Virus record (IMG/VR): IMGVR_UViG_3300030329_004452
Span: 1-39,632 of that record
Length of the DNA stretch: 39,632 nucleotides
Source: a virus
Strand: one strand, 5' to 3'
How positions within the stretch are numbered: position 1 is the first letter of the stretch; each line of letters starts with the position of its first letter. The translations under genes were made by a program, and so were the position numbers. Of the stretch, positions 1 through 39,632 are shown one piece after another. The notes under the pieces are model-generated. The model made no database searches. It saw only the letters and a program-made list of their open reading frames with translations, and was not told the origin of the DNA.

Positions 1-721
1 AAGCGCCACCATAGCCAGCACCAGACTGAACAGACTTAATGCCCGGATTGTAGATTGCGAACGTGGTCTGTCCGTTCGTGTCGGCTATGTTCATGAAGAC
101 ATTTCGCTTGTTGCCAGGCGGGTCTTCGTTCCCGCTCTTAGAAATCATTGCCTCGTTACCTTGGACAGGTGGCGTAACGATGTCCATGTTGCCCCAAACG
201 CAAAGCGTGAAGGCACTCGTAAGGTCAAGTTTCGCTGGGGTTCCAAGGCTTATAGAAGACGTTCCGTCAAAGTAAGGGAAACTCATGGCACCTTGTGAGG
301 TTACACCGCCGCCAGCATAAGCAGGGAGACCGCTCGTATCAAAAGGAACCGGGACGTTCTCAGCGGTGTACATTTCAAACGTCGTTGCCGCCGCTGCCCT
401 CACTGTGAACAGGGTATTATTAACCGCCGTCATCCCGGTCACGCCATAGATCAGGACACGAGTATCGTCTGCTAGGCCATGAGGAGCCGCTGTCGTTACG
501 ACGCCCGGAAGCCCGACCCCGCTCGTGCTAATGCCTGTAATCGTCGCCACGATGGCGGTGCTGTCCGTGCCGTTGGCAGGCGGCGTTATCAGGTCGTACC
601 ATGTAGTGCCGTTATGACTCGTGCTCTCATAACGAGCCACAGCGTCGCCCGTAACATCAGACAAGTACACACTGCGGGAGGACACCTCGGTAGCACCTCG
701 GATGTGTCGCTTCCTTGGCAT
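1..721 (-). CDS. LamG-like tail/adhesin protein, N-terminal 240 aa (cut by window edge)
   Basis: Reading leftward from ATG 721-719, the frame stays open to base 1. The N-terminal third has no recognised domain. A central segment (GLADDTRVLIYGV, about residues 85-125) resembles the FCCH-type beta motif found in phage tail proteins. From about residue 150, YFDGTSSISLGTPAKLDLTS followed by a Trp strand is the start of a laminin-G/concanavalin A-like lectin fold. Such domains bind glycans on virions, so a receptor-binding or decoration role is inferred. The start overlaps the endolysin stop (TGATG), as expected in this tightly packed late operon. The missing C-terminus is probably the fragment at 39529-39632. 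Confidence 0.75.
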   Translation of the reverse strand, partial: MPRKRHIRGATEVSSRSVYLSDVTGDAVARYESTSHNGTTWYDLITPPANGTDSTAIVATITGISTSGVGLPGVVTTAAPHGLADDTRVLIYGVTGMTAVNNTLFTVRAAAATTFEMYTAENVPVPFDTSGLPAYAGGGVTSQGAMSFPYFDGTSSISLGTPAKLDLTSAFTLCVWGNMDIVTPPVQGNEAMISKSGNEDPPGNKRNVFMNIADTNGQTTFAIYNPGIKSVQSGAGYGGA

Positions 722-1113
722 CAGCCTTTCCACCTCGCCGGCCCTGTCGGCCTCATATCATAATGCACAAACGTGCTATATGTCCCTATACCACCGTTCG
801 GGATTTTTCCAGAGGCAGCAAGCTCATGCACCACCGCCGTCAGGCGCTTGAGGTCTTCGGGGTCGCCACTGGAAGGCGCAAGGTCAGCCGCCAAAGCCTG
901 AACGTGCTGGCTGTTCTTTACGCCGCCGACCTTCTTATTATAAGAGGGTGAGCGGTATCCACTATTGACGCGAACCGGCTTTCCAAATGCTTCGCGTATC
1001 CGCTGAAGAGACCACGCAAGATGCCGAAGGCGGTCGGGGTGCGGGCACTCCTCCCCGCTGTTACAAGTAAGCTCTGACTCCGAAAAGTTTGGGGGATAGC
1101 CTGGTCCTGGCAT
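721..1113 (-). CDS. M15-family peptidase, probable endolysin
   Basis: A 130-aa zinc peptidase of the Peptidase_M15 (D-Ala-D-Ala carboxypeptidase-like) family. Visible ligands are SQH70-x6-D77 and H117 in STFVHYDMR; the preceding VNSGYRSPSYNKKVGG is the usual active-site approach of the family. It would cut peptidoglycan cross-links at lysis. I chose ATG 1113 (MPGPGYPPNF) rather than the longer frame because it starts 1 nt after the stop of the giant gene and gives a family-typical length. There is no signal peptide, so access to the wall should need a holin; a candidate lies at 38562-38789 in the same late operon. Confidence 0.9.
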   Translation of the reverse strand: MPGPGYPPNFSESELTCNSGEECPHPDRLRHLAWSLQRIREAFGKPVRVNSGYRSPSYNKKVGGVKNSQHVQALAADLAPSSGDPEDLKRLTAVVHELAASGKIPNGGIGTYSTFVHYDMRPTGPARWKG

Positions 1114-1114
1114 C

Positions 1115-4100
1115 TTACTGCTCCGCCTCGGGTTTGTTAGCGGGCACACCCCGCGAACGGCGATGGTACCGCTCAATCTCTTGCTCGAACGGAGGCACCA
1201 GCTTGGCGGCATCGGTTTCTAGCCGGGCCTCTGCTTCGCCAACGTCTTCAGATTTAGCACTTATCGCATCACCCAATCGCTCAATCTCCTTTACGAAAAT
1301 TGGAACTAGCTGTTCGTTTCGCTGCTCAATGCTGGCCTCAAACTTAGCAAGCAACCGATCAACCTCAGGGTTTCCTTCGCCATATTTCTTTAGAAGGATC
1401 TGATGTTCCTCTTCGATTAGTTGTTTCGGCTTTTTCTTTAACCGTGTCTTCATGGTCTTCAGCACACGCACCGCCGCTTTAGGGTCTAATTCCTGCAAGC
1501 GTCGACCTGTCCAAATGCGAACAAGGTGCGAAGCTATATCATAACGCACATTTGGATTTTGTGATGCCGCTCGGTCATAGGTGCTGAAATATTTCCAATA
1601 CGTTTCACCCTCATCCATGACCGTTGAAACGCTATCAATGCCCGTGTAAATCCAGCCTGGCATCATGCGCTGCGCCACGACGGGGAACCAATTCTCTTGG
1701 GGTAGTGGATTGCCATAGCGGTCTTCGCCGGTCACCAAGTCACCAAGCAGCCCGGTTACCATGCCGCTGTCATACAACAAGCGCGCAATCTCACGATGCC
1801 CTGGGCGCTCTTTTCGGATCATCTTGGCAACCTCGTCCTCGTAGCCAGAGCGCGTCTGCTTATAAAGAAACTCAATAAAGTTGCTCAGGCCAATAGTATA
1901 GTTGCGCGTCCCCATGCTCCCAGCAACATAACTTCCAGGCTCCAACCATGACGACATTGCTACCCATTCCGGCATCAATTGCTTTAAGGCTGATTCGCCT
2001 TCACCGTCGTTTGCTCGTGCCGCCAAAAGAATCCCGGCACGACGGATGTCTGCAACGGTTTGGCGCGCATACATATTCGCAGCCACAACCGGATCGGTGC
2101 TGACGCCCGGCATGTTACCAAACACCGAATGGTAACCCATCCCCTTTTTAATAAAGGGAATGTCGAGGCTCTTCCAGGCCCAAGTTTTGAAGGGGCCAAA
2201 CAGTAAGCCGTCAAAGTTTCGCGCCAGGTGGATGTACCCAGGCACGTTAGCGTAATCGAAATACAAAGCGTTTGAGTAACCAACGCTTGCCTTTAGCTTT
2301 AAATCCTCAAGCTTATCAATGGCAGCGTCGCCGTCATACCGTTTGCGCCCCACGCGCACATACATCTTTCCGTCAGCTTCTTTTACGACAGTGCCCAGCA
2401 GCTTGTTGTTTTGGCTGATGTCCCGAAACGAGTAAGAGCTATTGTTTTCTAGGCGCGTCACATCCATATCAAAGCGGCGTAGCATCCTGCGCGCGTCCGA
2501 TAACTTAAAAATCGCATCGCCTGCCTGGTAAACAAAGTCTGCCAGCTTGGTGATGTCACCCACCACCGGCATTCGCCTGAAGCTGTTTATTGCGGCATCG
2601 GCAGCGCGAGATGCGGGGTTGCTAAAGTAGGCATCTAAAGCCAAATTAGCCTCTGCGTTCAGCATGTTACTGCTTCGGATACCCTCGTCAAAAATAGCCT
2701 TTAGCCGACCCCTTTCAACAATTGGTATGCTATCTGGGTCTTGAGTAAACTTGCGCCACAAATCAGCATTCTCAGCAAGCTCCCGAAAAACCTGAGGCGG
2801 CAGTGTCCCGTCGCGCGTCATCTTAGCCATGACGTTACTCATCAGGTTGGTCAGTGCTGTTTGGGGTCGCTGCGTTGTAAGGTTGCGTTTGATTGCCGAC
2901 GACAACGAGCGCATCAGCCCAAGCCCGTTGTCGCTGTTCATCATGCGTGTTGACATAAACGCCCACCCAATGGTCGAGTTGAGCGTCCCTCCAAACTCGC
3001 TGTCTACATAAGTAAAACCAAGGTCACCCAATGCCTTCTGAAAACCCGCCATATCCTCAACGGCAACCGGGCGCTTTGAGGCGTTAATGCCTGCACTCAT
3101 TTCTGCGTTGGCTAAAGCTGGCGCATGTTGCTGCTCTAGGGATGGAAGGTTATTCTTTTGCCAGAGAATATACCGGTCACCGCTTTGTGTTACGCGGGCG
3201 GCTGTTTCTCTTACCAACTGCGCAGCTTCTTCGTAGGACTTACCAAGGCGGCGCGCCACCTCAGTGACCACCGCCGCATCAGGCGCGGCCCCCGCTTGCC
3301 CGGTTCCCGCCAGTCGCTCCCTTGTTGGCAATAAGGCGTCGCCAATGGCCGTAAAGTCATCCTTTAAAACAAACGGCAAGCGCCCGTTATTATAATTGCT
3401 TTCGACTAACTCAGCCAAATAGGTTGGATTTAACCCGTCTTCAAACCAGCCTGCTGTACCAATGTCTTTATAAAGCTCTCGCGCCATCGTAGACTCTTCG
3501 AGTTTTGCAACAAGCTGCTGGCTCATGGCGGTCACCGCATCTTGTCGGGACTCCCTATACAGCTTGGGCAAATTTCGCTCACCCTGATCGGCAAGAAAAC
3601 TGCCAAACAACTCAGACATAGGCATCTTTTTAGGGGGTTGTCCCGGCTGGCTTGCCAACTGAAACACGGGGTCCATTTGAATAAACTCGTTGCCGCGCGT
3701 TCGGCCAAACGCAAAATCGTTTACGAGCTTTTCGACTGCCGTTAGCGAGGTTTTATCAAACACCCCTGAGTTGGTAAGCGCATCGTTGTCGATCAACTTT
3801 TTGTGCAAGTATTGAGAAAACTTTTTGCGCAGCTTGGGTGCCCGCAAAAGATTAGCACTGCCGTTGTCGTAAAGAAGGCCGCCAATCGTTTCTAGGTAGT
3901 AACGCATGGTGAGATTAATGCCAGCACCCGCACCCGCTGTGCGCCCGCCCAAACTTTCAATGTTTCTAAAGAACCCAAACTCTGATTCGGCCAAGTCTTT
4001 AGACACACGGTATAAAGCCTTTAACCCTGTTGACGCCTCTTCGGGCGAAAACGCCATAATCGCCTGAATCTTACTGGCAAAAGGTAAACCGATTTCAGTG

Positions 4101-7100
4101 CGCGCACCCTTGGCTGGGGCTACCACGTTTGTCCCCTCAGGAAGCACACCGGTTTCATCCCAAACCTTGCCCTGGTCGGCGTCTAGGTATGTAAAGGTTC
4201 CGGTCTTACCTAGGCCAGCCTGTCGGGCTTCGTCAGCACCAGCATACACCACGTCGTTACTCTGAAGACGCACATGCTTTCCGGCAAAACGAGTGTCGCC
4301 CATGACAGACTCGACAGCCGCAGTGTAATGCGCTTTGTTTAACCGCGACTGAGTATCAATGTCTGCATCAATAGCTTCAATGGCTTCTTCTTGTGCTTTG
4401 ATTTTATCAGCGCGATCTTGCGCTTGTCTTGCTTCAAGTTTCTGGCGTTTCGTTAAAGGTGACTCGGCCAACTCTGCCTCTAAAGTCTGCCTTGTTCCCT
4501 TGATGCTGGCCTCAAGCTCAGAGGCCGCAGCAGCGCGCTTCTGCTCAAGGTGGTCAATAAAGCGTTGGCGGCTTTCGACAATCGCCGCATCCGCATCACC
4601 ACCCACACGCTTGATAGCGTCGTAATCATCCAGAAGTTGCAGTTGCTCGTCAGTTATGTCCGCCAGGATTTTGCGCTGGGCATCCGTCAAACCAACAACG
4701 CCGCCTTTTGTAGAACCCTTTGTAGCAAACTTCTTTTGTAAAGCGACAATCCTTGCCCTCGACGCATCAACGACATCATCAAGATCCGTTTTGGTTTTGC
4801 TTCGTGACGCAACCAACAACTCATCGAGAAACTTCACGTTACCCTCGACTGATTGGCCCCACTTGCCAAAGCGTTTGCCCTCAACCCCGTCGCCTGTCTT
4901 TGCTACTTCATCAAAACGCCGGCCAACCACCTTGCCTTTGTCAAGTTTAGCAACCTTGTCCGTTTCGGTAACCTCAGCCTCTTCCAGGCGAGCAGCGTGT
5001 TTAGCATCCATTTCCGCAAGCTCTTGAGCGTGTCTTTCCTGCGTCGCTGCTTTTTTGATTTCGAGGTCAGCATACGCTTTTTGTGCGCCAACCTCATCAG
5101 CCACAAAAATAGCGTTATCCGCTTCAGCTACAAACATATCCGCTCGGGCTTCTCGGTAAGCATTGCGAGCGTCCTCAGCCGCTTTTACTTTGTCACCACT
5201 AAAGCGATCAGAACCTTTTTTAGCCGCCTCCTCGGCTGCCAGCCACTTCTCCTCAAGGGCTTTAATCTCAGGGTGTCCATCCACCTTAGCGAGCAAAGCA
5301 TCCCGCCGCTCAAGTGCCTGAGCCAAAACAGCACTGTTGTCTGCAAGGATGCTGTCCGACTTCACTGAGTTGCGTATGTCAATCCAGTCGGATTCACCAC
5401 GGTTGACGGAATCCCTCATAAGCTGGAGCCACGCAGACGCTTTTGCTGTGCCCTCTGGGTCGGTCATGCGCGCAATATCACTAAAGATGCGCCCCATAGC
5501 GGCCTCAGCCCGAGCAACCGGCTTGCGGCTTTGGTATTTAGCGGCCCCTTTAGCCCCCTTAATCTTCCGCAACTGAGCCATGTGAGCGACGCCCATAGCA
5601 CCCGGCACGAGTGCTGTTAGGACATCCGATGCATCTTCCTCGCTAACAACATAGGTCAAAGCTGCCAGTTTGGCAGCCGTTTGCGGCGACGTTAAATCAC
5701 TTCGCCAACGAATGTTTGGCAGCTTTTCGCCTCGGGCTGCCGCGGCCGCGGCTTCTGTAATATAGTCCTGTTCAAGAAACCACTGACCAAGGCGGCTTTC
5801 TACAGCCTTGCCCCAATCGGTTCGCATTCGATCACGCATTTGGCGAATAATCTGCTGACGGGTCTTCTCGTTAAACTTCAATTGCGGGAGCTTGTTAAGG
5901 TCAATGCCTTCTGCGTCCGCTGCTTTATTTAGCACGCTAATCATCTTGCCGGCCGAGGCAGAGCCGGCTGCTTGAAGCATTCGATATAAAGGCAGAAGCG
6001 TTGTCAGGGCCGTGATTGGCTGCGCCTTTAGTGACCGCAGAGGGTTCATTATAATGTGAACCATCCCGCCAGCCATTGCGCCCGGTAACGCTTCACCCTG
6101 ACCAATGCCATACTGAAACCATGCAGCGGCCTTCTGCGCAAAATTGGCGTCTTTCTCTAGCTTGACCCCCGTGCTCCCTGTTTCGAGGTCGCGCAAAACA
6201 TCAATCGCAGACGGGCCAAAGATTGCAGCTAGCTCACCCAGAGCACCGATATTCTCACCTAAATCCTCGTAAACATTGCGCCAAAAACCAGAGCCACCCA
6301 TGCGGCCCATACGCTTTTTCGTAATGTCCTCCATGGCATTTAGCGTGTCCTCGTAAACCTCAAAGTACGCCTGCCCCCCTCTAGCCCTCGCCATTTTACT
6401 GTAGGTGTTCCGCAAATCGTTATACGTTTTTTCTAGGTTCTCATTTGCGCTCTTAGACAGGGCTGGCCCCAGACTGGAAAAGAGCAAAAACGTTCCCTCC
6501 GTCCCAACCATTTTAGCGGTTTCGCCAACGGCACCTGCGAGTGCCCCGCCGGCACGCGTTAGCGTTCCCGTTGCGCCCCCGACTTTTCGCCACGCATCAA
6601 GATCCTCGTACCGTTTAGCGTCCTCCAGTACCTTTTTGGCCAGGTTGGGAAAGTTACGAATCCGGCGACCGTATTCGATGAGGCTCTCATCAGGCTGCCG
6701 CTCTAACGAGGCCGCAAGCTTCTCTCGTTCGCCTTCTTCTTTCGGCAATTGCGTCGCCGTGCGCCTTGTTTGTATCGCCCTGTTAATCAAAGAAGCACCA
6801 CCAAAAGCGGGGTCTCTTACCTTTAAAGATGCAGCGCGCCCAAGCGTCATGGCATCCAACTCTTCCGATGTAACTGCACCCCGAGAAGCTTCATGCTTCT
6901 CCTCGCCTGGTGTCATCCGCTGCTCGGGAACGTCCGTAATAGCAGACGCAGCAGCAGCCTGCATGGTGTCAGCGATGTGGGCACCGGGGCTCAAGCTCAT
7001 GCCAACACCCTCGGCCTGTTTCGGGGTGCCACCTTTTAGTAGGTCTATTGCGCCCTCGATAGAGCCCTCTTTGACGGGCCTTGCGGCGTAGTCCATGACC

Positions 7101-7462
7101 TGCTGGACATCCTCGCGGCGCATCATGCTTAAGGGGATATTGACCCCGGTGCTTTGCCCTCCGAGTACAATGTCGCCCCCTTCGGTGCGCGCCGGAACCT
7201 CATAACCCGGACGCTGAGGGCCGGGCTCAGGCTCTGGCTCTTGAGACTGCAACACCTCAGGCTGTGGCTCAGGCTCAGGTTCAGGCTTAACCTCTTTGTC
7301 TTTGCCCGCCCTCAAGGCTTCAATCGTTACGCCCGCTTTAGACTTTTCCCATACATCATCCTCAGACAGGCCAAATTTTTCCTGTAGATGGCTGTAAACC
7401 TCGTCATCTGTATACCCTTCTTTCAGGGCATCTTTGATCCAAGCCTTAAGAGGTTTGGCCAT
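1115..7462 (-). CDS. giant internal virion / DNA-ejection protein (2115 aa)
   Basis: The largest gene, 6.3 kb. Its N-terminus is a compact helical segment (KAWIKDALKEGYTDDEVYSH) followed by an acidic Glu-Pro repeat linker (about residues 58-85). Hydrophobic stretches lie near residues 298-338 and 455-520. Long charged coiled coils lie near residues 800-835 and 965-1045. A C-terminal helical half ends in a Lys-rich segment. I see no lysozyme or transglycosylase catalytic motif. Size, coiled coils, hydrophobic patches and position after the tail genes fit the core/ejection proteins of podoviruses (role of T7 gp16), but this is positional inference. It might also be a polyvalent multi-domain protein. 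The start ATG overlaps the upstream stop (TAATG). Confidence 0.6.
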   Translation of the reverse strand: MAKPLKAWIKDALKEGYTDDEVYSHLQEKFGLSEDDVWEKSKAGVTIEALRAGKDKEVKPEPEPEPQPEVLQSQEPEPEPGPQRPGYEVPARTEGGDIVLGGQSTGVNIPLSMMRREDVQQVMDYAARPVKEGSIEGAIDLLKGGTPKQAEGVGMSLSPGAHIADTMQAAAASAITDVPEQRMTPGEEKHEASRGAVTSEELDAMTLGRAASLKVRDPAFGGASLINRAIQTRRTATQLPKEEGEREKLAASLERQPDESLIEYGRRIRNFPNLAKKVLEDAKRYEDLDAWRKVGGATGTLTRAGGALAGAVGETAKMVGTEGTFLLFSSLGPALSKSANENLEKTYNDLRNTYSKMARARGGQAYFEVYEDTLNAMEDITKKRMGRMGGSGFWRNVYEDLGENIGALGELAAIFGPSAIDVLRDLETGSTGVKLEKDANFAQKAAAWFQYGIGQGEALPGAMAGGMVHIIMNPLRSLKAQPITALTTLLPLYRMLQAAGSASAGKMISVLNKAADAEGIDLNKLPQLKFNEKTRQQIIRQMRDRMRTDWGKAVESRLGQWFLEQDYITEAAAAAARGEKLPNIRWRSDLTSPQTAAKLAALTYVVSEEDASDVLTALVPGAMGVAHMAQLRKIKGAKGAAKYQSRKPVARAEAAMGRIFSDIARMTDPEGTAKASAWLQLMRDSVNRGESDWIDIRNSVKSDSILADNSAVLAQALERRDALLAKVDGHPEIKALEEKWLAAEEAAKKGSDRFSGDKVKAAEDARNAYREARADMFVAEADNAIFVADEVGAQKAYADLEIKKAATQERHAQELAEMDAKHAARLEEAEVTETDKVAKLDKGKVVGRRFDEVAKTGDGVEGKRFGKWGQSVEGNVKFLDELLVASRSKTKTDLDDVVDASRARIVALQKKFATKGSTKGGVVGLTDAQRKILADITDEQLQLLDDYDAIKRVGGDADAAIVESRQRFIDHLEQKRAAAASELEASIKGTRQTLEAELAESPLTKRQKLEARQAQDRADKIKAQEEAIEAIDADIDTQSRLNKAHYTAAVESVMGDTRFAGKHVRLQSNDVVYAGADEARQAGLGKTGTFTYLDADQGKVWDETGVLPEGTNVVAPAKGARTEIGLPFASKIQAIMAFSPEEASTGLKALYRVSKDLAESEFGFFRNIESLGGRTAGAGAGINLTMRYYLETIGGLLYDNGSANLLRAPKLRKKFSQYLHKKLIDNDALTNSGVFDKTSLTAVEKLVNDFAFGRTRGNEFIQMDPVFQLASQPGQPPKKMPMSELFGSFLADQGERNLPKLYRESRQDAVTAMSQQLVAKLEESTMARELYKDIGTAGWFEDGLNPTYLAELVESNYNNGRLPFVLKDDFTAIGDALLPTRERLAGTGQAGAAPDAAVVTEVARRLGKSYEEAAQLVRETAARVTQSGDRYILWQKNNLPSLEQQHAPALANAEMSAGINASKRPVAVEDMAGFQKALGDLGFTYVDSEFGGTLNSTIGWAFMSTRMMNSDNGLGLMRSLSSAIKRNLTTQRPQTALTNLMSNVMAKMTRDGTLPPQVFRELAENADLWRKFTQDPDSIPIVERGRLKAIFDEGIRSSNMLNAEANLALDAYFSNPASRAADAAINSFRRMPVVGDITKLADFVYQAGDAIFKLSDARRMLRRFDMDVTRLENNSSYSFRDISQNNKLLGTVVKEADGKMYVRVGRKRYDGDAAIDKLEDLKLKASVGYSNALYFDYANVPGYIHLARNFDGLLFGPFKTWAWKSLDIPFIKKGMGYHSVFGNMPGVSTDPVVAANMYARQTVADIRRAGILLAARANDGEGESALKQLMPEWVAMSSWLEPGSYVAGSMGTRNYTIGLSNFIEFLYKQTRSGYEDEVAKMIRKERPGHREIARLLYDSGMVTGLLGDLVTGEDRYGNPLPQENWFPVVAQRMMPGWIYTGIDSVSTVMDEGETYWKYFSTYDRAASQNPNVRYDIASHLVRIWTGRRLQELDPKAAVRVLKTMKTRLKKKPKQLIEEEHQILLKKYGEGNPEVDRLLAKFEASIEQRNEQLVPIFVKEIERLGDAISAKSEDVGEAEARLETDAAKLVPPFEQEIERYHRRSRGVPANKPEAEQ

Positions 7463-9165
7463 TATTCTAATTCCTCAAGAGGGCGGCGCTTCCTTTTCTT
7501 TACGCCGGTTGTCTTACCAGCGTAAGTGTCAACCGCATCCCGAATTGTCTTATGCCGCCCCTCTGCTTCCTCAATGTCGGCGTCTATGCCATCAATAATT
7601 TTCTGCATTCGCACGCGGTTCGACGTAATCACCTCGCCCGCTAAAGTCATTTGGGCACTTTGCTTTTGCTGCTTCAGCAGCCTAACCTCTTGCGCAATGT
7701 CTCTTAGGGCTGAATCCCAACTACCCCGAGCCCTTGCTGCCATCGCGTCGATCGCCCGGCTGTTTCTGCCGCCCTCTTCATCACGGCGCGCCGCTATCAC
7801 AGCTTTTTGGTACGGTGTAAGCGTTTCGAGCTTAAGTTTGTCAAAATCTAGTTTGTCGTAACGGTATTTGTCGTCAGCCAAACGCTTCGCTTTTCTTTCC
7901 GCATTTCTCTTTTTGCGAACCTCAAGCTGTTCTCTCAGGCGCTTTTCCTTCGCTCTTTGATAGGCGGTTTTCCTGCGGCTTTCCTCTTCGTTCATTAGCT
8001 CACGACGGATGTTGCCGGCTCGATTGAAATAAGCACGCGCTGCGTTAATGCGCTGCGCCGCGTCAGCCGCTCCTCGCTTATCATAATCACCGCGGTACAA
8101 ATCCATCAACGAACGAGGTTGACCCCGAGTGTTCTCCGCTTTCTGAAGCTGGCGCACCGCCTGAAGCTCAAGGAGCCGGGATAAATCCAGCCTGTCTTGG
8201 CGCTGCTGTTGATCTAACTCAATGCCGGCACGGCGAGTAAGAAGCTCCTCCACCTCACGAGTTGCGGGCGTAGTCATCGCACCGCTTTCAACTACTTTAC
8301 GCGCAACATTTTCGGTTGTCACCGAAGGCTGTGCGACACCGCCCGCAGCAACGGCCGCAGGTTTTGCCCCAGCCCGCGCCTCTGCTTCAGCTTGAGCCCC
8401 CTCAGAAACAAGCTTCTCACCCAATAAGGCTTGGGCTTCGGCGGTATTAAAATCAACACCAGCCTCTTTAAGCTCACGAAATGCGGCAGCGGTTTCCCGT
8501 CGTGCGTCTGCGGCAACTTGGTCCGAGGTTCGATCATCAGACCCCTCGGCCCCAAAAGGCGCACTAACCAAAGCATCAAATGCTTTCTCGCCTGCTGCCC
8601 GGCCTGTATCGGGGGCCGGGAGAAGCCCGGCCGCTAATGCATTCAGGTAAGCCGGTGATAACATTTCCGGGTTTACGCCAACGAGTGGGTCACTCTCTTC
8701 ACCCGTGAGGTTGCCAGCAAAAGCGGCCTGCGCATCAGGGTCAGCAGGGCCAGCCTGTAAGCGGCCCACATTACGCTCAGTTAAAGGCGTGCCATCATCA
8801 AACACTACATCGGTAGCCATTCGCAGCGGCGGCTCTCCGGCTACATCCGGCAGAGCATCCAAGGGTACACCCACGGGAATCTGGGAAAGAATCGGAACAC
8901 CGGCCGCCTGGACATCCGGGTAAGCACTAAGCGGCAGCCCGACCTCTTCTCGCTCAATAAGCTCAGGGTCTAAGCGGCCGACCATCATGCCCTCGGGCCT
9001 AAAGCCTAGGACTGTTTGCGGGCTGACATCATCCGAGGCAGCCGCCATAAAATCAGAAGGCCCCTGGGCTAACCGAGCAAGCACCTGACGAAGTAAATCG
9101 GTGCGGTCTTCGCCATCAACCTGGCCGGCCAACTCGTCGATGTATTGCATATACGATTCGGCCAT
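7462..9165 (-). CDS. putative internal virion protein, coiled-coil rich (567 aa)
   Basis: No family recognised. The N-terminal half is acidic and loop-rich; the C-terminal half (about residues 290-560) is almost continuous charged helix rich in Arg/Lys/Glu, for example RAKEKRLREQLEVRKKRNAE, ending in a basic tail KKRKRRPLEELE. It sits between the 2115-aa protein and two small Ala/Gly-rich proteins, the position held by ejection (inner core) proteins in podoviruses. Translation is coupled to the next gene by a 1-nt overlap. A structural ejection role is inferred from context only. Confidence 0.55.
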   Translation of the reverse strand: MAESYMQYIDELAGQVDGEDRTDLLRQVLARLAQGPSDFMAAASDDVSPQTVLGFRPEGMMVGRLDPELIEREEVGLPLSAYPDVQAAGVPILSQIPVGVPLDALPDVAGEPPLRMATDVVFDDGTPLTERNVGRLQAGPADPDAQAAFAGNLTGEESDPLVGVNPEMLSPAYLNALAAGLLPAPDTGRAAGEKAFDALVSAPFGAEGSDDRTSDQVAADARRETAAAFRELKEAGVDFNTAEAQALLGEKLVSEGAQAEAEARAGAKPAAVAAGGVAQPSVTTENVARKVVESGAMTTPATREVEELLTRRAGIELDQQQRQDRLDLSRLLELQAVRQLQKAENTRGQPRSLMDLYRGDYDKRGAADAAQRINAARAYFNRAGNIRRELMNEEESRRKTAYQRAKEKRLREQLEVRKKRNAERKAKRLADDKYRYDKLDFDKLKLETLTPYQKAVIAARRDEEGGRNSRAIDAMAARARGSWDSALRDIAQEVRLLKQQKQSAQMTLAGEVITSNRVRMQKIIDGIDADIEEAEGRHKTIRDAVDTYAGKTTGVKKRKRRPLEELE

Positions 9166-9167
9166 AC

Positions 9168-9482
9168 CTACACCGACGAACCTAATAGGCCGCCCACGGG
9201 GGCGGCAAGAGACAAGCTCGGAGGCAACGGAACCGAAACAGGCCCCCCGAGGCCGCCCGATGCAGCCTGGCGCTGGCGGGACAGGATGCGGTTAATGGCC
9301 TCCTTAAGAAGTTTGTCTTCCTCGCTGTCGGCTTGACCTCCACCCATGGGGATGCCTGCCGCTGTCTTTATGGCGGCTGTTGGGAGGTCGATAAGCAAAC
9401 CTTCAGCCATCTTTTTGCCAATGTGCGCGCCGAGGCCCGCCTCGTACTTACTTGGCAAACCCAAGGTTTGGATAATAGCCAT
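9168..9482 (-). CDS. small virion-associated protein, unknown (104 aa)
   Basis: Unrecognised. It has an amphipathic N-terminal half (GLGAHIGKKMAEGLLIDLPT), a charged helix around residues 52-72, and a Gly/Pro/Ala/Ser-rich C-terminus. It lies between two putative internal virion proteins with gaps of 2 and 10 nt, so it is surely translated from the late message. Its composition would suit a small core or membrane-interacting ejection protein; that role is inferred. Confidence 0.55.
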   Translation of the reverse strand: MAIIQTLGLPSKYEAGLGAHIGKKMAEGLLIDLPTAAIKTAAGIPMGGGQADSEEDKLLKEAINRILSRQRQAASGGLGGPVSVPLPPSLSLAAPVGGLLGSSV

Positions 9483-9492
9483 TATGTAACTC

Positions 9493-10155
9493 CTAAGTTA
9501 AAATCTTACCAGTCCCTTGGTAAACGCCAATTTCATTAAGATACATTTGCCGCTCGGGGCTTCCGGGCGGATACCGGTTTGCTTGTATCCTATAGTAATT
9601 AACCAACTCCGATGCCGTCGAAAACATAGTTTTGCGTTGCTGGATGTCGTCAGCAATAGCCTGAAACCTTGCGGCCCCAGCCGCTGCGTCGCGACGCGCA
9701 TAGTCTAGCTCGCCCACCGCCTTGCGCTCTAACAACTGCCCGACATCCATTGCTGTCTGGGCACGAAACTGGTTGGCTGCCTGGCTCGCCTGAAGGGCGG
9801 CCTGGCGCGCTGATGCTTGCGCCCCGCCGCCAGCCAAAAGACCTTGAGCACCAGACCCAGCAAGCGTAGCGGCTCCGGGTGACGCCATGCCCCCCATCAT
9901 TTGCCTGATAGCCTGCTGCCCGAAATCCCGCCTCGCCTGTATGGCTTTATCGTAGGCTTGATTTACACCAGCCCGGCCCCGGTCAAGCCCCTCAACGAGG
10001 CTTTGGGCTGTCCTGTTTATTGGGGCTTGAGTTTCAGGGGTTGATGTTTGGTCTGCAACGGATTCACCGGTATCACCAAGCCCCCAAGGCTTTAGAAAGG
10101 GTGTATACCAAGCCTCGCCTGGGTTTCTGGGTTTACCAAAAGGTTTTTTCGCCAT
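9493..10155 (-). CDS. putative internal virion protein, Ala/Gln-rich (220 aa)
   Basis: The N-terminus is Lys/Pro-rich (MAKKPFGKPRNPGEAWY). From about residue 45 to 195 it is a long Ala/Gln/Arg helix interrupted by a Gly/Ala segment (GGMASPGAATLAGSGAQGLL). This layout, about 200 aa with an Ala-rich coiled coil just before larger core proteins, resembles T7 gp14-type ejection proteins, but no signature residues prove it. Gaps to the neighbouring genes are 10 nt on each side. Confidence 0.55.
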   Translation of the reverse strand: MAKKPFGKPRNPGEAWYTPFLKPWGLGDTGESVADQTSTPETQAPINRTAQSLVEGLDRGRAGVNQAYDKAIQARRDFGQQAIRQMMGGMASPGAATLAGSGAQGLLAGGGAQASARQAALQASQAANQFRAQTAMDVGQLLERKAVGELDYARRDAAAGAARFQAIADDIQQRKTMFSTASELVNYYRIQANRYPPGSPERQMYLNEIGVYQGTGKILT

Positions 10156-10165
10156 GCTTCACCCC

Positions 10166-11785
10166 TTATTTCTGCAACTGCATCTTGCCAATAATATACA
10201 CGTTTATACCTGATTCCGATAGATAGAAGTCTGTCGCCCCTGTCGGGAAACCGGAGGGGAACGCTGTTCCGTCCGCGCCATAAGTAACTCTTACCTCTAG
10301 GTATTGATCGGCACCGTTTAAGAGGGGCACCCCTTCTGCCAGTGCCGGATTTACAAAACAAACATCTTCCCGGTTGCCACCGGCACCAAACTGGTATTGC
10401 CGCCCCGCATAGTAGGGGCGTCCTGTTTGTGATGGCCACCCCCGACCTAGCGGCCCAGCAGTTGCGTGTGTTGAGTAAACCAAAGGGACCGGGAATAAAC
10501 GCTCTTTCAGGATTGAGGGTGCCGCTGTTGCGCCTGAAAGCACGGACTCTAAATGGGCCACCTGCAAATAATCAAAACTATCAGCCTGAACCCCGTAAAG
10601 AATTCCGACGCCAACCTCAAATCTGCGCTGGGCTAAACTTACGGACCCCGGCAACTCGCGAATCAAATCGTTAATGCCGGCCAACTCGATAAACACATGG
10701 TGGATTGTCATGGGGTAGGGAATGGGAATGACGGCCTTATCCCACAGCACTTGTTGGGGTGCGGGTGCTGGAACAGCAGCGTTTTGAGACATTAGGTAAC
10801 CATCGACGTTATCGCCCCGAATCATTTCGGTCGCTTTTAACAGGTTTACATTTTTGCAAAAGTAAAAGCTGTCTTCTTTCAGGGCTTCTTTGGGGTAAGC
10901 TGTCGTTGCTGCCACGCTTTGATTAAACCGACCGAAGCGACCCGCCTCCAGGCGTCGAGCGATTTTCGTGTCAATAGCCTCAAGTTGTGTTTGCACTCCG
11001 GTTGTTGCTGACTCAGCGGAAATGACACTGTTCGCTGCCGGCGTGGTCAAAGTTAAACTGTCAGCGTCGCGCCCATAAAGACCGTCAACCGGTGCGTTTT
11101 GTGCTGGATATGGGGTGCCGCTGTTTAGCGCATCGCCGATCACTGTTTGCGTGTCGCGCTCGCACACCACCACGTTAAACGACGCCCTCAAGTGGCAAGA
11201 TGTGATAGGTGTAACGGGCGGAAAGATATGCCATTGGTATGTTTCATACGGGTCAATGGTTAGTGATAAATCCCTGAGTATCGCCGGGTTCCTAGTATTA
11301 AGATTTGCTGTTAAATCTACGCCACTCATAAACAACTCGGCCAACTGAACGGCTTCCGGCACACCGTCAACTGTTGAAACTGAGCTTGCATCGGGGTTTG
11401 TTGTCACCTTTGACAGGGTAACCTTGATGTCTGACCATCCAGCGGAATTGGGTGAGGGGTACCCCGAGGCGGTTATAATATCCCCTTGGTTCATTTGGTC
11501 AAAACTAAAACTTATTGAATCCAAAACAATGGTTGGGGTGGCTGATGACGATATTCGATTAACGTCAAAGTGCTCTTGCAGCGGCGGTAGTGTAAAAAAC
11601 AGTTTTTGGTCGCCGCTTATCAGTGAGAGATTCCAGCTAATTGAAAATGGTGCTGCCGCCTGTTTGCGTTGATCTGCCACAAACTCAGCGGCAAAGTTTC
11701 CCGCTACACCGGCAAGGTTGCCCGTCACATGCGACGGCTCAAGTGCTACACCAAGCGGCAGTTTTTTGTCGTCTACCTTAGACAC
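10166..11785 (-). CDS. virion structural / possible receptor-binding protein (539 aa)
   Basis: No family recognised. The protein is beta-strand rich (alternating hydrophobic/Thr/Ser pattern), with few Lys and many aromatic residues, as in phage fibre or decoration proteins. The open frame extends 36 codons further upstream, but I prefer GTG 11785 (VSKVDDKKLPLG). It has a GGGAG ribosome site about 8 nt upstream and overlaps the upstream stop by only 8 nt, like other joints here. It follows a similar beta-rich protein and a beta-helix protein, so this trio probably forms an external adhesion module. Confidence 0.6.
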   Translation of the reverse strand: MSKVDDKKLPLGVALEPSHVTGNLAGVAGNFAAEFVADQRKQAAAPFSISWNLSLISGDQKLFFTLPPLQEHFDVNRISSSATPTIVLDSISFSFDQMNQGDIITASGYPSPNSAGWSDIKVTLSKVTTNPDASSVSTVDGVPEAVQLAELFMSGVDLTANLNTRNPAILRDLSLTIDPYETYQWHIFPPVTPITSCHLRASFNVVVCERDTQTVIGDALNSGTPYPAQNAPVDGLYGRDADSLTLTTPAANSVISAESATTGVQTQLEAIDTKIARRLEAGRFGRFNQSVAATTAYPKEALKEDSFYFCKNVNLLKATEMIRGDNVDGYLMSQNAAVPAPAPQQVLWDKAVIPIPYPMTIHHVFIELAGINDLIRELPGSVSLAQRRFEVGVGILYGVQADSFDYLQVAHLESVLSGATAAPSILKERLFPVPLVYSTHATAGPLGRGWPSQTGRPYYAGRQYQFGAGGNREDVCFVNPALAEGVPLLNGADQYLEVRVTYGADGTAFPSGFPTGATDFYLSESGINVYIIGKMQLQK

Positions 11786-12623
11786 GCAACTGCTCCCTGA
11801 AAAATATAATAAACGTCGGCTGCCCTGGGTGCATCGTATGCGGTGCCCCTGAGGCCCATGAGTAATTTGCTGACGTTCCCTTATCGCTTGCAAACGCCAA
11901 ACGGAAACGCACGCGAGCGAACTGATGCACAGGAATGTTTAGGCTGCGCTTTTCCAGTAACATGCTGGGCACGCCGTTGGCTCCCTGTCTCGCATCAATG
12001 GGGGGGACCGGAAACATATCGTTTGCTGGCGTGTTCTGATTTAAACAACGCGCATCGTGAACCTTGGGATCGAAATTAAAATAGTGTAACTCTTTGGCGT
12101 TAAGCGTGCGGTCTTCTGGTGCTGTTAAGTCATCTGTATCAATCAACAGTTGAAGCAGTGAAACATCATCTGTGGGTTTTGGGCCGCCGGCATAAGAGAA
12201 CTCGATTGGCCACAAGATGTTGATGTGCTCAATATGCACGCAAACTGTGTCGATAATAACCGGGCGATCAAAAATTGCTGATGTTGTCCAAACGCCGCCA
12301 TCATCCACAAGCAGGGTGCCATCGGTTTTCGTGGCGGCTTGAACCCCTTTGGCTCTGTAGTGCTTCACGTTAGGCGTAACCGTTGTGTCCTCCCACGAAT
12401 ACCACATCCAAGGCGGTGAGTGGGATAGGGCACCAGCAGCAGCGTTGTGCTTTCTTGGGTACGCCCCCAGACAAATACAACTCAAGGAGCGAGACCGAGC
12501 AACCGCCTCAAGCGGTAGGTCGTTATTATAATTAACTACATCGCTAACCGCTTTAGCAATACGGCTTCCATCAATCGTTGAATCAGTTGAAAACTGCTCG
12601 TCTGTAATTTTGCGGTTACTCAT
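11778..12623 (-). CDS. virion structural / possible receptor-binding protein (281 aa)
   Basis: Unrecognised. A short helical N-terminus (MSNRKITDEQFSTDSTIDGS, IAKAVSDVVNYNNDLP) could dock onto another virion protein. The rest is beta-rich with a repeated pattern also seen in the 539-aa neighbour (IIDTVCVHIEH here, TIHHVFIELAG there), suggesting distant relationship. ATG 12623 is chosen because it forms an ATGA overlap with the upstream stop. Role inferred from composition and from its position between nozzle/beta-helix genes and ejection proteins. Confidence 0.6.
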   Translation of the reverse strand: MSNRKITDEQFSTDSTIDGSRIAKAVSDVVNYNNDLPLEAVARSRSLSCICLGAYPRKHNAAAGALSHSPPWMWYSWEDTTVTPNVKHYRAKGVQAATKTDGTLLVDDGGVWTTSAIFDRPVIIDTVCVHIEHINILWPIEFSYAGGPKPTDDVSLLQLLIDTDDLTAPEDRTLNAKELHYFNFDPKVHDARCLNQNTPANDMFPVPPIDARQGANGVPSMLLEKRSLNIPVHQFARVRFRLAFASDKGTSANYSWASGAPHTMHPGQPTFIIFFREQLRV

Positions 12624-13207
12624 GGCACGCTTACGATGCTCCCCACGTTTAAATAACAAGCAGGCGAAGGCAGCCCGGTTAAATTAATACAACCAGAAAC
12701 CGCTGCGTAGTTAGTATTTACCGCATCTTGATTCCTCACCAAAAGGCCGACGGTTTGCGTGCCGTGAAACATGCAATCAGAAACAACAGCAAAGCCGCCT
12801 GCCTGTATGTTAACGTAAGAATCAGTTGCCGACGCTTGCCTGTTGCCTTTAAATAGGTGGCACCCGACCAGCACCAAGCGCGCTGTTGGCTCTACCACAA
12901 TCGCCGGGTTAACACCGTCACACTTAAAGGTGACGTTGCGGATAATAGCGGAACCTTTGATTGTAATTGGCGTTTTGCAGATCGCCCCTGGCGATCCCGT
13001 AATAGACACCCTGTTGCCGGTTACATCAAAACCGGGGCGACCTCCGCCCCCCAGAACAGCACCAAAGTCTTTGCTTTCGGTTTCTCGGAATTGGTCTTGG
13101 TCGGATACCCGATTACTCCCAATCAGCGAACCTATTTGATTGATGTCTAGCCCTATGTCTTGGAAGACACGAGACACATCAGAAGTAAATGCCCGCTCTG
13201 TAACCAT
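12620..13207 (-). CDS. small right-handed beta-helix-like protein, tail spike or adhesin (195 aa)
   Basis: After a helical N-terminus (residues 1-45) the sequence settles into short rungs typical of parallel beta-helix proteins: ITGSPGAICKTPITIKGSAI, IRNVTFKCDG, LVLVGCHLFKG, AVVSDCMFHG. Each rung has a small/aromatic ladder and a turn of Gly/Asn/Asp. Such folds make tail spikes and polysaccharide-binding adhesins. It is short for an enzymatic spike and I see no catalytic acid pair. It joins the nozzle gene by a TAATG overlap. Confidence 0.55.
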   Translation of the reverse strand: MVTERAFTSDVSRVFQDIGLDINQIGSLIGSNRVSDQDQFRETESKDFGAVLGGGGRPGFDVTGNRVSITGSPGAICKTPITIKGSAIIRNVTFKCDGVNPAIVVEPTARLVLVGCHLFKGNRQASATDSYVNIQAGGFAVVSDCMFHGTQTVGLLVRNQDAVNTNYAAVSGCINLTGLPSPACYLNVGSIVSVP

Positions 13208-15882
13208 TAGGTGCGCCCCTTGCGCCGACGACCACCAACAGCGAAGACACCCAACGACAACCTGTGAAGTTTGAGCTTGTCTGCTTTATCTTCACACCAA
13301 CCGTAAATGCCCGCTTTTATAGAGGCCCCTCGGGCGTGAGCACTCAGGACGAGACTGTTTAACTCAGGGCTGTCGATGAGATACTTATCGGCCGCTGTCG
13401 TTACAGGTGCCCACTTTGCCACACTGTCGAACACCCTACGGTTGTTTAACATGCGCTCTCGAATCGTTTGAAGCGATTGATAACGCCTAGTTGCTAGTGT
13501 GGGGCTGTTATAATCTGGATATTGTCCTGATCTAATCTTGTAATCCCCGCTAAAAATAGCGTTGTAAATGTTGCTCGTTGCTTTGGTTGATGACTCAAGG
13601 GTTACATTTAAAGCACGAGCTTTTAGTTGCTGCCCCTCGTTCATCCCTATTTGACCAGTTTGATAACCCCACTCCACCGCGGTCTGTAAGCGGTTGCCAG
13701 TATTCCTTGAGGTCGCTGCATACTTGTGCGTGAAATTGTACACCAAGCATGGCACGGCCGCATAAGCTCCTGCTGTAGCGTCCCACACAAGGGCACCACT
13801 GAAAGCAAGGTTGGGGTTATAATCAGCATTTGCGTCCGCCGTCAGGCGCAACACAACGAAAGGAATGCGGCCGACTTGTGAGCGGTTTGCCGTGTTTAAA
13901 GCCGCGCGCTGGATTCTTAGCTGATTGACGCCTGGCGTAAACGTAAACGCAGAATAAGGGCGGCTGTGCATTGTTGCCGCAGACCCCTCAAGCGTAAAAT
14001 TAGAATCATAAGTAAAGGTCAGGTCAAACGCGCCGGATGCACCGCCGGCTGCTGGCCACGCCGCCATTGACTCCACATCAATAGTAATCTCGTAAATCTT
14101 CTTTGAGAAATCTGCGCTGTTTATAACCTTGGGTGGATTCACATAAACGCACACGGGATTGTTTAACGACCACGAGCCCCCGCCACCGCTTGGGATGCTG
14201 TAGTTAAACTGGCCGTAACCGTAATGCCTGTGGTCTTCGGTCTGGCAGCTTCGGTCAGTAGCACCCCCAAGCCCTAGCTTACACAGGTAATAGCTACTTG
14301 TTTGTGTGGCTGGGTTTAGACCGTTTTCGTCGCTGTCAAACAAGCCGCCGGCTAAATACACGCCCGACGCATCTGACATAATCTGGAGGGCCTCAACCGT
14401 TTGCCTGCTGTAGACTTCTGTTGTGCGGTTATTTGCCGCAAGCGGCCAGATTGACCAAGACTGCTGCCTAAACTGATAAACCAAAATGTGCGAGGGGTAC
14501 GCCACGAGAAGGCTTTCGCTTTCGGGTTCGTAACTTAGGGTTGGTTTGCCTTCGTGTTTATAAATAACGCTTGGCTGCGCTTTGGCCCCCCCTGATCCAT
14601 TAGCCGGAAAATACTGCGACATTGGATCAACAATACCATCACCCCAATAAGGCATGATTGCATCAGAGATGTCCTTTACTGCCTGGTCCGCACCAGCGAT
14701 GTGGCACCCTCTCGACGAAACCCAAGCCACACCAAACGGCGTTGTGCAAATAGCGCGGGGCCCCACGCAGCCCGCCCTGTCGCTTAATTTAACATGATGA
14801 ACGTCCACCACATTAGCCATTGCCGGCCCCGCCGCTACGCGATGGTTGAATGCTACATAGTGCGCTTCTGTTTCTGTAAGTGCGTAGATGTTATTGTTGA
14901 ACTGTCCTAACGCAACAATCTCACCCTCAGTTTGAAACTCCGCAAAGTTGTCGGCCATAATAGCCCCAGGCTGCCCGACATCCGAAAAGTATAAAACACT
15001 GCGTTGCGCATAAACAACGCGATTCTTACTAAGCACTGCGCACGTGGCCCGTGGAAACTCAGACTTGTTAAGGTAAACAAAGTTTGTGCCATTCAAGCCG
15101 CGCGTGCCCGCTACCGGGCGAATAACCGAACCCTCAGAATAACCTTGCTGATTGTTTACACCGACAAAAGCACCTGCCTTCATTTGCACCGGTCGAAAGT
15201 TATCTACGCTTATCTTTGCCACTCTTGTCGCCGCAACATCAATGCCGTGATAAACCCACACCCCATAAGCCCCGAGACACAACACCACCGAATCACCCAC
15301 CTGAGCAAAGCAGGCATCTTCGGTCTCTTTGTCGAAATGCACACCAATGTAATCCATCGGTAAATTCGGGTCTGGTATCAACGGGTTGGTAATTTGGTTT
15401 GCGGACTCAAAATGGTTGTGTGCCTCGGGAATAGTCGTGTTTGTTGTAAACTCCGAAGTGTGTACGGTTAACACCTCTTCCCACTGGTAACCTGTATCGA
15501 TGTCGTAAATAGAAACAACAACAGATGCCAGGTTGCCCTCAATAGCCCTCAACCCATTAAGCGGTGAGGTAGTGGGTGCTGTTCCGTTTGATACTTGAAT
15601 ATCAGCCTCAAACACCGACAGCACCTGCTTGTGCCCAAAGTTGCCTCGATAGAAAAAGCTTCCAAGGTGACGGGTGTAACCCCCGCTTCCTGTAACAGCC
15701 CCCTGCCATGCGTTCATGGTGGTGCTGTCTAACTGTTCAAGCTGACCAAAGCCGGGGCGGATCTGGATGTTGTTTGAACGGTCTGGACGCCACAAGTTAG
15801 CAAACCAATCGGTTTCGCTGGGGTCGCGCAGGTCAATTCCCGACTTTGGGAGAATGTCTATTTCAGGGTATTTTGAAGCCAT
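13207..15882 (-). CDS. putative tail nozzle protein (tail tubular protein B-like, 891 aa)
   Basis: This large beta-rich protein directly follows the adaptor. The N-terminus contains SETDWFANLWRPDRSNNIQI and a strongly basic C-tail (GGRRRKGRT). Central blade-like motifs include RSVLYFSDVGQPGAI, EIVALGQFNNNIYALTETEA and FGVAWVSSRGCHIAG. They match the beta-propeller style of podovirus nozzles: an R...V.FS..G.P motif followed by a 'what does the gauge read' strand and a G.....G strand. Length and order (portal, adaptor, nozzle) agree with the T7 gp8-gp11-gp12 arrangement. The call is family style plus synteny, not proven homology. Confidence 0.6.
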   Translation of the reverse strand: MASKYPEIDILPKSGIDLRDPSETDWFANLWRPDRSNNIQIRPGFGQLEQLDSTTMNAWQGAVTGSGGYTRHLGSFFYRGNFGHKQVLSVFEADIQVSNGTAPTTSPLNGLRAIEGNLASVVVSIYDIDTGYQWEEVLTVHTSEFTTNTTIPEAHNHFESANQITNPLIPDPNLPMDYIGVHFDKETEDACFAQVGDSVVLCLGAYGVWVYHGIDVAATRVAKISVDNFRPVQMKAGAFVGVNNQQGYSEGSVIRPVAGTRGLNGTNFVYLNKSEFPRATCAVLSKNRVVYAQRSVLYFSDVGQPGAIMADNFAEFQTEGEIVALGQFNNNIYALTETEAHYVAFNHRVAAGPAMANVVDVHHVKLSDRAGCVGPRAICTTPFGVAWVSSRGCHIAGADQAVKDISDAIMPYWGDGIVDPMSQYFPANGSGGAKAQPSVIYKHEGKPTLSYEPESESLLVAYPSHILVYQFRQQSWSIWPLAANNRTTEVYSRQTVEALQIMSDASGVYLAGGLFDSDENGLNPATQTSSYYLCKLGLGGATDRSCQTEDHRHYGYGQFNYSIPSGGGGSWSLNNPVCVYVNPPKVINSADFSKKIYEITIDVESMAAWPAAGGASGAFDLTFTYDSNFTLEGSAATMHSRPYSAFTFTPGVNQLRIQRAALNTANRSQVGRIPFVVLRLTADANADYNPNLAFSGALVWDATAGAYAAVPCLVYNFTHKYAATSRNTGNRLQTAVEWGYQTGQIGMNEGQQLKARALNVTLESSTKATSNIYNAIFSGDYKIRSGQYPDYNSPTLATRRYQSLQTIRERMLNNRRVFDSVAKWAPVTTAADKYLIDSPELNSLVLSAHARGASIKAGIYGWCEDKADKLKLHRLSLGVFAVGGRRRKGRT

Positions 15883-15891
15883 TTAATAACC

Positions 15892-16674
15892 CTAAAATAA
15901 ATGTGTAACCGTTACGTTATCAAACGCTGACTGAATCTGCCCATCTTGGAGGTAGCGCGTGAAGTCTTCTGTGCTTCTAGCTGTTTGTTGCTCAAGCAAC
16001 TGATTGGGTTGACCGTCCCTAATGAAGTACCTTCGGGTGCCCAAAAGGACGACTAACTCATGGAATTGATCCATTACGCCACCCTCAATAGGTGAGGATG
16101 CGTCGGCAGTATTGAAGTCGGTGCTTCGACGGGGGAAATACTCGATCGCAAGCTGCTCAGGAAACTGGCCGTTAAAAAACAACGTGTAATGCTGAAGCAT
16201 ATAGTTAAAGCTGTTCCCGCTAAGACTAAGCATCTCCCCACGGCTTACTGGTGTTAGCCGCCACCGCCTTGTTTGATCTGCGTCCGGGCCGGTGCTCACA
16301 CGGTACAAGTTGGAAATGGTAGCAATAGGCCCATGGTTCGTCACATAAGCCCCAACACCACCGCTCGTATCAACGTAAGGCCCCATAAGCGGCGTGTTGG
16401 CAGCTTTGCCGGGGTAAAGAATATTGATGTTGTTTAAGTTTAAGGCGTAAGCCGCTGGCTTCACGGCCGCAGGCTGGGCGGCGTAGTTGGCTGCGTTTGC
16501 TGAGGTGAGGTTAATAAACCTCAAAAGAATGTCCGGCCGATGCTGGCGCACAAACTTAAGCCAATCATCAAGACCAAAATTCAAATACTGATTTACCTGA
16601 GCGTCTGTTAAAAACGTACCGTCCGGGTCATCAACATAATCACGGAACAAAGACCGAGCTTCTGAGACCATCAT
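15892..16674 (-). CDS. head-tail adaptor (tail tubular protein A-like, 260 aa)
   Basis: The helical N-terminus (LFRDYVDDPDGTFLTDAQVN, YLNFGLDDWLKFVRQHRPDI) is the usual start of podovirus adaptors that dock below the portal. A beta-sandwich-like middle follows, then a helical C-terminal part (HELVVLLGTRRYFIRDGQPN). It lies between portal and nozzle. The start overlaps the portal stop (TAATG) and has a perfect AAGGAGGT ribosome site about 9 nt upstream, one of the strongest in the window, which fits the need for twelve copies per virion. An in-frame second ATG follows immediately. Confidence 0.7.
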   Translation of the reverse strand: MMVSEARSLFRDYVDDPDGTFLTDAQVNQYLNFGLDDWLKFVRQHRPDILLRFINLTSANAANYAAQPAAVKPAAYALNLNNINILYPGKAANTPLMGPYVDTSGGVGAYVTNHGPIATISNLYRVSTGPDADQTRRWRLTPVSRGEMLSLSGNSFNYMLQHYTLFFNGQFPEQLAIEYFPRRSTDFNTADASSPIEGGVMDQFHELVVLLGTRRYFIRDGQPNQLLEQQTARSTEDFTRYLQDGQIQSAFDNVTVTHLF

Positions 16675-18611
16675 TAGAAGCCACCTCCTTGTGGGGGAAC
16701 CTCAAACATAGCGGCCTCTCGCTTTCCGGCTTCCCGGTTTAGGGCTCCCTCAGAGGTGCCCCCCGCTTGCATTTGAGGCATCGCCTCACCGGGAAGCATT
16801 GGGCCGCCAGGTAATCCACCCATACCCATAGGTTGCTGCTGGGGCTGCTGCTGGGGCTGGCTTGAGTAAATAGGAGTTGATAGCTGCTCAATAGCCTGGG
16901 GATTGCCCTGTGCCACGATGGCCCTGTAAGCATTATTAACCGAAACCTGTAACTCTTCAGGAAGCTCTCGCATTTCGGATGAGATGCTAAACTCCGCAAA
17001 TACTTCCAAAAGCTGCGGAAGAGGATCGGTTGGGAGTATCTCCACATAATCGCCATCAAGAACGGCCTCAAGCACATCCAGCGCATAGTTATAACTACGA
17101 ACGGTTTGAGCGATCTGGCTGTCCATGCCGAAGAAGTTAATCGCCCTCCGGGCTTCTTCAGGTGTAATGAGTTGCATCTGAAACATTTGCAGTGCTCGAC
17201 GCTCGCGGTTTTCTGCTGTGCTTGCGAACAAGCTTCCCGCCTCGATAAAGATGTCTGGTTGGTCAGTGAGGTCAGTGCCTTTGATTTCTTTGTAGAACAT
17301 CCCGCCGTCGATGTTGAACATCTTAACCATTTTGCCTTTGCTGAAATACTTCTTAGCAAGGATCAAAATCTTCTCGGCTATTTGGATGGCGGTTTGCTCA
17401 ATGCTATCCTGAACACCCTGTAACTGGCTCAGGTCTTGATCCACGAGGGCGTTAATCGCAGCACCCGATTGAACACCGGAAACGCGCTTGCCCAAACTTG
17501 CCCCATGAATACCAGCCAGGTCCATAATCTCCGACTGCGTGCGGCCAACATTATCCATAATGTAGCCAGGCAACGGTGCTGGTGACGCTTGAGTGGGTGG
17601 GGGTGCAGATGGGTTATAACGAATCTGGCCGCCCGGCTCGTTGGTAATCTTTTCAACTCCAGAGTTAACTGGATTCAACCACTGAACATTACCAAGAAGT
17701 TTGGTGTTGCTCACAATCGCCGAGCGTTGCGCGTTATACTCCCGCTGTGATGAAATAAGCGGCTCAATCGCCCCCATCCCATGAAACCGACCCGGAAGGT
17801 GGTGATATGTCATGTGGTTTATTGGCCACGGACCCGTTCCGTCCCATTCCTTTTTTTTGTCCTTATAAAGAACTTGGTCGCCTACGGTAATCATGTGGGT
17901 ACCGTTGCGGTCCCAAAACTCGTAAACTTCATACCGGTCAACCTTATAGGTTGAAGATTGGGCGTAATCTAAAAGGTAGGGTCGGTTTTCTCGGGAGAAG
18001 TTTACAGGCGTAAGCTCGTCGAGCTTAACCTTTGGGTATCGGCGCTTAAGCTCTGCCTTGGTGATGTAGTCGCGAACAATCAGCCAATCGCTCTCTTTCA
18101 TGCTCTCGGCACCAGGCTGAACCAAAAGATTATAAGGCGAGATAACTTTGAGTTTTATATCGCCCTCTTCTTTGCAGTAATAAGTGTGTAAACCCACATT
18201 CCCACAGGTAATCAACCACTGGTTGGCTTCTTTGAACTTATCACTAAACTTGTTGCGGTCCCAAATATACTGGACCAAAGCAGCATCTGACTTAGCTTTA
18301 ACTAGGTCTTCTCGACTTGGCGACGCAGGGCGCGCACTCACATGAGGCGTCGCCACACTAAGCATCGAATAGAGGCGGTTATAAATAGGAAGCAGTAAGT
18401 TAATCGTTAGGCGGACGATTCCAGGCTTGGGGGTCGTTGTGATCCAAGTACCGTCGGTCTGCCTGCGTCCGTACTGCAAACCCTCCACGAACCGCCTGGA
18501 TGCGTCCCAGGCATACATGCGCTCCCACATCCACTCGTCAGAGTTTCTGACGTGTTCGCCTATTTTGCCCGCCGTAATTTTCTTACTGTCGCCGTAATAG
18601 CTGTCGCCCAT
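16674..18611 (-). CDS. portal protein (645 aa)
   Basis: Dodecameric DNA-entry vertex of the capsid. Supporting features are the position between capsid/scaffold and the adaptor, a length of about 650 aa, and a conserved-looking core. That core has an N-terminal W.R...Y.DG-like helix (EWMWERMYAWDASRRFVEGL) and Tyr-rich strands (YKVDRYEVYEFWDRNGTHM). A wing/stem region contains NHMTYHHLPGRFHGMGAIEP, then a long stem helix near 370-410. The Gln/Pro/Met-rich C-terminal tail is low-complexity. The frame is open from TTG 18614, but ATG 18611 overlaps the upstream small gene as TGATG and is the likelier start. Confidence 0.85.
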   Translation of the reverse strand: MGDSYYGDSKKITAGKIGEHVRNSDEWMWERMYAWDASRRFVEGLQYGRRQTDGTWITTTPKPGIVRLTINLLLPIYNRLYSMLSVATPHVSARPASPSREDLVKAKSDAALVQYIWDRNKFSDKFKEANQWLITCGNVGLHTYYCKEEGDIKLKVISPYNLLVQPGAESMKESDWLIVRDYITKAELKRRYPKVKLDELTPVNFSRENRPYLLDYAQSSTYKVDRYEVYEFWDRNGTHMITVGDQVLYKDKKKEWDGTGPWPINHMTYHHLPGRFHGMGAIEPLISSQREYNAQRSAIVSNTKLLGNVQWLNPVNSGVEKITNEPGGQIRYNPSAPPPTQASPAPLPGYIMDNVGRTQSEIMDLAGIHGASLGKRVSGVQSGAAINALVDQDLSQLQGVQDSIEQTAIQIAEKILILAKKYFSKGKMVKMFNIDGGMFYKEIKGTDLTDQPDIFIEAGSLFASTAENRERRALQMFQMQLITPEEARRAINFFGMDSQIAQTVRSYNYALDVLEAVLDGDYVEILPTDPLPQLLEVFAEFSISSEMRELPEELQVSVNNAYRAIVAQGNPQAIEQLSTPIYSSQPQQQPQQQPMGMGGLPGGPMLPGEAMPQMQAGGTSEGALNREAGKREAAMFEVPPQGGGF

Positions 18612-18778
18612 CAATCAAGCCCGTCCCCGACGCCAATATGTAATTGCTGCCCTGCTGCGGCTGCTTCGTATTCAGCTTCACGCTTGAGCCTGCGCAAGCG
18701 GCCCCATGCTTTAGTCGCCCGCTCGAAAGCGAAGACTAAGCACGAGACCGCAGCGCATAACTCAAACGCAAATGACAT
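18611..18778 (-). CDS. small membrane-like protein between capsid and portal (55 aa)
   Basis: A short gene fills the gap between capsid and portal. ATG 18778 begins 2 nt after the capsid stop and the TGA overlaps the portal ATG by 1 nt, so the spacing is that of a translated gene. The protein starts with a hydrophobic segment (MSFAFELCAAVSCLVFAF), followed by a basic helix (RATKAWGRLRRLKREAEYEA) and a polar tail: one membrane helix with a cytoplasmic basic face. No family recognised. No Shine-Dalgarno sequence is visible, so it may be translated by coupling. Confidence 0.55.
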   Translation of the reverse strand: MSFAFELCAAVSCLVFAFERATKAWGRLRRLKREAEYEAAAAGQQLHIGVGDGLD

Positions 18779-18780
18779 CA

Positions 18781-20229
18781 CTACACGCGAGTGTACTGAA
18801 TGCCAACAAGGACACCCAAAGCACGAGGCTTCTCAGAAACCAGATCGAAATACTGCTTCCAGAAACCTTCGCGGATGTCGGTCATGCGGCCGGAACCTGC
18901 ATCACGAGCCTGCGTAACAATATCACCGGCATCGTTGAACTCTTGGAATCCGCCAGGGCGCAACGTGTAGGTGTTAATGGTGTCACGCACCACAAAGTAA
19001 ACCACACCAAGCGGGGCCTGGTTGGAGACCTTGATAGGCACACGCTGGTCAAACATAAGCTCGCTGGTCGTGAAACCACCTTTAGCATTCGTTTCACCAG
19101 GCAGGTATTGCGGCCCTTGGCCACCACCGCCAATAATGGTGTCTTGGAAAATGTCCCGGTACTCGGAGCGAGTGAAGCGGTTCATAATCAAGCAATCGAC
19201 GTTCTCGCCGCAGTTGTCCTCAATGGCATCAACAAGACGCTGCATGGTGGCAAGGTCGATGTCAGTGCCCGAGCTACGACCGCCAGCGGCAACAGCCGCA
19301 GCGTTACGAGGCATCGAGTAAGCAAACCCACGAAGCACGGTGTTAGTTACGCCGGCTCGCGGATTGCTGAAGTAAGCATCATCCCAACCAAGGGCATTTA
19401 AGCCGTGGCATTGCTCGGTAAGAATACGGGCACCAGTACCAACATTGTTGGTCTCAACAATCATCAAGCCACTTGTTGCGACAAGCGCAGCGTCGGCCGA
19501 ATCAGGGCCTTCACCAGCGTTTGAAATAGACTCAATGGTAACGGTTCCATCCGTCACGTTGCAGGCCGTGATCTTGAAAATCTGCCCGTTTGCGGTTGGC
19601 GCACCACCCGTTGCGTCCTCAAGGTAATTCCAATTGAGGGCGTTGTCTCGCGGCACGTTGGCAACCTTGACATAAAACACGGTGCCGGCACCAGTGTGCT
19701 CGGCCAAACGTGCTGCAATGTTGTTTGCGCCGGAAACTTTACGCTCTGTGTGCGCTACACCACCACCACCGCCGGCAGTACCAGCAGCTTGGTCAATCAG
19801 CCACCCCCAGCAACCCTTACCGCAGAACATATCCCGGTCTAAGCTGTGGCGGATGTCTTGTTCGAGGCCGCGCATTTCGCTGAACATAGCGCCAACAAAG
19901 GCGGCTTCACTGCCACCATTACCCGGCGCAGAAGCCTCAGCTTGTCCCGTCACGCTAAACGAAGCGTAAAGACTGGAGTAACCAACGGTAAGCGTCAGGT
20001 AATCCTGATTGCTTGCAGCCGGAACAACTTGCCCCTCAGCACCGTACACAATCGAACCAGCCACAACACCACGCGTATGCAGCGGAATAATGACGTTCGA
20101 GCCAGCCCACTGGTGAGGGCCTTCAGAAAAAAGGTTATAAATAAGGGCTTCGAGATTCAACTGCTCCCGAATAGGCCCCTCGTATTGGCGTTTCAGAATA
20201 TCTGAAATGCTATTTAGTAATGTAGCCAT
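18781..20229 (-). CDS. major capsid protein (482 aa)
   Basis: Identified by context (after scaffold, before portal) and by composition: few Lys, Gly/Ala/Asn-rich beta sheets, and an N-terminal helix ISDILKRQYEGPIREQLN like HK97-fold capsids. The P-domain/spine helix region may be EAAFVGAMFSEMRGLEQDIR. A Gly-rich insertion (about 160-170) and the block 180-270 would form an I- or E-loop-type insertion, making it larger than the usual 330-400 aa. It has a strong AAGGAG site 8 nt before ATG. A separate decoration protein is not obvious, so the insertion may serve that role. Confidence 0.8.
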   Translation of the reverse strand: MATLLNSISDILKRQYEGPIREQLNLEALIYNLFSEGPHQWAGSNVIIPLHTRGVVAGSIVYGAEGQVVPAASNQDYLTLTVGYSSLYASFSVTGQAEASAPGNGGSEAAFVGAMFSEMRGLEQDIRHSLDRDMFCGKGCWGWLIDQAAGTAGGGGGVAHTERKVSGANNIAARLAEHTGAGTVFYVKVANVPRDNALNWNYLEDATGGAPTANGQIFKITACNVTDGTVTIESISNAGEGPDSADAALVATSGLMIVETNNVGTGARILTEQCHGLNALGWDDAYFSNPRAGVTNTVLRGFAYSMPRNAAAVAAGGRSSGTDIDLATMQRLVDAIEDNCGENVDCLIMNRFTRSEYRDIFQDTIIGGGGQGPQYLPGETNAKGGFTTSELMFDQRVPIKVSNQAPLGVVYFVVRDTINTYTLRPGGFQEFNDAGDIVTQARDAGSGRMTDIREGFWKQYFDLVSEKPRALGVLVGIQYTRV

Positions 20230-20241
20230 CTGGCTAACTCC

Positions 20242-21120
20242 TTAGCGGGATCGCCGCCTTCCTTTATTAAAGCTCTTTTGCAAATCCCGCAGAGTGAAAG
20301 GTTTTTTGCTTTGAACATTTTGTTCAGTCTCAGAAACGACCGGCGACGATGCCCCAGAGCTTGCAGCCCTTGACGGCAGGCCGTCGGAAGAATCAGCGGA
20401 AGGCAAGGCTTCAGGTTGCCCATCCGACCGCTTATACCCATGACGGGTTAGCACGGCGTCTTCCAGCTTGCGCTCGTGCTCCTTGAAAACTTTAACTGCT
20501 TCTCCGATGTCGGCTGATGGATCATTATGCAGGACTTGTAAAACGTAAGCCCTGGCAGAATGTTTGTCGTGAACATCGGGAACCTCAATCGCCGCAGAGA
20601 GCTTCTTCTCGTACTCATTCACCATGCGCTGAATTTGTGCCTGCTGAAACTGCTCTTTGTTCTGCGTTGACTGTGTTTTGGTTTGTCGAACCTCCTGAGC
20701 TAATTCGACAAGAAGTTGGCCAACCTCTTCGTTATCAGTTTCGCCTGCAAGTTTTTGCACGCGCTCCATAAACGGATCGGCTTTGGCCTCCTCTGGCTCT
20801 GCTGCCTTCTCAGGTTGCGCTGTCTGGCTATGCGCTTCCATCAACTCAAGGCGCTTTTGTAGCTGCTCGTTCATCGCTTTCAGGTGTTTAGCTTCCTCGT
20901 TCTTCTCTTTAAACCGGTCGTAAGGGATCGGTCCAGGCGAAGAACCCGTGGCCTCGGGTGAGGAAACTTCCGCCGGCTTGGCCTCGCTGGCAGGTTCTGG
21001 TTGCGACTCAACTTCAGCTTGCGCTTGGGCTGGTTCAGGCGATGAGGTCTCGGCTGCGGGTGACGAATCCGGTACGTCTATTTTCGCTAAGATGTCATCG
21101 AGCTTGAGTTTGTTTGCCAT
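20242..21120 (-). CDS. capsid scaffolding protein (292 aa)
   Basis: Acidic, Glu/Gln/Ala/Pro-rich and helical: MANKLKLDDILAKIDVPDSS, a Pro/Ser/Ala/Glu linker, a coiled coil near residues 70-180, and a basic C-terminus (FNKGRRRSR) of the type that binds capsid. This is classic podovirus scaffold architecture, and it lies 12 nt upstream of the capsid gene. ATG 21120 is chosen over the longer frame because AGGAG lies 8 nt before it. It is the first gene of the late operon, downstream of a divergent promoter near 21200. Confidence 0.8.
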   Translation of the reverse strand: MANKLKLDDILAKIDVPDSSPAAETSSPEPAQAQAEVESQPEPASEAKPAEVSSPEATGSSPGPIPYDRFKEKNEEAKHLKAMNEQLQKRLELMEAHSQTAQPEKAAEPEEAKADPFMERVQKLAGETDNEEVGQLLVELAQEVRQTKTQSTQNKEQFQQAQIQRMVNEYEKKLSAAIEVPDVHDKHSARAYVLQVLHNDPSADIGEAVKVFKEHERKLEDAVLTRHGYKRSDGQPEALPSADSSDGLPSRAASSGASSPVVSETEQNVQSKKPFTLRDLQKSFNKGRRRSR

Positions 21121-21191
21121 GATGTCGCTCCTGGCCTGGCGTAAAGACACGGCTATCGCAGGTCGCCGAGTAACCTCAAAATACGCGTGTT

Positions 21192-21219
21192 ATTATTCGC
21201 TCCGAACCCCTTCCGTCAA
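21192..21219 (-). promoter_or_regulatory. sigma70-like promoter for the late (scaffold) operon
   Basis: On the minus strand TTGACG (21219-21214) and AATAAT (21197-21192) are separated by 16 nt. The -10 matches consensus at five of six positions. It lies about 70 nt before the scaffold start and is the only good match in the short divergent gap, so it is the likely entry to the leftward late transcript. Confidence 0.5.
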
Positions 21220-21239
21220 GGACTCCCTACGGGCAAGTG

Positions 21240-21268
21240 TTGACACACGAGATTTTGTTTGCTACATT
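21240..21268 (+). promoter_or_regulatory. sigma70-like promoter for the SprT-like gene
   Basis: A perfect -35 TTGACA (21240-21245), a 17-nt spacer, then TACATT (21263-21268). An excellent ribosome site AAGGAGGT (21291-21298) and ATG 21304 follow. The two divergent promoters are separated by only 20 nt between their -35 boxes, so they may interfere or share a regulator. Confidence 0.65.
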
Positions 21269-21303
21269 CCTACTGGTCAAAATCACAACCAAGGAGGTAA
21301 ATA

Positions 21304-22023
21304 ATGACCAAAACGAGACGCAAAACGAGACGCTCATGGATGCAAGAGGACAAGTATTGGGTCAGCTTCAGCCATGGGGTTTATTCGGTCAGCTTCAATA
21401 TTGCTGAAACCTTTGAGCGCATGGGCAAAAGCAAACGATGGAAACACGCCTTAATGGCAGGTGTTGACGCTCACAGGCTTGAGATGGGGCACGACCCAAG
21501 GTTCCGGGTCACTATGATTCACGGGCGCAATGGGTATGCCAAACACTGCGACAGAATTATGACGCGCATCTTGAGCAACACCATGGACTGCCGGGGTGTC
21601 AGGCGGCGCGCTACAGGCCCCGTGTACTCTGTTCACAGCGGAAACGTAGGCTATGGCGGGCGCTCTTATGGGGCGTCAGTATCAATCGACCCAGACAGCC
21701 GCTACAACAACAGCCTCAAATCAGTTGCCTACAGCATGACAACAATGCTGCACGAGCTTGCTCACTATGTCCATCTTTGCACCGTGTACCCAAGCGTGAT
21801 CAAAGGGGTGGATCGCTGCCATGATCGAATGTTCAACGCAATCATGTGTGAAATGGCTCGTTACTTCTGGGGTTACGACCGCACACCTATGACAGCAGGA
21901 TACTCAGTGGGTCGAGGTTATGCGCCTACCAGGCACCTGCGAAAATGGTTGGCCGAGCAACTCACGAAAGAGCTTGATGGTGAAGAGTACCCACGGGTGA
22001 TGGATTGGATTGACTGGCAATGA
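21304..22023 (+). CDS. SprT-like zinc metallopeptidase (239 aa)
   Basis: It contains H150-E-L-A-H154 and, 19 residues after the second His, CH173DRMF, which matches the HExxH...HG.xF layout of SprT/Spartan-like zincins (ligands H150, H154, H173; E151 catalytic). Cellular members act on DNA-protein crosslinks; phage copies are of unknown use. The N-terminus is very basic (TKTRRKTRRSW). It has its own promoter and a perfect ribosome site, and is the only plus-strand gene pair inside the leftward structural/packaging half. It may be an independently acquired cargo gene expressed early or constitutively. Confidence 0.75.
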   Translation: MTKTRRKTRRSWMQEDKYWVSFSHGVYSVSFNIAETFERMGKSKRWKHALMAGVDAHRLEMGHDPRFRVTMIHGRNGYAKHCDRIMTRILSNTMDCRGVRRRATGPVYSVHSGNVGYGGRSYGASVSIDPDSRYNNSLKSVAYSMTTMLHELAHYVHLCTVYPSVIKGVDRCHDRMFNAIMCEMARYFWGYDRTPMTAGYSVGRGYAPTRHLRKWLAEQLTKELDGEEYPRVMDWIDWQ

Positions 22024-22313
22024 TTTACCGCAAAACACGAAACAACTGGTCTGGAACTTATTACAAGCCCCTGACTCCCAAGCAGTCGAGGCGCGTAATC
22101 AGACGATGGCGCGAACACATGAAAGACGGAAGCATAAAGGGTTGTGAGGTGTACAGCCTTATGCTGCACAACGAAAACCCAAGCTGGCCCCTCTGGCGCT
22201 GTATCACTCGCATCCGCAAAGAGACTCAAGTGGTTGAGGTCTCAAGCATCTCACCCTTGTCACCAAGGACGAAGCTGCGCCCGGTCAAGCGCAAGCCTGC
22301 GCCGGTCAGCTAA
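22020..22313 (+). CDS. small basic protein downstream of SprT-like gene (97 aa)
   Basis: Unrecognised. Translation is coupled to the SprT-like gene by an ATGA overlap. The protein is rich in Arg/Lys with spaced Trp residues (RRVIRRWREHMKDGSI, NPSWPLWRCITRIRKE) and a basic Pro/Ser tail, which suggests nucleic-acid binding. Its stop codon overlaps that of the terminase gene on the other strand, so the two transcripts converge with no terminator between them. Confidence 0.65.
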   Translation: MIYRKTRNNWSGTYYKPLTPKQSRRVIRRWREHMKDGSIKGCEVYSLMLHNENPSWPLWRCITRIRKETQVVEVSSISPLSPRTKLRPVKRKPAPVS

Positions 22314-23998
22314 TCAAGCCCATCATCGTAGAATCGGCCTGGCGTCTCCTCGTACTTCCTGGCGTTTGCCAGGAGGTCGAGGCGTTCGCCGGTAAATGCG
22401 TCGATGCCGGTTGTGTTCTCGAACATCACAACCTGTGAGGCTGACTCGGGCCTGAAGTCTTTGATTACCTCCTCGCGCACCGAAGCAACCTGCTCCAAAC
22501 CCTCCAAGCAAAGGGCCGCCGCAAAAATCATGTCATCGTGGCAACCAGGCGATGCGTATGGCTCACCCTTGTCGTTGTAAACAAAGCTTCCGATTTCATT
22601 GATAAGCACCTGCGGCAAATCCTTGACGGTTTCGGTGGCGATATACTTGCGCAGGCGGTTCAAGAGGATCGCCCGGTTTGATTTGTTGGTGTAAAAACCA
22701 AGCTTCTCGACGTACTTAGCTGCCATCTTATCGTACACGAAACGCCGATAAAGCCGTGGGTACTGGTCAAGCGACAACTCTTCTTGAACCGCTGCCCCGA
22801 CATGGTTCACTTCGCACACGATTAAAGCGTCGTTGTATGAGCGCGCCATTTTTTGGACGCTTTGCGCAAACTGGTGGACGGGGACGCGTGCGTAATACCA
22901 TGCGACGGGCTTAATCTTTTCTTTGTTTGTTACGTCCATAACCATGGCGGCACTGAAATCGCCTGTCGATGAGCCTGTTGCGGTGTCAACACCCACCACA
23001 TAGACGTGCCCAGGGGCTGCATCGACGATTTTGTCGTGCGGTTTCGTCACTTCTTGGGGGAGCCAGTCGCCCTCAAAATACATATCACCCGAATGAAGGA
23101 AGGCTTCTTGCGCGCTGGCTGGGTACTCTTGGCTGAACCTCTTCCAATCATCGTCACATTTTTGACTCAAAGCCCACTTAAGCCACCGAATCTGCGCACC
23201 CGTAAGGTCATGGTCTCGAACATACTGCTGTTCTTCCGGCTCAAGTTTGCGATTGATGATCTGCATAATCTCATCATCAAACTCAATTGGTACGCCCTCG
23301 TAATCCGCTAGGCCGCTGCCTGTGTCGATCAGTTGGTACTCATGCAGAGCCATCCAAGGCAGAAACACCTTCTTGTAGCCGTTTTGGCTTACCCACCAGC
23401 TATAGAAATGGTTGAAACTGTTGGCTGTCGTCTCGACAAAGGCCGCACCTCGGTCGGTCAGTGACTGCATTGCGGCAGTAAACACCAACTCAGCCTTGTC
23501 CCAGAAGGCCATTTCACTGCAATGAAGGTAATGAACCGTGGTTCCACGCAGTTTGTCCGGCGAGTTTGCCGTTGCAATACGCACATAACCAGTGTGCTTC
23601 TTGAATACCAACTCGGTCTTGGTAGAATGCCTTAATGGGAACGCCTCTTTCATCCAGTCGGGCATACATTCGTAAAAATTTTTGTAGATGCTAAAAATTC
23701 TTGCGGCTGCCTCGGTCTCGTGGGCTAAAACCACGGCTCTCTCGTTTGGATTAAACAAGACTTTCCAGAAAAAGAAGCCAGCGATCCATGTAGAAATACC
23801 CTCCTGGCGGGCCTTCAGGCAGCCGACGCGCTTCCTGCCCCCACGAACCACATCCCAAACCTGCCGCTGCGGTTCATTCCAGTTAAACGGAATGAGGCGG
23901 CCTTTCTTGTCTACAATCTTCAGAACATCTGAGGAAAAAAATTCAAAATTTAGCGCGCACTGATCCAAGTAAGCCTGCTTTGTAGGGCTTAAAGGCAC
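22310..23998 (-). CDS. terL: terminase large subunit (562 aa)
   Basis: DNA-packaging motor. The ATPase domain has a non-canonical Walker A with the Lys early (CLKARQEGIST, residues 60-70) and a Walker B ending in YLHCSE (acidic pair region near E162). The C-terminal RNase H-like nuclease shows GVD338TATG, CE396VNHVG and HD488D489M, the three acidic clusters expected for metal binding. GTG 23998 is the start, with AAGGAAG 8 nt upstream. The preceding genes encode small membrane/coiled-coil proteins rather than an obvious small subunit. The sequence does not distinguish headful from cohesive-end packaging. Confidence 0.93.
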   Translation of the reverse strand: MPLSPTKQAYLDQCALNFEFFSSDVLKIVDKKGRLIPFNWNEPQRQVWDVVRGGRKRVGCLKARQEGISTWIAGFFFWKVLFNPNERAVVLAHETEAAARIFSIYKNFYECMPDWMKEAFPLRHSTKTELVFKKHTGYVRIATANSPDKLRGTTVHYLHCSEMAFWDKAELVFTAAMQSLTDRGAAFVETTANSFNHFYSWWVSQNGYKKVFLPWMALHEYQLIDTGSGLADYEGVPIEFDDEIMQIINRKLEPEEQQYVRDHDLTGAQIRWLKWALSQKCDDDWKRFSQEYPASAQEAFLHSGDMYFEGDWLPQEVTKPHDKIVDAAPGHVYVVGVDTATGSSTGDFSAAMVMDVTNKEKIKPVAWYYARVPVHQFAQSVQKMARSYNDALIVCEVNHVGAAVQEELSLDQYPRLYRRFVYDKMAAKYVEKLGFYTNKSNRAILLNRLRKYIATETVKDLPQVLINEIGSFVYNDKGEPYASPGCHDDMIFAAALCLEGLEQVASVREEVIKDFRPESASQVVMFENTTGIDAFTGERLDLLANARKYEETPGRFYDDGLD

Positions 23999-24000
23999 GT

Positions 24001-24354
24001 TTAAACTTCCTTTCCAATGACTGCGCTAATCTTTGCGTAGTGTTGTCTCATTTCACCTAGTCCCTCTTTGATTAAAGCCTCGGTGTCTTGCACCTCTTTG
24101 TCAATCGAATCTAGGCGGGTCACCCATTGCAGGCGCTCGTCGTCGTATTTTTTTACAACTTCCATGAAGCGATCACGAACCTCGGCCTCTCGCCGGTTGC
24201 AGTCTTCCATTTGCTCTTTGAGTTGCTTCTGAAAGTTGTCGGTAAGGTCATCCAGGCGCTTAGTCATCTTAAGGTACAACCAAAAGATAGCCCCTGAGGC
24301 CAACCCAAGTGCCCCAAAGTCTGCCAGCATTTGGAGAATCTGGGAGGAATCCAT
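24001..24354 (-). CDS. one-TM coiled-coil membrane protein (117 aa)
   Basis: The N-terminal membrane helix (LQMLADFGALGLASGAIFWL, about residues 6-27) is followed by about 90 residues of charged coiled coil (KRLDDLTDNFQKQLKEQMED and onwards). This N-in/C-out or reversed layout is typical of i-spanins and of phage membrane proteins encoded near holins. It lies 2 nt before terL and its start overlaps the stop of another TM/coiled-coil gene (TAATG). A lysis-accessory role is possible; alternatively it could act in superinfection exclusion. Confidence 0.55.
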   Translation of the reverse strand: MDSSQILQMLADFGALGLASGAIFWLYLKMTKRLDDLTDNFQKQLKEQMEDCNRREAEVRDRFMEVVKKYDDERLQWVTRLDSIDKEVQDTEALIKEGLGEMRQHYAKISAVIGKEV

Positions 24355-24554
24355 TACTTAGCCATGAAGCTGACAAGCAGTGCCGTCACAATCGGAGTAG
24401 CCAAACCAACCAGCGTTGTAAGGCGCACAACCGAATCACTAATGCGCTTCATGTCCTCGTCAAGCGTATCAATGTCTTTGAACAGGGCTTTGATCTGAAC
24501 ATCATGGCCATCAATCCTGGCCTCAGCCTTGGCAACTTTAGCTTCAAGAACCAT
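24354..24554 (-). CDS. XhlA-like coiled coil plus C-terminal TM protein (66 aa)
   Basis: Coiled-coil heptads (VAKAEARIDGHDVQIKALFK, IDTLDEDMKRISDSVVRLTT) are followed by one C-terminal membrane helix (LVGLATPIVTALLVSF). This is the architecture of the haemolysin XhlA family, small membrane proteins that cooperate with holins and endolysins. With the 117-aa partner it makes a two-gene membrane pair next to terL, separate from the holin at 38562-38789. Family assignment rests on architecture. Confidence 0.6.
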   Translation of the reverse strand: MVLEAKVAKAEARIDGHDVQIKALFKDIDTLDEDMKRISDSVVRLTTLVGLATPIVTALLVSFMAK

Positions 24555-24801
24555 TGGATTGCGTCTTTAAAAGCATCAGGCGATTTTCCAAGGCGGCATC
24601 AACCCCGTCAGCAGACTCATCCTTAAGCATCGGCTCAAGGCTGTTGATTGCTTTGAGCGCAACCTCCAGAGCTTTCGGGTTTGCTTCGCCGTCAATGGCC
24701 TGGTTGATAACCTCAAGCTTCATGCGCTTAATGTCCGTCATGTCTAAGGTCTCAGCGTTCAGGCCCTGAATAGCTGCCAGGATTCCCCGTAAGTCACTCA
24801 T
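24544..24801 (-). CDS. small helical protein upstream of terL, possible small terminase subunit (85 aa)
   Basis: Unrecognised. Predicted to be all-helical (ILAAIQGLNAETLDMTDIKR, LEVINQAIDGEANPKALEVA). The start is ATG 24801, overlapping the upstream stop as ATGA; the longer frame is rejected because it runs into the upstream gene. Position three genes before terL and the short helical sequence make it one candidate for the otherwise missing small terminase subunit, but I see no clear helix-turn-helix. Confidence 0.5.
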   Translation of the reverse strand: MSDLRGILAAIQGLNAETLDMTDIKRMKLEVINQAIDGEANPKALEVALKAINSLEPMLKDESADGVDAALENRLMLLKTQSNGS

Positions 24802-25436
24802 TCGATTGCCATCCAATCCTTCAGGTGATCGAGCAGTGCGCGGACCGATCCAGCAGCCTCAACTCGGTTTCCCTCATATTCCAAACTGGCCAGGTCGTTC
24901 AAGCTAATCACACCAAGAAGGTATGCAGCAGCACAAACAGAGGTCTCATTAACCACCTCTTGGATCACCTCTTTAACGAACAAACCGCTGTCTGGGTACA
25001 CGCTCCAGTGCCCCCGGTGGGGGTTTCCATTAGATTGAGCCATGCGCTCCATAAGCAGATCAACCTCAGGAAGCATGTACTCCCGAGCCTTCTCCTTCAG
25101 CTTATGCTGTTTGTACTGCTCCAAAGCTCTGCGCCAACTCGCAGGGGAAGCAGGATCAACACCCAAACTAGAAACACCAAAAGCACAAACCCAGCTTCGG
25201 AGCGAATCAACTTCCCGAGCAGCCCACCTAAAAGTGCCCCCACGCTCCTCAGTCCTTCCCCAAAACTCAAGCATCGCCCTCAGGCAATCAGAATGAACAC
25301 AAGGCCCGCACACATCATAAAGGAAATGCTTCTTCCCGTGAACAGGGCAAGGATCAGTTAAACCCCCCGCTTCGGAGGAGACACTAAGCGATCCATCTGC
25401 TCCAACGTGAGAATCTCCGCCAAACAATACTGACAC
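24798..25436 (-). CDS. protein with N-terminal Cys/His cluster, unknown (212 aa)
   Basis: No family recognised. Residues about 29-47 carry C-x-V-H-x8-C-x2-C (CPVHGKKHFLYDVCGPC), a probable zinc site. The rest is helical with several Trp. The frame starts at GTG 25436, but TTG 25427 has AAGAGG spaced 8 nt before it and may be the true start. Either start overlaps the zinc-ribbon gene by about 70-79 nt, an unusually long overlap here. It could be a DNA-binding component of the packaging or late-control machinery. Confidence 0.55.
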   Translation of the reverse strand: MSVLFGGDSHVGADGSLSVSSEAGGLTDPCPVHGKKHFLYDVCGPCVHSDCLRAMLEFWGRTEERGGTFRWAAREVDSLRSWVCAFGVSSLGVDPASPASWRRALEQYKQHKLKEKAREYMLPEVDLLMERMAQSNGNPHRGHWSVYPDSGLFVKEVIQEVVNETSVCAAAYLLGVISLNDLASLEYEGNRVEAAGSVRALLDHLKDWMAIE

Positions 25437-25555
25437 CTCTTCAGCCTGACCTTATCATAAGAACCAACACGCTGCCGAGGTTCTGGCAACTCACGGCTCT
25501 GGCTCGTGGCAACACACTCAAGAGTACCCACATCACAAACAGGACAGAACAACAT
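25358..25555 (-). CDS. small zinc-ribbon protein, possible regulator (65 aa)
   Basis: FCPVC near the N-terminus and RCQYC about 35 residues later form a four-Cys zinc ribbon, spaced as in NrdR-type ribbons and Ogr/Delta-type late activators. It is the first gene of the terL operon beside the control region, which suits a regulator. There is an in-frame stop 18 nt upstream and no Shine-Dalgarno sequence, only a run of T before ATG 25555, so translation might be leaderless. The long overlap with the next gene is unusual. Confidence 0.5.
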   Translation of the reverse strand: MLFCPVCDVGTLECVATSQSRELPEPRQRVGSYDKVRLKRCQYCLAEILTLEQMDRLVSPPKRGV

Positions 25556-25585
25556 AAAAAAAATACCAAACTAGGGGTAACCTCA

Positions 25586-25604
25586 GACTGTCAGTATGGC
25601 AGTC
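25586..25604. promoter_or_regulatory. dyad symmetry, possible operator
   Basis: GACTG (25586-25590) and CAGTC (25600-25604) form perfect 5-bp arms around a 9-nt centre, about 30 nt before the zinc-ribbon gene start. The size suits a dimeric repressor site. Only one copy seen; weak evidence. Confidence 0.25.
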
Positions 25605-25654
25605 CAAACCACAAACCTGCAAACCCCTCTGAAACCACAGGTTTTTTCCAGGGC

Positions 25655-25684
25655 TTGACGAGCACTTTTCTTCTCGCGTACAAA
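25655..25684 (+). promoter_or_regulatory. possible rightward early promoter
   Basis: TTGACG (25655-25660), 18-nt spacer, TACAAA (25679-25684). The same TTGAC and TACA words occur in the 21240-21268 promoter. It points toward the early operon, but the first gene is about 900 nt away, so it may instead serve an untranslated RNA or origin priming. Confidence 0.4.
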
Positions 25685-26083
25685 CGCATGGTAAGTCGAT
25701 AGCTTCATAGGCACTAAGGCTTACTCCCACACAACAGTGACCTAACTGCTCGGGCAAGCCCAGTGAAGAGGGTTTTTCTCTCTTGGGTAATCAGACAACA
25801 CAAGGCAGGGAGCAGGAAACTCTGAGGGTTTTGAGGGTTCCCGCAGTTGTGAGGGGCACATCCAACGGGCCTAGGGGGGTCATCACAGCGAGGCGGGGTC
25901 GAGCAAAATCAACGGCTTATGCGCATCGCGCAGGCAGCCAGGCATCAAAAGCACTCGGGAGCAACCCCAGCCAAACAGACCTCAAACACCCCAGAAAAGC
26001 CCCCCAAAGGCACCCTGGAAAAACCCCAGCCAATGGGTACCCCTTCAGACCCTTAGGACCACCCCGAACCAGCCCCGGTTCAG

Positions 26084-26124
26084 CCCCTAAGCGCTCGGGG
26101 GGTCCAACCCCTAAGTGCTCGGGG
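26084..26124 (+). repeat. tandem iteron-like repeat, two copies
   Basis: CCCCTAAGCGCTCGGGG (26084-26100) and CCCCTAAGTGCTCGGGG (26108-26124) are identical except for one base and start 24 nt apart. Each is partly palindromic (CCCC...GGGG arms). A decayed third version, CCCCAAGCGCTCACGG, follows near 26233. Confidence 0.55.
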
Positions 26125-26165
26125 GTGACCACCCCACCCCAGGGGCTCTCCAGGCGGCGGGGGCA

Positions 26166-26196
26166 GGGGGTCCGCCTGAGGGGTAGCGGACCACCC
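26166..26196 (+). repeat. strong GC hairpin in control region
   Basis: GGTCCGC (26169-26175) and GCGGACC (26186-26192) form a perfect 7-bp stem with a 10-nt loop. G-runs before it and C-runs after extend the stem past one bulge. There is no T-tract on either side, so it is not a simple terminator. A smaller hairpin TCTGCC/GGCAGA sits at 26295-26310. Confidence 0.45.
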
Positions 26197-26498
26197 CCCG
26201 GCACCCTGCCAGATTCCCACCCTCTTATAGGTCCCCAAGCGCTCACGGCGGGAGCCCTTGAGCGACCTTGCGCGAGGGGGTCAATCCGCCCCGGTCTGCC
26301 GGCAGGCAGAAACACCCCCTAAAAAACCTGACCTTCAGCGCACCCCCTGAGCGAGGACGCCCCGAAAACATGCCGGAAACCCTAGAAAACTGAATCTTTT
26401 TTGGCCACCCCTATTTCCCTGCAAAAACAGCACCTTAGCCAGTACTTTTCGGAGGGCTCGCCAGAAAAACCCTGCTGTTTGTGCTGCAAAGGGTTGTT

Positions 26499-26551
26499 TA
26501 TAATAAACGCAGGGTCCATGGAATATATGTCAGCAGGGGGCAACGGCTGAC
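26499..26551 (+). promoter_or_regulatory. TATAAT box and leader hairpin before first early gene
   Basis: A perfect TATAAT (26499-26504) lies about 80 nt before the first early gene, but no good -35 box is spaced correctly. Downstream, GTCAGC (26529-26534) and GCTGAC (26546-26551) form a 6-bp hairpin in the predicted leader. Confidence 0.35.
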
Positions 26552-26570
26552 GACCAACCAACCCCTAGAA

Positions 26571-26581
26571 GGAAACGAGAC
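26571..26581 (+). repeat. leader motif copy 1, GGAAACGAGAC
   Basis: Ends 1 nt before ATG 26583. The 5' part (AAGGA) can act as Shine-Dalgarno; the AACGAGAC part is conserved in all copies and is not explained by ribosome binding. Confidence 0.75.
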
Positions 26582-26582
26582 A

Positions 26583-26804
26583 ATGTTTACTATCCAAGAA
26601 CTCGAATTGATTTGGATCAAGCTCATCGCGGCATCGGGCAGCATGGAAAAGCAAGCTGCGGAATGTCGCGCCTATGGTCTCGACGGAAACGCCGCCGCCA
26701 TCACTAAGGGCATTGCTGAGGTCGTCGCCCTTACCGCTAAGGTCGAAGCTGCAATCGAGGCGAACACGAACCCCTGCAACCCCTACCGCCACACCTACTC
26801 CTAA
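26583..26804 (+). CDS. small early protein, unknown (73 aa)
   Basis: First gene of the early operon. ATG 26583 is chosen over the longer frame because the conserved leader motif ends just before it. The protein is helical (MFTIQELELIWIKLIAASGS, ITKGIAEVVALTAKVEAAIE), with no recognised domain. Its TAA stop is followed directly by the first hammerhead ribozyme, so its message is predicted to end with a 2',3'-cyclic phosphate at 26827. Confidence 0.7.
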   Translation: MFTIQELELIWIKLIAASGSMEKQAAECRAYGLDGNAAAITKGIAEVVALTAKVEAAIEANTNPCNPYRHTYS

Positions 26805-26860
26805 GGCGAAACGCCCTACGGGGCGTCCAGGGACTAACGGGCAACCCCTGCTGATGAGCC
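26805..26860 (+). ncRNA. type II hammerhead ribozyme, copy 1
   Basis: Stem II 5' strand GGC 26805-26807; G12-A13-A14 26808-26810. Stem III A26811-C26816 pairs with G26821-U26826, with a UNCG-type loop UACG. C17 is 26827 and cleavage is predicted after it. Stem I CAGGG 26828-26832 pairs with CCCUG 26846-26850, with a 13-nt loop. Core CUGAUGA 26851-26857; stem II 3' strand GCC 26858-26860. All invariant core positions are present. It starts immediately after the stop codon of the preceding gene. Confidence 0.9.
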
Positions 26861-26882
26861 AGCCCACAAACGCCGCAAGGCA

Positions 26883-26892
26883 GAAACGAGAC
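26883..26892 (+). repeat. leader motif copy 2, GAAACGAGAC
   Basis: Here the motif lacks AGGA (it reads GGCAGAAACGAGAC) yet the AACGAGAC part is kept. A GCC-GCAA-GGC mini-hairpin directly precedes it. ATG 26898 follows 5 nt later. Confidence 0.7.
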
Positions 26893-26897
26893 AAACC

Positions 26898-27176
26898 ATG
26901 TTCCAGGCAATCACTACAAAATACCTCGCAGCCACCGAGCACCGAGGCGAGCGCGTCAAAGCGACAGCGCAAGCGGGATCGGTCACCCTTCCGTGGGATT
27001 ATGGTTTGAGCACCGCCGAAAACCACGAGGCAGCCGCTACAGCCCTGGCACAATCCGAGGGCAAAGACTGGTTGCTGAAGGGCCAGGCGATGTTTGCTGC
27101 TAACGGTCGACGCCTGGAGGGCGGCGGTCTTCCCAACGGGACCGGGTACGCCTGGGTTTTAGTCAACCAACGCTAA
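26898..27176 (+). CDS. small early protein, unknown (92 aa)
   Basis: It starts MFQAITTKYLAATEHRGERV. I recall similar short proteins being widespread in phage and plasmid accessory regions, without known function. A beta-rich N-terminal half with TAQAGSVTLPWDYGLS is followed by a helical segment and GTGYAWVLVNQR. It lies between hammerheads 1 and 2, so a single-gene mRNA is predicted whose 5' end is 26828, giving a 70-nt leader. Confidence 0.75.
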   Translation: MFQAITTKYLAATEHRGERVKATAQAGSVTLPWDYGLSTAENHEAAATALAQSEGKDWLLKGQAMFAANGRRLEGGGLPNGTGYAWVLVNQR

Positions 27177-27177
27177 A

Positions 27178-27233
27178 GGCGAAACGCCCGCAAGGGCGTC
27201 TAGGGACCAACGGGCAACCCCTACTGATGAGCC
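27178..27233 (+). ncRNA. type II hammerhead ribozyme, copy 2
   Basis: Stem II GGC 27178-27180 with GCC 27231-27233; GAA 27181-27183. Stem III A27184-C27189 pairs with G27194-U27199 around a GNRA loop GCAA. C17 is 27200 and cleavage is predicted after it. Stem I UAGGG 27201-27205 pairs with CCCUA 27219-27223; compared with copy 1 the first pair changes from C-G to U-A, keeping pairing. Core CUGAUGA 27224-27230. It begins 1 nt after the preceding stop codon. Confidence 0.9.
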
Positions 27234-27257
27234 AGCCCATAACGCCGCAAGGCAGAA

Positions 27258-27268
27258 GGAAACGAGAC
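27258..27268 (+). repeat. leader motif copy 3, GGAAACGAGAC
   Basis: Preceded by the GCC-GCAA-GGC mini-hairpin (27244-27253); ATG 27270 follows 1 nt later. Confidence 0.75.
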
Positions 27269-27269
27269 C

Positions 27270-27569
27270 ATGAGCATTTGCACGACCCTACCCCGATTTG
27301 AATTTGAGTATGAAACCGGAAAACTTAAGGCATATACATCGCTCGGTTCCTACCCGCTTTTATATCTCGACAAGTCAAACAGCGTCCTTTGTCCGTGTTG
27401 CGCAAATGAGGCGGAAAACGCGTTCACTGAGGCAGAGGCCGAAGACCCCGGGCAAAACGGCTTCTTGGCGGATGGTTTGCCCGTTTCTGCCCACGTCAAT
27501 TATGAGGGCGACACCTACTGCGACGAATGCAGCAAACGCATCGAGTCAGCATACGGCGAAAACGATTAA
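27270..27569 (+). CDS. small zinc-ribbon-like early protein (99 aa)
   Basis: CPCC near residue 42 and CDEC near residue 86 make a two-knuckle four-Cys site; the segment between is strongly acidic. No family recognised. An acidic zinc protein in an early operon could be a DNA mimic or host-factor binder, but nothing proves this. Hammerhead 3 starts directly after its stop codon. Confidence 0.7.
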   Translation: MSICTTLPRFEFEYETGKLKAYTSLGSYPLLYLDKSNSVLCPCCANEAENAFTEAEAEDPGQNGFLADGLPVSAHVNYEGDTYCDECSKRIESAYGEND

Positions 27570-27625
27570 GACGAAACGCCCGCAAGGGCGTCGCGGTGGG
27601 GTGGTTCCCATCGCCTGACGATGTC
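27570..27625 (+). ncRNA. type II hammerhead ribozyme, copy 3
   Basis: Stem II GAC 27570-27572 pairs with GUC 27623-27625 (other copies have GGC/GCC, a covariation), with U27622 bulged. GAA 27573-27575. Stem III A27576-C27581 pairs with G27586-U27591, loop GCAA. C17 is 27592 and cleavage is predicted after it. Stem I GCGGUGGG 27593-27600 pairs with CCCAUCGC 27607-27614 (one G-U), loop GUGGUU. Core CUGACGA 27615-27621, with C at the variable position 7. Confidence 0.87.
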
Positions 27626-27638
27626 AGCCAACATGAAA

Positions 27639-27649
27639 GGAAACGAGAC
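27639..27649 (+). repeat. leader motif copy 4, GGAAACGAGAC
   Basis: Ends 1 nt before ATG 27651. No mini-hairpin precedes this copy; instead the AAAGG ribosome site is stronger. Confidence 0.75.
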
Positions 27650-27650
27650 G

Positions 27651-28616
27651 ATGACCAAAAAAACGAGACGCGATTTTATCAACGACGAAGTGGCAAAGGT
27701 CGCGGGCGACATGACCAGCCTGATGCGTGAGGGTGTCGCCCCTTGGCAGCGCGGCTTCATGCCTTCCCTGGGAAGCGACGGCGAACCGGTCAGCATTTTC
27801 GGGCGGCGGTATAGCGGGCTAAATGCAATGGTTTTGACCATGCACGCCACGGCGAACCGTTATGACCATAACGTGTGGGGCACCTATGGATCCCTCAAAA
27901 AGAAGGGCTACCGAGTGAACCAAAAGAGCCATGCTCGCATCCTTTGTTGGTGGAAAACCCAACTCAAAGACGAAGACGGCGAAATCGTTCTAGACGATAA
28001 CGGCGAGCCCCGCACCTACATGGCAGCAAAAGCCGTCGCGGTGTTCAATGTAGCCCAGACCGTCGAGGGTGCCGACTACAAGCCCAGCGAAAAGGCTACC
28101 CCGTTCGCCCCGCTGGTCGAGTCGATCGACGATGCCGGGGAATTTGCTTTGGCTGTTCTCAAGGGCTCCAAGGTCAAAACCGAGTGGAAGCCCTGCCCAA
28201 GCCCCTGCTACATCCCCGCTTTTGACGTGGTGCAGATGCCCCCCGTGGCTAGTTGGCTAAGTGCTGACCGCATGGCGAAAACCCTGATGCACGAGCTTGC
28301 TCATGCCACAGGGGCAAAACACCGCCTCAGCCGCCCCGGCATCACAAACTTTGATGCCTTTGGGTCGCATCAATACGCCCTTGAGGAGTTGGTTGCCGAG
28401 ATGACCGCGGCCAGCCTTTGCCGGCTCGGCGGTATCGCCACGCAAGAGACCGATGAAAACAGCGCCGCGTACCTTGCCCATTGGGCTGAAAAACTCGACG
28501 CCAACCCCAGCCTTTGGCTGACCGTTGCAAAGCAAGCCGAAGCCGCCGCTCACTGGTTAGTTGATGCCGCTGAGGTCAGCCTGAGCGCTCTGGAGACCAT
28601 CGCAGCGAACCGATAA
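27651..28616 (+). CDS. ArdC-like antirestriction protein (321 aa)
   Basis: N-terminal ArdC-type ssDNA-binding domain (about residues 1-130, with GVAPWQRGFMPSLG, FGRRYSGLNAMVL and WGTYGSLKKKGYRV). The C-terminal zincin-like domain has H214-E-L-A-H218, then ATGAKHRL and, later, YALEELVAEMTAASLC with the acidic third ligand region. Family knowledge: ArdC proteins bind ssDNA and protect incoming DNA from host restriction. ATG 27651 follows the leader motif directly. It is the largest of the hammerhead-flanked genes and is expected early in infection. Confidence 0.85.
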   Translation: MTKKTRRDFINDEVAKVAGDMTSLMREGVAPWQRGFMPSLGSDGEPVSIFGRRYSGLNAMVLTMHATANRYDHNVWGTYGSLKKKGYRVNQKSHARILCWWKTQLKDEDGEIVLDDNGEPRTYMAAKAVAVFNVAQTVEGADYKPSEKATPFAPLVESIDDAGEFALAVLKGSKVKTEWKPCPSPCYIPAFDVVQMPPVASWLSADRMAKTLMHELAHATGAKHRLSRPGITNFDAFGSHQYALEELVAEMTAASLCRLGGIATQETDENSAAYLAHWAEKLDANPSLWLTVAKQAEAAAHWLVDAAEVSLSALETIAANR

Positions 28617-28672
28617 GGCGAAACCCCCGCCAGGGGGTCGCAGCGGGGTGGTACCCGTTGCCTGATGATGCC
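28617..28672 (+). ncRNA. type II hammerhead ribozyme, copy 4
   Basis: Stem II GGC 28617-28619 with GCC 28670-28672, U28669 bulged as in copy 3. GAA 28620-28622. Stem III A28623-C28628 pairs with G28633-U28638, loop GCCA; relative to copies 1-3 a G-C pair is replaced by C-G. C17 is 28639 and cleavage is predicted after it. Stem I GCAGCGGG 28640-28647 pairs with CCCGUUGC 28654-28661 (one G-U), loop GUGGUA. Core CUGAUGA 28662-28668. Confidence 0.9.
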
Positions 28673-28706
28673 AGCCACATCAGTTATATAATAAAGCCGC
28701 AAGGCA

Positions 28707-28716
28707 GAAACGAGAC
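28707..28716 (+). repeat. leader motif copy 5, GAAACGAGAC with duplicated GAGAC
   Basis: The GCC-GCAA-GGC mini-hairpin precedes it. The last GAGAC is duplicated (GAGACGAGACC) before ATG 28723, which looks like a slippage duplication. Confidence 0.7.
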
Positions 28717-28722
28717 GAGACC

Positions 28723-28935
28723 ATGGCCTACACCCAAACCTACAGCAATGAGCGTTTCGATAAGGAGCAGGTAGCCGCCGCCCTCATGAGTGCCACCCCC
28801 GGCTATCAGATGGTGCACATCGAAGCGGTCGAGCGTGTGATCGAGCAAGGCACCGGGCCAATGCCCAGCCCTAAGCATTTAGCAAAGCGCGCGGCCTTAT
28901 CACTAGGGCTTGACCCTCAAACCGTGGGCCTGTAG
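28723..28935 (+). CDS. small early protein, unknown (70 aa)
   Basis: Helical, MAYTQTYSNERFDKEQVAAA, with a C-terminal KHLAKRAALSLGLDPQTVGL. No recognised domain. It lies downstream of hammerhead 4 with an 83-nt predicted leader, the longest of the four. The gap to the next gene is short and carries only a leader motif, so these two genes should stay on one processed mRNA. Confidence 0.7.
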   Translation: MAYTQTYSNERFDKEQVAAALMSATPGYQMVHIEAVERVIEQGTGPMPSPKHLAKRAALSLGLDPQTVGL

Positions 28936-28951
28936 TAAAGTTATGTCGAAA

Positions 28952-28962
28952 GGAAACGAGAC
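28952..28962 (+). repeat. leader motif copy 6, GGAAACGAGAC
   Basis: Ends 1 nt before ATG 28964. The whole intergenic gap is 28 nt, so here the motif occurs without any hammerhead. Confidence 0.75.
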
Positions 28963-28963
28963 C

Positions 28964-29377
28964 ATGAAATTGCCTGACTTCAATAATCACCCCGGCATCA
29001 AAAGCCTGCACCAGAAAATGGGGATCACCCCCCAAGAAAGCGAGCCCATGAAAAACGAGACGCTGACTATAAGCCTTAGCCATCGCGAAGCCGATGCAGT
29101 GGAGGCCCTTATCGACTTTGCGCAAGACCATCACGACAAGGGGACCGGTCTACACGCCGCCTCTATGATTCAAGCGCAGGCTGTCGTGACAAAAATCACG
29201 AACGCCGCAAGCCTGGAGGCTGACGCTTTTGATGGGGCGAAAGAGGCCCTTCATGCCCTTCTTGAATCCCTCGACCCTTCGACCACCAGAGGCGGTAGGG
29301 CTTGCACCGTGGTGGGGGCTATGATCGACGCTTTAGACGGCTATCAACGCAGCGAGTACCCCTATCTTCGCGGTTAG
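28964..29377 (+). CDS. small early protein, unknown (137 aa)
   Basis: Mostly helical with an N-terminal polar segment (MKLPDFNNHPGIKSLHQKMG) and helices around LSHREADAVEALIDFAQDHH and EALHALLESLDPST. No family recognised. The start is set by the leader motif. An internal ATG at 29050 (MKNETLTISL) also precedes a copy of AACGAGAC inside the coding sequence. Followed by hairpin element 5. Confidence 0.65.
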   Translation: MKLPDFNNHPGIKSLHQKMGITPQESEPMKNETLTISLSHREADAVEALIDFAQDHHDKGTGLHAASMIQAQAVVTKITNAASLEADAFDGAKEALHALLESLDPSTTRGGRACTVVGAMIDALDGYQRSEYPYLRG

Positions 29378-29432
29378 TATCTACGGGCCCGCTGGTGCCC
29401 TAAACCAGCCCAGCCGAATCGCAGGATAGGCT
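29378..29432 (+). ncRNA. paired-hairpin RNA element A (post-stop)
   Basis: Begins right after the TAG stop. Hairpin 1: GCUGGU 29391-29396 with ACCAGC 29404-29409, loop GCCCUAA. Hairpin 2: AGCC 29412-29415 with GGCU 29429-29432. The 5' flank UCUACGGGYCC and the 2-nt spacer CC are shared with the element at 30134. Not a hammerhead: no CUGANGA and no GAAA in the right order. Confidence 0.55.
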
Positions 29433-29442
29433 CTGCAACAAT

Positions 29443-29453
29443 GGAAACGAGGC
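29443..29453 (+). repeat. leader motif copy 7, GGAAACGAGGC
   Basis: One change (A to G) from consensus; ATG 29459 follows after 5 nt. Confidence 0.65.
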
Positions 29454-29458
29454 AACCC

Positions 29459-30133
29459 ATGAACAATATTCGCCAGATCTTACAAATCGCCCAAGCGGCC
29501 CTAGTGCGAGACCTTGATCGCTTGCTCGACGCGCCGGTCGATGCAGAGGTTACCGAACTGCAAGAGCGCCAGGCTCGGCGCTCGCATTACCTCCTGCCCT
29601 CGCTCAATAGCGCCATGAATAGCGCCAACCCCTCAGACCTGATTGTGACCGAAGACCTGCAAGTCTTGATCGACACGCTCGACGCCGAACTCGACGCCGA
29701 GTTATTGCTTCCGACCGCTAGCGAGCATTTGATGAAAGAGTCGATTATCGAGTTGAAGGCGTTGATCTTCAAACGCAAGAGGGCGGCGATGCCGGGCGGT
29801 TGGCGGCGGTCTCATGTTCGCATCACGCCTTTTGATGAACCGCTACATCATAGCGACGACCAAGAGCAGAGCGTCATAGTAAACGGCGAGACTGTCGGCA
29901 CAATCACAAAAGTAAAATGCAGCCGCGGGTCGTATCGCAGCTATATCGCGGGGCTCTATTGTTCTCGCTTCGTCGTTGCCGAATACATCGTGACGGTCTG
30001 GGGCGATGACAAAAGCGACGACCTACAAAAAAGCTTTGAGATTCCACGCGATACATCCGGCGACCTGATCGGCTGCCCTGCTCGGCAAGTCCACGGCTGG
30101 GCTAAGGCATGGGCCCGAGACCTGTACTGCTAA
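29459..30133 (+). CDS. early protein, unknown (224 aa)
   Basis: The N-terminal helical half (NNIRQILQIAQAALVRDLDR, ELQERQARRSHYLLPSLNSA) is followed by a beta-rich C-terminal half (QSVIVNGETVGTITKVKC, VVAEYIVTVWGDDKSDDLQK). No family recognised. ATG 29459 is preferred over an in-frame ATG 18 nt earlier because of the leader motif. It is framed by two copies of the paired-hairpin RNA element, as the earlier genes are framed by hammerheads. Confidence 0.65.
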   Translation: MNNIRQILQIAQAALVRDLDRLLDAPVDAEVTELQERQARRSHYLLPSLNSAMNSANPSDLIVTEDLQVLIDTLDAELDAELLLPTASEHLMKESIIELKALIFKRKRAAMPGGWRRSHVRITPFDEPLHHSDDQEQSVIVNGETVGTITKVKCSRGSYRSYIAGLYCSRFVVAEYIVTVWGDDKSDDLQKSFEIPRDTSGDLIGCPARQVHGWAKAWARDLYC

Positions 30134-30187
30134 CCTCTACGGGTCCGCTGGCACCCTAAGCCAGCCCAGCCTTTTACGGGGTAGGCT
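30134..30187 (+). ncRNA. paired-hairpin RNA element B (post-stop)
   Basis: Starts directly after the TAA stop. Hairpin 1: GCUGGC 30147-30152 with GCCAGC 30160-30165, loop ACCCUAA; the closing pair is C-G here and U-A in element A, a covariation. Hairpin 2: AGCC 30168-30171 with GGCU 30184-30187, 12-nt loop. Confidence 0.55.
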
Positions 30188-30206
30188 CCCATCAAGCCGC
30201 AAGGCA

Positions 30207-30217
30207 GGAAACGAGAC
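30207..30217 (+). repeat. leader motif copy 8, GGAAACGAGAC
   Basis: Preceded by the GCC-GCAA-GGC mini-hairpin; ATG 30222 follows after 4 nt. Confidence 0.75.
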
Positions 30218-30221
30218 AACC

Positions 30222-30326
30222 ATGAGCATTTTATTGGTACCATTCGCGAGCATGTTCGCCATGCTGGGGGCCGTCGCCGTTTGCGTGATGATTCCGGTCC
30301 TTCACGGGAAAGGGGGTGCAGCATGA
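30222..30326 (+). CDS. tiny single-TM protein (34 aa)
   Basis: ATG 30222 is placed by the leader motif and TGA overlaps the next ATG (ATGA). The peptide is essentially one hydrophobic helix (SILLVPFASMFAMLGAVAVC, VMIPVL) with a short basic tail HGKGGAA. It is too short for ordinary gene callers, but has the best-conserved leader of the region. A small inner-membrane effector is plausible; function unknown. Confidence 0.65.
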   Translation: MSILLVPFASMFAMLGAVAVCVMIPVLHGKGGAA

Positions 30327-30760
30327 GGGTCGATGTTTATTTTAACCTTCACAAAAAGGTTTTCAGCGTTCGGTCTCGTGAGCCCGGAAGCTACGGCAGG
30401 GTGGTCGCCCACGTTCGTCATGCCATCATCAAAAACCCGGTCGGCGTGGTCTCTGAAAACGGGCGGCTCAAGGTGCTCGCCCAGCGAAAAAAGAACGTGC
30501 ACGCGGTGATTCGTGGCGAGTGGGTTGATCGCTCTAGGGCTGCCCATGATACCCTCAACGGGCTCGACTTGGAGACGGCGGACGGCTGGCGGTACAACCC
30601 TTATAAAACAAAGGAGTTTGTGACCGCCTCGACAGGGGAGCCGGTGAACGCGAGCAAGTGGAGTGCCGTGATCCTCGACGCCCCTGAGGGTGGACGCCCG
30701 AGCGTCGCCGGTTACCGTGTCGCACCCTCCCCTTATAATAAGGCAGGGGGTGAAACATGA
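30323..30760 (+). CDS. conserved phage protein, unknown function (145 aa)
   Basis: The pattern MRVDVYFNLHKKVFSVRSRE, then YGRVVAHVRHAIIKNPVGVV and RKKNVHAVIRGEWVD matches a short protein family I recall as common in phages of Gram-negative hosts, with no established role. ATG 30323 overlaps the tiny TM gene (ATGA). The C-terminal half is more variable (GEPVNASKWSAVILD, SVAGYRVAPSPYNK). Coupled to the next gene by another ATGA. Confidence 0.75.
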   Translation: MRVDVYFNLHKKVFSVRSREPGSYGRVVAHVRHAIIKNPVGVVSENGRLKVLAQRKKNVHAVIRGEWVDRSRAAHDTLNGLDLETADGWRYNPYKTKEFVTASTGEPVNASKWSAVILDAPEGGRPSVAGYRVAPSPYNKAGGET

Positions 30761-31218
30761 GCCGTGGCTGTGGAATGTGCAACGCTTGTTGCACCGTGTT
30801 TGAGATCGACGAATTGAATAAGCCCTCACATTCGCGATGTGTCCACCTTGTGGCTCGACCATGCACCAAGTCTTGCTCTATTTATAAAGACAGACCTGAG
30901 CCGTGCCGCACTTACGAGTGCCCTTGGAAACAGGGTTTCGGATCATCCAACCACCGCCCCGATAAAATCGGAATGCTTCTCCAGATTGCTGAGACGAACG
31001 GGCAGACGGTTTATGTGGTTTATAAACTGCGGGAGGAGTGGAGCCCCAAAGCCCTCGCCCTCATCACCCGGTACTCGCTGCGTTACCCTGTGGTGCGCGC
31101 CAAGAAGGACGGTCACGCCCTGCTGGGTGGCCCCGAGAGCGCCATTCGCAAGATGTTTGCGGGCGCGCCCCAGGGTGCCGTCGATTCCCTACTTTCTAAA
31201 GCGGAGGGCGACGCATGA
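30757..31218 (+). CDS. YkgJ-like CxxCxxCC metal-binding protein (153 aa)
   Basis: C5-x2-C8-x2-C11-C12 at the N-terminus, followed by CVHL, CTKSCSIYKDRPEPCRTYEC and W, is the signature of the zinc/iron-chelating YkgJ (UPF0153) family. In those proteins the clustered Cys bind metal; biochemical function is unknown. The remaining 90 residues are helical. Start and stop both overlap neighbours as ATGA, so it is part of a tightly coupled run without hammerheads. Confidence 0.8.
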   Translation: MSRGCGMCNACCTVFEIDELNKPSHSRCVHLVARPCTKSCSIYKDRPEPCRTYECPWKQGFGSSNHRPDKIGMLLQIAETNGQTVYVVYKLREEWSPKALALITRYSLRYPVVRAKKDGHALLGGPESAIRKMFAGAPQGAVDSLLSKAEGDA

Positions 31219-31628
31219 GCAGCGACCTATTTTTTGGCAGCCGCCGAGTTGTACTGGAATCCACCAGAGACACAGTAACCACCCCCCACGGGGATAAAGT
31301 TACAGTCGAAACACGCCTCCAAGACGGTCGATATAAAACCGCCATCACGGGAGGCCCTCACGACGGCACCAGCATTGCAACCTATACCAGCAAGGCCGCC
31401 CTTGATGAGCAGGCCGCATGGGTAACGCGCCACACGACTGCCATTTTCACCTGCGAGGAATGCAATGGGGAGGGCGTTGTCGAGGTGGTGGAAGACCGCG
31501 CTGTGTGGGGGGCGGGAGGTCTCGCCGGTCACACTACGAACGAGTGGCTAGAACCCTGCGACCAGTGCGTTGATGGCGAGTGCTTTGACGAAGACGTGGC
31601 ACCCATGCCCGATGGGGGGTGGGCATAA
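31215..31628 (+). CDS. protein with DnaJ-type zinc knuckles (137 aa)
   Basis: A beta-rich N-terminal half (TVTTPHGDKVTVETRLQDGR) is followed by CEECNGEG and CDQCVDGECF, two CxxCxGxG-like knuckles as in the DnaJ zinc domain, about 40 residues apart. It probably folds around one or two zinc ions and binds protein or nucleic acid. No family named. Joined by ATGA upstream and TAATG downstream. Confidence 0.65.
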   Translation: MSSDLFFGSRRVVLESTRDTVTTPHGDKVTVETRLQDGRYKTAITGGPHDGTSIATYTSKAALDEQAAWVTRHTTAIFTCEECNGEGVVEVVEDRAVWGAGGLAGHTTNEWLEPCDQCVDGECFDEDVAPMPDGGWA

Positions 31629-31858
31629 TGGTTTATTATAAGAAAGAAGAGACTGCCATTTTGGCAGGCCGCCGCAAAGCACGGGCATACCGATCCACTT
31701 TGCAGTTGTTTCAAACGGCGAACGACGACGGCTTTTGGCTGGCCACCCCCCAGGAGGTGCAAAGCATTAGAAGCTTGGGCGACGACACACCACGGGTCAA
31801 TGTACTGATGACTTTTGTGCATTGGGATAGGGGGCCTTATGAAAGGGGTGCGCAATAG
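31628..31858 (+). CDS. small early protein, unknown (76 aa)
   Basis: MVYYKKEETAILAGRRKARA and further; mixed alpha/beta with a basic first half. ATG 31628 overlaps the upstream TAA (TAATG); its last 20 nt overlap the start of the next gene. No recognised domain. Confidence 0.6.
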   Translation: MVYYKKEETAILAGRRKARAYRSTLQLFQTANDDGFWLATPQEVQSIRSLGDDTPRVNVLMTFVHWDRGPYERGAQ

Positions 31859-32225
31859 CCAAAGGCTTAAGTCGCTGGTGGGGGCTAAGAAGACCCGGCG
31901 CGACCGAGAGATGGCATTCGCTTACGTTGCTCGGTGCCGCCAGCTTAACGCAAAGCCTGGGCAGTGGTGCCGCAAGGCTGTCGCACAGTGCGCTGTCCTT
32001 TATAATAGGAAGCGCCGCCAGGTCCGGCTTTGCATCAGGCGTGTGGTAGAGACGACGAAAAACAGAAAGTTTGCAGAGGCGGCGGCACCCTATGTGCCCA
32101 GCGCCACAGTGCGCTTTGCCACCCCGACCGACCGCTTATTTACTAAAATGGACCAGGCTGAGGTGGTGAAAGCCTTGGCCGCTTACCTTGGAGAAGGAAA
32201 CGATGACGAGAAGAACAGCGACTAG
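31839..32225 (+). CDS. small basic protein, unknown (128 aa)
   Basis: Strongly basic and helical: MKGVRNSQRLKSLVGAKKTR, then VLYNRKRRQVRLCIRRVVET and an acidic C-terminal tail. Its composition suggests nucleic-acid binding. ATG 31839 is chosen because the longer frame lies wholly within the upstream gene. It overlaps both neighbours. Confidence 0.6.
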   Translation: MKGVRNSQRLKSLVGAKKTRRDREMAFAYVARCRQLNAKPGQWCRKAVAQCAVLYNRKRRQVRLCIRRVVETTKNRKFAEAAAPYVPSATVRFATPTDRLFTKMDQAEVVKALAAYLGEGNDDEKNSD

Positions 32226-32580
32226 AGCGGCCGACGTTCTGCCCGTGGATATTATTAAGCAAGTGCAGGAGCACCTGCCTGAAGGGGGTAAAATCTCTTT
32301 CCCTAAGAAGGGTTGCCACCCCAGGCACCTGATGTCGAAGGCTAAGATTCTGGCGCAAGATGTTGAGATTACTTTTCAACGATTGAACCTGCGCCCTGCT
32401 GCCGACCTGGCGAAAGAGTACGACCTCACCCACCCCGGCGTTGAAAAGATTGCGAAGCGCACCACGCAGTTGATGCGCGAAGCCCTTGATAAGCCCGACC
32501 CATCTTTTCCCAAAAACCTACTGGACAAAACGAAAACAAAAAGCCAGGACAAAAACACGGACACTAATAAGGTTGGTTAG
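32203..32580 (+). CDS. possible HTH DNA-binding protein (125 aa)
   Basis: The middle section ADLAKEYDLTHPGVEKIAKR has the spacing of a helix-turn-helix (helix-DLTHPGVEK-helix) as in Mor/Crp-type or sigma-like modules. The C-terminus is a Lys/Thr/Asp-rich disordered tail (KTKTKSQDKNTDTNKVG). A regulator role is inferred. ATG 32203 has AAGGA 4-5 nt upstream; the leader motif is truncated here to GGAAACGA fused to the start. Its stop codon is embedded in the base stem of the structured RNA that follows. Confidence 0.6.
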   Translation: MTRRTATRAADVLPVDIIKQVQEHLPEGGKISFPKKGCHPRHLMSKAKILAQDVEITFQRLNLRPAADLAKEYDLTHPGVEKIAKRTTQLMREALDKPDPSFPKNLLDKTKTKSQDKNTDTNKVG

Positions 32581-32715
32581 TTGTAGGCCGAGGTTCTCGA
32601 ATCGTCAGGCGATGGGATGAAGCCACCACGAAGGACGGCAGCCAGGAAACTGGAAAGGGACGGGAGTGGAAGTGGCGGGGCTATAGACCCGTGTCTTCGG
32701 TAGGCTTACAGCTAA
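32577..32715 (+). ncRNA. large closed structured RNA, unknown class
   Basis: The 159-nt gap folds on itself. P1: UUAGUUGUAG 32577-32586 pairs with CUUACAGCUAA 32705-32715 (one bulge, one G-U). P2: GCCGAGG 32587-32593 pairs with CUUCGGU 32695-32701. Inside: hairpin AUCG/CGAU (32601-32604, 32610-32613); GCCAC 32622-32626 with GUGGC 32672-32676, extended by CAC/GUG and capping a CCAG-GAAA-CUGG GNRA hairpin (32642-32653); and CGGG/CCCG (32676-32679, 32688-32691). No known class recognised; the functional strand is uncertain. Confidence 0.5.
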
Positions 32716-32739
32716 TCATTTAAAGAAGGAGCGAGACTA

Positions 32740-33243
32740 ATGGGAAAGATTAAGAGCATAATGATGGAGGCGCATGGTCGAGGGATCGACCACAAGCGTA
32801 TGTCGTTGGATGACCTGCAAAAGGTTTTAGGCATCCCCGAAAACACCACGGAGCAACCCCGTGCAGTCGGTTACTCTGAACCGGTTCGGTTCTATCACCC
32901 GGTGCTGGAGCCGCGCCCTATCCAAACGGTCGCACCTGATTATCCTAAGGGCCTGAATCTTTCGGAGCGATTCAAGGTGTACCACCAGCGCAACCCTTTG
33001 GTTTATGTTGGACTGAAGCGCCTGGCGCTGGACCTGAAGAGGCGAGGGCGTAACCACTACGGCATCAAAGGATTGTTTGAGGTGCTGAGGTGGGAGCACG
33101 CACGCTTAAGCGGTGACGCGGAGCCCCTGAAACTGAACAACGCTTTCACTGCCAGCTATGCGCGGTTGCTCATGCAGCAAGAGCCTGAGTTGCAAGGGTT
33201 CTTTCGCTTGCGGGTCTCGGCGGCCGAGCGGGGGAAGGCGTGA
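32740..33243 (+). CDS. conserved phage protein, unknown function (167 aa)
   Basis: The C-terminal block (about 73-160) LSERFKVYHQRNPLVYVGLK, GIKGLFEVLRWEHARLSG, LNNAFTASYARLLMQQEPEL, QGFFRLR is a domain I recall from many phage genomes near replication genes. It is helical with conserved Asn-Pro, Arg-Trp and Asn, and of unknown function. The N-terminal 70 residues are variable. The leader is AAGAAGGAGCGAGACTA, a diverged leader motif with a better Shine-Dalgarno. It is the first gene after the large structured RNA. Confidence 0.75.
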   Translation: MGKIKSIMMEAHGRGIDHKRMSLDDLQKVLGIPENTTEQPRAVGYSEPVRFYHPVLEPRPIQTVAPDYPKGLNLSERFKVYHQRNPLVYVGLKRLALDLKRRGRNHYGIKGLFEVLRWEHARLSGDAEPLKLNNAFTASYARLLMQQEPELQGFFRLRVSAAERGKA

Positions 33244-33245
33244 AC

Positions 33246-33905
33246 ATGAGCGTGCGGCAGATACCTCACGACGTGGCGCGCCCGTTTGTTTGTCGCTGGC
33301 ATTACAGCGGTATTTACCCGAGCGCAAAAAACATCAGCTTTGGTTGCTTTGCCCACTATAACTCAACGAGCAAGCAACAGGATTTATTTGATGGAAGCCT
33401 GTACGCCGTGGCTACCTATGGGGCGGGTGTGAACCCACACCAAGGGCGTTTCCTGAGCAACCTACTTTCGTGTGCTATTCATAATAAAGACGTAATCGAG
33501 CTTAGGCGCTTATGCCGTGTTGAGCCTATTATTGAGGGCGTAAATCTAACTTGGTTTATTGCTCGCTGTCACCAGCATATAAAACGGTACGGGTACAAGC
33601 TCGTCGTTTCGTTTAGTGATCCTGCTTATGGTCACTCTGGTGGTATCTATAAAGCCGCCAACTTTACGCACGCAGGTCACACGAATTCGGAATGGCACGT
33701 TGTTGATAAGGACGGCAAGCAACGCCACCGCAGAGTAGCTTATCGGCACGCCAAAGCACACGGCATTTCGATTGGTGAGGCGAGGGAGCGGTTAGGCTTG
33801 AAGCGCATCCGGACGGTGCCAAAAGACCGTTGGCTCATCGCTTTAGATCGAAAGACCAGAAAACATTTAACTCAATTCTCAGTAGCAAGAAAGGCAACTG
33901 CATGA
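33246..33905 (+). CDS. Mom-like DNA-modification protein, GNAT-related (219 aa)
   Basis: Resembles the Mu Mom family: RWHYSGIYP near the N-terminus, ELRRLCRVEP in the middle, then FIARCHQHIKRYGYKLVVSF followed by SDPAYGHSGGIYKAANFTHA. These are the core strands and the cofactor-binding-like loop of Mom/GNAT folds. Family knowledge: Mom adds a small group to adenine in phage DNA and blocks restriction. ATG 33246 has GAAGG 7 nt upstream; GTG 33240, overlapping the upstream stop, is an alternative. With the ArdC-like protein it gives two independent restriction countermeasures. Confidence 0.7.
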   Translation: MSVRQIPHDVARPFVCRWHYSGIYPSAKNISFGCFAHYNSTSKQQDLFDGSLYAVATYGAGVNPHQGRFLSNLLSCAIHNKDVIELRRLCRVEPIIEGVNLTWFIARCHQHIKRYGYKLVVSFSDPAYGHSGGIYKAANFTHAGHTNSEWHVVDKDGKQRHRRVAYRHAKAHGISIGEARERLGLKRIRTVPKDRWLIALDRKTRKHLTQFSVARKATA

Positions 33906-34243
33906 CCAACGAACAACGAGACGAAACGATTCGCTACATCGTGGACCAGGCGGCTCAGGCTGCTGCGACAGCACACTATGCCGTCATGGCAATGCGGTCG
34001 GTGATGAACAACGAAGCGGTGCCCAATGGCGTGGCAAAGAAAGGCCCAGCCGCAGTGTTCCGCCACTTTAGAGAGCGACACAAGCCCTTGAAGGAAAGCA
34101 GCTTTTACGTTCGCCCTGACGGTTCAATTGGGTGCCACAGGGACGACCATAACGAAGCTAAGGCGGAGCGCCACGCATTGCGCGCGGCGGTGGCGCAAAG
34201 CAAAGGCGAGGAATACCGGAGCCCGGCGGTGAAACATGACTAA
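33902..34243 (+). CDS. small protein, unknown (113 aa)
   Basis: Helical N-terminus (DETIRYIVDQAAQAAATAHY, AVMAMRSVMNN), then FRHFRERHKPLKESSFYVRP and a charged tail. No family recognised. ATGA overlap with the Mom-like gene and 8-nt overlap with the exonuclease gene place it in the modification/recombination run. The first codons contain AACGAGAC again, this time in coding sequence. Confidence 0.65.
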   Translation: MTNEQRDETIRYIVDQAAQAAATAHYAVMAMRSVMNNEAVPNGVAKKGPAAVFRHFRERHKPLKESSFYVRPDGSIGCHRDDHNEAKAERHALRAAVAQSKGEEYRSPAVKHD

Positions 34244-35186
34244 CGATTATCACGCATTCGACGGCAAAGGTCTGACCCGCAGCCAGCTTTGGACCTTCTA
34301 TAATAAAGGGCCGGCAGCTTTCTTTGAGCGGTACATTTGCGGTGTCGCCCCACCGGAGGCGACTGCATTGATCGAGGGGCAGGCGTTTCATGCGCTGACG
34401 CTTGAGGGTGACGAGGTGTTTCGGGATCAGTTTGTTGCTGACTTCCAACCCCCCGCACCCCCGCCCGGCGAGAAGGCTGCCAACTACTGGAAGCGCAAAG
34501 AGCCCAAGGCTCAACTGCTGGAGTTGCGAAAGAAGTGGGCCATCGAAAACGCCACCAAGAAAATCATCAAACCTGAGGCGATTGGCCGCATTTTAGAGAT
34601 GCGCGATGCGGCTTGGTCGAGGGCGAACAACCTTTGTTTTGAGCTTCTGGACGGGGCCGAGACCGAAGTGGAGTTTGAGGCCAGGGACGAGCACACCGGC
34701 ATGATGCTCAGGTCTCGGGTTGATATTCTAAAAGGCGAGCGCATTGCCGACCTGAAAAGTCACAGTGGAAACTTTGGGCTTGATTGGGATAGGTCGGTCG
34801 AAAAATACGGGTACTGGTTTCAGTGCGCTTTTTATGAGCGGGTCACCGGCCTCAACGACCTGCACTTTCTTGTTGTCGAAAAGAGGCGCAACCCCCAGGC
34901 GGCTGTGTTTAACCTCGACTACAGCACAAGGGCATGGGCGCATGAAGCACTTGAGGATTGCCTGAAAAGTTTCGCTGCCTGCCAGCGCATTTATCAGGAT
35001 GCCCTTGCTGCCGACAGCGCAGAGGAGCAGCACGAGATTGCCCTCACGGCATGGCCCGGCATCGGAACCGGTCAAACCAAATCAATCACAAGAAGCCTTA
35101 GCTCTTGGTTTATGAGCCGAGAAGAGGACCATTATCACGATACCCGTGGCGTCAACCGTTACCACGAGATTAGAAAGGGTGAGTAA
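34236..35186 (+). CDS. PD-(D/E)XK exonuclease, RecE/lambda-exo-type (316 aa)
   Basis: Visible catalytic layout: IEGQAFHALTLE (E47-H52 region), RSRVD163ILKGERIAD172LK174 (the D...(D/E)xK core), then GYWFQCAFYERV (QxxxY-type helix), the order found in RecE C-terminal/YqaJ-like phage exonucleases. It would resect dsDNA ends to ssDNA for the annealing protein encoded next. A helical Ala/Glu-rich C-terminal extension follows. Its TAATG overlap with the annealing gene is typical of exonuclease-annealase pairs. Confidence 0.8.
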   Translation: MTNDYHAFDGKGLTRSQLWTFYNKGPAAFFERYICGVAPPEATALIEGQAFHALTLEGDEVFRDQFVADFQPPAPPPGEKAANYWKRKEPKAQLLELRKKWAIENATKKIIKPEAIGRILEMRDAAWSRANNLCFELLDGAETEVEFEARDEHTGMMLRSRVDILKGERIADLKSHSGNFGLDWDRSVEKYGYWFQCAFYERVTGLNDLHFLVVEKRRNPQAAVFNLDYSTRAWAHEALEDCLKSFAACQRIYQDALAADSAEEQHEIALTAWPGIGTGQTKSITRSLSSWFMSREEDHYHDTRGVNRYHEIRKGE

Positions 35187-35845
35187 TGACAAGCAATAGC
35201 GAGCTTTGGGATAAGGTCTGCACGACCGACCCGGCACACACCAAACACGTCAACCAGCGGGGTGGGTTTACCACCATCGACGCCTACCATCAGATCCATA
35301 ATGCCACGTTGGTATTTGGTCCGGTCGGCAAAGGCTGGGGTTGGGATTACAACCTAATCTTTCAGGAGGGCACCCTTATTGCCGACATGACCCTGTGGTG
35401 GGGTGGTGATAAGAGCCAGGTGGTTCGGCAGTGCGGTGCTCGTTCGACCCACAAGCGCAACGGCAGCGTTGACGAGGACGCAGCTAAGAGTGCCATCACC
35501 GACGCCCTTACAAAGTGCTTGAGCTATCTTGGGTTCAATGCCGACGTGTTCCTAGGCAAGTACGACGACAATAAGTATGTCCAAAACCTTCGCAACGAAA
35601 AGCGGGAACAAAACAAGCCGAGCCAGCGCGCCAAGCGTGCGCCCGAGGCCCCGGCCGGAGAGAAGGAGGTGTTTCAGGACTTAATGGCTCGCATCGACGT
35701 AGCGACAACGGCGATGCAAATGCACGAGATTGGTTCGGATGCGAGCCAGGTGACGATTACTAACAAACGGGCGGCGCAAATTTTAGACGACGCCATCAAA
35801 GCTAAGTTGCTAGAGCTTAGTAAGAAGGAGGCCGAAAATGGCTAA
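35186..35845 (+). CDS. ssDNA-annealing protein, Rad52/Erf-like (219 aa)
   Basis: The N-terminal domain contains HVNQRGGFTTIDAYHQIHNA and a beta strand, followed by DEDAAKSAITDALTKCLSYL and GFNADVFLGKYDDNKY. This last block is the signature end of Rad52/Sak-type phage annealases (A..S...DA..K.....G...D.....). The C-terminal 70 residues are charged and probably flexible. It should anneal ssDNA made by the exonuclease and act with the SSB encoded 8 nt into its 3' end. Confidence 0.75.
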   Translation: MTSNSELWDKVCTTDPAHTKHVNQRGGFTTIDAYHQIHNATLVFGPVGKGWGWDYNLIFQEGTLIADMTLWWGGDKSQVVRQCGARSTHKRNGSVDEDAAKSAITDALTKCLSYLGFNADVFLGKYDDNKYVQNLRNEKREQNKPSQRAKRAPEAPAGEKEVFQDLMARIDVATTAMQMHEIGSDASQVTITNKRAAQILDDAIKAKLLELSKKEAENG

Positions 35846-36287
35846 AGGTGTTAATCGGGTCCACCTCATCGGAAACGTGGGGCAGGACATTGAATTGAGG
35901 CAGACTAACGGGGGCACCTCCGTGGCAAACATTCGCCTGGCAATGACTGAGCGGGTCAAGTCTGGCGACCGCTGGGAAGAACAAACCGAGTGGATTGATG
36001 TGGTGGTCTTTGGCCACAACGCTGAGAGTTGCAGCAAGTTTCTGCGCAAGGGCAGCACCTGCTTTGTCGAGGGTCGTTTGTCCACCCGTAGCTGGGAAGA
36101 CAACCAAGGCAACAAACGCAACAAGACCGAAATCGTTGCTCGTAACGTGCAGTTTCTCGACAAGCGCGAGGCTGGGCACGGTGACCATGCCGCCAATTAC
36201 AACAACCAAGGCAGTTATAACGGCGGCCAAAATTCCAACCCCTATGGCGGCAACGCCTATAACCACGGAGATGATCCCTATGGGTAA
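35838..36287 (+). CDS. ssb: single-stranded DNA-binding protein (149 aa)
   Basis: Classic bacterial-type OB-fold SSB: KGVNRVHLIGNVGQDIELRQ at the N-terminus, SVANIRLAMTERV, EWIDVVVFG, GSTCFVEGRLSTRSWED and RNVQFL. A Gly/Asn/Tyr-rich linker follows, with repeats of NQG, NGG and YGG. The C-terminal tip reads GDDPYG rather than the usual DDDIPF, so the partner-binding tip lacks its terminal Phe. It overlaps the annealase gene by 8 nt. Confidence 0.93.
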   Translation: MAKGVNRVHLIGNVGQDIELRQTNGGTSVANIRLAMTERVKSGDRWEEQTEWIDVVVFGHNAESCSKFLRKGSTCFVEGRLSTRSWEDNQGNKRNKTEIVARNVQFLDKREAGHGDHAANYNNQGSYNGGQNSNPYGGNAYNHGDDPYG

Positions 36288-36708
36288 GAAAAAGAAAACC
36301 GAAGCTGTCTCGGCTGATGACCAAATGAAAACCGACGCCGTGAACGAGTGCAAAAGGTGGGTCGATAAGTCGATCGAGTTGCGCACTCGCTTCAGCAACG
36401 AGCACCACGACCTTGCGGCGGCCATAGCGATGACCAACGAGACGCGCATCACATGGCTGGAGCGCGCTGCTCTTGTTCTTCAGATTGATGTGCGCCGCTG
36501 CAACTATCGCGATGACGTTGCGCTGGCCTGGGCAACAAGCGAGGGGGACATCATCCGCCTCGAAGAAAGCGACATTGCGCCGGAGGACACGACGGTTTTT
36601 GTTGGTGACCCGATGCGCGTTTTTGAGACCGTTGAGGATCTGTTGAACATGCAGGCCAATTTCAACAACCTCATTAACAACGCCAAAACGAACGAGCTTG
36701 ACCAATGA
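36280..36708 (+). CDS. small acidic helical protein, unknown (142 aa)
   Basis: Starts with MGKKKKTEAVSADDQMKTDA, then a central helix pair (LRTRFSNEHHDLAAAIAMTN, ITWLERAALVLQIDVRRCN) and an acidic C-terminal half (GDIIRLEESDIAPEDTT). ATG 36280 is supported by GGAG 9 nt upstream; an in-frame ATG 36271 has no room for a ribosome site. No family recognised. It lies between SSB and RusA and may act in replication or recombination. AACGAGAC occurs inside (around 36433). Confidence 0.6.
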   Translation: MGKKKKTEAVSADDQMKTDAVNECKRWVDKSIELRTRFSNEHHDLAAAIAMTNETRITWLERAALVLQIDVRRCNYRDDVALAWATSEGDIIRLEESDIAPEDTTVFVGDPMRVFETVEDLLNMQANFNNLINNAKTNELDQ

Positions 36709-37106
36709 AGATACAATTTCAGATTCCCGGTCGCCCGATACCTAAGCAGTCTGCACGCATCGGCAAGCATGGCGGTTACCAGCCGCACCGCGTGGTCGAT
36801 TACTGCAACAAGGTCCGGTTTCATTGCTCTCAGGCTGTCGAGGGTGGCCTGTGGGACAAAACTGAGGGAGCGGTAAGGGTTAGCCTTACCTTTGATTTTG
36901 CGTGGCCCTCATCAACGCGCAAAGCTGTCCGGTCAACCACCGGGCCGCGCATCAAGCGCCCTGACCTAGAGAACCTGGCAAAAGCTGTTATTGATGGCTG
37001 CGACTCGCTCTGGATCGACGACGCCCAAGTCTCTGAGCTTGAAGTTGTGAAGCGCAACGTCCCGATTGGGCAGGAGGGTGTTACCGTGGAGGTCACGGCA
37101 GTCTGA
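36705..37106 (+). CDS. rusA: RusA-like Holliday junction resolvase (133 aa)
   Basis: Endonuclease that cuts four-way DNA junctions symmetrically. Motifs: FQIPGRPIPKQSAR at the N-terminus, KRPD87LENLAKAVIDG and WIDD106AQVSELEVVKRNV, giving the metal-binding acidic residues (D87 region and D105/D106) and the conserved Lys of the family. Length is typical (120-135 aa). ATGA overlap upstream and TGATG downstream. It would resolve branched DNA made by recombination-dependent replication before packaging. Confidence 0.92.
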   Translation: MKIQFQIPGRPIPKQSARIGKHGGYQPHRVVDYCNKVRFHCSQAVEGGLWDKTEGAVRVSLTFDFAWPSSTRKAVRSTTGPRIKRPDLENLAKAVIDGCDSLWIDDAQVSELEVVKRNVPIGQEGVTVEVTAV

Positions 37107-37951
37107 TGACCTCAAGAGACAGAAACCAGCTTACCGATCTATATAAAAAGCACCTAAAGAAAAACGGCCTGCTCAACAAATACGCCCCTCCACCTCCGCG
37201 CTACTGCTCCCAATGTCTTGGGGTGCTCGTGGATACTTGGGTGATTAACCGAGGTATTGGACACTGGCATCAAGCCGAGGCGTGCGGAGCCTGCGCAGAA
37301 CAACAAAGGGTTGCCGATGTTATGGATCAGGTCATTAACGCCCTTACCTCGTGCGGGGTGCCTGAGATGTTTCAGGTTTGGACAGCGGGAGCGGCCCCTA
37401 ATAACAGCGACCGACTGCCGCTAACCAAAGATGACGACAACCGCGCCGCCTGGGATGTGGCACAGGCGTTTATCAAGCGAGACCCCTGGGTAATGTTCGG
37501 GGGGGTAACCGGGGTGGGAAAAACAACTTGGGCAACAGCATTATTTAACGACCACGTTGACGCAATGAATAACGATTCAGCCTCCCCTTTATATAATAAG
37601 AGGACACCGAAACCGATGTGGTTCACAGAGGCCGCCCTGTTTCTTGAGGCTGATCTGGCGCACGGTGCCGATGGGTATGTGGGGCGAACCCAATATCTCG
37701 ACCGCCTGTGCCGGTGCCGGATGCTGCTGATTGATGATCTCGGCGGCAACAGGCGCACCCTAACCGAGTGGCAGGGAGGGGCGATGCGTCACCTGTTTGA
37801 TTTCAGGTTCAGCCGACGGCTCCCGACCCTGCTGACCACAAACCTCGATTGGGGCCAACTAAAGAACAGATATGGGGAGCACATTACGAGCCGAATGCTT
37901 GGGCACTGCAAGACGATGAGGGTGCTGTCGGGGAACGACAGGCGTTACTAA
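37106..37951 (+). CDS. DnaC/IstB-like AAA+ helicase loader (281 aa)
   Basis: Walker A G133VTGVGKTT141, Walker B MLLID210D211LGG, and a sensor/arginine region LLTTNLDWGQLKNRYG plus HITSRMLGH, the DnaC/IstB arrangement. The N-terminal part has CSQC and ACGACAEQQ, a four-Cys cluster that may bind zinc as in other phage loaders. It would recruit the host replicative helicase to phage DNA, consistent with no phage helicase or polymerase in the window. It is the last gene of the rightward operon. Confidence 0.85.
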   Translation: MTSRDRNQLTDLYKKHLKKNGLLNKYAPPPPRYCSQCLGVLVDTWVINRGIGHWHQAEACGACAEQQRVADVMDQVINALTSCGVPEMFQVWTAGAAPNNSDRLPLTKDDDNRAAWDVAQAFIKRDPWVMFGGVTGVGKTTWATALFNDHVDAMNNDSASPLYNKRTPKPMWFTEAALFLEADLAHGADGYVGRTQYLDRLCRCRMLLIDDLGGNRRTLTEWQGGAMRHLFDFRFSRRLPTLLTTNLDWGQLKNRYGEHITSRMLGHCKTMRVLSGNDRRY

Positions 37952-37982
37952 AAACGAAAAGGGTTGGCACTATCGCCAACCC
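37951..37982 (-). terminator. intrinsic terminator for the leftward late operon
   Basis: GGGTTGGC 37961-37968 and GCCAACCC 37975-37982 form a perfect 8-bp stem with a 6-nt loop. On the minus strand it is followed by TTTTCGTTTT, a good terminator tail. It lies in the convergent gap, just beyond the last leftward gene. On the plus strand there is no T-run. Confidence 0.8.
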
Positions 37983-37997
37983 GATTCACCCCAACAA

Positions 37998-38007
37998 GAA
38001 ACGAGAC
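37998..38007 (+). repeat. orphan leader motif, GAAACGAGAC
   Basis: A perfect leader motif after the last rightward gene, followed by no proper start codon and only a few codons before a stop. It looks like the remnant of a deleted early gene, or a site with a role other than translation. Confidence 0.55.
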
Positions 38008-38052
38008 AGAAACCAATTGGGGATTACTTATTAGTAAAAGAGAGGGGGCGTG

Positions 38053-38154
38053 TCAACGCTTCTTCTTTTTCTTTTGGGTCTTTGCTTTCGCCCGCTTGGC
38101 TGCTGCCTTCCCTTTCTTGGTATAGGCGTAATGCTTCCCTTTGACGACTGGCAT
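38053..38154 (-). CDS. tiny Lys/Ala-rich basic protein (33 aa)
   Basis: MPVVKGKHYAYTKKGKAAAK followed by a nearly pure Lys tail. Short proteins of this style are common at the ends of phage structural operons. ATG overlaps the preceding stop (TAATG). Probably binds nucleic acid or virion surface charge; function unknown. Last gene before the terminator. Confidence 0.7.
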   Translation of the reverse strand: MPVVKGKHYAYTKKGKAAAKRAKAKTQKKKKKR

Positions 38155-38360
38155 TATTTCTTCTTTCGCTTGCGCAGTTTGCTCAGTGTCTTTGCAAAGC
38201 GAGCTTGCTGCTTGGTTAGCTTACTGGCCTTAGAGCCTTTCTTGAGGGCTTTCTTGGTGTAAGCCTTGACGCTTACCCCGGCTTTCTTTGCTTTCTTGGT
38301 GAGGGCACCGGGGCGCTTGATCGCCTTCTTGATGTTCAGCTTTTTCTTTTTGGCTGCCAT
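38154..38360 (-). CDS. Lys-rich histone H1-like small protein (68 aa)
   Basis: About 40 percent Lys: KKKKLNIKKAIKRPGALTKK, AYTKKALKKGSKASKLTKQQ and a KLRKRKKK tail. The composition resembles H1-tail or packaged-DNA-binding proteins. It has a GGAGGT ribosome site 6-7 nt before ATG 38360. Being in the late operon, it could be packed with DNA or help condense it; this is inferred from charge alone. Confidence 0.7.
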   Translation of the reverse strand: MAAKKKKLNIKKAIKRPGALTKKAKKAGVSVKAYTKKALKKGSKASKLTKQQARFAKTLSKLRKRKKK

Positions 38361-38381
38361 GTCACCACCTCCACTTCATAC

Positions 38382-38540
38382 CTACGGTTCCCTGCCAATC
38401 GGCGGGATCTCCCCATGCGGCTCCGGCTGAGAGTTGGGCGGTGAGGTCGAAGTCTCGCCCGAGTGTATGTCGAGCAGCAACACCAGCATCCCACCTGTCA
38501 CTATTCCCGCTAAGAAGCAGGTCAAGCCCCCCAGAATCAC
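38382..38540 (-). CDS. possible small TM protein with Pro-rich tail, spanin-like (52 aa)
   Basis: GTG 38540 opens a frame with a strong membrane helix (ILGGLTCFLAGIVTGGMLVL) followed by a Ser/Pro/Glu-rich tail (TSTSPPNSQPEPHGEIPPIG). No clear ribosome site. The same frame is separated from the upstream holin gene only by that gene's TAG and seven codons, so it could also be a read-through extension. It otherwise fills a 200-nt gap in a region with no other gaps. A small spanin or antiholin is possible. Confidence 0.4.
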   Translation of the reverse strand: MILGGLTCFLAGIVTGGMLVLLLDIHSGETSTSPPNSQPEPHGEIPPIGREP

Positions 38541-38561
38541 CAGAGCGCAGTATAACAGGGG

Positions 38562-38789
38562 CTAACTCTCTGAGCCCGAGGGCTTTCCCGCTGTGCTTGC
38601 TGCCTCCACCGCAGCGCGTTTCTGTTTCGCCACATCTTCCATACTAATCCCAAGGACTCCGCCAAGTGCCCCCAGAACAGAGGCGACAATTGCCTCAGTC
38701 GGAAGGTTGGGAAAGAAGTGTGTAAGCAAGACCGGAAGCAAAGCCGCCAGAACCGAGAGCCAGAGTTTACGACTTTTCATTTTGTTCAT
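38562..38789 (-). CDS. holin-like protein (75 aa)
   Basis: The basic N-terminus KMKSRKLW leads into a first membrane helix (LSVLAALLPVLLTHFF), then a second (AIVASVLGALGGVLG) ending with GISMEDVAKQK, then a polar tail. The layout 'K.RK.W..... TM ... TM G....D' is that of a common class II phage holin group. It should permeabilise the membrane to release the M15 endolysin (721-1113), which is in the same late operon if the ends are joined. AAGGA precedes ATG 38789 by 8 nt. Confidence 0.7.
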   Translation of the reverse strand: MNKMKSRKLWLSVLAALLPVLLTHFFPNLPTEAIVASVLGALGGVLGISMEDVAKQKRAAVEAASTAGKPSGSES

Positions 38790-38800
38790 GGTTGTTTTCC

Positions 38801-39184
38801 TTAGGCGAAGTAGAAGACGCTAAACACGTCACCACCGGCACCCTTAATTAGAATGGTGTTGATGTCAGCCGCCGCCGTGAGGGGGTTAGTCATTGCCCCC
38901 ACCGCAAACTCAAACGTGGCACCAGGCATAAGCGTGATGCCGTGGTTGGGAAAAGCAGTTACGCTTTCACCATTTTGAACACTAAGAGGGCCGCCGCTTT
39001 GGTGGCAAATCATAATATAACCGGGACGTAACTTATTTGCTTCGCCCACACCGCCAGCCGCAACTGCGGCGGGGCTACTTAAATCAATTGTGGTCGTCGC
39101 CCCGATAGTGACCTGAAAAGCGTGCGTGTTCGTATTCCACACTGGATTATTCCGGCGCACTGAATCGTTAAAATTAAGCCCCAT
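38801..39184 (-). CDS. small beta-rich virion protein, unknown (127 aa)
   Basis: Thr/Ala/Gly-rich with regular beta-strand spacing (HAFQVTIGATTTIDLSSPAA, NGESVTAFPNHGITLMPGAT) and aromatic C-terminus (DVFSVFYFA). It resembles small capsid-decoration or tail-fibre knob proteins, without a recognised family. Position between a tail adhesin and the lysis genes supports a virion role. Confidence 0.6.
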   Translation of the reverse strand: MGLNFNDSVRRNNPVWNTNTHAFQVTIGATTTIDLSSPAAVAAGGVGEANKLRPGYIMICHQSGGPLSVQNGESVTAFPNHGITLMPGATFEFAVGAMTNPLTAAADINTILIKGAGGDVFSVFYFA

Positions 39185-39196
39185 TTGTGGTGCTCC

Positions 39197-39517
39197 TTAT
39201 TTCTTTTTGGCTGGCTTCTTTTTAGCCGGCTTTGGTTTGGGTTTGGTGGGCAACTTCTTCGCTTCCGCTTTGGGCTTTGCTTTGGCTTTAGGCTTGGCGT
39301 TAAGGCCGTTGCGGCTAAGGCAATCCATAATATTCTGCTCGATGCCTAAGCGGAGATTTAGTGGCAGGTTTACACAGTCAGAATGCGGGCCTTTGCTCTC
39401 GTCGCCTTTGCCCACAACTAAAGCAACGCGCCCATCACCCAAGTCGCACTCGGATCGCACTACGGAATCGGGCCACTCAGTCCGATTCTTTACACTAACA
39501 ACAACGAGATTAAGCAT
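39197..39517 (-). CDS. small protein with Lys/Ala/Pro tail (106 aa)
   Basis: A short globular N-terminal half (MLNLVVVSVKNRTEWPDSVV, GDGRVALVVGKGDESKG) is followed from about residue 73 by a repetitive KPKAKAKPKAEAKK-type tail. The tail resembles that of the Lys-rich proteins downstream. AGGGTGG precedes ATG 39517. Probably translated with the LamG gene 11 nt upstream; function unknown. Confidence 0.65.
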   Translation of the reverse strand: MLNLVVVSVKNRTEWPDSVVRSECDLGDGRVALVVGKGDESKGPHSDCVNLPLNLRLGIEQNIMDCLSRNGLNAKPKAKAKPKAEAKKLPTKPKPKPAKKKPAKKK

Positions 39518-39528
39518 AAGTAACCACC

Positions 39529-39632
39529 CTAACTGTGTGCAGCCATACCTGCGTAATAGTCTCTAAGTATTTCATCTGCGCTCAGGACACGAGAATAAAA
39601 GCGCCCGGTGTCCATCTGGCCTTGGTACCAGT
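39529..39632 (-). CDS. C-terminal end of LamG-like protein (33+ codons, cut by window edge)
   Basis: The minus strand enters the window in frame with WYQGQMDTGRFYSRVLSADE, then ILRDYYAGMAAHS and stop. This is the typical closing strand of LamG/concanavalin A domains (G.i...RiY.RaLS..EI...Y). It fits the truncated LamG gene at 1-721, and joining base 1 to base 39632 keeps the frame. Confidence 0.75.
   Translation of the reverse strand, partial: WYQGQMDTGRFYSRVLSADEILRDYYAGMAAHS

Follow-up and report, generated by a model that had tools for sequence, protein, structure and literature searches.

Type II hammerhead ribozymes in series at the start of a phage operon, with related arrays in Streptomyces phages and a second pseudoknotted RNA element

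Introduction

Clusters of hammerhead ribozymes around single genes have been described in prophages (Perreault et al., 2011; PMC3088659). Three tandem sets were cleaved in vitro, the Agrobacterium tumefaciens set, which lies around the anti-restriction gene ardA, was cleaved in E. coli, and the 5' end of a halovirus transcript is at most 3 nt from the cleavage site of a hammerhead variant (PMC3088659). Type II hammerheads typically have a pseudoknot that joins loop I to the 3' tail (PMC3088659). The same paper had already suggested the cutting of long phage transcripts into mRNAs of gene length (PMC3088659), so that the processing idea put forward in an earlier note on the DNA considered here is the published one, and the array that it concerned is not a new kind. 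The role of hammerheads in phages has been described as open (PMC6155905).

The present array differs from the prophage clusters of Clostridium scindens, Azorhizobium caulinodans and A. tumefaciens, in which several hammerheads likewise lie around single genes, in being from a different phage and in having its four copies strictly one per gene, at the start of an early operon. Where the A. tumefaciens set flanks ardA, copies 3 and 4 enclose a gene for an ArdC-like protein, a different anti-restriction protein. With the type II hammerheads of Rfam family RF02276 the four copies share the core, the three-stem topology, the loop I/3'-tail pseudoknot and the bacterial or phage setting; copies 1 and 2 fall slightly under the family's cut-off, and copies 3 and 4 have an extra U. 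In the Streptomyces phages Jevington, VieEnRose, Paedore, Celia and Spernnie, the same ribozyme type occupies the same stop-to-start slot, mostly one per gap, in arrays that are longer (9-14 copies) and more constant in leader length.

New here are these Streptomyces arrays, a rule of downstream spacing, and a second structured RNA, element X; the motif and its clustering were already known. The earlier note had thought that a one-per-gene array in a phage operon appears "unusual," a view that is not supported, given prophage clusters published in 2011 (PMC3088659) and 9-14 copies in cultured Streptomyces phages.

Results and discussion

The early operon and its ribozymes

The window is the whole stretch of DNA that was analyzed, the 39,632-base virus record IMGVR_UViG_3300030329_004452. 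Gene calls and family matches place head and packaging genes on the minus strand and, from about 26.5 kb, a DNA-metabolism operon on the plus strand, with products that include an exonuclease, a single-strand binding protein, a RusA-like resolvase, a DnaC-like loader and a Mom-like protein. The source phage is an unclassified tailed phage. The gene for the Mom-like DNA modification protein (33240-33905) is in the same operon as the hammerheads. Four ribozyme segments, all in one transcript direction, occupy the gaps among the first five operon genes:

26583-26804, plus strand: gene 1, ORF of 73 aa, function unknown
26805-26862, plus strand: type II hammerhead copy 1, following gene 1; cut predicted at 26827/26828; pseudoknot GGGC/GCCC
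26898-27176, plus strand: gene 2, 92 aa, matching phrog_3199 (unknown function; E 1.3e-18)
27178-27235, plus strand: type II hammerhead copy 2, following gene 2; cut predicted at 27200/27201; pseudoknot GGGC/GCCC
27270-27569, plus strand: gene 3, 99 aa, with a weak match to phrog_18452 (annotated DNA ligase; E 3.1e-9)
27570-27630, plus strand: type II hammerhead copy 3, following gene 3; cut predicted at 27592/27593; pseudoknot UGGU/GCCA
27651-28616, plus strand: gene 4, 321 aa, ArdC-like anti-restriction protein with ArdcN and zincin domains (PF08401, PF18818)
28617-28677, plus strand: type II hammerhead copy 4, following gene 4; cut predicted at 28639/28640; pseudoknot GUGGU/GCCAC
28723-28935, plus strand: gene 5, ORF of 70 aa, 3' of hammerhead copy 4, function unknown

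Searches of PHROG and Pfam gave no match for gene 1 and no family match for gene 5; gene 4 matches phrog_7245 in PHROG (E 1.3e-53).

Judged on sequence and predicted structure, the identification of the four segments as type II hammerhead ribozymes is well supported. RF02276, whose gathering cut-off is 37 bits, matches copy 3 with 49.9 bits (27569-27633; E 1.8e-7 against all of Rfam) and copy 4 with 49.6 bits (28616-28680; E 2.2e-7 against all of Rfam), and matches copy 2 (36.7 bits, 27177-27241) and copy 1 (36.1 bits, 26804-26868) slightly under the cut-off in this search, which the earlier note had suggested. When this model is searched alone on the window, E-values range from 4e-11 to 1.7e-7, with copies 1 and 2 at about 1e-7. 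A descriptor made up of GAAA, NUH, CUGANGA and the three stems has four matches in the window, exactly the four copies, and nine over 400 dinucleotide-preserving shuffles, or 0.02 expected per window. Together, the Rfam E-values and the shuffles rule out a chance origin.

Type II identity, as the earlier note had it, is thus borne out by the family matches, the descriptor and the shuffles, and most of its detailed reading stands as well. Stem II begins at 26805, 27178, 27570 and 28617, which is 0, 1, 0, and 0 nt past TAA stop codons; the invariant core (GAAA, NUH at the cleavage site, CUGANGA) is present in all four copies; and the covariation is real, with stem II GGC/GCC versus GAC/GUC and the third pair of stem III G-C versus C-G. 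The leaders had been given as 70, 70, 59 and 84 nt, of which the first is correct; the actual lengths are 70, 69, 58, and 83. Two features had been missed: the loop I/3'-tail pseudoknot, of 4-5 bp in all four copies, and, in copies 3 and 4, an extra, unpaired U that separates A9 from stem II. The Rfam alignments and the descriptor agree on loop-closed stems I and III and an open stem II.

Among the 203 distinct type II copies that were collected, 69 have the extra U, which is therefore not a defect of copies 3 and 4. In 113 of the same 203, loop I and the tail can form 4 bp or more; with tails swapped between copies, the mean is 59 and the maximum 71. Stem I is weak (5 bp) in copies 1 and 2, and the thermodynamic fold of copy 3 favors a competing hairpin over stem II.

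Arrays in Streptomyces phages and the spacing of ribozymes

With a single Jevington hammerhead as query, related copies were found in 55 Streptomyces phage records. Type II hammerheads number 14 in Jevington and nine in VieEnRose; the descriptor, applied to early regions, found 13 copies in Paedore, 10 in Celia and nine in Spernnie, and other viral contigs have up to 13 each. A literature search turned up no paper that deals with the hammerheads of Streptomyces phages. The arrays of these phages (L005, L132-L135, and the 55 records) are unannotated and lie in early regions, some of the hammerheads being overlain by annotated hypothetical proteins, and several of the phages are classed in the Arquatrovirinae. 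An OCR-like anti-restriction gene is included in the Jevington array. Three further contigs (L100, L117, and L123) have type II arrays of 3-5 copies, often with a 4-bp stem II and mostly without loop I-tail pairing.

Distances on both sides of the ribozyme were measured for 57 copies, from the window phage and the five named Streptomyces phages. The predicted cleavage site is 50-63 nt from the next start codon in 43 of the 57 (median 57), figures that depend on annotated start codons and that do not count independent events, since the Streptomyces copies are mutually related. On the other side, the gap between the upstream stop codon and the ribozyme in the same set runs from 0 to 255 nt (median 11). 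Spacing that is tight downstream and variable upstream suggests that ribozyme, ribosome-binding site and start codon are one unit, a leader module serving the downstream gene.

Relatives of the window phage have fewer copies or none. The contig L007/L018, with a 78% identical ArdC-like protein, has two hammerheads at matching operon positions; L148 has one, after its gene 1, at the same operon position; and L143/G056, a relative of full length whose terminase is 70% identical, has none. The presence of copies in the first two and their absence from the third indicate that the array was gained or lost within the phage group. Because L143/G056 lacks hammerheads, the array is dispensable in this lineage, and it can be ruled out as a fixed trait of the group.

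Possible roles of the array

Leader insulation is the preferred reading, by analogy with RiboJ, a synthetic-biology insulator in which a hammerhead in the 5' leader standardizes the 5' end of each gene. RiboJ was engineered from a plant satellite RNA and is used singly, whereas the hammerheads of the window are natural, of type II, and in series. Each of them would fold while the polycistronic transcript emerges, and cut after C17. The upstream mRNA would then end just past its stop codon, its terminal stem III hairpin carrying a 2',3'-cyclic phosphate, and the downstream mRNA would have a 5'-OH and a short leader that opens with the stem I hairpin: in the type II arrangement hairpins flank the cut, and sequence reading and predicted folds place one on either side of it here. 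Hairpin ends should slow exonucleases and 5'-end-dependent decay. A long transcript would in this way give rise to single-gene mRNAs with standard leaders, insulated from the gene upstream, and genes so equipped could be exchanged in a mosaic region with their expression undisturbed. Self-cleavage is established for other members of the class, and cleavage in the window phage, stabilized ends and insulation are what we infer by analogy with them; on balance, the array probably does turn a polycistronic early mRNA into single-gene mRNAs with insulated standard leaders. The Streptomyces arrays, with their constant distance from cleavage site to start codon, make this processing and insulation idea testable with laboratory phages.

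Cleavage could also have been imagined to unmask the ribosome-binding site. The predicted accessibility of the ribosome-binding region is nearly equal before and after the cut, however, so that cleavage is no obvious on-switch for translation, and unmasking was rejected on the strength of this prediction.

Other explanations have been weighed. The ribozymes may be passengers, whether passive or selfish, or favored sites of recombination in a mosaic region, retained as repeats and not for cleavage. This would fit their location at gene borders in a variable region, their absence from some relatives, and the varying gene contents of hammerhead clusters (PMC3088659), but would not account for a catalytic core and three stems conserved despite wide change in helix sequence, or for the tight distance to the downstream start codon; moreover, copies inside one phage are too divergent for efficient homology, and the explanation is an unlikely one. 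Regulated switching seems very unlikely. In this model the ribozymes would cleave only if the adjoining stop codon is free of a terminating ribosome, or upon binding a ligand; those of the window, beginning 0-1 nt past the stop, do lie inside the footprint of a terminating ribosome, but stop codon and ribozyme are often more than 15 nt apart in the arrays of the Streptomyces phages, no ligand-binding domain is seen, and the predicted accessibility of the ribosome site does not depend on cleavage. Also very unlikely is circularization of the released gene-length RNAs into stable circular mRNAs, whether the ribozyme runs in reverse as a ligase or the host provides one of RtcB type. By established chemistry each piece would bear a 5'-OH and a 2',3'-cyclic phosphate, and its ends complement each other as the two halves of a hybrid hammerhead, the 5' end having stem I and CUGANGA and the 3' end GAAA and stem III, but the ends of one piece would be held together by only the 3-bp stem II, and spliced or circular products were looked for by Perreault et al. 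and none found (PMC3088659).

Element X

The series of structured elements does not stop with the fourth hammerhead: past gene 4, element X fills the slot after genes 6 and 7. It was first met as a 36-nt repeat (family D12), not a hammerhead, and has seven copies over five phage contigs, with further ones in L129, L143, and L165 coming from pattern scans and the reading of relatives:

29385-29436, plus strand, window: copy 1, following gene 6; an H-type pseudoknot, GGGC/GCCC; repeat D12; training member of model R2
30141-30187, plus strand, window: copy 2, after gene 7; pseudoknot GGGU/ACCC, with compensatory changes; repeat D12; training member of model R2
8968-9023 and 10096-10152, L129: two copies
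879-935, minus strand, L143: one copy
2-54, minus strand, L165: one copy
9131-9186, minus strand, L177: one copy

Covariance model R2 was built from five copies; a plain MAFFT alignment yielded model R1, poor in structure, which was discarded. A sixth copy, outside the training set, was matched by R2 at L129 8968-9023 (E 1.3e-10), and the seventh, in L177, came from a covariance-model search (E 2.3e-8). Some pattern scans of other sequence gave chance matches only, and a model search did not find the element in the Streptomyces hammerhead arrays.

All seven copies can form a 4-bp pseudoknot stem, in the versions GGGC/GCCC, GGGU/ACCC, and CGGC/GCCG, which interlocks with a hairpin that varies by paired changes; UAA and CCAGCC are invariant. 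As the sequence is read, there is a second hairpin whose loop GGC faces the conserved AGCC, making a double pseudoknot. Each copy begins within about 10 nt of a stop codon. The two in L129 follow two successive genes, and that in L177 lies between two genes.

What kind of RNA might this be? Compared with all Rfam families up to E 10, element X gave only unrelated chance matches nearby, and it is rejected on this basis as a hammerhead, twister, pistol, or HDV-like ribozyme; its strand order does not seem to fit twister or HDV folds. A stop-codon readthrough pseudoknot was considered and set aside: genes 6 and 7 share a frame with no stop between them, but gene 8 is out of frame with gene 7 and a stop follows 16 codons past gene 7, so that readthrough is not a general rule for the element. 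Its occurrence in the ribozyme slot, with ribozyme-like size and complexity, makes a cleaving or processing role worth testing. On sequence evidence, and as a tentative and doubtful proposal, element X might belong to a new class of small RNAs by which phages process their polycistronic mRNA, possibly a new class of self-cleaving ribozyme. If so, some phages would build one-per-gene arrays from element X without hammerheads; L129/G049 has two consecutive copies. Element X shows that the operon slot of the hammerhead can hold an undescribed pseudoknotted RNA. The searching of such slots has revealed other ribozyme classes (PMC10085705).

Other structures in the operon

Short hairpins of one direct repeat family (D4) precede the ribosome-binding regions of genes 2, 3, 5, and 8, the first of them between ribozyme and start codon:

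26872-26881, plus strand: leader hairpin GCC-GCAA-GGC
27244-27253, 28696-28705 and 30196-30205: further GCC-GCAA-GGC hairpins

The leader hairpin is kept in the relatives L018 and L148, where its GNRA-type loop is GAAA or GAGA. A long GC-rich hairpin lies before ardC in L018 (1420-1460, minus strand), where the window phage has hammerhead copy 3.
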